The position numbers and the translations under genes are program-made. The notes beneath the pieces were generated by a model. That model made no database searches. It was given only the letters and a program-made list of their open reading frames with translations, and was not told where the DNA came from. A stretch of 64,000 nucleotides of DNA, taken from assembly GCA_900618795.1 (NCBI GenBank), contig UYJD01000003.1, positions 466,585-530,584 on the forward strand, read 5' to 3'. The stretch is from Cyanodermella asteris (lineage: Eukaryota; Ascomycota; Lecanoromycetes; Ostropales; Stictidaceae). Positions 1-64,000 of the stretch are shown in pieces. Numbering within the stretch: the first letter of the stretch is position 1; the number at the start of each line of letters is the position of its first letter.

Positions 1-155
1 GTCCGTGACAGATATATTCGAAGCACCCACGAAGAGGGATAGGCACGAGGATTCTGCGGGTTACGATGTCACCGAATTGCCGTCTGAGAGTTACAGGGTG
101 CAAGAGCCAGTTGAGCTTGCGGCCTCTGGCCGTGGAGGAGCTTCCATGTAGGCAG

Positions 156-498
156 TCAGCTTCTTAATATATTTGCAAAGCTTTGTCTTGGTGACGCTTC
201 GTCCGTCCCGTTCATCAAAAACACTGCAGTATAGTTGTCGCGGCGCTCCTTCGCAAACTCCATAGCGATCTGTGTCTTTTCAATACCCTAGATACCAAAC
301 AGCACCACAATCTCACGAGCGGTGTCGAGAGGAAGCGTTTCGTGAATCTTTCCAATCTCGGCACTCCAGCCTGTGAATGACGGAATTGAAGGGGCTTTTA
401 ATAGCGGGAAAGAGTGGATTTTCCGGCGGTTTTGTTAGCTGAGTTTCCATGAAATTTTGCATATAGTCGCTCGAAAGCTTTGTCTCGACCCTCGCCAT
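156..498 (-). pseudogene. NLR (NB-ARC/NACHT) gene remnant
   Basis: On the minus strand, about 75 codons read like the start of a fungal NLR nucleotide-binding domain. A lead-in of the form SFTGW.AEIGKIHETLPLDTAREIVVLFGI is followed by EKTQIAMEFAKERRDNYTAVF and then MNGTDEAS.RQSF. In intact proteins of this family the middle is the P-loop GxGGIGKT; here it contains an in-frame TAG and a Gly-to-Glu change, and the frame closes soon after at 156-158. No leucine-rich, TPR or WD repeats and no effector domain can be seen, so only a short piece of the domain remains. A short open stretch just upstream (to 498) may be the former N-terminus in another frame. Fungal NLRs act in non-self recognition. 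Family assignment rests on my reading of the motif spacing. Confidence 0.5.
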
Positions 499-1359
499 AG
501 TTGGGCAACATGGTCACACTGCATATTCCAAGCAGTGAGAATGCTAAGTCCTTCCAGAGGTGGAGGGCGGCGAGGGCGCTAACCCGGAAGAGGAAGTTAA
601 CAGGAAGAGATATGACGTAAGAGTTACAAGCAACAACTGGGTACTTAGGTACTTAGAGAATTGGAAGGAGTCGATAAGAGCCGAAGCTGCATGCGAGGCA
701 ACATCATATTCTTGCAAAAGACCATGTCGCAAAGTCGAGCGAGCCTCTGTGCCGACCGCGAGTAGAACGCCGATGCCGGGCGTGAAACAAGCATTTTAGC
801 CCGGTCATCCTGTTGATTGCCCGCGCCGGCAACAGATTCTCTTCCACGTCGTTCTCGCGGCAGCTGTGTAGGTGAAGTCTTAGGCATACGAGTGGATCAC
901 GATGCAGGCGCTTATGGAGAGGTCAATGCTACAGGAAGCCCGAACGAGAAATGACATGGGGGAAGGCTCTCTGCTGGGAGCTGGCGGCTCGGAAAAGCAA
1001 CCGGCTCTTGGCGTACGTAAGGCCATGATTTGCAGGCACATCACAAGCTCCCGCCTGCCGCAGAAAGCGCACGCGAAAATGTGAGCTTGTTCTGCACACC
1101 GTCCGGGAAGCCGCCACATCCACTTAGCTTCCTCTCCCAGCCCATCCCAAAGTTGCCTGCGTTTTGCAAATTCCCATCCTGACCCAGCCGTCTCCCTCAT
1201 CGCCTCCCTTCATCACTACCCTGCCTCCCGTCGCCCTCCGTCCTTGGTTCTTCAGCCTTGGCCCGCCCTTAGTACAAGATTCTCCCCGCCATCTCCGTCT
1301 CCACGACACATTGCAGGTAGTTTGTACAGATAGGGTCGTTCTGCTCCTGCGCCGGCAGC
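499..1359. other. Upstream region of ErdS, no gene seen
   Basis: No convincing coding sequence on either strand. The last 200 bases are pyrimidine-rich (runs of C and T around 1190-1300), typical of a fungal promoter or 5' leader. The region presumably holds the ErdS promoter. Confidence 0.5.
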
Positions 1360-4218
1360 ATGCCGAACCCGTTGAGAAGACTGCAAGAGCGTCTGACTCC
1401 CGGCTCCGTCAAAGAAAGACGGGCTTCGAAGCTAGGCCTCGCTAGTTCTGACGCTCACGTCGAGACGCAGCGGAATGGCAACCAAGTCATCCAGTCTGGC
1501 ACATCCCAAAGCACTGGCAACCTGCCCAATGGCCACGGCTCCGATATTTCTGTCGGCGGTAAGCGACAGTCGAGAGAGCAGCGCCGAGAAAACCACCGAC
1601 GTTCTGTCGACCAGAAACGTCAAGAGATCCAAAACCAGAGAGAACATGAGGCATGGTTGGCAAAGCAGGAGGATTCGACCGAAATGCTCGCCCGTTATGG
1701 CAACCTGGAGCTGAACCAATCGCAAAAGTGGGACAAAGTTGAGAAGACAAAACTTGGCGACATTGCCAAAAACACGCCATTCGGCAAGGAAATCCTCTTC
1801 ACTGCACGTGTGCACCACATTCGACGCATGAGCGCCCACCTTGTCTTCATCATGCTCAGACAACAGGAATGGTCCATTCAGGGCGTTTTGCAGGAGAAGA
1901 AAGACGTGGTCTCGGTCCACTTTGTCAGATGGGTTGAGCATCTGGATGACGAAGCAATAGTCTTGGTCAAGGGCATCGTCAAGGAGCCCTTGAAGCAAGA
2001 AATCACAAGCGCCTCAATTCATCATGCTGAGATTGAGATTCGCGAGCTGCATCTTGCTTCCAAGATCACCCACAAGCCTCCTTTCACCGTGTACGAGGCA
2101 GACATTACCAATGGAGAATTGGAGAGAGGTGAGCCACGAAGACAGGACATCTCAGACAGGCAGCGTCAGAGGAACAGAATCGTGGATTTGCGAACTGTTA
2201 CCGCACAGTCCATCTTCCGCGTTCAGGCTACCATCTGCAGCGTGTTCCGCGCATCTCTCGAAGAGAAGGGCTTCATGGAGATCCACACACCGAAATTGCA
2301 AGGCGGCGCTACAGAGTCAGGCTCGAGTGTGTTTCAGCTCAACTACTTTGGCAAGCCCGCTTTCCTGGCACAGAGCCCCCAGCTCGCCAAGCAGATGGCT
2401 ATTGCCGGAGACTTCAATAGAGTCTTTGAGATTGGACCGGTGTTTCGAGCCGAGAACTCCAACACACATCGCCATCTGACTGAGTATACTGGACTGGACC
2501 TGGAGATGGCCATTGACGAGCATTATCACGAGGCGTTAACAGTCTTGGATGAGATGTTCAAGAACCTGTGGGCTGGCGTCTACAAGCGCAACCGTCACGA
2601 GGTCGATCTCGTCAAGAGACAGTTTCCTCACGAGGACCTCGTCTGGCTCGATGAGACACCCGTCATCGCCTTTGCAGACGCTGTCAAGATCCTCAATGAC
2701 TCAGGCTGGGAGGACGACGAGGGCAACAAGCAAGATGAATTCGAAGATCTCAGCACACGTGCCGAGATACGCCTTGGTGAGCTCATCAAGGAGAAATACA
2801 AGACAGATTACTACGTCATTGACAAGTTTCCGGCGTCGGCACGACCTTTCTACACTATGCCGGATCCTAACAACGACCGCATCACCAATTCGTTTGACAT
2901 CTTCCTCAGAGGGCAAGAGATCCTTTCTGGCGGCCAGCGTATTCATGATGCAGAAATGCTAGACCGCAAGATGAAGCGTCTCCACCTGCCGCAGGAAGGA
3001 CTCGAGGAGTACATGGACGGGTTCCGCTATGGGGCGCCTCCGCATGCTGGTGGTGGTATTGGTCTCGAGCGTGTTGTAATGCTCTTGCTCTCGCTAGGGG
3101 ACATCAGACATGCCAGTATGTATCCTCGTGATCCGCAGTCGTTCAAGGCGAAGGAGCCCCCATCCGACCAGCTCAGACACCCGGAAGCGAGTACATTACA
3201 TCCGGAATGGGAAGGAAAGCCAAGCAACGAAGGTCATGAGCTTCCACCTATCGAGAAGCTCATCGCAAACTACGGTGATGCTACCTCCACCTCGCTGCTC
3301 GAAGATCGTGTCAAGATCTGGAGGTGTCAAGACACTGGTGCCGCTGTTGGCTACGCTCCGCAAGACCATCACGCAATCGTGCTGGGTGATCCACTCTGTG
3401 ACCGCTCACAGTATGGTAGCGTGATAACAGCTTTCCTGAAGTTCATGGACAAGGAAGAGAAGCTATCACCAATCTGGCTGAATGTCAGTGATGAGGTCGA
3501 AGAGATTCTGGGGCAGAATTTTGCCTGGAAGACAGTCAGCCCGGTCGCAGAAGAGCGCATAGACATCGAAAATCGTACGGCAGCCACTCGTAGGGAAATT
3601 CAGCGCAAGGTCAATCACGCAAAGAAGGAGGGAATCAGCATCAAGGACTACGGGTTCGGAGCCCAGATTCCTGAAGAAGTTCAGAACAATGTCGAAAAGA
3701 GAATACAAGATTGGCAGGCGGGTCGGAAGGGAACGCAGGTCCATCTGACCAAGCTTGAAAAGCGACGCGTCTTCCAGGATTTGGCACATCGCTGGTTCTT
3801 CCTTGCCACCGACAAGAAAGGCACCATTTGTGCGCTAATCTGTCTTCACCAGCTCAGCGCGACACATGGCATGCAAATCAAGTACAGTTTGGATTTCCCT
3901 GATGCCCCCAACGGCGCCATCGAGGCCTGCACGACTTCAGCCATGAACGCCATGAAGGAACAGGGCATCCCGTCCGCTACTTTCGGTGCCGGCGGTACTA
4001 GTGAGCTGACGCCGGGGTACAATCTTAAGGGTATGAGGGTCAAGATGCTCCGACAGACGTACAACAGCCTGATTCCCAAGTTGGGTGTCGCCGGAAAATC
4101 GGAGTTCAGACAGAAGTTGGGAGCCGAAGAGGATCCTTTGCACGTTTGTTATCCCAAGCATGGCTTGGGTGCGGGCGGTACCAAGGCCATCTTGGACTTT
4201 TTGCAAAGCGAGGGCTAA
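1360..4218 (+). CDS. erdS: ErdS: aspartyl-tRNA synthetase-DUF2156 fusion, ergosteryl-3beta-O-L-aspartate synthase
   Basis: Single-exon gene of 952 aa. Residues 1-125 are a charged, K/R/Q/E-rich extension; about 140-235 is the OB-fold anticodon-binding domain; about 280-600 is a class II AspRS core. Motif 2 is visible at 356-383 (FEIGPVFRAENSNTHRHL) and motif 3 at 558-575 (GAPPHAGGGIGLERV). Residues about 640-945 form a DUF2156 (GNAT-like, MprF-type) aminoacyltransferase domain containing GYAPQDHHAIVLGDP and a late SELTPGYNLKGMR stretch. In Aspergillus this fusion charges tRNA-Asp and transfers the aspartate to the 3beta-hydroxyl of ergosterol, making a modified membrane sterol. Length and domain order match. 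The ATG at 1360 is the only one ahead of the conserved core with the typical basic extension. No partner hydrolase (ErdH) is visible in this window. A plain cytosolic AspRS is unlikely because of the C-terminal domain. Confidence 0.93.
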   Translation: MPNPLRRLQERLTPGSVKERRASKLGLASSDAHVETQRNGNQVIQSGTSQSTGNLPNGHGSDISVGGKRQSREQRRENHRRSVDQKRQEIQNQREHEAWLAKQEDSTEMLARYGNLELNQSQKWDKVEKTKLGDIAKNTPFGKEILFTARVHHIRRMSAHLVFIMLRQQEWSIQGVLQEKKDVVSVHFVRWVEHLDDEAIVLVKGIVKEPLKQEITSASIHHAEIEIRELHLASKITHKPPFTVYEADITNGELERGEPRRQDISDRQRQRNRIVDLRTVTAQSIFRVQATICSVFRASLEEKGFMEIHTPKLQGGATESGSSVFQLNYFGKPAFLAQSPQLAKQMAIAGDFNRVFEIGPVFRAENSNTHRHLTEYTGLDLEMAIDEHYHEALTVLDEMFKNLWAGVYKRNRHEVDLVKRQFPHEDLVWLDETPVIAFADAVKILNDSGWEDDEGNKQDEFEDLSTRAEIRLGELIKEKYKTDYYVIDKFPASARPFYTMPDPNNDRITNSFDIFLRGQEILSGGQRIHDAEMLDRKMKRLHLPQEGLEEYMDGFRYGAPPHAGGGIGLERVVMLLLSLGDIRHASMYPRDPQSFKAKEPPSDQLRHPEASTLHPEWEGKPSNEGHELPPIEKLIANYGDATSTSLLEDRVKIWRCQDTGAAVGYAPQDHHAIVLGDPLCDRSQYGSVITAFLKFMDKEEKLSPIWLNVSDEVEEILGQNFAWKTVSPVAEERIDIENRTAATRREIQRKVNHAKKEGISIKDYGFGAQIPEEVQNNVEKRIQDWQAGRKGTQVHLTKLEKRRVFQDLAHRWFFLATDKKGTICALICLHQLSATHGMQIKYSLDFPDAPNGAIEACTTSAMNAMKEQGIPSATFGAGGTSELTPGYNLKGMRVKMLRQTYNSLIPKLGVAGKSEFRQKLGAEEDPLHVCYPKHGLGAGGTKAILDFLQSEG

Positions 4219-4642
4219 GCTTTAGTGCCCGTCAGTGCAACATTCGAACGGATGATGATATTAAAGCCAGTGAAGCCCATGGCCTTATCACGTTCTGTAC
4301 CACGACGTTGGCTTATTTGTTGAGCGAGCATGCAGATACCCCGACTACAATACAACAATTAATGTATCCATTCATCGTGTTAGAGTTGCATCCTGTCTTT
4401 CTCGTGTCGTAAGGGAAGCCCCCACGTGGTTCCGCTAATTCGTTGGACAAAAATGTCCCGTTCATCCCAAGGACGATTTCGAATATCTTCTCCGTCCCTG
4501 CTCAACGGGAGATAGGCTGCCCGCGATGGCTGATGTTCAGTCACGCTCGAGAACTCCAAGGCAAAAACCTGGTGGAGGTTCGTTCAGCTTCAACTTGACC
4601 ACGCCAGACGAGCAAAAGGCCTTTCATATTCATTAGCTGGTT
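4219..4642. other. Convergent 3' region, no gene seen
   Basis: Short spacer between the 3' ends of erdS (+) and the betaine aldehyde dehydrogenase gene (-). It should contain the 3' UTRs of both. Nothing coding is recognisable. Confidence 0.5.
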
Positions 4643-6257
4643 TCATAACTTGCTGCCTCCGCTCTTGGGCAGAAACACGGATCCAAATCCCCCACTAGTG
4701 TCAATCAAAGTGCTCTTGTTCTGCGTCCACGCCTTGATTCCCTCCCTTCCGTTCTCAACACCGAGGCCGCTCTGCTTCCACCCACCAACGCTCATCTCGG
4801 CAGGGCTCTCGCCCCAGGTATTGATCCAGGTAATCCCAGCCTCAAACTCATCAATCACCTTGTGAGCCAAGTCGACGTTCTTGGTAAACACGCCGGCAGC
4901 AAGACCCAGCGGTGTCTTATTGACGCGGACAATTGCCTCGTTCAGCGTGTCATAGTACAATATCGTCATGACCGGGCCAAAGATCTCTTCCTTGACAATC
5001 AGCATATCATCTGTGCAATCCGTGAAAACTGTCGGCTTGATCCAGAAGCCGTTCTGTGCACCAGCCGGAATGCCATCGGGCTTCCCGAGCCCTCCGTACA
5101 GCAGCTTGGCCTTGTCCTTTTGAATGCCATGCTTGATGAAGTTCTCGACTTTCTGATGGTGTATCTTGCTAGACAAGGGACCGAGATTGATGTCCATGTC
5201 CATGACATCTCCAGCCCTGACGTTTACCATCTTCTGAAGCAGCCGCTTCTCGAAGCTCTGCTTCATGGACCTCGGAACAAACACCCTCGTTCCGTTTGTG
5301 CAGACTTGGCCGGTGCTGAAGAAGTTGGCCATCATGGCGCCATCGACGGCAGAATCGACCTCGCAGTCGTCGAGAACGAGTAGGGGGCTCTTGCCGCCCA
5401 GCTCCATGGTTACGTATTTCAAGCTCCCGGCGGCTGATCCGGCGACCTTCTTGCCCGTGGCCACCTGGCCGGTGAAGGATACTTTGGCGACTGTGGGGTG
5501 GATGGTGAGGAAGCCGCCGACACGGCCGTCGCCGTTGACAACGTTGAAGACGCCCGGAGGCACGCCGGCTTCGGTGTAGATCTGGGCGAGGAGGAGGCCG
5601 TGGAGTGGTGTGTATTCGGATGGCTTGTAGACCATCGTGTTTCCGGCTGCTAAGCACGGTGCTGACTTCCATAACGCGCTACCCGGACGAGTCAGAATGA
5701 GGCATTGCAGAGGACGTGGAGCTTCGGGTTGCTTGCTCGTTGGAGATTGAAGAAGAAGCTACGTACATCTGTATGGGATAGTTCCAAGCACCAATACCGA
5801 CGCACACGCCCAAAGGCTCACGCGTGCTGTTCACCCATACACCTTCTCTGAGTTTGATACGCTCACCTTCAAGCCCGCCGGCACCAATGCGATTGGCATA
5901 GTATTCAAGAACATCGGCTCCCGTAACGACATCTACAGTGCTGGTCTCGGAATACGGTTTCCCCGTGTCCTGAGTTTCGATTTTGGCGAGCTCATCGTTA
6001 CGATGGCGGAGGATTTGGACCGCCTCGTGCAGTATTCTCGAACGCTCAATGGCGGGCGTTCGGGACCATGATCGGAACGCTTTCTGGGCAGAGGAGAGGG
6101 CGGCTTCACAGTCCGCCTCGCTGGCGACTGTTATGTCAGCCAGCGGCCTCGCGGTAGCTGGGTCTATAGTCTGGAACTTGTCGGGAGTCGAAGCCTTGGA
6201 CTCCTGCTCTCTTCCGTCATAGTAGAGGAGGCGGACGCGGTGCGGAAGGCTGGACAT
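4643..6257 (-). CDS. badA: Betaine aldehyde dehydrogenase, predicted peroxisomal
   Basis: Two exons, 6257..5767 and 5678..4643, joined over an 88-nt intron (GTACGT...TAG) to give 508 aa. The join restores the ALDH text [23 protein letters not shown]. The general-base Glu is in TMELGGKSP (E256) and the catalytic Cys in GQVCTNG (C290); IGAWNYP and SFTGQVATG form part of the NAD site. The protein oxidises betaine aldehyde to glycine betaine with NAD+. It ends in SKL, a canonical PTS1, so import into peroxisomes is predicted. It is divergent from the choline oxidase gene at 7115, the enzyme of the preceding step, and shares its upstream region. Confidence in the ALDH family is very high. The betaine aldehyde substrate is inferred from similarity and from the neighbour. 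Confidence 0.92.
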
Positions 6258-7114
6258 GTCGGAGAATTTGTGTTGGATATACGGGGTGGAGGGTGCAAGG
6301 GAATACTGCAGAGCACCTAGGTAGGTAAAGCGGACCGGACTCCGGAAGAGCTGATATCGAAGGTTTCGGTGACGATGTTTTCGTATTTCCCGTCGTCCGC
6401 GGATTCCGGTCGGAGCTTGCCTGTCTTGGCGATTCTGGAAGCGGAAAAGGGTTTCTGCTCTGTGCGATCAAAGTCTAAAGAGTGCCGTGGGTGGGATGAC
6501 TGTGCGAACTTGGCTGTGATGACATCCTGCTGTCTTTTGCTCATCCACTGTTCCTGTTACTGGCCTGCTGGCGTCCGGTCGCCGGTCTACAAGAGCTTCC
6601 ACCCAAGTGAATCTCCTCATCCGGCTAGATCGTCACGTCCACGCGACGAGGCCGGTTCGTGGTCGACTGCCAGCCGTCCTTCTCCATGGCCACAACAAGC
6701 TTCGTGCCTTGCAAGAGTGCTCCGCTGCACCGTCTACGAGGCTGCAAATCTGCAACTATCGTCTTCGAGATCGATGTCTGCCGTTTCGCCTCTCGCTCCG
6801 CCGTCTGCCGGGGTCCTCCTACTGCAGGGCGTCAGATTCGCCGACCACGGCTCGGCCTGACGCTTTTAGCGGGCGATTGGTCTCGCGACCGCTTTTTTCT
6901 TTTTGCTGCCTTCGCATTTTCTTCCATGCCCAGCCTTCTGTATAACTACGGGCCGGGGCCCCGGTGGGTTCGATTATGTCTTTCATTCCGCCTTGACGCT
7001 TCCTTGTGACTTCCTCGTCGATTGACACTGTCCCACCACTCGGTCTCTCAATCATAGCCCCGGACCCATTTACCCACCTTGAGCTTGTCCGACGTCTTCC
7101 CCTCCTCGATCAGA
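6258..7114. promoter_or_regulatory. Shared divergent promoter of badA and codA
   Basis: About 0.86 kb between the two start codons, with no convincing gene. It contains an ATTGG (reverse CCAAT) at 6876-6880, a candidate Hap-complex site, and a G/C-rich self-complementary stretch near 6951-6965. The head-to-head arrangement suggests joint control of choline oxidation. The regulatory sites are pattern matches only. Confidence 0.45.
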
Positions 7115-8752
7115 ATGGTTGAGATTAGAAACCTTACCGCTGACCAGGCGGACGCTTTTGACTACGTTGTCGTCGGTGGAGGCACTGCAGGCTGTGTTGT
7201 GGCAAGCAGGTTGGCTGAATACCTCCCTCATAAGAAAGTTCTCCTGATCGAGGCAGGCCCGAGCGATTACAAAGATGACCGCGTGCTGTTGCTGAAGGAA
7301 TGGTTGAAGCTGCTCGGTGGCGAGTTTGACTACAAGTACAAAACTGTGGAGCAGCCCAACGGCAACTCCTTTATCGAACATTCGCGGGCAAAGGTTCTCG
7401 GCGGATGCTCCTCTCACAACACATTGATCTCCTTCAGACCGTTTGAATATGATTGCAGGAGATGGCAGAAGCTCGGCTGTGACGGGTGGGACTTTAAGAC
7501 GCTGATGCGACTGACTGACAAGCTCAGAAACACTTACCAGCCCGTCCACCCCAAGCACCGCAACCAGCTCTGCAAGGATTGGATCAAATCCTGCTCCGAC
7601 GCCTTGGACATTCCCTTCATTGAGAACTTCAACGACGAGATCAAGCAGACAGGCTCCCTCAAGAAGGGCGTAGGTTTTTTCAACGTCAGTTACAATCCGG
7701 AGGACGGACGTCGGTCGAGTGCGTCCGTGGCATACATCCACCCTATTCTAGAAGGCAAGGAGAAGCGACCAAACCTATCTTTGTTGACGCACGCGTGGGT
7801 CTCGAAGTTGAATATCGAGGGAGCAGAAGTCACCGGAGTCGACGTGCAACTCGAGAACGGCAACTCCATCACCTTGCGACCAAAGATTGAAACAATCTTG
7901 TCCGCCGGTGCCATCGACACTCCCCGCATGCTCCTGCTTTCCGGAATTGGTCCGCAACAGCAACTTCACGAACTAGGTATTCCGGTCATCAAAGACGTTC
8001 CCGGCGTGGGCGAGAACATGCTCGACCACCCTGAATCGATTATCATGTGGGAACTCAACAAGCAGGTTCCCCAAAACCAGACAACCATGGACTCCGATGC
8101 AGGCATCTTCTTCCGTCGCGAGAAGAACAACAAGTACGGTGATGACGAGGATATCGCCGACATGATGGCCCACTGCTACCAGGTACCCTTCGCCTTGAAC
8201 ACCGAACGTCTCGGCTACGATGTCCCCGCCGACGGCTACGCCTTCTGCATGACCCCGAACATTCCCCGACCACGTTCCAAGGGCAGACTATTCCTCGTGT
8301 CCAAGGACCCCAAGGTCCACCCCGCCCTCGATTTCCGATACTTTACCGATCCCGAGGGCTACGATGCCGCTACAATCGTCGAAGGCCTGAAAGCCGCTCG
8401 CAAGATTGCCAAGCAGGAGCCTTTCAAGTCGTGGATCAAGCGAGAGGTCGCGCCTGGGCCGTCGTGCCAGAGCGACGAGGAGTTGAGCGCGTACGGGCGC
8501 AAGGCCGCTCACACCGTCTACCATCCGGCCGGTACCACCAAGATGGGCAATTTGGAGAAGGACCCCTTGGCTGTCGTGGATCCCAAGCTACGGCTCAGGG
8601 GGTTGAAGAGGGTGCGCATTGCAGATGCCGGTGTCTTCCCGGAGATGGTCACTATCAACCCCATGCTAACGGTCCTGGCCATCGGCGAAAGGTGCGCTGA
8701 GATGCTTGCGGAAGAAGCTGGGTGGAAGCGCGAGGAGGCTGCACGGCTGTAG
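7115..8752 (+). CDS. codA: Choline oxidase (GMC oxidoreductase), predicted peroxisomal
   Basis: Intronless gene of 545 aa; the ATG at 7115 places the FAD-binding dinucleotide loop DYVVVGGGTAGC at about residues 17-28, normal for the family. Visible parts are the flavin-linking region HSRAKVLGGCSSHN, the second GMC signature AGAIDTPRMLLLSGIG, and the catalytic pair H470 (HTVYHPAGTT) and N515 (VTINP). These correspond to His466 and Asn510 of Arthrobacter choline oxidase. The enzyme converts choline to betaine aldehyde and on to glycine betaine, releasing hydrogen peroxide. The C-terminus ARL is a permitted PTS1 tripeptide, consistent with peroxisomal peroxide production and with the SKL of the adjacent aldehyde dehydrogenase. 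The whole length follows choline oxidase more closely than glucose oxidase or alcohol oxidase. Confidence 0.92.
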   Translation: MVEIRNLTADQADAFDYVVVGGGTAGCVVASRLAEYLPHKKVLLIEAGPSDYKDDRVLLLKEWLKLLGGEFDYKYKTVEQPNGNSFIEHSRAKVLGGCSSHNTLISFRPFEYDCRRWQKLGCDGWDFKTLMRLTDKLRNTYQPVHPKHRNQLCKDWIKSCSDALDIPFIENFNDEIKQTGSLKKGVGFFNVSYNPEDGRRSSASVAYIHPILEGKEKRPNLSLLTHAWVSKLNIEGAEVTGVDVQLENGNSITLRPKIETILSAGAIDTPRMLLLSGIGPQQQLHELGIPVIKDVPGVGENMLDHPESIIMWELNKQVPQNQTTMDSDAGIFFRREKNNKYGDDEDIADMMAHCYQVPFALNTERLGYDVPADGYAFCMTPNIPRPRSKGRLFLVSKDPKVHPALDFRYFTDPEGYDAATIVEGLKAARKIAKQEPFKSWIKREVAPGPSCQSDEELSAYGRKAAHTVYHPAGTTKMGNLEKDPLAVVDPKLRLRGLKRVRIADAGVFPEMVTINPMLTVLAIGERCAEMLAEEAGWKREEAARL

Positions 8753-11700
8753 AAAGCCGTGTGAGAAGAACGAAACGGCCAGACTGAGACGACTTTCTTT
8801 GAATCATATTCTTTTTGAGCATATGAATGATAATATTCTACCTCCCAACAACTCGTTACCCTGGTCAAACTCCGCGTCTCGTCGGAGAACCATGTGATCT
8901 GAGCCATAGTTCTTGTTCAACTGTCCGATGTACTGCTCTTCTGTGGCCCACACAACTTGCGAACACCTGCGACAGGCTACAGTGGCTCTCGGACATTCAT
9001 GTCGAGCTATGTTCTCTTGATGTACGTCCATTCTTCGTCCGCAAAAACTTGACTTGCAGTTTTTTCGAAGCAGACACTCCGTCAGGCAACAGGCCACCAT
9101 GACCCCGAGCTCCTTTCGCTCTGATTACCTTACTCTGACCTAGCAACATTTCATACGAACTCTCACTGAGCTCGGACGCTCCGTCCGGACACCGCCGACC
9201 ATACCCTCAAAGGCAAGAACACGCGCCTCGGAACGAATCCCTGACATCGTCTTCAACTAAGCCAAAACGGAATTTCAAACGAGCAGAAAACCAACAAGGA
9301 GCACCAGCAAAAAGAAGGAATAGCCCGAAAATCAAGAGAAACAAGCCGTGGCCATCAATTTCGCGCCAGGACTCCTTTGCTCACTCACCTTACGCCGCAC
9401 ACTGCCCACTTCTACTCAAACCCGGGGCCCTGTTAAAATCAGGCATAGCGAGAGTCTCAAACGCCGATTTCTTGATTGACGAAGTTTGATCGTCTCTCCA
9501 CTGTTTGGCCTTCTTCCGCGTGGTCCTGGCTCCCCCTAGTCATCCTTTCCCCTGCTTGCACTAGGCCGCCCAATTTGCACGTCGGCGGCGCTAGCTGCGG
9601 CGCAGCGAGGAAGACAAGGAAGGAGGCAGAAAGTTCGAGATGCTAGTGCACCAGGTGCAGCTGATTAGCTGCTGTTGGCTCTACGTAAACCTGGTTCGGA
9701 AATTATGTCGAAGGCTGAGTGATGTACTGCAGCCTGCTAACATAATGTGTTGTTGTTTTCGCGGTGTGTTCCGAGGCGAAGGTATCTGATCATGCCGAAC
9801 GCGTGTTGGTGCAGGTACGGGACTCGCCACGTCAGCCCGTATCTTTACTTTGCAAATGCAGGTGTGTACTCCTGCATGTACCTCGCCCCATGCTTACGTA
9901 CGAGGCACGCCTTGTGTTGGCCACTTTGTCCTCAGCATCGACGAAACTAACCTGTTGCATCCGTAGCAACAAACTCTACTGCCCCATTCCCTCTTTCGCC
10001 TTTGTTCTCTCGCGCGTTCTGTCTGTTCGACTCGCGTGGGACTTTGAGTTTTGGCGACGAGTCGCTCCTGCCACGCCGCTTGTAGCGCTCTTGCCTCCTC
10101 ACATCGCACAGCGCATGACCGCATCGTGCGGGAGGAAGCCGTTGGTTATTTGCGAACGAGTACGTCTTAGTCTCTTAGCAGTCTCAGACCAGCGTTCAAG
10201 CTCGGCCGTCAACCATCAGCAGCTATCAGCGCCATGACCCTTTCCGGATGACTGCAGCCACGCTCATAATGACAGCGGAAGTGCTAACGTATCGGTCTGA
10301 CGCCCAATTTCTCATGGCTGGGTAATAATACAGCTCAAAATGATGTCTGTTGAATAGGCTGTTGGACTCTAAAGCTCAGGACACGCCAAGAAAATGATCC
10401 TGTTCTCGTTGGGCTAAGAATCGTTTGTGTTGCTTTCTCCACGAGTGGATGTGCTGTGTGCTTACAACGCCAAGATAATTGCTTCGCGGACACTCACGTT
10501 TGCAAGCTTCACGCCATGACGGAAGAGACTCGGGGGCGTTAATGCCGAGAGTGTGTTGAGCGGATGCAGGAATCAGGATCCCTTGTCAAATTTGATGACT
10601 TTGTGGCACTGTTGTGGCGATCTTGTCGAATATCCATGCCCTGATACACAATACCACAGCCGTATAGTTGGATATCAGACCACGACTCTGACCCACCATG
10701 GAGAAGTACATTCTGTGTTGGCCAGGTGTCCAGCTCGATCAGCATAGCTCAGCGCGGAATAACGTGATCCTTGTTGGCAGTGACTATACTGCAGTGCCGT
10801 CTCAGGATATGGTGCTCGGTGCAGCGAACTTTCTCCTCCGAAACTGGCTGCGCCACCAACACGCATCAGGTTAGAAACAGCAAGCATTTGCAGGACCGTG
10901 CAGGGATCTCTCAGCCGAAATCAACTTGGATAGACATTGTTAATCACACAGAATGTAGAGGGCGCAATTGTACTGCCGTGACCCAAAAATCGACAGACCG
11001 AGGACTTGAACGGCACATGTTGCGAAGGCGACTCGGAGCGGTAATCATTGGTGCATAGGTTGGTCAGCCAGCCGCCTCTGGCTCAGCTCTGAGGCGCGTC
11101 GCACGGAGAATTGATATCTTGCCTTTCGTTGGCAATCGATTCCGTTAAGCGCTCTATGATCGCCTGAGATGGATCTGCTATGGTAGTAGGATTGAGGGCT
11201 GTTGTCAGCGAGGCTGCGTTCGAGACGAAAGGAGTATTTCGCTGGACGAGTGTTCGTCTGCGGACTCGCACGGATAACCAGGCTAATCCCTGAGCTCTGC
11301 GATCCGCAAATATAGCAGCAGCAAAGGTCCACGAGCAATTGCACGAAGAGAATTCATCGCAACGCAGTTCTTGAAGTATGGCAGGACGGCAAATCAAGCT
11401 GTCCCAGCTACCTTTCAGGCGCGGCTAGGTGTTGTTCGGAAGGCTTCATCTTTCGAGGCTGTCCACGACAGACGTGATCGGTCATATGCTCAAAGGCCCC
11501 TCGTTCGCTTCGTTGTTGTTGGTGATGAACATCTCAGTGGTGGCTTTCCACATGGTGTTAATCGGATTTGGGATGGGTTCACTTCCGCAACACCCACCCC
11601 GGAGCCGCTTCATGCAGAGATATAATGCAGTGCCGAGACATGAAACTCAAGACTCTATCTAGGTGACTCACCAGCAAGAAAATGTTGTATGATGTTCGAA

Positions 11701-14700
11701 GGCAAGTGTCTGACCAGGAGGAACCAACGTTTTGAGCCTGAGAGCAATATCGACTCTCGTATTGCCCAGCTGCTATTGAGAGAAGAAGAGACCGGGTTCC
11801 TGGCATTCCTGCGACGAAAGCCTTAATCGCACGGGTGGGAGCTCTGCGACCTGACTGTCGTCTGGACAGAAATTGGGACCTGCATTACCAGAAGCCTGTT
11901 TGAGAGACGAGCGCCGGCTCTTCTTCGACGTTGGGGAACAGAAAGCGCTCGGTCGGGGCGAGGTACGCAGAACAGCCCTCGATCCGATCATACTTCACAT
12001 ATCTCCTTGCTCGTCTCCTGCGGGCACTGGAATTGTGTTCCGATGCAAAGCCTCGGAACGAAAGCCAAAGAATTGATCGTCCGCTCGTCGGAAGGCCACC
12101 AAAGGCATGCATGAGCGGTTTCAGCCACCAGGTTCGAAGCACATTGCTTTCATGTAAGGTGCACCATCTCTTTGACATAGGCCTATGTAGCGGGCGGCGA
12201 TCGCTGCAGGAACACGGTAGGTCGGGTCAATCGTTGTTGCATGATTTTGCCAGGTATACCAGACCCCGGTGCAAAGAGTCGACAAAGTGGCGTGGTGATA
12301 AGCGTCCTGTGTGAGGGCGGTACCAATCTAACGGACAACCGACCAGCATATCAAGCGCGTAGAAGGCAAAGGCTGAGAAATGGTACAAAGGCGTGAGTGG
12401 TGAGCTCGCAGTATGGCAGAAGGAAGCTTGAATTGAGCTTGCTGCGGGGTAGTCGGTCTTGACAACGCTGATTGGCCGTGGGGTCAGGGGTGAGCACCGC
12501 CCGCTCTCGTCAGACTGTCAGGCTATTTTCAGCTCTGTTTCATCTTGCCGTCTGCACGCAACAGAACGTCAATCGTTGCGAGTTCGTCTTCCTCCAACCT
12601 CGTCGACAACTCACTTCGGCCATCAGCCCATCAGCCCACAGGCTGCGTCTCCTTCGAAGTCCGGTGTCAAGGTCTGTACATGATGCACTCGGTCGCTGGC
12701 ATGGGACCGCTGAGTTCATGCTTGAGCTAGCCCACTGGCCTCATTATACCAACGACATTATTCCATGCCTCGTGAGCCAGAAGTAGAGCTACCCGTGCCC
12801 CTATTGTCAAGTTCTGGGCGCAGTCCTGGATGACTATTGACTCGCCGACTAGGCCGCTAAGCGCTTATGCGAGGATCAAACACCACCAACAAGAAATCTT
12901 ACCTGGCCGCGCTGTTCGCCACCGCCTATCCGTGGCCGACCATTATTGCGGGCGAGAGCTTTGCGACTGGACTTGCTCAGCACACGAGTTGCTGACGAGT
13001 CCCGATGTTCGAGATTCTCGGGGCCAGATCATATTCGGATCCTATCCAGCTCTGCCTTGACCTCTACTTCTTTCCCGCGCTCTCTCTTGCTGTGCCGCCT
13101 TTGCGCAATGTTTGCGAGGCGAATCTTATTCTTTCCTAATGCGAGCAATAATACTTTCCCCTTCCCCTATTCCTCGCAGGCTACGGGCCTGCGGCAGCTG
13201 GCGAGCCGGACCGAAAGGCGAGTGTGCCGCGTGCCCACAGAGCGTGTTTCCGCTCGACGAAGCTCGTCAGGAAGGAGAGGATGCTGCCAGCCACCTTCAT
13301 CCGGTCCTGCCAGTGTATACGCCTCCCTAGAATCACTCTTGACTGGTGGCTTTGATGTCAATGTTATGTGTGCGTGGGCTGTTTTGCTGGTGTCTGAACT
13401 GGGTCAAAACCTGTGTTCTGAATTTGATTTGTTTATTACGCGCAGCTTGGATGGTCGGACTAGACCATATCCCAAAAAGCAGGTACAAAGACCCACCAAG
13501 GGGTATCATCGCTCGGCGCAGAGCTGGGGGCATGACGGCCTGCAACTTGTTGGACAGTGGGTCTGTCCCTGGCTTGTGTCGATCACGAGGTCTCTTCAAG
13601 CTGGGGCTACTATACTACTTTCGTACAAAGGCCAGACTTCTTTTCTCAAAGTAGGTGGTTCCGAAGATTGCCATCTACGCATGAGCCTTTCTGGTGACCC
13701 TTGGAAGCTGTTAGTTGACGGCTCTCGGCTCGACCACATATGCAAAGGTTTCACAAAGGCCACTGTCCTTCTGCGGCCGGCGCCGGGGGTGCAACCAGGC
13801 ATGCAAGACCGCAAGATTCAGCATGCACTGCCACAGCCGGCTCCGAGTGGACGAAAAGTCAATGATAGCACGCGACTGACAAGAGAAAGGGATCTCACAA
13901 TTACGGTGGAGGAGATGTCCGTAGGATTACGGCGCTGAAGCTTCGGTGGCTAGGTTGGGGTCTTGGATCTCATTACAGCTTCATTTGGGGACTCAGAGAA
14001 CGCCGTCGCTGACAGGCTGCGTATGCAATATACGAGCCTGAATTAGAAGACATGCGCATACAGACGGGTGGCGCGATGCGTGCGGAGCATTGTTCGCGTG
14101 TGTTCGATAACATGGTAATCGATATGTTGTGGTCGAAGGCGTCTGAGAGCGGGCACATGGCGATTCATGTGGAGGAGATCACAATCTCCACAGGACCAAG
14201 TATAGCTCCTTTGCTGGGCTTATCTGGATGCGGGATGAATCTTTCGATACACGTATCAGACCACCGATACGTCGAAGCAGGATCCATACAACGGCGATGC
14301 ACAAAGACTGTGGTTCTGTAGGCCGAAGAGTGGTGTGGTGTGTGCGATCGCGCGTGAGCAGAGTAGTAGGCCGTCGTGCAGGCAAAGCGTGGCACGCCGA
14401 CGCTGATTGGCCCGGCCGGAACAGCGATCTTCAGCAATCGTCGAGTGTGTGTTTCAGCCTGGCGCATCGCTCCTTCTCCACGTGGCTCTCGAGACCCCGA
14501 AACAATCTAGCCGGTCGCCCCTTCCCTGCCCAAACTGGGTCAGCCGGCCTCCCGTGTCCTAAATCAGGTGCAGTGGCGGGAGCTTGTCCACATATTCCAA
14601 AAATTCCACATGGCGCCACGCTATCTCCCATCTGCTCCTCTGCAACACCCAATAGCCGAGCGTATCTTGCGCCATGCTCTACTCCTTTCCATGGATATGC

Positions 14701-17700
14701 CATCTGTTCGACTGTGCAAAGACCGTTTCCCAAGACTTGAAGACCAGTTCGCATCGTGGCCGCAATGCGCCTGGACTACGGCCAGTCAAGCCTCCGTCGA
14801 CCTGCATTTAAGACCGTAAGACTGAACATGTCGCAGTTGAGACAACACCTGAGGCTCTGTGGCTGCGAAGCGCATTTCTATCCGTAGCTACTTCATGCGC
14901 TTATGCAAATCTCTGGTCCAGCCGTTCAGCCAGCATCCCTGGCCGTTCCAGGCATTCGAGCTGACATGGCATTGCCTTGAAATGTACGTAAATCGACGAG
15001 TCGCCCTGTTCACGAGAGCCATAATTCGGAGGTGAGGTGGCGCCATCATTGCACTCTCTAAGATTGGCATTGATCGTGCTACATTTCAAATCTTGTTTCT
15101 TACCGTACGAAAGAATGAAATCTTTGAGCGGGCCGAGATTTTGTTCTGCAGCGATTTCACCGCAAATGGTATCGGTCATTTGCTATCCAGCACGATCATC
15201 GTCGCGGACAGTCACGCATCATTATGGTCTGACGCTAGAACAAAGTATGTTTTGCAATCGTTGTCGCTCCTATCGGACGGCTCACTTTATGAAAGCTGCG
15301 CGGATTTTGGGAATTGCGCCCAATCATTAAGCCGGTTGCACCATCCACCACGCGTGGGACGTAATTTCACTTTGACGACATCGATGCCCGTACTGCAGCG
15401 AAACATCTACTGTATTGCAAATCGCAATAATGGGGGCTTACTGTATCGCTCAATCAAGTCTGCACGGTGAGACGAACAGCCACAAGCAGGGACGCCGTTG
15501 GCCAGGCTGTGGGCCAGATTCAATAATGTCACAAGAAAGATCGACTGATGATCTACACAGGCTGAGGCGTTCGAAAACACAGACATTCTGACACACGCCG
15601 TCATCTCAGCCCGGTGACACATTCTAAAGCGCCCAAGTCGAAAAATCATGTATGTCTCAAATCAGCGCGGCTTGCCAAGTGAGACAGCGATTCACAGGCT
15701 ATGCATAGAAACAGGCGGCCAATAATGCTTCTCGAAGATTCGAGCCGTTATAGTTGCAGGAGACACCACGACCTACAGCTGGAGCGACACGATTAGCGGC
15801 CGATTACCTACACTTGGGCCAAGAAACTTCCAGTAGCGAGCCAACGAGTAGCAAGGACGGATGGGGTTATCCCGGCCGGTAGGATTGTTTGATAGTCTTG
15901 GGCGGCATCGAGGGACCGGTGGCTCATTGATGATGAGTACATAGGGGTTGACTGATTTGTTCTAAGCACACGTCGGCTCACACAGACAAGTAAGCTCTTG
16001 GCCTGCTCATGGGTCTCGTTGTTGACTTGGCGACTTCCTTGTCGTGAATCTCACGCTTTGCGGACAGGAGCCATGGGGTCATTGCAAGGCTTGTGCGATC
16101 CCTGTTAGACGTTGGCTCGTTAAGCTTCAAGTCCAACGTGGATAAGCCACACTTGATGGTCAAACAGGGCTCGACAGGAGCCAGGTGAGAGTATCAGCCC
16201 CACGACCGCCCCTCGGTGGCTACAGGTAGTCTTGGTTTGGCATTTTCTCGTCAGTAGTCAGTGCGCCGGGGACGGGATTGGGAGTTGGAGTCAGCTCCAA
16301 GCCGGGTTTCATGGCTGACCCGAGTCAGCATCCTTGCCGACGCTCCTAGATACTCGCGAAGAATGCAATGCGAGCACAGGAGATGAGCAGAAGCTGACAA
16401 GAACGCGCTTTTGCCGGTCCCACGCCAGCAAAGCTAGGTCAGATTGATCCCGGTCGGGTGCGGTCGCTCATCATTAGGCCTGCGGTGTCGAGCATGTCAG
16501 ATAACCGGGGAGGGCGGGCTGCATTCGACACACCCGCCTGAAGCGACGCCATGTGCACCTGCTTGCATCAGCAGTCTTGCAGATGGCGATGAGTAAAATT
16601 CAGGAGCACTCTCGATCGTGCCGGACGGCTAGGACGTCGGTGCAGAGGGCCCCGGCCGCCTGTAGCTTGGTGCGGATTGGCCTTATCAGTGAAACGGATA
16701 CGTCTCGCTTGCTTGAAACAGCACCTACCGCAGCATGTGCTCAGCGCTGGGGTCTACATAGAATGTTATCAAGACTGCACCAAATCACAGGTGGCTAGTA
16801 CGCGAACATGGCCGGATCGGGTGGACAGATGCTTGACGTGTTGCAAATTTTTGGGGCTGAGAGCTAGACTACGAGCAGGATAACCACAGCCTCGGCCGCA
16901 GAGCCGAGTAAGAGCAGTCGTCAGCACTGTATATGAGGTGGGGCGAGCACAATAGCTGGCAATCGTCCAAGGTCGAAGTTGTGAAAGCAGGTTCAATATA
17001 CTTTGCAGCAGGAAGCAAGCAAGCAAATGGATCAGAGTTGCCTAATCAGCAGTGGACAGACACGCGAGGCTATCCTATCAACCATCATAACCCCAGTCCT
17101 TCTGGTTTGCAATTGGTCCCGACCACCGTGCTTGCTTCGAAACAGTCTCTTGTGGCTGTCATCGTGTTCTTGCTTTGTTGTCTCTTAAAGAAGCTTCTCC
17201 CCGCTCAGGCAGGACCGCCGTCCGCGAGTTTCCAAGACCGAAGATACTAAGGACAAAGTCGCACAGCTGAGCCGAAACGAGCATTCAGGACTTGAACGGA
17301 TAAGAGCGGGTAAACGGCGACCTAAGGAACCATCCAAGTCTCCGAATGAACCGAGGCCCAAACTTCCGCCCGGTTACGCCAAAAAAAAATGAGGCCGGAA
17401 ACAATGTGAAAAGACGTGGTTCACTTGCGACAACTAGCTTTGCCTCACGGGCGCATTTTATCCGAGCTGCGGCGGCGCGGAGGAGGTAAGTTCCTAGTTG
17501 TCCTCTGTTGCGACGAGTTCACGCCATCAAGCAGCGGCTCCCGCCGTTGCAGCTTGAAACGCGCCGGCCGTTGTATCTGCAAAGGTGCATCTCTTATCGT
17601 TGCCGTGCACGCATCTCCCACTCAGAGCTACTGTATCAGTGTGTCGATGTAAGTAGTGCCAGATCTACGGTTATGCCAGATAAGGTGTGCTCGAATGCGA

Positions 17701-17838
17701 CGCTTGCACGTGTGAACAGCCATCGTCCTAGCTCGGGTCAATACGCCAGGCTGGTCGGTGTAGAGCCGGTCCGTGGGTAAAGAGATCATGATAGCTGATG
17801 ATTGGTAGCGATAAGAGGGCAGACCGAGGGGTTCGTAC

Positions 17839-17854
17839 AGAGAGAGAGAGAGAG
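17839..17854. repeat. (AG)n microsatellite
   Basis: Uninterrupted AG dinucleotide run of about 8 units inside the desert. Confidence 0.9.
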
Positions 17855-19426
17855 ACTGCGTCGGCACACAGATCACCTTACAGCCCTCATACAGCATTGT
17901 ACGGGGCAGCGCAAAGGCAGCGCAGCACATGGCAGGTGCATGGAAGGGTCGACGCAGGGTCGAGCGCCGCCACCTCCTCGTCTCTTCCAGTTCCATGATC
18001 CTCGAGCCAGCAGCGGCGTGCAGTCCCCACATCCAACGGGCAGCCTGTCTCAGAGTCCGCCGTGTTCGGCCCGGGTAGCCTGGCGCTGGAGGCGGACACT
18101 GACCGCATTTGCAGTGGTGACGAAGGTGGTGGCAGACCTGACCTTGGACAAGATTCTCGGCCAGAAAGCATTAGCCTCAGGTGCTCCAGATGACGAATTT
18201 TGGCGAGCAAAAGGCACCAGGGTCAGGATGCTGTCAGCCGCCACGCATGTTCGCGAGCAAGACGAGTGATTGCCGCATTGGCAGAAGATCGGCACGGCCG
18301 CTAAGAAAATAAGCGGTTTGGCCGGTCGTGTTGGTGGTCAGCAAGCACCGGGGGGCAAGCCACAAACTAAGAATAAGCAGTTTGTGTTTCGGAGCAATTA
18401 AAGACGTTAGCTTGGGGGCCGACCGTCGGCTGTGATTTGATCACGGCCACAAGAAAGCGAGCCGGCCCACCAATGGGCAGCACGATTCAGGACGATCTTG
18501 CACGAACTGCGATCGGCCGTCGATACTGTACCGGGGGATCTGTACACGGCCTGGATAGGGTGCACGGGCGGGCGAGGCTGGCATCGAGTCTCGCGGACGA
18601 GCATGTACTGGACTCCTGGAACAGTAGTGTGGCAGTCCTTTGTCGAGCGAAGAGTGCACGAGAGCTGACGACCTTATACATACTGACAGACTTTACCTGA
18701 CAGCAAAGTCGAGGAAAACACTCATGAGCCAGCCGCTCATGCGCTTCACGCAGCATTGTATATGCCCGAGACATGGACCGCCTGGAGAGACGGCACAGCC
18801 ATGCAGCAGAATGGCTCGAGAAGACGGAGCGCAGCGAGATGGAAGAAGAATGCAGAGACGAGGACCATCGACGGCAGCGTCCCGGCGCCCGCGCGATGGA
18901 GAGGGTCAAGCGGCCGAGTCGACAGGGAACGTTGAAGCGTCGAGGGCGGCCCGCTCGAGATGGATGCGAGATGAAGACCCGAGTCCATGAACTTGTCGTC
19001 CACGTGTATCCACCAGCGGCCGCGAAACCGGCCAGTCTCTATTCGCACCTCGCTTCCTCCAGCAGAAGACACTCGGTGCGTACAGCTGGCGTGTTGAGTC
19101 GGAGCATTTGTGCCACACTGCTCACCCATCGCAATCTCACCGGGGCCGACCAGTTGGTGCCTCGGGGGATGAGCAGACCACATCCTGCGAGAGCCGTGGA
19201 TGGCGCGCCGTGGAGGCGCAGGAGTGAAGAGGGAGGGTCAACGGTCGAAAACAGAACAGAGCGCCCGGTTTGGTGTCTCCACACTCACCCCAAGTGTCGA
19301 GACAGCATCTCGTACAGCATCGTTCGAGGTGTTGTGCTGCCTGTCTTGTTTCGTCGACTGCTGTCCCAAGTCTGCTCGCTCCTGGCCACATCTGGCAGTT
19401 ACCATCTCATCATCTCGTTTATCTGT

Positions 19427-19473
19427 ACCCCCTCCCCCTCCCCCTCCACCACCACCAACTCCACCACCAGACG
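19427..19473. repeat. Pyrimidine-rich C5T / CCA tract
   Basis: Three consecutive C5T units followed by CCA repeats about 1 kb upstream of the NDT80-type gene. On the minus strand this is a G-rich tract. Such tracts are common in fungal promoters; no function is claimed. Confidence 0.8.
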
Positions 19474-19992
19474 CACCAAGCAGGTACCGTACCTGGCGTG
19501 GGTGTTTCCAAACCTTCTCCGCCCCTCGCTGCGTGCAAATCGATGCCGAAAAGGCAAAGGGCTTGTCAGAGGCGCGCGTGCCGATCTTGTCTCGCCGTAT
19601 GCTAACAGACTTTGATCGCCCGCCGTGTTTCTGACGGTACATGCGTACTGGAATAATGTCGCTTACTAGCCTCGTATGGAATCGTCCGTGGGTGTGCGCT
19701 TGCTGACGCCCGGGTAGCTTCATGGCCACCCCCGTTGCCTGCGTTGGAATCCGCCGCCTGCGCACGAGCCCCGGGCAGGCTGTCTGCTCTCCTGCTCTCC
19801 TGCTCTCCCGTCATTTCACTCTCGTCCCTTGCGCTGAGCGTAGCCCCTTTGGGAGCGCGGCCTCGTCCATCGCTCAGTGTACCAGGGGGCCCACTCCAGG
19901 AGCTTCGAGGATGTGCATCTCCCCCAGCGTGGTCCGTCGAGTAAAATAACGCTGGTCTAATTGTGTATCGGCCTGTAAACTCAATCCACATC

Positions 19993-20017
19993 CACACACA
20001 CACACACAGACACACAC
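19993..20017. repeat. (CA)n microsatellite
   Basis: CA repeat interrupted once by GA, about 450 bases upstream of the start codon at 20455 and probably in the 5' leader or promoter. Confidence 0.9.
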
Positions 20018-20233
20018 GCTGTCCACGCCACATGGCTGGCCGTGCTTGCCTTCACCCTCGTCCAGCTCTGCCCGGACCCACGACGCCTTCATATTCTGCT
20101 GATCTCCCACATCTCATCGACCTTGCTCGCATCTTTCACACGCATCTACTACTCTCCGTTGCAAGTCGTACCCCGGACAGGCGAGACCTGTCTTCACCTT
20201 CTCCCAGCAGTCGACTCTGCTCCTCACTCGCAT

Positions 20234-20262
20234 ACACACACACATACATCCATACATACATA
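20234..20262. repeat. (CA)n/(CATA)n microsatellite
   Basis: CA run passing into CATA/CATC tetranucleotides about 200 bases upstream of the start codon at 20455, within the likely 5' UTR. Confidence 0.9.
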
Positions 20263-20454
20263 CTCGCCAACGACTCTCGAGTATCCACCGCGAAACTACT
20301 AAGCCTTCTTGCACCGGCCCTTGATCACCCTCGTTCATTCAACTTTAACGCCCTTGCCGTTACATCTGGTTGCATGACCCTTGCGCTATTCTGGGTAGCA
20401 CTCCACGCCCGTCCTCTGCCAGATCACGCACCCGCCCAACCTTGATATATACTC

Positions 20455-22147
20455 ATGGCCGCTGTCATGGAGTCCTACGACCCCATGTCGGTACACTTCC
20501 TCGACAACTCTGCACACGACCAATACGCTACCACCGCCGAGATGCTCAACGTGCAACCCGCCTACAGCTACCCTGAGGGTATGCTCACGTAAGTCTGCCC
20601 TTTTGCGCCCTCGAACGCTGCAGCTTGGTGCTAACATTCCTACCAGCCCTGGAGGCGAGATGCCCCAGTACATCAAGCACGAGCAACCAATGTACACCTT
20701 CCATGCCGGTCATGAGGAGTTTCCTGCCATGCACAACGAGGCTGCGTCTCGCAACGGCTCACCAGAGGCTCCGTCGATAGAGCGCGGCAACAAGCTGCTC
20801 TCGTTCCAGCCCTCAACCACCAACACCAACGTTCTCGACTACTCCATGAAGCACTCCTCCGTCTCCATCTCGGCTCAGCTTCACGGCATGTTCTTTCTTT
20901 CAGAGTCCTCCCGCGCAGCGCTCACCGGTGACACCAGCGTCCCGGCCGAGCTCACTTGCTACCGCAGGAACCTTTTCCAGATCTCTGGATCGGTGACCAT
21001 GCCGCGCATGCTCCAGTACGCCGTGGCCGACGAGGGCAAGCGTCTGCCAATTACTTCTCAGGAGCTGACCATCAGTGCCACCGAGTCTGTCGAGGGCTCG
21101 CCAGTCAAGATCATCAGCGTTCCGTGGAAGACGCCCATTGCAGGCACCCCTCCCCAGCCTGCCGAGGACAAGAGCGAGAAGGAGCCGACCAACATTTCCT
21201 TGGATCCCACCACCTCGCACGACATCGACAGCGAGTACACCGTCTTCCCTATCGCCTGGAAACGCCTGCAGTTCCGTGTCGCAACCGCCAACAACGGCAG
21301 AAGACGTGAGCTACAGCAGCACTTTACCATCAAGCTGTCTGTCACTGCCACCCTCAGCGACGGCACCAAGGTCAGCTTGTGCGATGCCCTCTCAGGCCCC
21401 ATCATTGTCCGTGGCCGCTCTCCCAGGAACTTTCAGCAGCGCAAGGACGTTCCCCTTTCGGGCTCTGGTGCTAGCATGCGCAAGTCCATCTCAGCTCTGC
21501 CAGCTATCCGTCACAGCAGCACCGTCGACGGCGTCCGCCGAAGGGAGCCCAGCGAGTACAGCTTCAGCATGTCTCCTCCCACCGGTGATTTGCAGGCTCC
21601 TCAGGCATCATATTCGGACTGGCGAAGCTCGCCGGCCATGAGTGAGCACGGCTTCCCCATGACCCCTCAGCGCTCGCTCCCGGGCACTGCCCCCGTCTCT
21701 CCTTACACGGGTCCCATGCCAGAGCTGTCCTTGAGCCGGACACCAAGCATGAAGCGCAAGTCGCCTGAGCCTTCCGGGCCTCATTTGTCCGTTCCCGGCA
21801 TGCGAGGCAGCTCTGTCCCTCCCTCGTCTCTCGAACGCCCGATGAAGCTTCCGCGAAACCGCGGCTCGACCTTCAACGGGCCACCGATGTACGCTGGACA
21901 ACCTGCCCCTCACCACCCCACCACTCAGGCCACCAGCTACCCGATGGTCTCGAGCTACAGCGTGCCCGGCTACCCCAAGACGGTCGGCAGTGATGCCGAG
22001 CTCGTCACCGAGTACTTCCCTATGGGCATGGACAGCTGGGAGCACGGACAAGAGGGCGTCTTCAGACCTCACGTTCTGCAGCCGAGCCGAACACTACCGA
22101 CCATGGCTGTCGGTGGCGCACCGGGCCAGTGGACCCACGAAGCATGA
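20455..22147 (+). CDS. VIB-1/XprG-like NDT80-domain transcription factor
   Basis: Two exons, 20455..20588 and 20647..22147, with a 58-nt intron (GTAAGT, branch-like GCTAAC, CAG); the product is 544 aa. The first exon begins MAAVMESYDPMSVHFLDN. The NDT80/PhoG DNA-binding domain runs from about residue 110 (SVSISAQLHGMFFLSE) through CYRRNLFQISG to the signature GRSPRNF near 301-307. The remaining 240 residues are Pro/Ser-rich and low complexity, with a basic patch near MKRKSPEP. Relatives (Neurospora VIB-1, Aspergillus XprG) control secreted proteases, responses to starvation and heterokaryon-incompatibility cell death; that role is inferred here. The gene stands alone between two deserts of more than 10 kb, suggesting long-range or complex control. 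A further upstream non-coding exon is possible. The family is clear; which paralogue is not. Confidence 0.85.
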
Positions 22148-25100
22148 GCTCCAAATCTTAACGACTTTCCTGTTGCTTACGAGTTGGAAGGAGCGAGCAA
22201 GATTACAGCTAATGGGAGGTGACCGGAGAGCTCGCGACTTGAAACGAAGCAGATGAGATTACGCAGTACAATTGTATTTTCTACGGGCGACAAAACCAGG
22301 CGTTTGGACGAGCTTTTACATGTGGGCGGCCATCTCGCTCGAAATATTCCCAGACGACTCTGCATCAGCGCTAGCATTGGATCATCGGACACGCTACAGG
22401 GCAGCCTCAAGTTTGCCGCCGAGAAAGATCCTGTCGGGAGGAAGTATTGATTACGCTGGAAGGCAGGCAAGGATCAGCAAGCCGGCAGGGGTATTTGGCG
22501 AGGCGTCGAGGCGTTGGTGGATGAGAATGATTTCGAGGATTGATTATGCAAGAAAGTCGAGGCTGGCTAGCTCGGACTTGGCGCTGAGCGGCGCGGCTGA
22601 TTCCCGACTCGGGGAAATTACACCTTCTTCCTCACCAAAGCACTCTGTTTTCTGCGCACAGACGCCCTTTGGCATGATACCCGAAGCAGCAAAAACGCTT
22701 GTACATAGAAAGAGTCTCTACTTGGATCGGGGACCACGAAAGCTTCAATGATGCATACAAAATACTTACAGACCCACACTTTCCCGCCTTGACAAGTGCC
22801 ATTTGCTCCTTCTTACTGCTCCGCCACCGCAACTGACTGAGATTCCTGCTGCGTGGCGCCCACGTTGTCGTTTCTGAAACTCGAGTGTCCGGGGGATTTA
22901 TGGGGAGGCGGTGCAGAGCTTCCAGCGAACGAGCTGCAGAAAACATCTGAGACAGCCGCACTTGCGTTGCATTTGTCGCGGCTATTTCCGTAGCATCGGC
23001 GTCACGCCCCTGCGGACTGCGGGCCACCCTTTTACCGTATTACACGACTACGAACTACGCCCTGTAGAGGCTGTATCCACTTTCTGACCTCGACGACGCC
23101 CAATTACGGCCTCGCTGCCGCACCTGTGTTTGTCCTCTGGAGCGGTGGAGCCTCAGCTGAACTGGTTGACAGGATTCACGACCACCATTACCTCATGTTG
23201 GACGGAGCTCCTGCTGATGATCATGGAGAGACGAGTGGGCGAGTCAGCGACATCGTACGTCAGCATCACCGCCATGGCGCGCGTGATGACCGATGTTTTT
23301 TTTTTTAACTGCGGTTCGTTCTTACCCTCTACCAGGCTACGATTCTGTCGCTGTCCTCGTCGGCGTTGGCCCCCCTCCCCCTTTCGCGCATATGTGATGA
23401 CGATCAATAATTACGACGAGGCTTGGTCTGGAATCTACATTCAGAACTGGCTTTCTGCTGGCTGACCGGACCGACAACCACCGACGAAGGGAAAAAGAAC
23501 AGAAAGCGAATAGGGATATATCGAGTGGCTGGCATATCACCCGATTCGTAGAGCCACTCTTTTAGCCGCTTGCGCTTGCGGTTGGTGTACCAGAGATTCT
23601 TGCCCGTGGGATGAGCTCCTGGCCCGTCTTCTTTCCACGCAAGGTGTTGCTTGTTCAATCTTCACGACCTTCAGCCGGTTTGCTGTTCGTAGTGTACCAC
23701 TTGAAAAGAGCCGCTGTGAGATGAGCCGTTACCAGTGCGAGCACCCTTTTTACGAAAAGACGACGCCGGGGGTTGACTTCTCAGCCTCGTACCTCCGGCT
23801 GACGAGCCCGAAAAGTCTAGCAGTCGCTGCCAAATTACACTTTCCGTACATACGAACGTTGTTGTGTCTCCGCTCGCCACGGCGCCAATATGAGACACGG
23901 CTCTGGGAGATCGAGCCTTGTTCATGGGGTCAGTGTCATATACCTGTTTCTTTGCATTTGCTGCTCGAAACATGGCAAACCCGATGCCAGGCTTGGGGCT
24001 GCCGCAATAGCCCTTTTACCTGCATATCAGAGATTACAATGATAGTATCGCGTGATGAACGCAATGCGAGCGGCACGTCTCCACCAGAGCGACACCGAGG
24101 CTTCGAGGGACAGCTGTGGCGCGTCTCATGACTTCATGCTCTCTGGTGGTTTAATCTGCAAGGCAAGGCGATGCCACTAGACGCGTAAAGCCATTGACAC
24201 AAATCGCTATCTACAGGGCTTTGCTATGCCCTACCCACGTTTCTGTAGGAGGCTACTCACGGAAGTAGCATTCAAGGTAGACAGGAAAACGAATGCGCAA
24301 CGACTTGTCAGCCCGCTTTGATCCGTTTAGGCAAAAGCTTGCGACTAGGCACTTTAGCTCATCACCCGCCAATTCTCAGGCCCACAAACCGCATCGACCC
24401 AAGTGAGTCTTTGAATTCTGACAAGCACTTCATATTCTCCGTCCGCAGGCAGGCCGGCATGTACAGCAAGCTGTTACAAGCCGGCGATGTGTGGTCTGAC
24501 TTGCACGAAATGAACTACACGAAAAAATCTCGTCAGCGCGAGAAGTCGATCTGGTCTGACACTCAAACCCTGCGCATTGTCGGTCGTCGACACCGCTTAA
24601 CCTTGGCACCCACAGCTTGGGTCGAACTTGCGAGAAGGCCGAATCGGGTTACCCTTCACGAATGGCGTGGTTTGCAAGCGTCATCCGGAGAGTCTCCAGG
24701 CGGTCCCGGCATCGACTAACAGGTGGTCCTCTGCTGGCCGACGCGGTCGACAATTGAGTCGGACATGAAGAGCGAGTATCCGACACCGGCCCCCGTTGCG
24801 TGGGCTGGGATCCTTGCTGCATTGTCCTTCTCAAAATTGTATCGCTCGGTGCCGTGCCACTTCTGATCAGCCTGGCCTGATGTGCAAGCCAAGCCCCATG
24901 CCGAATGCCTCACGCGCTCGGGGCTTGACTGAGTTGGACGCCACGTAAGCACATCTCGCAAGCTTCAAGCTGTTCGTGAGTTGTTTACAACATGTGTCCC
25001 GGAGATCAATTGCATGAACATAACGGGTGGCGTCGTTCTTGACAGCCGTGACCTTGACTAGATGGTTCTCAAAACCCCTTGGCGGTATCAGCCGGAGTCC

Positions 25101-26440
25101 AGTTGTCTCCGGGCCAAGACGGACAAGTGCTGTCAACTGAGCTAGCGACCATTCCAAGACCCTTGTATCACTTGGGTGGCACAAAAATGTGGTGTGAAGT
25201 TGAAGTCTTCAGAGTTATCGACGATCGCATGCCAAGCTCATCCAGAACCTTTACCTCCAAGGATGTCAATCTCACAATTGATCACAACTCAGAATGATGA
25301 CAATGTGCGCTGTTGGCGGTCATCCCATGAAATCGTTGAAGAAAATGTAGCCTGACTTCTGTGGCAGCATTGCCGTGTCTGGTTGAAGACGTGACCCTTG
25401 TCAAGCAGGTGACGGAAGCCTGCATACACATCTCCAGGCTTTCGGGGAAGTTTTGCGAAGATCAAATCGCAAGCACACGGCTAATCTGCAGCTCCATTCA
25501 GGACCATGCAGGACATTGCAGATTGCGGACTTCGCCTACGACACTTTGTTTGAATAATGGTGGAACTTTAAGCGTTGATTGATTGGGCATCCGAGCATTA
25601 CAGAACTTTCAACACTGCTTCTAACACAAGTCACGAATTCTGCATGATCATACTAAGCCAAGCTAGAAGCTCTCTCACCAATCCCCAAAACAGTGCGTTT
25701 GAGTGCCGATCAGACCACCAGCGTCTTCAAGCAAGAAGGCTCGGCCCGCAGTTGCTGAGCGCGTTGATTGACACCGCGAAGGTCGATCAATCGGCTTGGT
25801 AAGCGATTCTCGGTGCACCGAATCGTATACACTGAACTCAGCACCGAGAGGATGGCGTTATCGGACTCGAGGTCCATCCAGACCGCAAGATCTATTGCTA
25901 AAGTCATATGAATGGCTCCCTAAACGGCACGGGCACTTGCCGAAAGTTGTTTCGCCGCTTCTTGCGTTTGTGGAAGCTTCGATGGCCATTCGCAAGCCAT
26001 CGGACGAGGTTCGCAACTGCGCTTTCACTGTCGACCTCCGATACTAGGAGGCCAAAAGTGGCAATATTCACGGAGTCGGTTTGCTCTGCCGAAACAGCCG
26101 AATTGATCTGTCGACAAGCTGCATCCTTCGAATTGGGAGTAGAACAAACGACCCGACGCCCATTAGTTCTGTCTCGCACAATGGTCTGAAATCTGTGCCA
26201 ACATGTGCGGCATGTAACAACGCTGACAGTCGACATGAGCGGTAGAAGGAAGGAGTCCGTCCATTTCGGCATTTGATGCCCGATGAAAGTACGATTGCCA
26301 ACGAACGCGTTCGAATACATTCGAATACTGTGCAGCAGACCTGCAGCAGTCTCGAACATTTCAGACATCATCTTTTCCATACTCGGTGGGTCGCCCGCCT
26401 CGAACCGATACGGCGAACGTTGGAGTCCGAACTTGTTCTG

Positions 26441-26847
26441 AATCAGAACACCACATCGAGCCGAGGAGATGGACAACGACCGGCATACTGGAGTCGCTGC
26501 CTGTTCACGGCTTCCAGGACACAACAAACTCTGCGTGATTGCATATGAAGGAATGCCCTGTCGCCGGCTGGAAGCGGTAGCAGACTTGACGTCCGAACAA
26601 GGCATTACTACGGCCGGACTAACTTCATGCCACTGCCTACACCAATACGGAGCTACACGAGAAGCTGATATCAATGACTAGCAGAGCAGATTGATCGGCT
26701 CATCGGAAGACCGGTCAGACGATGATGGGGAATTTGCCGCCATCAAGCACGTCAAGTCTTCCAATCGCCGCGCCATGCCGCCCACCCCACGTCTCCAGCC
26801 TGTAGTTCAGCCTTCCGCCCCCAGAGGAAAGATTCGTTGGAGCTAGC
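26441..26847 (+). pseudogene. Possible remnant of an unidentified gene (3' end)
   Basis: One frame stays protein-like for about 130 codons and is interrupted by a single in-frame TAG, where ATREADIND precedes the stop and QSRLIGSSEDRSDDDGEF follows it. It ends PSAPRGKIRWS and a TAG. The acidic then basic, Pro-rich tail looks like a real C-terminus rather than chance reading. I recognise no domain. It may be a decayed gene, a last exon, or chance. Confidence 0.22.
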
Positions 26848-29364
26848 ATGGATCAAAGCCGAAGCTGCAGCGAGCAGGGGCCGAAAGAATAAGATGGTGG
26901 TCAGCCCTGAATCGAATCGTACAGCGCATAGGATTGCGCACCCTAGTGAAAATGCGGTGTGGACGTAAGCACAAGGCTACATGCTAAGGCTGCGAAGCTG
27001 CTGATGGGGAAAGGCTCAATTCGTGATCCGAAGGATTCTGAGACGCAAAAGGAAGGCCAAAACCTGCATTCTTTGTGACGCCCCATTTTGTGAAGTTCAT
27101 GCTGAGTGCGTGCCAGCCCGCCATTGGTCGGCTCGGGGTCGGCTCCCACGAAAGTAGTGATGATTTCAGGGCGAAATTAAGTCAGCCTTCCATTACTCAC
27201 CATCAGGAAGTAGACACGACAATTCGGTTACAAGTGCTCTCGGGTTCTGGGAAGGATTGTTTGATGCTGCATGCCGAAGTTCCAACAGGACATACAGTCG
27301 CAGGAATGACGACTTTGTGACTGAGAATCTCAACAGGCAAGCAGGTAGGAAGGCTGCATCATTGTATAAATGACGACTTGCAGTTTCAGACGGGAACGGG
27401 TGAGGGGATGTAGCGAGATCCTCCGACGAGATTCTCGCCAATTACAAGAGTGATGTGCGCACATGGCTCAGCCCTCGAGGCTTTGCAGGCATACATGCAA
27501 GCTGAGCAGTCGAAGGCGCGACGATCATGGCCGGATATGACTTGCGATTTGCACAGAGAGATCTTTGACACGCCACGTGGAGAAACCCTCACGCACTGTC
27601 GAGTCCTCATGATCCTTCGCTCACACATATAGCATTTCGGTTTCGACTACATCGGGTGTTCCACTTCCCTGCGGCCATCTAAAGGGTTGCGCAATCCTCC
27701 ATCCTTCGCGTCGTGGTTTAAGCATCTCCACGGCACGGCAGCGCGGCCAGCCCCGAGAGGTGTCAGATGTCGGGTGTCTACAACCGGCGGGATTGTGCAG
27801 GATGGCCAAGATGGCGTCTCACCACTTTTCTTGCTTGTGCTTTCTGGGGAACGTGGCCGTCGATCAGCGGCTTTGAGAGACGGGCAGAGACATGCGGGGA
27901 CTTTTAGCACCAGATGGAACATCACCTGATTGATCCTTTGTGGGCCCTGAGGAACCGAGTGGCGCGGAAGGATTCAAAAGCAGCTGAGCTGCTGCCAATC
28001 AGCGGAAAGCTTGGACTACTTATGTATTGAAGGATTCTCAGCGCACGTCAAGTTCGCGATTATTGAATGGAGTTTTGCATCCAGCGCCGGGCTTCCAAGG
28101 GCAGGTGCGGGCTCTACCTATGTACTGGGTACTGGTTCACGGCAAGAGCAGCCTCGGTGTAGACAATCGCCAGGCAGGAGCGAAGACAGGATAGCGTGCT
28201 TGCTCAGCATCTCGACCGTCACTATCGACCATTTCAGCACATGCTGGCTGTTGACTGCGTCGACATGTATGTGTAATGATGCTTACTACTCGCCAGGGTC
28301 AGCTGAGCGATCGGCACCACGCAACATCTCAGCAGTTCTGTACACGACTCAGCTACCATGGCAAGCAGGAACAGCAAGCTTTTCTCGTTCATCGTGTGGA
28401 TACTCCAGGCAGCACTTCGCTGCAAGACAGCTTCAGCTCCTGGGCATTCAGTGCTAAACCTGTCCGCAAAAAGAACAGAAATTCTCCGCAGCTGTAAACG
28501 CAAACGGGCGGTGAATCAAAAGTACATCGTCTACGAATTATCTCTGATGTGTGGATCACGCAGCTTACTTGCAGCGTTTTTGCTACTCGATGCCACATGC
28601 CAGCCCCATCCAAAAGGTCACGGGCGGATTGCTACAAGAATTAAGCAAACCTGAGGAGTCGTCTCCGCCCTACAGTCATCTATGGAGGTCGAATTGATCC
28701 TTCGCTGACTTATCAGAGTTCACGGACGCAATTCCTGAGTGTGTTTGTATCGTTTCACGTCAATGAACAGATAGCCTCAGCTGTGGAACGTGCGTCTGCA
28801 TGAACGTGATCGACAGGAAAACTTCGTGTCGTGAAGGCACCCCGAAGCGAGCTTCAATCATTGCCAGACTCAGCTCATTCCTCGCTACCTGTATTATAGC
28901 AACCGATTCCGCCCATGAAGCCTTGAGCGGTGATCGCCTTCAATGTGGACTCGGCTGGAAGGGAAGTGTGAAAATACTTTGCACTCTCTCCAAGGCAACT
29001 CGTTGAGTGGCGTGATGAAGTTCTCGTACTCAATATATGGAGTGATCGTCGTCTGGCCATGGGAGCTGCGTTGACTGACCACTAGCCGACAGGTCGCTGT
29101 TCAGGCCGCTCCTCAGACACAAATTGCGCCACCTCAGACCAGAAGCAGGCCATGATTTGCACTGTCGAAGTCGTCAACAAGCGGCAGTTCGGCCAGCCCG
29201 TTAGCAGACGGCATCGGACATCCCGCTGTCCCGCTGTCTCGCTTTACGGCCAGCTTTGTTTGGCCGTTGTGAACCAACAAACCGCCCGCTCGCCGCCGAA
29301 GTCTACTCGAATTGATGACACTGTAGTACAGTACGGGTATAACACAGCCTCGCAAGGATCAAGT

Positions 29365-29386
29365 ATTGTCCGGTTAACCGGACAAT
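29365..29386. repeat. Perfect 22-bp palindrome with CGG-N4-CCG core
   Basis: The arm ATTGTCCGGTT is followed directly by its reverse complement, giving 22 perfectly palindromic bases. The centre CGGTTAACCG has the inverted CGG...CCG form bound by fungal Zn2Cys6 factors. It lies in the desert with no gene close by. Confidence 0.85.
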
Positions 29387-31271
29387 GACCAGCAAACAGC
29401 AGGATTTGAGCATGGGGCTCCTTCTGGCGCGCTACTCTTCCTACGCATCGGCCGCGATCCCACCTGATCGTGGGGAAAACGACGAGGGCGACGTTGCGGC
29501 CCGCCGCGGTTTCGTTCAACTCTATCCTTGCAAGGCTTTCACCACTGCTTGTCGGAAGTGGGAGCTGTCACAATAGTCCGCATCGCGTCGCTCCGTCCGT
29601 ATGCAGAGGTTGGGATCTGCAGAATCTGAGGGCGTCGAGAATAAGCCTGGCCGCACACTAAATCCACAAGCAATTGTCCGGGCCGCCTCTCCTCACCGCA
29701 TTAGGAGCTTCTTGTCCACTAACAGCACTCAGAGGAGCGCGTTCCAACACAGGCTTGCATCTTGGCCAATTCATGCACGTGGTCCAGCCGAGCTATAACC
29801 ACGGACGCACACTGATCCTGTAAGGAAAAGTGGAAATTCCAAAACGAATGAACGGATCTGCGGCCCCCTCCACAGCAATTCCACACCAGGCCATGTGAGT
29901 GCACACTGCCACCATTGCTACTGTCTGACTTTGAGCGTAGCGGCGTACAGTAAAGATCGCAGTCTGAAAGATTTGTAGAGTCATGGTTCAGCGACAAATA
30001 CGCCATCGTGCTCGAGCTCGTCTGTGGTTTCCCGCTCGTGGCCGTTAGCCGCACCCAGTCTTTTAACCTGAGGACTGCCTTCCATCCACTAGGGTGCTCC
30101 AATCCTGCTTCCAGCCCCCTCTAACCTCGACAAGAGCCCGCCCACCTGCATTGCCAAGCCACCAAACGCGGGCTTTTCAGCAGAACGACGAACGGAGTCG
30201 GGCTTGTTGCAAAATATGCTTGAATAATGGCTCAAACTCTGTTCCTCGATGCAACGAGCGACGACCTTTCCACGAGGTACAGCGACTTTCCCAAGCGGCT
30301 CTAGCTTCTTCGAGTGAGCTCTGCCCCGTCCCACGGGCTGGGGACCGTTTCCACTGCTTTACTCCATTTGTCTACCTCCAAGTCGACTCTGCAGTAAGCT
30401 GTCTGGATGTGGTCAAGACAGTAGGAATTTCTACACGGTCACACTCCTCGGATGCAGTGTACGTCAATATTGTGGTTATCCGGCCACTAACTCCTCCTAC
30501 CAGCGCACTAATGCTCCGCCACAAACATGATCCAAGTCAGAAGCCACGAACGATTTCAATTCAGTCCAATACAGACCGCGGTTAGGCAAAGCCAGCCATA
30601 CAAACAATCAGCCAACCGACGCTACCCTCTTCACCACGCCAGTGCCCTGCATACTTTTGTCAGCCACCATGCCCGCTCGTAGAGCCTGACAGGCTGAACA
30701 TCAACATCATCATCCAAGATTCTAGTGCCACCACCGACATCATGTTCAGTAGCGCACCGTTGGCAATATATGGAAAATTTTCAAAAAAGCCATGCTTTGC
30801 CCTTTGGCTTTTCAGAGGCCGCTGATTTGCAGCCGTGTAGCCCGGAACTGGCGTCACAACGTCGCTCCACCGGTTCGAACGGTTCGACTTTTCAATTCGT
30901 CCTTCCATGCAGCTTCCCAATCGCAAGCTCCGGAGCGGGAAAGGCTGGCATGCCGAAACGACGCTACGGCCGCACCTCGCATGAGCCGCCATTCATGCTG
31001 TGTTCTCGATGTTGCAATGTCGCAACGGACCCTCAGCTAGAAGCACGCTTGCACAAAGAATGGTCGATAATGGATGCGTCCATAAAAAAAATCGATTCCT
31101 TCGTGTAGCGGAAGATGGAGTTCCGAGGTGCCTAGATCCCCTTGAGATGGTCTGATTGCTGACCAAGGCATCTCCGCAATAATCACGCGTTTTCTCCACA
31201 CGTGATTCCGGCAATGGACATTTGAGTGGATTGAGAGTAAAAAAAAATTCTTCTCTTTTCCTTTGGAGAAC

Positions 31272-31288
31272 AAAAAAAAAAAAAAAAA
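31272..31288. repeat. A17 homopolymer
   Basis: Run of 17 A about 33 bases after a shorter A9 run. It could be a slippage-prone tract or the trace of a retroposed tail; no target-site duplication is evident by eye. Confidence 0.8.
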
Positions 31289-32307
31289 CACTCGTACGTT
31301 GCTGGCTTGTGGCGTTGCTTGAGAGGATTCTTGGGTGAAACTTGCCCGTGTGAATTTGTAGCAAGAGGGCAAACGTCCATCCCGAGCATGGTCACCTCAG
31401 GTTGGAAAGAAGCTTTCGTTCCTGGTCGGACGTCGATCCGAACTCAAATCCTTCCGGCACGTTGTATCGTTGTTTTTGTTCTGTCATGGCGGTGAAAACT
31501 TGACGGGTGTTTGTTAAACGGTTCGTTTTTCTTTTTCTTTTCTCGAAAGGCGTCGTATCTGACATGTTTGGGAATGTTGTTTGTTTTTTGGTAATACTGG
31601 TTTTACATGGACGTGCTTCAGGACCGGTCATGACCATTTCACCGACGTTGTGGATTCGAACGACGCTCGAAGGATCTCGTGTTGACGTGAGAGCGGGTAA
31701 CCGGCAACAGTGTAATCACTATCATCGTTGAACCAGGTAGAAGTCATCGCAAAGGCGGGCCTGTCTCCGTCTCTGTGGCTGGGCATCAAGCCAGGCCACA
31801 ACGAGAAAGGCAGTGCCTCCAGGAAGCATTGAGGACACTGAGTATGATGGCATCAAGCGAGCCTGATGCCGTCGTTCCCAGCGTCCTAGAGCCCGACCTT
31901 TCGAAGTCAGGAGAGCGAAGGATGTCGCATCATCTATACTCAGTCAGTAGCGCGGCGAACCAGAAATTTGTGAATGTCAATGCAAATCAAGATTGAGTAG
32001 AAAAAGAAGCATATCATATTGAGCTTGCGCTCGTGCCATTCACGTCTTGAAGAGGCCGTCTATTTCCCTAGTCAGGACGCACGGTTAAAGGAGAGACGTT
32101 CGGGCCGTTGTCGTGTTGTCGATAAAACGCAAGCAAAAGGGGTATCTTCCCGTATCCTCTGAACGCCGTCTCGAGTTGTATGCACAACGCATAAGCCATA
32201 GGCCGTGGATGGTGAATCCGTAAATGCAATTAAACCCGCCTTGACGCCTGCGCTAATGATTAGTCCGATCGAGTCTTCCTCGAGCCTCCCGGGTCGTAAG
32301 TTCCATC

Positions 32308-34431
32308 TCAATCATCGTTCGTGACCGGTCCAAAATGTTGCTCGTGGATGCGTCGAAGGTGGCGGCGATACCACAAGAACGAATCGTAACATCCTCCAAG
32401 CATGAAAGCAAGCAAAACAACTGATCCTCCGTGGTTGGCCTTCTGTGTCATGCTCATAGAATTCATGAGATTGTGCCTGGCTTCCACAAACTTGTCGAAA
32501 ATCGTTTGTACGTTCTTGCTGCCGCCCGATATATCGTTGTCGGGCCTGTTGGGATCGATAATCATCAGTCGTCCAACGTCTGCCTTCATGATCTGTCCGG
32601 TCGAGAGTATGGTCTGTTTACTCTCATAGCCTGGCGGTTCCATTCGAATCGCCGTACGCTCGTAGTTGAATTCCGATCCATACAAATGCAGGAACTCGAT
32701 CAGAATCTCTCCAAGATTGGTCAAAGGATCAAGTTCGCCCGTCTGCACCCGTGGCATGTTTTGTAGAAGGCTAGTGACGAGGCACGTGATGGTGAAGCCT
32801 CCAATACCTCCACACGAAACATCATTCAGACCGCGCATGAGCAAGAACTGCTTGATCACCATCACAATGATTGGCATGGCCGGGAATTCTGCTTTCCAAC
32901 GCTGGAAAGTTGCAATCGCCCCTATTCCGGTCGAATTATCGAAAGAGATGTCGACCTTGATTGAGGTCAACCTATCCACAAATTTGATGATTGGTACCTT
33001 TGATTTGGGAATGACCTGAATGTTGGCATCGGCTAGGCCGGCCCGTTGAAGCTGAAGCGCCAATTTACGCATCTGAGAGGGAGACTGACAGAGTACTGGA
33101 GACCTGTACCCACGTGCTTTGTACTCGGCCGATATTGCAACAACATCCATATCAGCATCTGGGAGATGCAGTCCTGCAGCAAAGGAGCCAAAGACGTGCA
33201 CCTCTGTGCCTGGGAACAGATCGTCCATGAACCTTTCGAGACGAGCGAGGAGATCTCGACGGACGACAGTCTCAAACTTCTTTGGCGCTATGAGATCATG
33301 AAAGTCGAGAATCTCTTGGTGTAAAAGAGCTTTTGCCATTCTTTTGTGCAGACCAGGAGGACGGTACCAAGGGCATGCATTCATCTTGTTAGTGCCGCGA
33401 AACTGCCATTCTTCTGTAACAAAACCTCTTGACATGGGTCCTTTCTTCAAAGATTTGGGTGGAGGTCGCAGCTTAAGAAGCTCGAGATCATCTTCATCGT
33501 TATCGGCTCTCTTTCGTTTCGCGGAGCTCAACCTTGATTGCACCGTGGTAGTGATCTCAACATTTGCAGGTTTCATCGAATGTGAGGGGGCTGTAGGCTG
33601 GGGGTTTGACTGCCTCACGGTGCCGGTAGCAGCTTTGATGGGTCTCGACGCACCAGACACATCCGGTTTGACCAACGTCTCCTCTTCCTCGTCATCAAAA
33701 GCCAGCGAGATAAAGTCGTCATTTGAAGCGATCGCATTTGCTGAAACCTCCTGAGTATCTGTCGGATCCATGCGAGACTTGCGGATGAGCTTGACCACAT
33801 CTTTGCGCTTGCGCTGCGATTCGTCCGGTGGAGGCAGAGCAGTGTATGTCTCTGGGTTAGACCACTTTGGCTTTGGCGGTTCGACGGCCGGGTTGTGCGC
33901 ATCGCCCTGAGCTTCATCCTCGTCTTCGTCGGAGCTGATGAGGTCAACGTACTTAACGCCAGCTTTGCCCTCATTCATGCCCTCGAGCTGTGGAGGCGTG
34001 CGCTCACGAGTGTCTAGCTGGAGCAATTTACGCTCTGATGCACCAGGCTTTCTGTACCCGCCCTGTCTGTTGCCACGTCCGTCGCCTCCATGGTTTTGCC
34101 TGTTGCGACCTCCCTCTTGTCTGCCGCGACGTCTGGCAGCCGTATCGTCGATATCGTCGCGAAGACGACGTGGGTATTGTGGCGGGTATCCATTGATAGG
34201 GGTGAAGTCAAAGTCGTTGCGTTGGGATGGCTGTCCAAAGCGGCGCATATCTTCAGAGGAACGAGGAGGCTCGCGGTAGTCATAGTCGCGACGGTTGTAT
34301 CTGTGGTTGTCGTAGCCAGGACTGCGAGGACGCGGTGGGAGATTATGCGGAGCGCGCGGAGGACCTCTCTGGTACCTGCCTGGATCATCTGGATGTCCGT
34401 TTCCGTTGCCAGGACGGTAGCTGTCGCCCAT
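32308..34431 (-). CDS. Trf4/Cid14-type non-canonical poly(A) polymerase
   Basis: Intronless, 707 aa. Residues 1-130 are RGG/RY-rich and disordered, 160-250 contain acidic SSDEDEDE-type patches, and there is a basic stretch (SAKRKR) near 303. The catalytic nucleotidyltransferase domain starts near 340. The GS motif is VFGSFAAG (G415, S416), the metal-binding DxD is D427/D429 in PDADMDV, and the third acidic residue is D494 in IKVDISFD. The central and PAP-associated domain follows, with IKQFLLMRGLNDVSCGG and later NLGEILIEFLHLYG. Enzymes of this type add short oligo(A) tails to aberrant or non-coding RNAs in TRAMP-like complexes so the nuclear exosome can degrade them. It could equally be labelled Trf5 or Cid14. 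The ATG at 34431 lies ahead of a complete, uninterrupted frame. Confidence 0.92.
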   Translation of the reverse strand: MGDSYRPGNGNGHPDDPGRYQRGPPRAPHNLPPRPRSPGYDNHRYNRRDYDYREPPRSSEDMRRFGQPSQRNDFDFTPINGYPPQYPRRLRDDIDDTAARRRGRQEGGRNRQNHGGDGRGNRQGGYRKPGASERKLLQLDTRERTPPQLEGMNEGKAGVKYVDLISSDEDEDEAQGDAHNPAVEPPKPKWSNPETYTALPPPDESQRKRKDVVKLIRKSRMDPTDTQEVSANAIASNDDFISLAFDDEEEETLVKPDVSGASRPIKAATGTVRQSNPQPTAPSHSMKPANVEITTTVQSRLSSAKRKRADNDEDDLELLKLRPPPKSLKKGPMSRGFVTEEWQFRGTNKMNACPWYRPPGLHKRMAKALLHQEILDFHDLIAPKKFETVVRRDLLARLERFMDDLFPGTEVHVFGSFAAGLHLPDADMDVVAISAEYKARGYRSPVLCQSPSQMRKLALQLQRAGLADANIQVIPKSKVPIIKFVDRLTSIKVDISFDNSTGIGAIATFQRWKAEFPAMPIIVMVIKQFLLMRGLNDVSCGGIGGFTITCLVTSLLQNMPRVQTGELDPLTNLGEILIEFLHLYGSEFNYERTAIRMEPPGYESKQTILSTGQIMKADVGRLMIIDPNRPDNDISGGSKNVQTIFDKFVEARHNLMNSMSMTQKANHGGSVVLLAFMLGGCYDSFLWYRRHLRRIHEQHFGPVTNDD

Positions 34432-35555
34432 GGTGGCGAATCAAGCAGTGTATGACCGTAAGAATTCGGTGCAAGGCTCGAGGTTTGGCGGGTCATAAAT
34501 TTCGGACGCGCTTTGACTTGAAGGTTTCGTGGAGACGTCACGATGCCAAGCCTCACGTTTGTGCGGCCCATCTACAACTGCATTTATTAGTTGATCTTCA
34601 CGAAACCAACGCGCATCACACGGCTCTGTCGCGTCGAGCGACACCAAGAGCGTGACTTACTTGAGCGCGTTGGTCCGAGAGCTTTCCTGTCACTAGGGTG
34701 TAAAGAATCACGTACGGAGAAGATTGCCAATGCCCTGCTTGCGTTTGTTCGTTGATGGTTTGTCTTGCAAAGCACGGGTGCAAAATACGCTCTCGCTATC
34801 GACCCTGGCTTGAGCTTGACGTGGCTGTCATTCTACAGTACGGATCAATATTCTTAAATGCAATCGTCACCATGTCGTTCCCTGAGCGAGGTAGCTCAGG
34901 TTGTTCAGTACGCTGAGGTCGGTGGCAGCGGATATGAACTTAAGCAAAACGTGTCAAGTCAGATCCGCTGATCCAATCAAAAGTGATCATCGGTAGTAAG
35001 CTCTTCAAGGCAGCTTTTGACTTTCCGAGAGCTCATTTTATTCTTTGCAAAGGCTGAGAGAGACACCATTTTGTAGGGCGTTCAATGGGTTTATGGTACG
35101 GGTCGATCAATCGCCGCTGTTGACGAAGCTGCCCATTATGAAATACAGTTGCCGCCGAGACAGTGTTCCTTAGCCCGCAAGATTAAGTCAGACTCAATTT
35201 TTTTGAGATCGTTTCTCTCTTTAGACTGACTAGGCTCCAAGACTTTGGTCGGTAGTTCAATTGAACTCGCGCCTGTTACGACCACTTCACCCTCTGTCGT
35301 TTCATTCCGGTATTTGCTTGGGGATGGTCAGATATTGTTGGGTGGGTCCTATTTCCACGATGCGAATGCAGGTAGAACCTCGCGTTAACATTGCCAACTT
35401 AGGCTTCTGGCATTCTTGCCACCCTGAGCACCGCCCATGGCTTGCATGTTCCCGTCGACGATTCCATAACAGACCCGTCCAGATTCGAGCTTCAAACAAT
35501 ACTCACCAACAGCTCCCAACAGCACATCATAGGTTTGAAGAATCACCTGCACTGC
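34432..35555. other. Intergenic, no gene seen
   Basis: Region between the 5' end of the Trf4-like gene and the decayed decarboxylase. It should carry the promoters of both. Small open frames are present on both strands, but none has a recognisable product. Confidence 0.45.
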
Positions 35556-36888
35556 AACTGGCTGCCTGACCATATATCACTCTCTGCGTGGCTGGCACGA
35601 AAGATCAAGCAAGTCGACGCAGGTGGCAACCAGGCTTTACACCCACCGTCGCCACTTTTCAAACCCTCGTGGACAATGATCAGGGTCTGAGCAAGCTGGC
35701 TGCCAGCATGTTCACAGAGATATTGAGCTTTCCGCCCTACAACGAGACGCCTATCGGAACACCCCAAGTTCGTGATTTTGATCATGTGCTTCGATTGATT
35801 AATGGAATCATCAAAGATGGTCCAGAGTTCTACCAACGACAATCACCCTCATCCACGATGGGCATGCTCGGTGCTCCAATGGCAGCAATCCTCAATTGGC
35901 CTGCGGGCACTCGCTCCGGGTACTCTTTCTTTCAGAGCCCTGAAGTGAACAGGGCCCTCAAGGACATTCTCAACACCTGGGGCGACTTCCTTTCCAGTCC
36001 GGCCTCTCAAAAGATCTTGACACAGCCTGGAGGATGGCTCTCAGAAGACGCTCTCGACTTTCTGTCTGGGACAGCCCGAGAGGGCGCCAGCTCCGCGGAT
36101 TTTGGCCAGATCTATAATTGCGATCCTTCACAAGTCGACTACGGCTTCTCGTCATGGGACTCGTTCTTCACACGCAAGTTTCGACCAGGCGTCCGGCCCG
36201 TGGACCCGGTGGATTCCGTGATTGTCAACTGTTGCTAGTCGATGCCACTACGCTACGCACAGAACGTGCAATGGTACGATACTTTTTGGCTCAAAGGCCA
36301 ACCTTACTCGCTGAGCAACATGCTCAACAATGGCGCTTATACGCAAGACTTCGTCGGTGGAAGCGTATACCAGGCTTTCCTCTCCGCGAAAAGCTACCAT
36401 CGCTGGCACGCCCCTGTTGCCGGCACGATCGTTCGAGTTGAGCACGTGCCCGGAACATACTTTGCCGAGATCCTCTACGAAGGATTCAAGAACGGCAGCG
36501 CGGACGCGAATGCGCCTTTCCTGAGCCAACCTTTCACCTCTGCTGTGGCGACCCGTGCGCTCATCTACATTCAGGCCGATAACCCCGACATTGGCTTGAT
36601 GGTTGTCTCGTACATTGGTAGGGCTGAGGTATCCAGCTGCGAGGTCAGTGTCAAAACTGGTGACAGAGCGGAAAAGGGCGATGAGCTGGGCATGTTCCAC
36701 TACGGTGGCTCGAGTTACGCACTGATCTTCAGGCCAGAGACTAAAGTGAAGTTTGTAACAGATCCAGCGACATGGACCAACAAACGAGGAACAATGCGGT
36801 TAATGCTGCTCTCGCTGTGTTGGAAGAGACCTGTAGCAGCAGCTTGACTTCTGGCGGGATTGATACTTGGAAACTAGACGAAACATGA
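35556..36888 (+). pseudogene. PSD/PsiD-family pyruvoyl decarboxylase, broken
   Basis: Homology to the phosphatidylserine decarboxylase-like family, which includes the tryptophan decarboxylase PsiD, is continuous across three frame segments. The start WLPDHISLSAWLARKI is in one frame. From about 35640 the frame changes to VATFQTLVDND, followed by FSSWDSFFTRKFRPGVRPV. A TAG at 36236-36238 stands where relatives have the Glu of NACES. The text then resumes in frame: MPLRYAQN, TFWLKGQPYSLSNMLNN, AYHRWHAPV-like SYHRWHAPVAG, ATRALIYIQADNPDIGL. The self-cleavage motif MFHYGGSSYALIF is intact. Near 36780 the family-like tail NNAVNAALAVLEE continues in a third frame, ending at 36888. No intron of normal size explains these changes. 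I infer a recently inactivated gene, or sequence errors. Its substrate cannot be told. Confidence 0.75.
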
Positions 36889-36984
36889 GTCATGACTCGT
36901 ATGTATGATGGATCTCGAACAAACCAAGTTATACATTCGCCGCAACGCCTCGCTAAATACATACAATCACAGTCCAGCCCGCCA

Positions 36985-38232
36985 TCAGTGGAAGAATTGA
37001 ATCACAAGGACTACGACCTTCCGAATAACGGCAGCTGTCGGCGTCTTGCTGAATACCAGCTTGAACATCTTCGCAAAGTTCTCACTCCCATCTTTGCTGA
37101 AATGCTTGTTCAGGTTCCCCCACGTCTCCTGCTGAAACTTGGTGCCCCTCTTGAACATGGCCTCCTCATACTTCTGCACGACATGCGTCAGTGTACGCTT
37201 CTTCGGGTTCTTCGCATGGGCCGTGATCGCCCTGGCCAGATCGACTGCGTCCGCCATTGCGGCATTGACGCCCACGCCCGCAAACGGCGTCATGAGATGC
37301 GCCGCATCGCCCAAGAGCGTCAGACCGGGCTGGTGTGCGTAACGGTGGCCGACAGGTAGCATGTACAGCGGTCGTGTAATCAGCTCGTCGTCGCTTTCGA
37401 GAAGTACGCGCTTGAGGTCCTCGCCGCAGTCGCCAAAGTATTGTTCCACATATTCTTTGCGGGCGCTGTCGGGCTTCGTCCAGTCGATGCCACACTCCTG
37501 TAGGAAGGTCTCTGGTTTGCGCAGACAACCGTAAGTTCGAATACTGCCGTCGCCCATGCGTTGGATCTGTATCGAGCGGCCCTCGCCAAAGGAGAAGAGG
37601 CTGCCTGCGCCTAGGTATTCGGACATCCAGGGATTCGTGTTTTCGACGTCATTCTTCCATACTTCGACAGCTGAGATGCCAGAGTAGTAGGGCTTGGTGT
37701 CGGTAAGGAGGGTTCTGACTTTGGACCACGCACCATCGGCGCCGACGACTAGATCCAGGTCGTCGACGACGCTGTCGTCTGCGAACTTGAGCGCGTGTTT
37801 GCCATCGCCTCGTCGCTGCACCTCGACCACTTTCTTCGAATAAACAAGCTTGCCGAATTCGAGGTTCTTCAAGAGGATGTTCATGAGATCTCCGCGGTCA
37901 ATCTCCGGCCTGTGATTGAACTTGTCCGCCTCGGAACTCGGCCTCCATGCTTCGGGGCCGTTGCCGTCCCAGAGCACCCTCCCGTCGTTGGCTACGACCT
38001 TCATGACGTCTGATTCTGGTCGGGCGTGGACGACGAATTCGTCCCAGAGCCCGGCTTGCTTCAGGGCTTCTTGGCCGTCGTGCGGATGTAGGTCGAGTGA
38101 GCCTCCGGAGTGGCGCGCAGACTCGGAAGCTTCGTAGACTGTGAAGGAAACGCCATTGCGTTGGAGGATGTTGGCGAGGGTAAGGCCGCCCGGACCGGCA
38201 CCTATGATCGCGATTTTTGGTGTGAAAGTCAT
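36985..38232 (-). CDS. TetX-like FAD-dependent monooxygenase
   Basis: Intronless, 415 aa from the ATG at 38232; the frame stays open a little upstream but only with a GTG. The N-terminal Rossmann motif is IAIIGAGPGGLT (residues 7-18), the middle DG motif is VVGADGAWSKVR (162-173) and the second FAD motif is LLGDAAHLMTPFAGVGVN (306-323). The order and spacing are those of class A flavoprotein monooxygenases of the TetX/PHBH type, which use NAD(P)H and O2 to hydroxylate small molecules. The hydrophobic C-terminus (VVVLVIQFF) could touch a membrane. It ends about 100 bases from the end of the broken decarboxylase, so the two are convergent. They may be remains of a small accessory pathway, but that is inference. 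Substrate unknown. Confidence 0.88.
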   Translation of the reverse strand: MTFTPKIAIIGAGPGGLTLANILQRNGVSFTVYEASESARHSGGSLDLHPHDGQEALKQAGLWDEFVVHARPESDVMKVVANDGRVLWDGNGPEAWRPSSEADKFNHRPEIDRGDLMNILLKNLEFGKLVYSKKVVEVQRRGDGKHALKFADDSVVDDLDLVVGADGAWSKVRTLLTDTKPYYSGISAVEVWKNDVENTNPWMSEYLGAGSLFSFGEGRSIQIQRMGDGSIRTYGCLRKPETFLQECGIDWTKPDSARKEYVEQYFGDCGEDLKRVLLESDDELITRPLYMLPVGHRYAHQPGLTLLGDAAHLMTPFAGVGVNAAMADAVDLARAITAHAKNPKKRTLTHVVQKYEEAMFKRGTKFQQETWGNLNKHFSKDGSENFAKMFKLVFSKTPTAAVIRKVVVLVIQFFH

Positions 38233-39370
38233 ATTGGTAACTCTGTTATTCACGGATGTCGTGATTGTAGTGTTGGGCTCGGAGATCTTGAGTCAAGACC
38301 AGAAATGATGGTGAAGCTCTTGAATTGTGTTGGTAGTGATGCATCGTGGGGTCCGTCGAGGGAAATCCCATCGAACTATATACACCTGATCGTCTTATCG
38401 TGAAGTCGGTCTTCACGAAGCTCCTGAGCTTCATGTCGGAGCCTGCGATGTGCCACGGAGCATCCGCGTACGCTGGTGCCCTGAGCTTCGGGCCCGGCTG
38501 CTGCAGGCGCTGATTCGCAAAAACTCCCGAGGCGGGTAATTAAAAAAGCCGTCGCGCAAGTCTTGGAACATCTATCTACGCGACTACCTCCGTATCTTCC
38601 TCGATCACCACTGTTATAGGTATCTATAGAATTTGGTACTAGCGTACTTCGCGGGGTACTATTGAGGGTTGATATTCAAGCAGTCAACGCATTATATCGA
38701 GACGTGTTCTCGATCGTACGAGCGCCATGACTTTCGATTACCCGCCTTGCTCCCTGTCACTTTCTGCAATGCTCTGCCCTACCAAGGCACCAGCCCATAT
38801 CGTAGCTTCGGCCTCGGCGCTATGCTTCGTGTCTCGCGCCTCTCACGCCCGAGAGACGCGCAAAGGGTCAGTCTGAATCTCGTGCACGATGCGCGTAATG
38901 GGGGCTGATAGTATGTCGATTCCTCCTTGACGGCTGCCTGATCTACTCGGTGGATCTATTTTTGACTCTATCTAAGGGTATCGCGAAGAGCACTCGTAAG
39001 AAAGTCGTCCCGTCGTACAGAAAGACAGTCGCTCTAACAGATTATAGAGACGACACTGTGATCATAAATTCTGCATTTTACGCATTAATGCGTTCTGTCT
39101 ATATCCTATCACGAGCTCTTTCATGGCTAGCGAGTCACCATTACTTGAATCAGGAAGAGAGCCCTTGGAATATTGTCTCTGAATGATTCTTATGCACACC
39201 ACAGGTCCATACCTTCTCACACATTAGCTTGACCATTCGTCATTGTAAGCAAGTCGTGTCAAAAATTCGCAGCCATTAGACTTGCATGGTGCCATGTCCG
39301 GTCCGCTTTAGCTACCACCCTGCCCCATAAGTAGTCGTTGAATCTCGCTGAAGTCGTCGTTAGTGTCTTC
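38233..39370. other. Intergenic, no gene recognised
   Basis: Region between the start of the monooxygenase gene and the end of the RBR gene. From about 38520 to 39180 the DNA is richer in TA, GTAC and CGCG words than its surroundings, which might mark an old inserted repeat. No family is recognisable. Confidence 0.35.
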
Positions 39371-40863
39371 CTATGTTGATGCGTCGGTCGGCTCGGTGAT
39401 CATATCAAGGGTCTGCGAGCAAGGTCTGCAGATCTTCAACCTGCAATGTCGACAACTCATCATGGATCCGGTTTGCCACTCCTTGCAACTTCCACAGCGA
39501 TGATCACGTCTCAGACCATACTCCTGCAAAAAGCCGCGGTGGTTGCATCGCGCTCGGAGCTCCGTAAGGCGTCTTCGAGAATCTCGTTGTTGTTGAAGCC
39601 GGGCCTGCCTCCTTTCCTGTTCGAGTCGAGCCTCCAGCCTGCTTTGTGCGAGACGGGCATCCATGGCTTCCCGATGTATTTGAGCTTCCCGATGTCGTTG
39701 AGCTTCCCGGACTTGGCGTTGGCGCTGGGCCTCACGATCGGCTTCGTGCCGAGCTTCAATCTGAACTTGAGGCGGAACATGACCATCCAAACGATTGTTC
39801 GCGACACGAACCGCGGCCTGCTGAGCTTCGACATGGTTTCCCGCAGTATACTGTGGGCAACGACAAGTCCTCCAGATAGCTCTGCAGAGATAGCAAAATT
39901 GGCAGCCACAGCGGCATCTGGTTTGTTGTCAGCGCAGATATCGAGAGCGAGTATCACAACAACTTACGTCATGTGGTTACAACCGTACCTCAGCTCGATT
40001 ATTTCGCTGCAGGCCGAACATCGCTGCCATCCATTCTCCCTCGCCAGGTCTTCGACTTGCTGCGTCGCGGGATCCTCTGGACAGGCACCCGGGTGAGAGC
40101 TGAGCTTGCATGCCGTGCAACTTACCTCATGGCAGACGCAGGATGCTTGACCGCCGGTAGCGTTCGAAGCGGGAATGTATAGCCCACAACTGTGACAGTA
40201 GGTTGGGTTGGCGTCTTTCACCACTAGCTCTCGGACTTGGAAGTCGTGAATCTCCTTGTCCTCCAAATGTGGCTCGAAATTTGTCAGGGCAATAGTGATG
40301 TTGCAGCATTGAGGTGGGAAAAGGGCCCTGTCTTTCATTGCCGCCTTGAAACGATCGATCCGGCAAGTGGCGCACCAATGGTGGTTGCATCCCAGGCGGA
40401 CCATATTCGGCTTCGCTTCCAGGCATGCAATGCATTGAGGTGGCGCTTCTAATGCAGCGTTGTCACTCCTGTTGCTGTCCATGATGAGCACTACTCAATC
40501 AAGGGTACACGGGATTTGGGGCACTTACTCGCTCCGAGTCACGATATCCGAGCTCGATGCTCCACCGTTGTTGGCAGCTGTTTGTAAAATCACCATCTCT
40601 CTATCTGCTAGTTCCCTGTCACGGCGAATACCATCTCTCACACGCTGGCCGGACGCATCGTCAGCAATTCCGCCAGGGCCGGCCAGTCTTTGCTGCGCTA
40701 TGTTCGCGCGGGATCTGTACAATTCCGCCAACTGCATGTGAACGGCCAACTCGTCATCTTGCATGCGCTGATGGCCATGCTGCGCCAAATGGCGGGTCCG
40801 AAGATCTTGTAACAAATGGTCGATCTGCAAATTGAACGCCAATGTTTCCGTGGCCAGATCCAT
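39371..40863 (-). CDS. RBR-type E3 ubiquitin ligase (RING1-IBR-RING2)
   Basis: Three exons, 40863..40529, 40474..39968 and 39917..39371, with introns of 54 and 50 nt; the product is 462 aa. The second splice rebuilds RING2 as CNHMTCRCGCQFCYLC. Residues 1-111 are a helical N-terminus (MDLATETLAFNLQ). RING1 starts at C126 (CIACLEAKPN...CNHHWCATC), the IBR near 205 (YCHSCG...CTACKLSSHPG), and RING2 at C254 (CSACSEI). C267 of GCNHMT is placed like the catalytic Cys that carries ubiquitin as a thioester. A Glu/Arg/Gln-rich coiled coil (about 310-390) follows, then a Cys/His cluster (CNHRGF, CGSCKEW, CRHCRLKICRPC), as seen in related fungal RBR proteins. Substrates unknown. Confidence 0.88.
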
Positions 40864-41467
40864 AGTTGGGAAATCAGGTAGATTCGAGTAGCATACAGCA
40901 ATGTCAACTTTCAGCGTCGAGAGTGAGGTTTGTGGGAGTTATGCTCGGCTGCAAATTGTGTTGAGATGCTTGCTCTAAGTCCATAATTCAAGAAACTGCT
41001 TGATGTGATTCATGTGAAACCGAAGAAGTTATAATGACGATCCAGCCTCTGTCACCTGCATATGTAGTTGAACCACCATTCACTTTGACCTCCTTTGACG
41101 CGAGGGACTCGCTGCTTGCAGACTCGGTTTCCGCGCACATGCGGGGACGTTCAAAAGGAAGGTCGAGGCATACGTTGGCATATCAGTAGGTACCCTTCTG
41201 CCACCAATCAGGTTGACTTAATGCTCCAGAATTGCGGGGTGGGACAGGCAATTGAGAACCCTCCATATTGCAAAAGCAAAGCAGTGGGAGAGAAGAGACT
41301 GGACCCTGATTCCATACCTGCTTGGTGCCCACCTCGAACGTTGAACACATTGCGTAGGTCGCTCGAAATACGAGCTCGGGAGTCCTGGAGGGAAGTTCTT
41401 GATTTGGGGTATCATCAATGGTCGTAGCCGCGAGGCAAAAGTGTTATCCAAGCAAAAGTCGCGCAGT
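40864..41467. other. Intergenic, no gene seen
   Basis: About 0.6 kb between the start of the RBR gene and the 3' end of the Mgm101 gene. It presumably contains the RBR promoter and the Mgm101 3' UTR. Confidence 0.45.
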
Positions 41468-42424
41468 TTAGTTTTTGACCTCCTTCCAAGGGTATCCGAC
41501 CATACCGTCCTTCCGAATGAACAGCTTCTTTCTCTTCTTGGTGGCCTGGTGCTCAGCCCAAACCTCCTTGATCTGCTCTTTCATGAATTTGCGAATAAAT
41601 CGGGGATCCCAAAGCTCGCTGGCAATTCCCAGATCTTTGCAACATCTTAGGAGCGCATTTGAGCGACAGCCCTCGCTGGCCGTGGGGATTCCCTCGGGAG
41701 AAAAGTAGTCCTGTTCACCACGAGCAATTGAGACCAGCCTGCACGATTGTTAGTAAGCGGTCGCTTTCTTCGAGTCCATCGAGCTGTCGGGCGCTCGCGT
41801 AGGGAGAGCATCTCCAACACTGACCTGCCTAGCACCACAAGGGCGTATTCTCTTGTTACTGCCTTGCCAGTCACTATCGTCTCGCCTCTAGGAGCCAAGC
41901 CCCAGCCTCCTGGACCGAATGCTTTGTTCAAAATGCGGCGGTACTTAATTTCTGGAAGGTAGAGGATGCCGTCCGGCTTGATCTCCACGTCTTCTGGATC
42001 GATCGGAGCTTGTAAGATGGCGGCAGCTTCTGCAGAGAAGGGTGTTGCAGAGAGGCCGTGGTAAGATCGGGTCCAGTCGACCGGCGAAAATGACTCGTCT
42101 ACTGGTGCTGCTTCCGTACCTGGTACAGGTAAGGGAGCGTCAGAGAAGCCGTTGTTGAGGTCTGAGATGGGTGCTTGCTGGGCGGACTTGGCAGCCTGTA
42201 CAAGCAACGTCAGCAGCGTCCACATGATCACCGATACCGATATTGCCGTGACTCACTTCGGTGTTGGCTGGACGTGGCGCTGTCGAGGCTTGTTGCCGGG
42301 CCGGAGCTGCTTGTTGTAATACTCTCCTGTCCCATGACGGCGACTGGGTTAAGGGTGCAGCGAAGCGACCTGAGACTTGTCGGCGCAAGCATCGCAAGGC
42401 CGTGTTTTGGATTCGTGCACTCAT
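41468..42424 (-). CDS. MGM101: Mitochondrial genome maintenance protein Mgm101
   Basis: Three exons, 42424..42257, 42195..41825 and 41738..41468, with introns of 61 and 86 nt; the product is 269 aa. The splices give [12 protein letters not shown] and [16 protein letters not shown]. The N-terminus [20 protein letters not shown] is basic and Arg-rich, as expected of a mitochondrial presequence. The conserved core starts near [15 protein letters not shown] and contains [19 protein letters not shown] and [10 protein letters not shown]. It continues with [23 protein letters not shown] and the C-terminal [17 protein letters not shown]. Mgm101 is a Rad52-like single-strand annealing protein bound to mitochondrial nucleoids and needed for repair and maintenance of mtDNA. 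It is divergent from the repeat locus at 42.8 kb. Confidence 0.95.
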
Positions 42425-42612
42425 GGTGGAGAAACGAATACTGGCCACTGGATCCTGAAGAGCAATGATCAATCCAGACGATGGAAATACCTTGCTACGA
42501 AAAGCGCATCGCGGCTCTGGTCGAGCTCCGGAGCTCCCTCGCAGACGCGCTCCGGCCTTGGCAGCTTCGTGCCATGTCACGTGACTCGGCCGTTGATGAG
42601 TCGCAGCTTAGC

Positions 42613-42802
42613 CCAATGGCAGTCCTCTGATCCGTCCTCTTGGCATCGTTGACTGAGTCGCTCTCTGCCTGGCTTGTCCAACCAGCTGGACAACTCCATC
42701 CAATGGCAAACTCCAGACTCGGCTCCTTGACCTCACGATCTGTCTGCCTACAAGCCGGTTGACTCATTCCCCCACGCTTGCAGCCTCCAAATGTCTATAT
42801 AA
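42613..42802 (+). promoter_or_regulatory. CCAAT and TATA elements, likely bidirectional promoter
   Basis: Two CCAAT boxes (42613-42617 and 42710-42714) and a strong TATATAA (42796-42802) lie between the Mgm101 start (42424, -) and the repeat locus (43043 onward, +). A pyrimidine-rich stretch about 30 bases after the TATA box is a plausible transcription start. The TATA box is oriented towards the repeat locus, which has no convincing protein-coding gene. Confidence 0.5.
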
Positions 42803-43042
42803 GCCTGTTCGATTCCCCTTCTCAACGTCTTCTCATCACGCTTCCTACGCCTCTTTGGCTAAGATCAAGTGTAGTATCTGTTCTTTTCAGCTTAGCCGCT
42901 GGAATGCGCGCTACTCGCCGCAATCGCTTTGGTTCATTTCTTGGAACTCGAGTGTCGTCGACCTAGCTCGCTCGGTCGCCTCACTCTCCTGTGTCGCTGG
43001 TCTTTACACTGCCGCCGGCTGACGCAACCCTATCCTCTACCT

Positions 43043-43881
43043 TGTTGCTTGACCATCTGTCCGCACCTTCTCGTGGTGTCAAGCGTCGGTCCTTGTGCTC
43101 CTTGAGCATGACGAAGCCAAGACGGACTCCAGAAAAATCTCTTCTGCCGGGGCAGTAGCTAGAAACATCTTACCTTCGGGTAGTCTCTGGTTGACTTTTT
43201 GCCTGCGGACTTTGTCTGCTAGGCACTGCCCTTCCCTTCTTTGCTTGACTGGAGTTCGCACCTTCTCGCGGTGTCAAGCGTCAGTACTCGTGCTCTTGAG
43301 CATCTGGAAGCTAAGACGAACTCAATGAACATGCTTTTGCTGGGGCAGTAGCTAGAAACATCTTACCTTCGGGTAGTCTTTGGTTGACTTCTGCCTGCAG
43401 ACTCTGTCTGCTAGGCACTGCCCTTTACTCTTTGCTTGACTCGAATTCGCACCTTCTCGCGGTGTCAAGTGTCAGTAGCTGTGCTGTTGAGCATAGCGAA
43501 GCCAAGACGAATTCTTTCCCCAAACTCATTGATCTGCTGGGGCAGTAGCTGCGTTCTGAACAAAACTTACCTTGTTTTGGCGCGGACACCCCTGCCCTCA
43601 CTTCAACACAACCTTTGCTGCATCATATTGTTCATGCGCTCGCGGCCTATATCTTGCCCTTCGCAATGCGGAGGTAAGATGGGTTGCGAGGATATGATGC
43701 AGTCGTCCGCTCAAGGCACAATTTTTGATTGACTACCACATACATTTTCGCCTGGCAACGGATTCACACCTTCTCGCGGTGCCAGGTGTCAGTATCCGCC
43801 CTCGGGCTGGAGAAGCTGAGTTGAATCTGAACAAGACCTGGTCCTGTGCTGCATGCAATGTTGCCTTGCCTTTTTCCAGGT
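43043..43881. repeat. Diverged tandem repeat, four copies, period about 195, 191 and 317 bases
   Basis: The near-constant core CACCTTCTCGCGGTG starts at 43064 (one mismatch), 43259, 43450 and 43767. Copies 1 and 2 also share the long block GCAGTAGCTAGAAACATCTT followed by ACCTTCGGGTAGTC and CTGCTAGGCACTGCCC. Copy 3 carries an inserted hairpin, which explains the longer spacing to copy 4. Confidence 0.9.
43618..43702 (+). ncRNA. 85-nt imperfect hairpin inside repeat copy 3
   Basis: Three nested stems: 43618-43628 with 43692-43702 (11 perfect pairs), 43639-43647 with 43682-43690 (9 pairs, two G.U), and 43651-43658 with 43673-43680 (8 pairs, one G.U). The G.U pairs would be C.A mismatches in a minus-strand RNA, so the + strand is the likely transcript. 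The length is in the range of a Dicer-type substrate, but processing is not shown. Confidence 0.6.
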
Positions 43882-43890
43882 AACACCATC

Positions 43891-44843
43891 AGCGCGGTCC
43901 GTATGTCAAACAAATCTTTGTGTTTCATACTGGCAAATGCCATCAGATTAAATCTTTCATAATATGAACAGCTTGACTGTGCATTTTAAGAAGGGTTCTT
44001 ATGACTCTTGAACGATGCTCTGCCGAATTATGGGCTCTGGATGCAGGTTTCTTCGGCTGGGCAGGGGTAAATCCCAAAAGGTGCTTATGTAATTCAATGC
44101 CATCGACTTGATTTACATTTCCTCATTCGATCGTGACAGCTGCACAGCTGATGGCAGGTTTCGATACGCTCTCGAACGTCGTACTAAACACTCGATATTG
44201 TAACCAGAGCAGCTTCCAGATGGTAGTTCCCCCGCATACTGTGCGCAGGCTTCGGATGTCTCCGACTTGCTGGGTTAGCCGATACGCAAAAGACTGAAGC
44301 TGAGACGACTGTTCACAGTCACTCCTGGGACGCATCGTGGTTGGCGCTGCTGGACCAAGCAGCTGGGAAGCTGTCAGTCTCTCCTGTTACTCTTCTCGCC
44401 TCGAGCTGTTCGCTGGTTACATACCCTCATCTGAGCAGGCATTGTGTGTCCAGCAAGTGCACGGCATGTCTTGCTAGGTACTGCCCAAATTGCAATGATT
44501 CATCGAGCTCTGAGGGACGCGGATCTATCATTGGGGCATGACCCATTGTGCGTTCTTCGGGTCGCGTAAGTTATTCATATGCCAAACGGCCTCCGATCAT
44601 TGCCCGCGTGATTGCACGCACTGACGTGGTTGCTCAACACCCCAAGTTTGCTACGATCCCGCAATCCGCCATCTGAGTCGGCTCGCCTGTAGGCCATGAT
44701 TCCGTCACTCCCACTGTCAGAGCTCTTGGAGCTTCTTTGAGCTGCGCCTTTGCAAAGCCCGAACACGCACAAGGCGACATTTGTCTTTTCCTTGTGTCTT
44801 CTCGCTCTTTTTTTGTTTCCTTACCAACCTAATCCAGTCAAGC
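43891..44843. other. Intergenic, no gene seen
   Basis: Region between the repeat locus and the two-TM protein gene. Open frames are short and unlike known families. It presumably contains the promoter of the gene at 44844. Confidence 0.45.
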
Positions 44844-46586
44844 ATGTCAAAACGTGCGTTTCCGTTATTATGGAGGACTCCGCGAAGCGAGAAACCTACC
44901 GAGACCCTTCCGGTGGGCGCTGATTCTCTTCTTCATGCGGGGTTTATGGCTCGTCATCGAAGCACTAATCCGGCAGAACTTTCTGCCAATGACCTGGCGG
45001 CCTATATTGCAGAAGTGCAACAGCAAATCGATGAGCCTGACCGCAGAGGCTCTGACAGTGCAGCGTCGGGCGAGATTGCACTCACTCTGAGGGACAAACG
45101 CTCCCTCCGGAATGAAAGGATCACGTGGTGCCTCACCATCATTATCACACAGCTTTTATACATCTCAACGATCGTTTCCTTGGTTCTTTTCATCGTCAAA
45201 TTCAAGACCATCGGCAATCCGGGATATCTCATCTGGTTCCTCTTGAGCTTTGGCTTCATGTTCGCTGCCACAATTGCCCTCGGCGTACTCTGGGACCGGC
45301 GACGAACGACCCGGCAGATCAAGCGCGTGGTGATGAAGCTAGAAGCGGGGAGATGGAGACAAGCAGCGCAGGAGAGACAACTGCAGGCTGAAAGGGCAGG
45401 AATGGTGACTGAGCGACTCAGAACAAGTACCCATACGGGTCCATCCGCACCAACAAGAGATGGGAACCTACAAAGAAGCGAAGGGGTGGGGGCGCAGTAC
45501 GGTGTTGACCAGCGGATCATGCATCCTCGCCTTCCGGAACTTCCACAACACAATATGCAAACACCGACCGCGAGCTTGTCGATGATCTCCGGTCAAAGCC
45601 CTCCAGCGCCTTTTTCCAATCCTCAACCTGGAGCAACATCCGTCCTTCCTGACGGTGTCGGCCCTTCCGTTCCTCATGAAGATCCGACCTCACCAATCAG
45701 TCCTTCTACATACGCCGGCCGCTACTCGGCCGAGCACCATAATCCCAAGACCCCAATCTCACGAGCTGGATCTCCATCTGACAACATTCCATTACCATAC
45801 AAACGAGCCTCCCAACTCAGCAACGGCGACGAACGCAAGGGCGGCGTGAACATTGCACCACCCGTAGCCTCCATCCAAAGCCGCGACCAAAGAGCGGCCA
45901 ACGAATCACGCAAAAGCGGTACCGCAGATCCAGCTACATTTCAGCAAAGCGATACCGTCATGCCGCCACCGACGAGCGGGCACTCCTCGACACCACGTGC
46001 GTCCGCCCTCGTCCAAGACATCTTCCACACCCTGGACGGAACCCCCTCCACCAACCAAGCCCCTCTGCCTACCCGCAAAGGCCACTCCCGCAGCGTCACG
46101 GAACTCACCTCTCGCAGCCTCCCCGCCATCCCCCCGCCTCCGGTCGAACTCCCCGCCGAACACCCACACCACCGAGCCGCATCTACGGCATCGGACAACC
46201 GCAGCCCCGCATCCTCCGGCCGCCGGGATGCCCTCCCAGACGACCACCCGAAACGGCTGTCTTCGCTGCGCAATTACACCGACTCGGTGTCCGTGCTCGA
46301 GCCGGAGCTGCGGAAACAGCTCGATGCCCGGTCGAGCGAGAGCAGAGAGGCCGTGTCGCCTCGTGTTCCGAGTGAGCCGATGCCGGGCCCGAGGCCGACG
46401 ACGGCGTATGCCGAAGACGGGTGGGGTGCGTTTGCTAGATTCAATCTGCCGCCGTATCCGGGTGCTCGGGCGCAGGTGTCGCAGCACGGCGGAGCGGGGG
46501 GGGCTCGGCGTGGAGGACGATTGTTCTGGCCGCTTGAAAAAGCCGCAGAGACAGGCGAAACTAGAACGACAGGATGGCAACGATAG
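44844..46586 (+). CDS. Fungal two-TM membrane protein with long Pro/Ser-rich tail
   Basis: Intronless frame of 580 aa from the ATG at 44844 (MSKRAFPLLWRTPRSEK). Residues 1-92 are polar with an AYIAEVQQQIDEP helix. Two hydrophobic segments follow at about 93-118 (WCLTIIITQLLYISTIVSLV) and 127-150 (YLIWFLLSFGFMFAATIALG), separated by a short loop, then WDRRRTTRQIKRV and a short coiled coil. The remaining 400 residues are Pro/Ser/Thr-rich and look disordered, with many SP sites. I know this layout from uncharacterised ascomycete proteins but can name no function. Both termini are probably on the same side of the membrane. An upstream exon is possible because the frame stays open to 44781. Confidence 0.7.
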   Translation: MSKRAFPLLWRTPRSEKPTETLPVGADSLLHAGFMARHRSTNPAELSANDLAAYIAEVQQQIDEPDRRGSDSAASGEIALTLRDKRSLRNERITWCLTIIITQLLYISTIVSLVLFIVKFKTIGNPGYLIWFLLSFGFMFAATIALGVLWDRRRTTRQIKRVVMKLEAGRWRQAAQERQLQAERAGMVTERLRTSTHTGPSAPTRDGNLQRSEGVGAQYGVDQRIMHPRLPELPQHNMQTPTASLSMISGQSPPAPFSNPQPGATSVLPDGVGPSVPHEDPTSPISPSTYAGRYSAEHHNPKTPISRAGSPSDNIPLPYKRASQLSNGDERKGGVNIAPPVASIQSRDQRAANESRKSGTADPATFQQSDTVMPPPTSGHSSTPRASALVQDIFHTLDGTPSTNQAPLPTRKGHSRSVTELTSRSLPAIPPPPVELPAEHPHHRAASTASDNRSPASSGRRDALPDDHPKRLSSLRNYTDSVSVLEPELRKQLDARSSESREAVSPRVPSEPMPGPRPTTAYAEDGWGAFARFNLPPYPGARAQVSQHGGAGGARRGGRLFWPLEKAAETGETRTTGWQR

Positions 46587-47010
46587 CTGGTTCGTCGGTG
46601 TTGGACCCGGAACTGCTGCGGGCGCCACTGCGGCCAGTATGCCCACAGAGATTGACCGAGGCAGACAGTTGCGTCGAGGAGGCAGCAACCAGAGAACAAT
46701 CGGGACAGGATCCTCCAATCGTGATCAAGAGGAATTCACTGGGCGCAAGGAGTCGAATTGGCAAACATGATATTGGCGAGCGAGTGGAGAGGATTTTCTG
46801 GATAAGTAAGTCGCACGCTCAACTTACACTACAAGATCTTCTCTGAGGTCTCCTATCTCATACTACACATTTCTTTGCTTGTCCTTACCTTCAGGAAATT
46901 GTTCAAAGTATCTTAATCACAATATTGAGTTATACCAATCAAATGGCTGGAAGGAACTTACCTCATCGCCAGATAGCTCTCTTACCGCACCCTTGCACTT
47001 CTATCTTTAC
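46587..47010. other. Intergenic, no gene seen
   Basis: About 0.4 kb between the end of the two-TM protein gene and the end of a small minus-strand frame. Nothing recognisable. Confidence 0.45.
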
Positions 47011-47442
47011 TCAGCCGGCCATCTCCTTATCACCTTCCGAAAATGAGACCTTGTTGTGAACGCTCTCCCGCGTCTCTGTTGGAAGCGGAGCTTGCTGGTC
47101 TTCATAAATTTTCAACAAGTTCTCAAATTGGAGCTCAAGGGGCACGTCCTCCGGCGGTCTAAAAGGACACTGCTTCTCTTCGCAAATCTTCAACAAAGTC
47201 TCAAACTGGAGCTCAAGGGGCGTCCTGTCCGTCGGACTTGTAGATCTTCTCGCACGCGCAACACAAGCTGCGCATAGCGTCTCGATGGTTTGAACAGGGA
47301 CCTCGTCTCCGATTCTTGCGTCTGCGCAGCTGGGCTTGCCGTCATTACCTATCGAATTCAGACCCTCGGCGCAGGTCCGGAGCTGCCGCTTGCCTTCTTC
47401 GACATTGCAAATACTGCAGACGAAGCAGTCCAAGTAGCACAT
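47011..47442 (-). CDS. Small hypothetical protein with Cys-rich start and duplicated 26-aa unit
   Basis: Open frame of 143 aa from the ATG at 47442. The start is Cys-rich (MCYLDCFVCSICNVEEGK), with further Cys at RTCAEG, PSCADA and ETLCAACV, which could bind a metal. The second half carries two tandem units, PLELQFETLLKICEEKQCPF and PLELQFENLLKIYEDQQAP, encoded by a 78-base direct duplication. Codons of the repeat are conserved in frame, which supports coding. It may be the last exon of a larger gene on the same strand (47.45-48.3 kb) rather than a separate gene. No family recognised. Confidence 0.4.
   Translation of the reverse strand: MCYLDCFVCSICNVEEGKRQLRTCAEGLNSIGNDGKPSCADARIGDEVPVQTIETLCAACVARARRSTSPTDRTPLELQFETLLKICEEKQCPFRPPEDVPLELQFENLLKIYEDQQAPLPTETRESVHNKVSFSEGDKEMAG
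47100..47226. repeat. 78-base direct duplication (26 codons)
   Basis: 47100-47150 and 47178-47226 share CTCAARYTGGAGCTCAAGGG and flanking bases with a 78-base offset, in frame with the small protein on the minus strand. Confidence 0.8.
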
Positions 47443-47449
47443 TTTCAAT

Positions 47450-48308
47450 AATTTCAGACGGTTTTGTCCGTAAGAATTTTCCTTGATGTTGGGCGCAGTG
47501 TGTGCAGGAGGACGACGTGTCGGTAGACTTGCGTTCGTCGCGGTCGGCCATGGACCAAGGGCGACCTGACATGATTAAGTAGACGATGTCGAGGAGCTGA
47601 GCCATGGTTTCAACGCTATTGTCAGTGACGTGAAATGTTTCGGAAATGTACAATCGTTTTGGTGATCCAGCTGAGCAGAACAGCCAGGCCGTGGTACATT
47701 CTTCTTTGTCTTTGCACAATGAGAAATATTCTTAGAATGACTTGCATAGGCACCGAGCACAACAATGATCTTGTCATTAGGCAGACGCTGGAATTGCAGC
47801 ACAGCATGCTCTGTCGCATTGCCCAGTGATCCAGGTACAAGCCGTGACATACCGATACAGTCTGCAGCAGGTCACACCGCAATGCGAAACACCCAAGGCT
47901 CATGTTGTGGCATTCGATGCGATCAAGCACAGACGAAGCATCAGTTGCAAAACGCGCCAATTAGTGTCTCATCACAACTGTTCGCACAATTTAAGCAGAA
48001 GATACGACCAGTTGAAATCGGTTGGTGCGGGGATTTGGGAGTTTATTCAAGCTCAGTCTGATCCGCGCTGTGCCGCACCTGAGGCGAATCTCGCACTCGC
48101 TAAAGTCGAGATAGTCGCGAGCGCGCACCAGCGATAACATGGCAAACTCGGGCGCATGGATGCGAAACGCATCAAATAACAGCTGTGGTGGTGACTCGCG
48201 TTTCGACCATTGATCAAATATGGCCATGATGTTTGATCGACAGGCTTCATCAAGGGACGCTGTGGGCGCTGGCAAGCTAAGGGTCCCTTGGTCTCGTGCC
48301 TTCGCCAT
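47450..48308 (-). CDS. Probable multi-exon gene of unknown function, structure unresolved
   Basis: Several protein-like segments lie on the minus strand in different frames, as expected for exons. The first, from an ATG at 48308, is MAKARDQGTLSLPAPTASLD, followed by EFAMLSLVRARDYLDFSECE and a possible donor. Then come SVLDRIECHNMSLGCFALRC (near 47900), QFQRLPNDKIIVVLGA (near 47780) and KDKEECTTAWLFCSAGSPKR plus LYISETFHVTDNSVETMAQL (47715-47600). Possible splice sites exist, but I could not find one set that joins all segments in frame, so the coordinates are an envelope. The gene may be decayed or may include the Cys-rich frame at 47011-47442. No domain recognised. Confidence 0.3.
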
Positions 48309-48647
48309 TTGCAGGGTCGTAAAAGTGTGCGGCGCAAGGTCACAACGTCTTCGTTGAAAGGATGACCACGGCGTCGGTGGCACAAGCACAAACGGCAGCC
48401 CGCCGCCACCCATCAACAGGTGGGCGTATGGCGGTTGTCCGGACCACGGATCGCAAGTGGGCGGCTGACCGCAAAGTCGCATCTGCGAGTGAAATAGAGG
48501 TGAACAACGTGGTGTTTGAACCCTTCCGCCTCCCAACTCTTGCTGTTCATCAAACGGGAAGATTGCGATGTGAATGCCTCGAGTGGCAGAAATCCTGCAG
48601 GTTGGTCTGGTAGTTGAGAGTGGTATTTCTTCGTCTGGCACGAAGGA

Positions 48648-49733
48648 ATGAGTGTATCAAGACGCGTATCTCTGGCAGCGTCCGACATGGCCGACCCACT
48701 GATAGGAATTGCACCGAAGCAACGCAGCTGAGCCCTCATATTCCAACCCGCACCTGGCTCACAACTTCACGACAGTATATCCGCAGTGCGATACCACAAT
48801 GGAACCACGTCAAATCTTGCCAAGGTTGATGCCAGTCATTTTGGAGATATGATGCTAAACTACGCTCTGCAGTCGTTCCTCGAGACAGGTTCGACGCCTG
48901 AAGCCAAGATCACGAACGTCATTTTCGAGGATCTCGTTGATGCTGCGCATGGAGTTCTCTCCTCTTTGATGCAGCGGATATCCTCCCAGCATAGTCTGCG
49001 GATGGACAGCGCACTACTGACCGTTTTCCGGACCGCCGACCAGAGAGTTTTCTACGATGTGATGCATGCAGCGGCCGGTCGCGCTGGCCTCGACCTTCTG
49101 CTCGACGGTGTTGCCGACATTCGACCTGATCCTGTCGGAACCGCCGCAGCCGCTCATGGCATCGGCCTGTGCCACAACTACAGGCGGCCCGATCTGTGCG
49201 CGGTGGAGGAGGGTAAACTACCCCGTTCAAGGGTCCTTGGTGTTGAGTACACGAACGCATCCCTGACATTGAGCCTGGCACCGTTTCGCGCAAGCAGGAA
49301 GGGCTTTGTGGGATGGTTTGATCTTCATCCGGGACTCGGCTTCGGGAATGCATCCGGCTCTGATGCATCATACTGGCGGAGAGTGAGACAGGCTATTCTT
49401 GACTGGCAGCCACTTCTCGCTAGCCAGCCTGTCACAGATATTGTCTTGCTAGGTGAATCTGCGTCAGAGGCGTTTCTACGCGTCTTGCAGGACTCGCTTT
49501 GGGAGTTGCTTCCCGGGGGCTCTCAGCTCGTGGTGAGACCTCACTTGTCCAACGCTGCTATTGATCCGGAATACGCCGCCGCATTGGACGCGGCAGAGAT
49601 GGCGAAGAGGATCATGGAGGCGCCAGATGGCTGTGTGGAGCGGTCTTACTGTGAGTGGTGGCGCCGATGGCTGCATATGCAGCCCGTCCGCCAGCTTATT
49701 CTCAGCGGCAATGAAGGGAGGGAAGAAACGTGA
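48648..49733 (+). CDS. Actin-fold-like fungal protein of unknown function, one in-frame TGA
   Basis: From 48732 to 49733 the frame is open and protein-like: FQPAPGSQLHDSISAVRYHN, NVIFEDLVDAAHGVLSSLMQ, VLGVEYTNASLTLSLAPFR, then PVTDIVLLGESASEAFLRVL and GGSQLVVRPHLSNAA. The two beta-strand/glycine patterns (LGVEYTNASL and IVLLGESA) resemble the ATPase signatures of the actin/Hsp70/sugar-kinase fold seen in uncharacterised ascomycete proteins; that assignment is tentative. Upstream, the same frame continues back through IGIAPKQRS to an ATG at 48648, broken only by a TGA at 48729-48731. No normal intron removes it. Either the gene is newly inactivated, it starts downstream of the TGA (a first in-frame ATG lies at 48846), or there is a base error. 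Confidence 0.5.
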
Positions 49734-50595
49734 AACGCCAGGATTGTCGCTGCAAGTAGGCGCTGACGAGGAGTGCGCATGCGGACCAATCTAGACAAGG
49801 AAGACAAAGTGTGGTAGGGCTGAAAAGCAAAGCACACATTCGCCTGATATTACATGACTTGAGACCACCTTCCTCAAACAAGTCATCTACCTCGGGCTCA
49901 GCAACAAACGGCAAGGTACTGTCCGCACCAGCGACAATTTGGTCAGACACAGATTGATGGGACGTGGGATTGTGGAGATCTACTATCAGCCAGCATCGCA
50001 AGCTAGTGGCAGGCGTTGTCATCTTCATGGTGCTTCGAATTGTGTGGAGAGCAGTCTTTCTGGATGATAGTAGAGCATCGTTTTGGCCCTCTTGGAGCCG
50101 AGCTAAGCAAACTCGATGGTAGGTTTGCAGCTGCCCTTGCTTTGACTGATGATAGATCACCAGGCGACAGTCTATTACCTGTACCGAACTCCCGCGCTTC
50201 GAGATATGCTACCTGTCTCCGCTCCAACTTGTCGCAGGGTAGCGATCAGATCGCCTTCAAGTATCACGGGTGCGACCTCGAAGCGTCTGAAAATCGCATG
50301 AGCTGAGGATGCAGGCGGCTCTTTGGGCGGATTCTGGTGACAACTGACCCGCGATGTGTTCTGCTGGGTAGGTACTTGAATTGGATTTTGCGCAATGAGC
50401 TAGGTACTTACTTATGTCAGCAATCTTAGGGACATGACGTCGCTTCACTCAACCAATCAATCTACTTCCACAGCATCCTATCAAGTTACTTCATATGTGA
50501 CCTTCTCGCCCTGCAGCAGTTGTAGTCGTAGAGCCTGTTTACGCATTGGCCTTTCGCCAACTGATTCGCGTCGAAGGCCTGTCGCTTCTCACAGC
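49734..50595. other. Intergenic / promoter of the AlkB-like gene
   Basis: No convincing gene. An in-frame ATG at 50434 would extend the AlkB-like protein by 54 residues of low-complexity sequence, but the ATG at 50596 is preferred. Confidence 0.45.
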
Positions 50596-51888
50596 ATGTC
50601 GAAAAGAACTTTGGATTCATTCTTCAGAGCTTCTCCAGCCAAGAAGCAGCGCTTGTCCCCAGAATTCGATGATATACCAAACATCACCAACGACGTCTCC
50701 GCCCAGGAATCAATATCTGCCGCGATCAACGCATCCCTCTCCACCGCCGACCTCCTAGTCCCATCCACCGACGCCCCCGACACTCACCCAGCCTACGCCT
50801 TTCCCATTCCCCAGCTCCCCTCGGCACTCGCCGAAGCCCTCACAACCAACGTCCCTGGCCACGACGGCAAAACGATAGATAACGCCCCAGATCTCGATCT
50901 CCTGTACTTCCAACCTTTCATTCCGCGCGCGGCCGCCACTGCGCTCTTCCGCTTCCTGCGGACCTCCCTCCCCTTCTATCGCGTCAAATACAGCATCAAG
51001 CGTGGCGGGCACGAAACGCAGATCAACACACCGCGATACACGACCGTCTTCGGCCTCGACGCCAGCGCCTACTTCAAATCGCCGTCCGATCCGACTATCC
51101 TGGATGCGAAGACGTCTCGACCCGTCCCTGGCTCGGCGTATGCGTGCAGACCGCGCCCTGTCCCGGGATGCCTGGACTTGCTCCGGCGGCTGACGGAAGC
51201 CTTCACGGGAGCGGAGTACAACTTTGTGCTCGTAAACTACTACGCCTCCAGCCAGGACAGTATCAGCTACCATTCGGACGACGAGAAGTTCCTGGGCCAT
51301 GAGCCGACGATAGCGAGTTTGAGCTTGGGGTCGACGCGGGACTTCCTCATGAGGCATAAGCCTTTGGCGCAGGATGCGAGGAAGGATGCCACGGCGGGGA
51401 TCAGTGGTAACCGGGGTACTGTGAAATGGCAGAAGGGCAAGGAGGAGAAAGGCGCTGACGGTGGTGTGGAGAGTCTGACGGCGGAGGAGGAAGCTATCCG
51501 GGAAGCGCATCGGAACCCGCTGAAGTTGCCGATGGCAGGTGGCGATATGGTTTTGATGAGGGGTCGGAGTCAGAGTCATTGGCTGCATTCTGTGCCGAAG
51601 CGGAGTGGGAAGGGTGGGGAGGGTGGGAGGATCAATATCACTTTTCGGAAGGCTCTGGTCAGGGGCGGTACGGAAAATTACTATCAGTACAATGTTGGCC
51701 GCGGACCGCCTCTGACCTGGGACGCTGTAAAGAAGAAGATGGTGGAGTGGAAGCCAAACTCAGGCGTACCTGAAGCTCCCGAGATAGACCGGGACAAACT
51801 GGAGGAGAAGAAAGCCGAAGATGAGGCAGGGACTCGCAAAAGTACGAAATATGGGATATCATTCGAGCGAAAGTGGCAAGAGAAATGA
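50596..51888 (+). CDS. AlkB-type 2-oxoglutarate/Fe(II) dioxygenase (ALKBH2/3-like)
   Basis: Intronless, 430 aa from the ATG at 50596; an in-frame ATG at 50434 would give 484. The start MSKRTLDSFF resembles a PCNA-interacting (PIP) box, which supports the internal start. After a disordered linker the dioxygenase domain starts near residue 95 (LDLLYFQPFIP). Substrate-side text includes YSIKRGGHETQINTPRYTTVFG, and the nucleotide-recognition lid is followed by the iron ligands H226 and D228 (SYHSDDE) and H331 (HWLHSVPK). The 2-oxoglutarate-binding Arg residues are in RINITFR (R345, R351). Proteins of this type remove methyl lesions (1-methyladenine, 3-methylcytosine) from DNA. The C-terminal 60 residues are charged. 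The direct-reversal role is inferred from the family. Confidence 0.88.
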   Translation: MSKRTLDSFFRASPAKKQRLSPEFDDIPNITNDVSAQESISAAINASLSTADLLVPSTDAPDTHPAYAFPIPQLPSALAEALTTNVPGHDGKTIDNAPDLDLLYFQPFIPRAAATALFRFLRTSLPFYRVKYSIKRGGHETQINTPRYTTVFGLDASAYFKSPSDPTILDAKTSRPVPGSAYACRPRPVPGCLDLLRRLTEAFTGAEYNFVLVNYYASSQDSISYHSDDEKFLGHEPTIASLSLGSTRDFLMRHKPLAQDARKDATAGISGNRGTVKWQKGKEEKGADGGVESLTAEEEAIREAHRNPLKLPMAGGDMVLMRGRSQSHWLHSVPKRSGKGGEGGRINITFRKALVRGGTENYYQYNVGRGPPLTWDAVKKKMVEWKPNSGVPEAPEIDRDKLEEKKAEDEAGTRKSTKYGISFERKWQEK

Positions 51889-52010
51889 CAATTTGCCATG
51901 GAAAATTCACGTTCAGCGTCCATGTCCAGTTCTCGAAACAATCTTCATAAACTAAGTTATTATCAACATCAATGTCGCGCTCTAGGTCCGTTGGAGAATC
52001 ATGATACAGC

Positions 52011-53147
52011 TCAAACGCCTTGTGGATGATGGCTGACCATGGTCGGCGCCAAAGCGGTTGGCGCCACGGTGCTGCCAACCTGGCTCATTACCTGCTGAGG
52101 CTCATCAACTGCCTCGTCGGGCCTGATTTCGGTGACCTTGATCCCATCATTGTCCGTCTGGTAGTGGGCAACACCTTGCTTTGCAAAGTCCCACTCAGTA
52201 TTATGCTGACCTTGGGCAGCATTATACTGCACCATATTTGCCTGAGATAAAGGTTGCCCCGAGATGTTGCTGCCTGCTGGTGGCTGCCCTTCCTGGTGTT
52301 GCTGGAGTGGTGGACTTTGGGGGGCTGGAGGGGGTCCTTGCTCGTAAACGACAGCAGAAGGCTTGTTCCTTTTCTGCTTCTTATGAACCAAGAACGCGAT
52401 CAAGGCAATGGCTGCAATGACGACCAAGCCACCACAAACCGCAATAGCGACAATGGCACCGGTAGACAGGGGCGACTTGCTGCCGCTGTCGCTGTCGCTC
52501 GAAGTGCTCGAAGTGCTTGAATTGCCTGCGCCACTCGAAGCAGCAACAGGGGTTGGAGCGCTACCGGCGAGTGACAAAGAGGTAATAACACCTCCTGCAA
52601 CATTACTGAAAGGCTGTGCGGTCGCTCCCGAACCGCTGCCTCCGGTCACAGCAGCCCCAGATCCTGCAACCACATTGCCTCCTCCATATGTGCTCGAAAG
52701 ATAGAAAATCTCGCTTGCCACCGTACCGCAGCCAAATCCGTATACGCTGGCGCTGATGTAGGTTTGACAGTAGGGTTTTGAGCCTAAGCAGGTTTGGACG
52801 AGTGGTTGACTGGGCAGCGAGAACTGTGCGGCCAGTGTGCTATCGAAGCAAGCGGTGGGAATCGCGCAGTTGCTGAGATCCGAGCAGCAGCCAAAAACCC
52901 CGTTGATGGTGTTGCGTGCGCATTGGACACCGCTGAGACATGTGAGTGAATTTGATTGTATGCCATTGACCCAGCCACACGTATTTGAGCCGGCTGCTCT
53001 AGGTTGTAACAGACGGTGGCGAACGAGCCATTCTTCTGGTGCTGGGGTAGTCGCTGGGGGCTCTGGTCCTGGAAATTCAAGACCCTGATTTGCATGAGCG
53101 AGGCCCGCCGCAAGCGTAACAAGCAGAGCGCTGAATTGGGCGCGCAT
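52011..53147 (-). CDS. Secreted-type single-TM cell-surface protein with Cys-rich ectodomain
   Basis: Intronless, 378 aa. Signal peptide at about 1-19 (MRAQFSALLVTLAAGLAHA). A Cys-rich ectodomain follows (about 55-142: NTCGWVNG, CLSGVQCARN, GCCSDLSNCAIPTACFD, CLGSKPYCQTY, YGFGCGTVA), then a Ser/Gly/Thr-rich stalk (150-228). One TM helix at 229-254 precedes the KKQKR stop-transfer and a Pro/Gln-rich cytoplasmic tail that includes EWDFAKQG. This layout is common in Pezizomycotina and resembles Mid2/WSC-type sensors in architecture, although the Cys pattern is not a WSC domain that I can confirm. The gene faces the AlkB-like gene tail to tail with about 120 bases between. Ligand and role unknown. 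Confidence 0.8.
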   Translation of the reverse strand: MRAQFSALLVTLAAGLAHANQGLEFPGPEPPATTPAPEEWLVRHRLLQPRAAGSNTCGWVNGIQSNSLTCLSGVQCARNTINGVFGCCSDLSNCAIPTACFDSTLAAQFSLPSQPLVQTCLGSKPYCQTYISASVYGFGCGTVASEIFYLSSTYGGGNVVAGSGAAVTGGSGSGATAQPFSNVAGGVITSLSLAGSAPTPVAASSGAGNSSTSSTSSDSDSGSKSPLSTGAIVAIAVCGGLVVIAAIALIAFLVHKKQKRNKPSAVVYEQGPPPAPQSPPLQQHQEGQPPAGSNISGQPLSQANMVQYNAAQGQHNTEWDFAKQGVAHYQTDNDGIKVTEIRPDEAVDEPQQVMSQVGSTVAPTALAPTMVSHHPQGV

Positions 53148-54714
53148 GATAAGCCCTTTGCCCTCGTTGAGCGTCTTTTCGAGTGTTAGGTGTTCGAGGA
53201 TATCCTAACGTGCACGGCGCCAGCGTCGCCCGACTGGTAGTCGTATTGAGTTCAAGGTGGTCAACGGCAGAGAGAATATACCGAAGAAGGAGGAGAGGAA
53301 GCGTCACGGTTGAGGAGGAACGGAGGACTGGAAGCGGACCAGGGAGCGGGCAAGCTCTTCTTCTTAGCTACGAGCCTTCGGTCTCGGTGCTTGCGGTAGT
53401 CTGGAGCCGCAGCATGGAGCTTGGATTACCTTCGAGAGCTAGCTCCATGACCGGGTAGCGCGAAGGCGTAGAATAGCAACGCGGTGGGCAGAGAAAGCCT
53501 CATGGGGATGATGGCAAGGGGAACGGACCACAATTGAGACTAGCGCAACAAAGCATCGTCAGTTGGTTGGACCGGAGCGAGATTAGGGTATACCTTGCAA
53601 GCAGCAGTTCAGTGGTATCTCGCGTGGAAATAAGGCCAGACCCTAGTCGAAGTCACGAGCTCGATACTGTAGACAGGGCTGATATGGGCGTAACTCGGCA
53701 GTTCGCCTTGAGGAAGCCCGTGCCACGGCTCATTGGACGCATATAGGCGAGGCGCGACCCTTCGCGAAGACTTGCGAATGCGAAGCAGCGAAGCTTATGT
53801 GCACGCGAAACGCCGAATCACTTCGGCCAGACCAGGCTGGAGCGAAGTGGGCACAGCATGGGCGGAAGAAGAGGCAGAAAGGCTTGAAGCATCAGGTGAG
53901 GTGCCGCTCGTAGCGTGATACTGAGTTCTTGGCTGTGCTGGCCGCGGCGTTTGTGGCTGCCAATCCTTCAGACCGTCACACTAGGCCAGCATCCACTTCG
54001 CGCGTTGCCATTTAATTGTGTGGTTGATTATTGTCTCTCAAGAGGTCTGCACCAAGCTTAATAATGCGAAGCTCATGCCGGTGAACGATTCGTGGACTGT
54101 GTTTGCACTGTATGCTGTTGTACCCTAGATTACATAATCAAGCCAGCTGCATGTCCGTCGACTCACTCCTCCATATCTACGTCTTGATGACAACGAATGA
54201 GAATATGCTTCACCTACTCGGAATGATATCACCATATTCTTCATCGCATAGACAACGTTCGTCGAAGGAGAATGTGTACGTCAATCAGGTGTCTTCTAGC
54301 TGGGATAAGGATTCATCGACCCTCGGGTGTTTCGGTCTTGACTTGCACGTCAGGGTGGTCATCGTCGAACGCCTTGTGACATTCTGTTATCATCTACATC
54401 AAGCCTTACGACCCCATGCTTTGTTTTCTTGCAATGCCCAGGCGATTGTTTCCACGGTGTGAAATGTCAGCCTTTGACAGTGCGAGTTCCTTTGCGCCAC
54501 TGTCCTTCGACAGCCAAAGTGCATGCTTTCAGCGAACGCGCGGGAAAATGCTCGAGACAAACGCTTTGTATGCGCATCGTCGGAATGGTTTTAAGCACCG
54601 AACGCAACTTGTTCTTCATCTCCTTCCCCGGTGCACAATTCGGTTCTCCCAAACAATCCCGGTGATTGACCCTTGTGAGACTCGCAATTCAGCTAACCTC
54701 AGGTCTGACGCTCT
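53148..54714. other. Intergenic, no gene seen
   Basis: About 1.6 kb between the starts of the surface-protein gene (-) and the amidoligase gene (+). Small open frames only. It probably holds both promoters. Confidence 0.45.
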
Positions 54715-56135
54715 ATGCAAAGTCGAAGTTTTGATAATTTGACAGCGCCAGTCTCTGAAGGAATGGCTTCTCAACTGACACAAGACCAGCTAAATGCAGG
54801 TAGCGATCTGACTTGCGGCATCGAGCTCGAAGGCCGGTTCAGATTCCACAATTGGAGAGAGGTATATGCCACAAATCTTCCTTTGATCAAGCATCCCGTC
54901 AGCCCTGAAACCGCAGTTCACCTTCTTGCGATTCTTCTCGAACGGGAGTCCGGCCTCTCAGTCGTGTCCACGCCCGCGTCTTATGAGGTAGATGACAGTG
55001 CCGCCAATTACAACAGCATTACAACAGCAGCTGGAGCATACAGCTCGATGAAAGCATCATAAGGGTCGACGAAGCAGACGGCTGGTTTCCCTTTGAAATG
55101 GCAAGCCGAATCTTGCATGCCGAATAACACAGCTTGACCGAGATAGCTTTTATGCTCAAGAACCTGGAGGCACTCGGCGAACTTCAGGTCGACTTCTCCA
55201 CCGGAATGCACGTCCACGTCGGAGCTGGGCACAGGTCGTTCTCGTTGAAGACGCTACAGAACGCGGCGGCGATCACGGCGGGTTTTGAGCGTCAGTGGAT
55301 GACACTGCATACCCCCGAAAGGCAAACAGGTGAGTACTGCCAACCGTTCAGCGAGCTCCCATTCGATTATGCGTCTGCAGGACTTTCGAGGTATGCCCCG
55401 GGCTACCATAGGATAGCTGCAGTGTTGATGACCCCCGATTGGCCTTCGCTTCTGACCCTCGTCGCGAGTCCGTACCTGAACATGCGGCCGGCGGTCAATT
55501 TCCGAAACGCCATCACTGGCTGGAACACACCGTACAATCACCGCACGATCGAGTTTCGAGCGCATGAAGGCACATTCAACTATGGTAAGATTCAAGCTTG
55601 GCTAACAACCTGCGTCGGCATCATGATTTACGCTTCCCAGGCCACTGACGATCAGCTCCAGCACCTGTTTGCACATGTGGAGGCGGACGACTTTACCGTT
55701 GTCGACTTACTGAACGCCATGGGAATGCGGCAATCTGCCAATTACTACCACGGTCGTGTACATGAACTCCATGACATGGTGGAGAGGTTCAAACCGAGCG
55801 CCGGCGGCCGAGAAATTGTCAACCTCCTGCTGACATCTTTCAGGCCTTCGAACATGGAGATCATCGAAGAGATACGCGATACCAATCACCACAAGCGTGT
55901 CGAACGGGCTGTGATTGAGGATACGCGATTCTGGACTGAGGCAGCGGATATCTGGGTGCCTTTCGACGCAGAGCCGTACACCGTGGATCACAAGACGATG
56001 ACAAGATTGGCCGAACACAACGAGAAAGTGGCTTCAGAGTTCCGGCGCAACGGCCAACGGAACAATGACGATTTAATCCCGCTGCAGCAGTCAACCGTGA
56101 TCGATTTGCTGACGAGAGACGACTCAATGAAGTAA
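54715..56135 (+). pseudogene. Putative amidoligase (Amidoligase_2 family), two lesions
   Basis: The frame from the ATG at 54715 contains the family opening CGIELEGRFRF (normally FGIELEF). It later shifts: an 11-base tandem duplication (55007-55017 and 55018-55028) moves the reading out of frame. Past it, SSWSIQLDESIIRVDEADGW and FPFEMASRILHAE continue in the restored phase up to a TAA at 55125-55127. Beyond the TAA the same frame runs intact to 56135 with LTEIAFMLKNLEALG, STGMHVHVGAGHRSF, TLHTPERQ and a HRTIEFRAHEGTFNY core. Amidoligases of this family are carboxylate-amine ligases related to glutamine synthetase and gamma-glutamylcysteine synthetase folds, in fungi of unknown substrate. No intron explains both lesions. 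I infer a recent pseudogene, or assembly error. Confidence 0.72.
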
Positions 56136-56394
56136 GTCTACCGAAGACAGTGCATGGGCCCTCGCAAACAAATCTCGACTCTGGAGTCTGTGGTTGCAGT
56201 GAGCTCATTGGCAGGATGAAACAGCCGGAAGTTTGTATCTGAACATAGCATCGCAATCTTGTATTTTACACAGAACATTATAGAGCATCAAGCATGATTC
56301 GTGATCCAGCATAAGCCGTAGCCAGAAGTGATCGGTCATATCGTCGTTTCGCAAAGCCAATGTATCGCCAGGGGGAAGACCTCGTAGCTGTCAC

Positions 56395-57631
56395 CTAGTC
56401 GTCGTCGTCGTCGTCGTCAGTGTCGTCTGGGTATGCACTCGCACGCGTCAGCTCCGTCTCCACCGTACTCTCCCGCCCTCCTCTCCTGAGATTCTTGATC
56501 AACAGTCTATCGACCTCGAGCTCAGCCTGCAAGGCATGTATTCGCGCATTGCTCTTAGCAATCTCGATATCTCTTGACTTGAGTGCTTTCCTTGAGGCAT
56601 CTCGTCCCTTCTCGAGTGCCAGAGCATGTAGACCGTGCTTATCACACACCGCTCCAATTGATTCTGCGACCTTTGCCGGAAGAGTAATTTTCGCTTCACG
56701 AAGCACGGCGAAGATGTCTGTTCTGATCGATTGTACTTGCACACTGCTGCAAGGCGTAGCAGGGATGGCGAATCGTGTCGCCGATGGAGTGAAGCCACCG
56801 GTGATGGTCGTTGAGGGTGTCAGGAGCGGGTATTGGATCGGTCCGGATGGACCATTGGTTCTCGATGGTGTTTCCGGCAGATCGTTCCTATACCTCGGGG
56901 CTCGCGGCGTTTCCATTGTGAAATGGGTTGGTTCTGGTTTGATCATGGAAGCGCCTTTTCGAGTGGCTGGAGAAGGAGATATCGAGCGCTCGCGGGCGGT
57001 GTTTGCAAGATCCCGGCCATGCCTGCCTGGGCTGGCATGTGGTCCCGTCTTAGCAGACTTCCGCGGCGTCGCAGATAGCGGCGCGTTCGAAGATGCAACA
57101 TCAGCCAATGCGGTCATCTCATCGTCGTCGCTACTTGACCACTCGTCGACTTCCGTTTGAGTAGTTGAGCTTCTTTGCGCATTCTGGTATGAGGCGATTG
57201 CAGAGGCGCTTGTCGCAGAAGGACCGTATCGGTTAGCATTTGGCTTGACGGGAGTTTTGAAGGTTGATGAGCCGCTGGCAAGTCGTGTCGGAGATCGAGG
57301 CTCGGTTCTGGAGTTGTTCATGACTGCAGATGCTTCACGGGCTTTGGCCTCGTCTGCCCACATGAAGAAGCCACAACCCTGTGGCGGTGTCTTTTGGCAC
57401 GTGTAAACTTGGTTCATCGTTAGATCTGCCGAGCAAATGTGAACTCGCACGAAGTAAATATCGCTTACACCATCTACCGTGGTTCTTGCCGCCGTTCTTC
57501 GTCGGGAAGTGTGAAGCAGGCAATCTTGGCTCGCAGTTGCACTTCCAGATGCCGTCGGCGAAGAGGCCTTTCAGTCGGATTCGAGAGCTGTTAGGAGTCT
57601 GCGACGGGCTCTGCATGGTTCGACTGCTCAT
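56395..57631 (-). CDS. GRF-type zinc finger protein with coiled coil
   Basis: Two exons, 57631..57469 and 57407..56395, with a 61-nt intron; the product is 391 aa. The splice rebuilds the GRF finger across the junction: CNCEPRLPASHFPTKNGGKN, then GRWFYTCQKTPPQGCGFFMW, with ligands C31, C33, C58 and C66. A long Ser/Pro-rich middle contains DEWSSSDDDE and several TP/SP sites. Near 270-330 there is a helical region (DIFAVLREAKITLPAKVAES; ALQAELEVDRLLIKNLRRG) likely to form a coiled coil. The protein ends in a run of Asp, encoded by a (GTC)n run on the + strand. GRF fingers bind single-stranded nucleic acid in topoisomerase III, APE2 and NEIL3. This protein is not one of these enzymes. Role unknown. 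Confidence 0.85.
56398..56420. repeat. (GTC)n trinucleotide run, codes for C-terminal Asp tract
   Basis: Near-perfect GTC repeat directly inside the stop codon of the GRF gene. It gives a poly-Asp tail and is likely length-variable. Confidence 0.85.
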
Positions 57632-58032
57632 TATGAGCAGTCACAGAGCCAAAGTATCCGAGTTCGAGGATTGAACTGCAACAGGGTTAATGCTGAGGAG
57701 CGGTTGTTATTTGAAGCTTGAGCTGCGGTTCCGCCAAGACCAGGCGCATTTCAGCCGCCTGTGAATCTGCCCGCTGTATGCGCCGGCAAGAAGTCGCACC
57801 ACCCCACAAGCGTTGCGCTACTAGCGAGCAAGCCACCAAACCATCAACAAGGCTGACTTGGTAGTTGTCAATGCGCGCATGTCTCGTATCGTCTAAGCTT
57901 GTCCCTGCGGATTCCACAACTGCCGGCACCGCACTCGGAACTAGCCTCGCATAGTGGGCGTCGCCTCCGTCTCATATCAGGTAATCATATTCATAAGGTC
58001 TATGTCTCATATCGTCTCAGAGTATGGCAAAA
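57632..58032. other. Intergenic, no gene seen
   Basis: About 0.4 kb between the GRF gene start and the permease gene end. It presumably contains the GRF promoter and the permease 3' UTR. Confidence 0.45.
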
Positions 58033-60023
58033 TCATTTCTTGGTTTCAATGATGGGACCGTGATACGATTTCTTCCCGCCAATGAAGTACCAGATGGTTG
58101 CCAATACCGTAACGCCGACCGTCACAACAACAGAATATTGCATGTTCTGCGGCGTGACTGGCAAAGCTGTCGGCCAGAAGTTGAGGAAGATCTCGAATAT
58201 TGCCCAGCAGCATGCGTAAGCATTGACCGCGATTCCGACATATTTCGGCATCCTCCAGGCTCCCCAAACCAAGTCTGCGCCAATCGTGTTGACAACATCA
58301 CCTTCATACTGCTTGTCATCCCGGATACCTCCTGTCACTCGATGGTATAGCAAAAAGCCGATGGCAACAAGGTATGACGAATAAAGACCGCTGATAGAAA
58401 TAGAGATGATGTTGTTGAAGGCTGTAGTCGATCCAAGAATGATGAGGGAGAAGAGCATCGAGATGAACGCAGTGAGCAGGACTGAGACTATTGGGATACC
58501 GGTCTTCGGGTGCACTCTGGAAACATAGCTCCAGCCAGGTAGTCCTCGATCACGAGCGAATGACCACGTCATACGTGATGCCGCTGCTGTGAGACCAACG
58601 GTGCAGGCAAACTGCATGACGAGCATGATGGCAATCATCGTCGTAGCTCCGCGCAAGGATCCTGTGGCCTGGTAGAATATGTCCATGAAGGTGTATCCTG
58701 TTCGCGACATTGCCGCAGCCTCGAGGTCCTGAGCGCAGAATAGCGCTGCGATCACGACTCCAAATCCGAGGCACCCGTTGACAAAGACTCCAGTCATAAC
58801 ACTCTTTGGCACAACGCCTGCAAAGGTCAGTATTTCTTATTTTGCTAAATTCGCATTGATGCGAAAGCTGCACAGTAGGCTGGACTTACGAGTCGCGGAT
58901 CGAATCTCTTCCGACATGTGTATAGCGGAGTCTCCGCCTGTGAAACCCAGCACGTTGCCTGACAGACCGATCGCAAATGCGAGGCCCACGGTGTAGAGGT
59001 TGCCTTCGTTGGTGAAATTGTTGAAGACAGTCGATGGGTCAGCATGAGGGGCTAAGAATACCATGGGCAAGACAATCGCTGGCCAGCCGATGACATGCAG
59101 GATCAGGATGATGCTCTCGAAGACAGGCAGTACCTTGCTAATGATACCATTGATCAACAGCGAGTAGATAATGACGGCCCAATAGATCAAAACAGTTTGC
59201 CAGGGAGTTTTTGGAAAGTCCGGATAGTTGAGCCGTACGATGCCTTGGATCATGGCTGCCGAAATGTAGAAGCCTCCGGCAAGATTCGCTTGCCAGCCGA
59301 TGACCGTGAGCCAGCCTGTGATGTAGCTCAGGAAGTTTCGACACGAAGCTGGTGCAAGCATAGAGACCCAATGATATTGGCCTCCGGACGTAGGTGCCAT
59401 TGACGCCAGTTCGCAAAGCGATGCGTATATAGCCGCAGCGCCAACCCATGCCAGGATAAAGCCATATACAATGCAAGATGGACCACCATCGGCTAGACCA
59501 ACGTCAAGCACGCTATATTGGATGTGAGCTGTCAGTTTGACAATCGACTCAAAGGGTTGCTTACATCAACGATGTTTCCCAAGTTGCGAGAGCAGTGCAA
59601 ATGAAGCCTAGAATTGACATGAAACCAAAATTCCTCTGCGAAGATGTCAGCTAAGTCTCCACCCGAGACAGATGCTCAAGCGGGTTTTCATATCACTAAT
59701 CGGTCCTCGAACAGTGACGATGGAGCCTTTTCCTGACTCAGGCAGTCACTCCAGGCGCTTTGTGAGCTTTGGCCGTCTGCTAACGACCATATCAAAGAGG
59801 AATGTCTCGCAGCTCATGATCAAAGACCGATCAGGTGTCATCGCCCTCAATGCAAACAACTTACAAATAGCACTGGACGCTTTCCAACGCGCATCAAGTC
59901 ACGCCTATCTCGCTCAGCGCCATGACGTCCCTCTCCATCGACCTCATTTCTGCCCTCATGTCCAGCAGTTCCCGGCGAGACCTGTCTATGCAATTCGAAC
60001 TCCTCCGCAAGCTTCGAAGCCAT
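58033..60023 (-). CDS. APC-family permease, choline/GABA-permease type
   Basis: Four exons, 60023..59865, 59635..59565, 59512..58890 and 58817..58033, with introns of 229, 52 and 72 nt; the product is 545 aa. The joins give GKRPVLFRNFGFMSILGF, WETSLIVLDVGLADGG and IRSATRVVPKSVMTG, all normal for the family. Residues 1-53 are a polar cytoplasmic start, then 12 hydrophobic segments. The family hallmark APTSGGQYHW is at 116-125, followed by CRNFLSYITGWLTVIGWQAN. Relatives such as yeast Hnm1 and Uga4 import choline, ethanolamine or GABA. The exact substrate cannot be read from sequence. A choline role would fit the betaine genes at 4.6-8.8 kb, but they are 50 kb away. The first intron is long for this fungus and might hide a small extra exon. 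Confidence 0.85.
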
Positions 60024-61355
60024 TCTCAGGTCATCAGAAGCAAATGCAAGTCAACGAAAACGCAGGATCGAAGATTGAGCGAAGAGGAGAAGAGCAGATG
60101 TCACAGACGAGGATCTCAAATGGATCTCAAATCATTCCAGCTTTCCCGCCCGGCCGCATATGCGACTGATAATCGGGTCTTACGCTAGAACAACATTCGA
60201 AGGTGGCGGGTCTCTTTTTGCCGAAAGACGGGGTCTTATTGGCTTCAGGCGGCGTGCCGGGAGCACGACTGCAACTCGTTGCCACGCTGCAATTGCGCAA
60301 CCACGCGTTGCAGCACCGGAGCAGCAAATGACGAACGGCTTTGCACGGCTGGCATAAGGGACCCGAGGACGACCTCTCTTACGACGAGACGGTCGCAAGG
60401 GGCCGGCCCAGGGGCATGATAGGCAGCCAGATTACCCTATCAGCAAGCATGCTTTGGCAGCCAACACAGCTTACCCAAGCCCAGACTTTGAACAAATCCA
60501 AGCAACAAAGTTACGAGGGGCAGCTTCAGAGGACGCTTTGCGGTGAGAGCTGCCGATCGTGAGCACTTGAAGGTTTGCGACGATGCTTGAAAGGGAAATG
60601 GATGCGCTTCGGACGGTAAGATCTTCTTTGCTCTTGGCAGTGAGCTGCGAAACAAGCTCAGACGACAGAGTGAAGACCTCCGACTGGTTAACCAAAAAGC
60701 AAATACGTTGCAATCGCCGCGGCGGCGACGGTCCGCAAGTACCGACCTCCAGAAAACAGCATGGCTTTGGGTCCTCATCATTTCCTACATTCCAGAGGAC
60801 GACTGTGCAATGGCGACCAGTCGCTCTGTTTTGTAGGCTGAGGCCATGTTCCAACTACGATCAGCAGACAGGAACGAAGCCGAAGCGACATTATTGTGAT
60901 CTGGACGTTGGGAGTGGTCGTGGTTGTTCATCGAAAGTACCTCGGTCTCTGGTGTTCCCGTATTCGACCATGGCGAAGCACAAATCATAATCTTATCCCA
61001 CACACCCCGGCAGATCACTGTTCCTCATCGAGTATGAACAGGATGCTGATCGTAGAGAATGAAATTATGGTACGGCCGACGCACGAAGCTGAGAGCCGGA
61101 TGAAGTCACGAAAGTCCCCGGCTGATAAGCTGATGCACCCTCTTCTGGCGACGCGTCAAAAAGCTCACCCTTCGTTCGCTGAAAGCCGGTGACTGAGCTA
61201 TCAAAAATCGCCCTTGGCACCTTTCGGATCTCATAATATCATACTGGCTCTTTTTACTATTCTATCTGTGCGGCGCCTTAACACTCTTCAGCTGTCTGTT
61301 CAACTCCTCATGACATCCGACACTTCCGGCCTGCACGCTCGTTGTGCAATGCCTC
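60024..61355. other. Divergent promoter region, no gene seen
   Basis: About 1.3 kb between the starts of the permease (-) and the rhodopsin-like gene (+). No recognisable coding sequence. Confidence 0.45.
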
Positions 61356-62701
61356 ATGGCTTCTCAGTCGCCGTATACGTATGAGCGGGAGCTGGATCCT
61401 CCAGTCGTCATTCAAATCCTGACATGGTTTCTCCTCATTGCATCGGTCTTGTCTTACCTCGCACGCCTCTCGACCAAGTTGATGGTCAAGAAGGTCTTTC
61501 TGGAAACCGATGACTACCTCATCACAGTCGCTTTGGTAGGTACTGACACAACCAACTCCGACCCGATTCTGACTTCCGTGGCCAGGTATTTGCAATATGC
61601 CAGTCGGCAACGATCTCCATGGCCGCTATCGATGGTCTTGGCAGCTCAATCAGCACCATCACTCCGTACGAGATGGGCCGTATTCAGAAATGGCAGTTTG
61701 CGAGCCAGATTCTTATGATCATTTCTATTTGCTTCTCTCGACTGGCCTATCTCGCGCTGGTTAGAGTCATGACGCCTCGTGCGGACCATCGGCGACGCAT
61801 CTGGCTCGCCTTAAGTCTCGTCGTTGCATGGGCTGTTGTTTCCATCTTCGTCACAGCCTTTAGCTGCCCGCTGCCCGATACATGGAATTACATGCAGTCT
61901 TCCTGTATCGATAGAGTAAGTCAAGCTGTACAGTCAACACCTAACCTGCCGCTAACATTTACAGTCTGCTTGGATTCAAGCTTTCGATGTCATCGGTGTT
62001 GTCATCGATGCTATCCTCATCCTCTTACCAACAGTCTTCATCCTCTCACTCCAAGCCGGTCGAATCGTAAAGAAGTTCGAGGCAGTGTCCTACTTTTGGA
62101 TACGCATTCTGTAAGTTGTGCCTACTCGTGCCCTTGAGGTCGAACCCCCATGCTGATGCAACACGACAGTGTCATCGCAGCATTTATCTGTGACGCCGTC
62201 TTCTGGTCCACAGTCCGGGACTCGCCGGATCTGATCCGCGACGCCTGGACAGTGACAATCTGCGCCCAGTGCGTCCAAGCACTGAACATCATCACTGTTG
62301 CAGCACTCTACCTCAAGCCATTCGTCAAGATGCTACAGTCCGGCTTCCTACGCTTCGACGACACTCAGCGCCGAGGATCAAGCAAAGCAGCACGAGAAAG
62401 CTATCAGAATTCAGCGGTACTGCCGTTCCTCCGCCGCACGAGAAAACGAGTGACTCCACGTACGACACTCGGCGGCACCGTCCCGTCTTTGCAGACGTTG
62501 CATGAGGTACCCGACGAGCAGCACGTTGAGGGGGGTAAGTGGGATGGAGAGAGATCGCAAAGTCAGCACAGCAGAGCGCACTTTCTGGAGGAGATGCGGT
62601 CTTATTCTGCGGCTTCTGCTACGAGGGATGCGCATACGGCTTCGACGGCGGCGGATGGGCCGCAGTTGGAGCAGCAGGCGGAGCGGCGATCTACGCCTTG
62701 A
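61356..62701 (+). CDS. Fungal rhodopsin-like (PTH11-related) seven-TM protein
   Basis: Four exons, 61356..61535, 61586..61915, 61965..62110 and 62170..62701, with introns of 50, 49 and 59 nt; the product is 395 aa. The start is MASQSPYTYERELDPP, then TM1 (VVIQILTWFLLIASVLSYLA). The family-typical ETDDYLITVALVFAICQSAT follows, and further helices include FASQILMIISICFSRLAYLA, LALSLVVAWAVVSIFVTAFS and VIGVVIDAILILLPTVFIL. Text such as CPLPDTWNYMQSSCIDR, with paired Cys in the outer loop, is characteristic of the fungal rhodopsin domain proteins often annotated as PTH11-like. There is no CFEM domain. The C-terminal 130 residues are hydrophilic and disordered. Members are thought to be surface receptors; the ligand is unknown. 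Confidence 0.85.
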
Positions 62702-63261
62702 GTTCTCATGATTTGTAGATGATGATATATGAATGACATTCTTCACCATGGACTTGGGTCTTCTCTCCTGAGGAAGACAACCGTCGAGTTGAGAACGAAA
62801 GCTGCGTGCCTAGCTGTAATGGTTGCCGCTTAGACTTTGTGCGCCGCAAAGGCTTTGCGCTGTGCCGCAGGACCAGCACGGCAAATTGCAGCAGACTTGA
62901 TGGTCGCCATGAGAATGACGAGAGGGAGGCGATCTGGCCGAGGTGCAAGCTTGCAAGTCGTCGTATCATATTCGTACTGACATCGTTCGAACAGGCAATT
63001 GGCACTTCGTTGCTCAATCATCTCATGACAGCAACATGCTTTGGTAACAGCACACAGCTCATGACAATGAGATGAAGACCTGCGGAACAATCTTCGACAC
63101 GTGGGGATGCACAACCTTCCGCGCTTTGAACGATGCTATCGAATAGAGAAGGCAAGCCGAATGAAAATAGCGAAGCCTTCGCGAGAAGGATGTTACATAT
63201 TACAACAGCGTTGCTTATCTGGCACTGTCTATGCAATCAATATCGTACAAGAACCCCCCAT
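62702..63261. other. Convergent 3' region, no gene seen
   Basis: About 0.56 kb between the ends of the rhodopsin-like gene (+) and the PPR gene (-). Presumably 3' UTRs. Confidence 0.45.
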
Positions 63262-64000
63262 CTACTCAGCGAGGGTTGATGCGTCCAGCTTGTCCATCAC
63301 GACGCGCCCTTTCGATGGCTTGCCGTCACCAAAGGTCTTGAGCCTCCAGTGTCGCAGAGCCTGCAGCTTTCTCGACCACTCCTTATGGCTCTTCTGTCCG
63401 ATTTCCTCTCCATAATAGTCGAGCGATCGCATGATCTGGCTCTCCACAGCTTTGCTGACTTCTAGCAGCTCCTGCTTTGCATCATGGGAGATTTTGCCAA
63501 CTGCATGCTTGCTCGTGGCCTTTGAAGGTCTGTTCACACCTCTTTCGTCGCTTTCGTGGTCCTTGCGGGCGTCTGGGTCAAAGTCCCCAAAAGCAGAGAT
63601 GCCCTTGAGATCCTGCATGAGGTCATACATGGCACTGATAGCGTTCAACGTGTCCTGTGAATTGGCCTGCCTTCCCCGAGACGACACAAGTGTTTGGAAA
63701 CGAATGATGGCTTTTGCGGAAGGAGTTTCTAAAGAACGCCGCATCTGTTGCAGCATTTCCGTCGCGACAACAATTATATTTGGGTTTTTGTTATCCCGTG
63801 CGCAGACGCTCATAGCGATAAAGTAGGTCTTCTTCTGAGCGCCGACGCCATAGCCTCCTTGTTGCTTTGGTGTAATCATCTTCTCAATCAGATCTTTAGC
63901 CTGCAGAGAAGCGCGTTGATATCGGAGCAGACGAAGGTAGTCGTGACAGTTATTTTGGTCTGGGCCCACGACTCCCTCAAGCTGTTTCCAATAGGCATTA
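63262..64000 (-). CDS. Pentatricopeptide-repeat (PPR) protein, C-terminal part
   Basis: The frame is open from the right edge of the window to the stop at 63262, so the N-terminus lies outside. About 246 codons are visible. CHDYLRLLRYQRASLQAKDL followed by IEKM, and TYFIAMSVCARDNKNPNIIV followed by VATEMLQQM, have the helix-turn-helix pattern and spacing of two PPR units, followed by ANSQDTLNAISAMYDLMQDL. The tail is basic (SKATSKHAVGKIS, KSHKEWSRKLQALRHWRLK), as in organelle RNA-binding proteins. Fungal PPR proteins usually act in mitochondrial RNA processing or translation. The presequence cannot be checked because the start is missing. Confidence 0.65.
   Translation of the reverse strand, partial: NAYWKQLEGVVGPDQNNCHDYLRLLRYQRASLQAKDLIEKMITPKQQGGYGVGAQKKTYFIAMSVCARDNKNPNIIVVATEMLQQMRRSLETPSAKAIIRFQTLVSSRGRQANSQDTLNAISAMYDLMQDLKGISAFGDFDPDARKDHESDERGVNRPSKATSKHAVGKISHDAKQELLEVSKAVESQIMRSLDYYGEEIGQKSHKEWSRKLQALRHWRLKTFGDGKPSKGRVVMDKLDASTLAE

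Follow-up and report, generated by a model that had tools for sequence, protein, structure and literature searches.

A divergent U2 gene heads an array of RNA elements on one strand

Within the window, by which we mean the whole 64,000-nt stretch of DNA analysed, we identified an array of RNA elements that all lie on the + strand, within 1.15 kb and behind one TATA box. The array opens with a divergent U2 snRNA and continues with predicted ribozymes (Rz1 to Rz4), folded segments (X1 to X3) and a putative U5-like RNA.

42613-42617 and 42700-42704: CCAAT boxes upstream of the TATA box, read directly
42796..42802, + strand: TATA box TATATAA of the U2 variant, read directly
42837..43034, + strand: divergent U2 snRNA (Rfam RF00004, 92 bits, cut-off 46, E 5e-17)
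42936-42944: Sm-like word of the U2 variant, ATTTCTTGG
43047..43127, + strand: predicted HDV-like ribozyme Rz1, predicted cut before G43047 (covariation, descriptor; RF02682 18.6 bits, cut-off 44)
43145..43236, + strand: X1, three-way junction (MFE z -3.46, 1/200 shuffles as low)
43194-43201: Sm-like word of X1, ACTTTTTG (mean unpaired 0.80)
43243..43321, + strand: predicted HDV-like ribozyme Rz2, predicted cut before G43243 (covariation, descriptor)
43338..43427, + strand: X2, near-duplicate of X1 (MFE z -3.46, 0/200 shuffles as low)
43387-43393: Sm-like word of X2, ACTTCTG (mean unpaired 0.73)
43434..43512, + strand: predicted HDV-like ribozyme Rz3, predicted cut before G43434 (covariation, descriptor; RF02682 18.6 bits, below cut-off)
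43536..43728, + strand: X3 (first hairpin z -2.26, 4/200 shuffles as low)
43566-43573: CTTACCTT of X3, whose hairpin loop shows ACTTACC
43617-43702: long hairpin of X3 (z -6.51, 0/200 shuffles as low)
43720-43728: Sm-like word of X3, AATTTTTGA (mean unpaired 0.46)
43750..43826, + strand: predicted HDV-like ribozyme Rz4, predicted cut before G43750 (covariation, descriptor)
43839..43940, + strand: putative U5-like RNA (RF00020 26.2 bits, cut-off 40)
43859-43866/43878-43885: 8-bp stem of the U5-like RNA, with the 11-nt loop UGCCUUUUUCC at 43867-43877
43913-43921: Sm-like word of the U5-like RNA, AATCTTTGT

The U2 RNA at 42837-43034 was the single match above cut-off in an Rfam scan of the window, and its alignment to RF00004 is full-length, covering model positions 1-192 of 192 and ending complete at 43034. 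Two other U2 genes in the genome (28.5 Mb searched, in 25 contigs) score higher against the same model, with 144.9 and 138.1 bits. The variant equals these genes in the span that runs from AGATCAAG to TTCAG and includes the branch-recognition stretch; outside this span it is widely different. Relative to RF00004, the branch-recognition stretch is unchanged, whereas stem IIb, stem III and the Sm region are largely rewritten. Despite this rewriting, we could find stems I, IIa, IIb and IV as well as an Sm-like word, and stem III folds in the variant as it does in the other U2 genes. When stems I, IIa, IIb and IV were compared with those of the other U2 genes, 25 of the 26 compared pairs were kept, 6 of them with changes on both sides, and within stem IIb all six pairs were kept and five had changed on both sides (one bulged base allowed). 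The fold energy is modestly below that of shuffled sequences (z -2.49, 3/200 as low). Because the stem pairs have been conserved through double-sided changes, the comparison favours a maintained U2 variant over a dead copy.

The TATATAA and CCAAT words lie where the original prediction had placed them, at 42796-42802 and at 42613-42617 and 42700-42704. The distance from TATA to the U2 word GATCAAG is 67 nt in the variant; the two other U2 genes have 74 and 81 nt, and since this spacing is so similar, the TATA box is most simply the U2 variant's own. The proposal of a single four-domain RNA with its own promoter is thereby lost, as the TATA box fronts the U2 variant and the repeated domains appear to be ribozyme cores. 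Open reading frames of at least 40 aa that overlap 42790-44000 number 15, the longest being 98 aa, and ARAGORN in its bacterial setting found no tRNA in the window.

The repeated cores are predicted HDV-like ribozymes

The repeat copies start at 43059, 43254, 43445 and 43762, head-to-tail, with the first three units 191-195 nt apart, and a covariance model returned four matches at the locus, which agrees with the four diverged tandem units described originally. The helix named stem A there corresponds to P1 (7 bp), and it pairs in 28 of 28 cells, including the two compensated pairs claimed for copy 4. Stem B corresponds to P4 and was found as described in copies 1-3, but in copy 4 the pairing GCCC/GGGC would leave a loop of only 2 nt, and we reread it as GCC/GGC with the loop CTCG. 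The original prediction had missed, besides the U2 snRNA, two helices that complete the architecture. One is the P3 hairpin, ACC/GGU enclosing a seven-base loop; the other is the P2 pseudoknot, in which the strand before P3 pairs with the strand after P4 (GUCCG/CGGAC, GUUCG/CGAAC, AUUCG/CGAAU and AUUCA/UGAAU in copies 1-4).

The 19 pairs make 76 cells over the four copies, of which 75 hold standard pairs; six of the pairs show double-sided changes, and neither value was reached in any of 500 shuffles. The single failing cell belongs to P4 of copy 4, where the stem shifts in the alignment. One of five covariation measures, the count of further pair types, behaved differently: 351/500 shuffles reached its four-copy value and 8/500 its six-copy value. 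The six-copy set consists of the four copies at the locus and two dispersed, paralogous copies of the same genome (L020 and L021, described below). In this set all 90 cells of P1, P2 and P3 are paired, and double-sided changes occur in 10 of 15 pairs, including the five of P2; in slid controls pairing dropped to 28-45%. All six copies share the nested pseudoknot P1/P2/P3 with P1' directly after P3', and the letters of the catalytic core (L3 and J4/2) are kept while those of the helices vary. The earlier view that this is structured RNA with covarying stems, under selection on RNA structure, is borne out.

A loose HDV descriptor matched all four cores and one other place in the window (34125), while shuffled windows gave a mean of 2.1 matches on both strands (60 shuffles). 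The match at 34125 is no more than the chance rate. Requiring P4 and the J4/2 motif C-N-R-A before P2', the descriptor recovered four of four cores with P4 of at least 3 bp and three of four with at least 4 bp. For the ribozyme call the descriptor alone is modest evidence and the covariation is strong evidence. The Rfam model of the F. prausnitzii HDV ribozyme (RF02682) aligned to copies 1 and 3, in both cases below its cut-off.

Several sequence details point to a particular class. An extra C lies between P2 and P3 in all six copies, and by sequence GAA is present in all six and AGUA in five, being absent from Rz1. AGUA/GAA may be the E-loop (loop-E-like) motif that replaces part of P4. The first P1 pair is G-C in two copies and G-U in four, so that the typical C-G is absent, and the bases preceding cut sites 1-4 are U, U, U and C. 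Fungal variant HDV ribozymes, described in 2017 from 230 examples in 26 species, have one more nucleotide between P2 and P3, mostly C, and an E-loop motif where part of P4 would otherwise be, and they cut in vitro; a C-G pair at the cleavage site is typical of them but not obligatory (PMC5640933, available text). The cores at the locus resemble this class, as far as that text describes it, in the nested pseudoknot, the extra C, the putative loop-E-like AGUA/GAA and the predicted cut at the P1 base, and they differ from it in the first P1 pair (G-C or G-U) and in standing four in tandem behind an snRNA (PMC5640933). On these sequence grounds we assign the four cores to the HDV-like self-cleaving ribozymes of the fungal variant class, with cleavage as a prediction, and the repeated domain is accordingly of a known fungal type, where the original prediction knew of no fungal RNA of this design. 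The J4/2 segment of Rz4 reads CTGAGT where the others have C(C/T)AAGA. Since Rz1 lacks AGUA and Rz4 has CUGAGU in J4/2, the activity of these two is less sure.

Ribozymes of the same type occur elsewhere in the genome

A genome search with the P3/L3 core, allowing at most one mismatch, found seven places, of which the four at the array locus were exact and three carried one mismatch; the reversed control gave nine. We scored the places with a covariance model built from the four locus copies with P2 left out. Two dispersed HDV-like ribozymes of the same type emerged:

L021:1484-1562 (G000:C18 near 760507), 32.0 bits
L020:1483-1560 (G000:C7 near 324543), 23.9 bits

Both form P2 (GGAGAGA/UCUCUCC and GGCAGA/UCUGCC). 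As they had been found by the P3/L3 core and scored without P2, and yet both form this helix, they provide independent support for the fold. The third core place (L022) was rejected, having a 16-nt core match only and 9.1 bits (E 0.67) with the model. The F. prausnitzii HDV model, applied genome-wide, returned L004-L006 with 18.5-23.1 bits, all below cut-off; the array locus was absent from this result, and none of the three matched the P2-less model. A weak third model match (12.8 bits, E 0.02) lies at L198:1438-1540 on the - strand, on the same contig piece as the L021 ribozyme.

No Rfam snRNA match above cut-off was found in the 3-kb loci around the L020 and L021 ribozymes, and the class therefore also occurs in other settings. 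Conversely, the ribozyme model found no match at eight loci of other snRNA genes (L007, L008, L010-L015), each taken with its flanking 1.5 kb, and standard snRNAs are therefore not made by a ribozyme route. The two other U2 genes, in particular, have no ribozymes behind them, unlike the variant.

Folded segments with Sm-like words separate the ribozymes

X1, X2 and X3 fold more stably than shuffled sequences, most strongly in the long hairpin of X3. In X1 and X2 the Sm-like word is largely single-stranded in the fold, whereas in the X3 model it is mostly paired (0.46); in the same test the Sm-like words of the genome's U1 and U2 gave 0.41 and 0.39. The pairing GGGCAGT/ACTGCCC with its cUUCGg loop, proposed originally as stem C, can be found behind copies 1 and 2, with a shorter form behind copy 3, but it belongs to the folded segments there and lies outside the repeated core. 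The very stable long hairpin of X3, in 43613-43705, pairs a 5'-splice-site-like GGUAAGAU with AUCUUGCC.

The three segments have short words in common. GGGGCAGUAGCU is common to X1, X2 and X3, and CTTACCTT occurs in each of them and at one further place on the + strand of the window. Of CUUACCUU the window has four occurrences, all on the + strand, and three of them lie in X1, X2 and X3. It is complementary to AAGGUAAG, a strong 5' splice site, and forms part of the U1 5' end AUACUUACCUUGG, which we took from the genome's three U1 candidates (43-46 bits, Rfam cut-off 69.5). In X1 and X2 the word lies partly inside the UUCG hairpin, and in X3 it is within a hairpin loop. AAUUUUUGA stands near the 3' end of X3.

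Comparison of X1-X3 with the genome's U1, U2, U4 and U6 (200 shuffles each) gave no convincing similarity: the best case was X2 with U2 (3/200), while X1 with U2 reached only 23/200. An Rfam search at E <=10 over 43040-43760 returned, apart from two HDV matches, only mir-320, HIV_FS2 and DicF, all three far below their cut-offs. Duplex predictions among the products and the snRNAs (15 pairs, 100 shuffles) ranked X1 with the U2 variant (3/100), X2 with X3 (4/100), X1 with U6 (7/100) and X1 with X3 (10/100) lowest, in a test whose positive control, U4/U6, failed at 27/100. By eye, CAUCUUACCU in X1 and X2 fits AGGUAAGAUG in X3. We regard X1-X3 as unassigned candidate Sm-type RNAs. A spliced-leader role for X3 was weighed and set aside.

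A putative U5-like RNA follows the last ribozyme

The segment behind Rz4 matched the U5 model RF00020 with an E-value of 0.17 in 1301 nt and 0.023 in 171 nt, each across 4227 families; dividing 0.17 by 4227 gives about 4e-5 for U5 alone. The stem-loop has a z of -3.66 with 0/200 shuffles as low. Like U5, the segment has an 11-nt loop with GCCUUUU on a stem and an Sm-like word downstream; unlike U5 it scores below the family cut-off, is headed by a ribozyme, and continues the loop after GCCUUUU with a fifth U where the Rfam U5 consensus has A. The original prediction had placed a replaced stem C, ACCTGG/CCAGGT, after copy 4, but these letters overlap the U5-like stem-loop, which folds differently. 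We suggest that the RNA after Rz4 may be U5-like, bearing in mind that the match is below cut-off.

Non-exhaustive searches for another U5 in the genome found none. By DNA similarity the U5-like RNA matched only itself among the best candidates scored. The Rfam model found none among the best 46 of 908 candidates, and the array locus was likewise unreported there. A first pattern search found 0 places; a second found 30 (15 in the reversed control), among which an 11-nt loop on a stem of at least 5 bp occurred at the array locus only; and a third found seven (10 in the control), with a best stem of 5 bp.

A model of self-processing and its alternatives

We favour, with a probability of about 0.62, the reading that the locus encodes small-nuclear-type RNAs in an array punctuated by ribozymes, in which one transcript would cut itself into a U2-like RNA, three Sm-type candidates and a U5-like RNA. 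The TATA promoter would start a transcript opening with the divergent, structurally kept U2 snRNA. HDV-like ribozymes cut at the first P1 nucleotide (PMC4908430, available text), and each of the four, all on the same strand, would cut at its own 5' edge, before 43047, 43243, 43434 and 43750. After cut 1 the U2 variant would come free, extended by 12 nt past its Rfam match, and the further products would be three RNAs composed of a ribozyme and a folded body (X1, X2 and X3, with their Sm-like words) and one composed of a ribozyme and the U5-like RNA. Cistron separation and 3'-end formation of the snRNAs would both be taken over by the ribozymes; for other snRNAs these tasks fall to ribonucleases or the Integrator complex. 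The identity of the U2 variant, the ribozyme architecture with its covariation, the order and strand of the parts and the strong folding of the bodies are computed results, while a single transcript, cleavage in the cell, Sm binding, the identity of the U5-like RNA and any part in splicing are inferred.

The main rival, which we consider unlikely, is a variant U2 gene followed by small non-autonomous retroelements that are unrelated to it and stand in tandem, every one with an HDV-like ribozyme at its head, as in R2 and the L1Tc clade. Such ribozymes are known at the 5' ends of these elements, where, as would happen at the array, an RNA is freed from an upstream co-transcript (PMC3774820 and PMC4035085, available text), and the head-to-tail order of the units with its regular spacing in the first three would suit them. 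Against this, the bodies at the locus carry Sm-like words and a U5-type loop. The dispersed loci share only the ribozyme core with the array locus, and L020 and L021 share with each other the core and short matches elsewhere. The rival is weakened because the genome search, among the best candidates scored, found the X2 unit and the U5-like body at the array locus only, so that dispersed body copies of the kind expected from such elements did not appear, and because no common bodies lie near the dispersed ribozymes.

Some yeasts have very long U2 RNAs, and the array might likewise encode a single long, uncut U2-type RNA with a structured 3' extension, the ribozyme folds being stable domains only. 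The common strand, the short distances, the lack of a further recognised promoter and the departures of Rz1 and Rz4 from the motif would all fit, but we hold this to be quite unlikely, as the U2 match is already complete at 43034, the L3 and J4/2 letters are kept while helix letters vary, and the same fold recurs at two other places in the genome. The in vitro cutting reported for the fungal type (PMC5640933, available text) also argues against purely structural domains.

It is still less probable that the ribozymes serve U2 only, forming its 3' end and helping to degrade the rest, with X1-X3 and the U5-like piece functionless. Cut 1 does fall just behind U2, X1-X3 have no known relatives and the U5 match is below cut-off; yet one ribozyme would suffice for this purpose, the bodies fold better than shuffles (z -6.5 in the long hairpin), and CTTACCTT recurs in three X segments but has a single further occurrence on the window's + strand. 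A decaying cluster of snRNA pseudogenes, to which the lower score of the U2 variant than of its two other copies and the deviations of Rz1 and Rz4 at motif positions might point, is highly improbable, since decay does not make paired changes such as those in stem IIb (6/6 pairs kept, 5 double-sided) and in P2 (5/5 pairs kept in all six copies, with double-sided changes in every pair).

Relation to known systems

The ribozyme class, U2 and U5 are each known, and it is their combination that appears to be new. The fungal HDV ribozymes are credited with 'widely variable gene associations', among which the available text does not name snRNA arrays (PMC5640933). No report of ribozymes separating snRNAs appeared among the matches listed in a search of open-licence PMC titles and abstracts. 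The closest parallel is offered by the theta ribozymes of gut phages, minimal HDV-like ribozymes that lie beside tRNAs, are proposed to make tRNA 3' ends and were presented by their authors as previously unreported (PMC10879173, available text). In both systems the cut site of an HDV-like ribozyme follows a gene for a small structured RNA, but the ribozymes here are of the larger fungal type, stand behind U2 and Sm-type candidate RNAs in a eukaryote, and by ARAGORN in its bacterial setting have no adjacent tRNA gene of the kind described for theta (PMC10879173).

A recognisable U2 gene on one side and a U5-like gene on the other suggest a concrete task for the ribozymes between them, the self-processing of an snRNA polycistron. 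If the reading of a ribozyme-punctuated array is true, the cell would have a new way of making splicing RNAs, in which snRNA 3' ends form without protein. The locus would then be a eukaryotic counterpart of the trimming of tRNAs that has been proposed for theta ribozymes, and it might also provide a variant set of splicing RNAs. A bolder extension, which we consider unlikely, is that the U2 variant, the U5-like RNA and three new Sm-type RNAs with CUUACCUU form a dedicated set that would work alongside the standard snRNAs, either as an alternative spliceosome or in selecting splice sites.

Further observations

Among viral contigs, a search for the exact core gave 0 matches. Eight contigs (L061-L068) carry the core CACCTTCACGTGGTG together with CCAAGA; in seven of these a script found P1, P2 and the J4/2 motif, the eighth being cut by the contig end, and the covariance model scored five of the eight at E <0.01. 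Full HDV-like folds in these contigs lie mostly between small ORFs, and tRNAs are present only in L065. A second pattern matched nine viral contigs, none of which had the fold by script (0/9). A pattern scan of prokaryotes matched at least 119 stretches, and among the matches listed one of 119 (L140) passed a loose script test.

The window also holds protein genes. The array locus is neighboured by a poly(A) polymerase gene, whose best protein hit has 51% identity; the next named hits, at 39-40%, come from Xylographa and Lambiella, both Lecanoromycetes, so that the host is an ascomycete, probably close to the lichen fungi. Positions 1360-4218 encode a fusion of a class II tRNA synthetase with an LPG_synthase_C domain, and a separate ORF at 44781-46586 has a weak LPG_synthase_TM match below cut-off.
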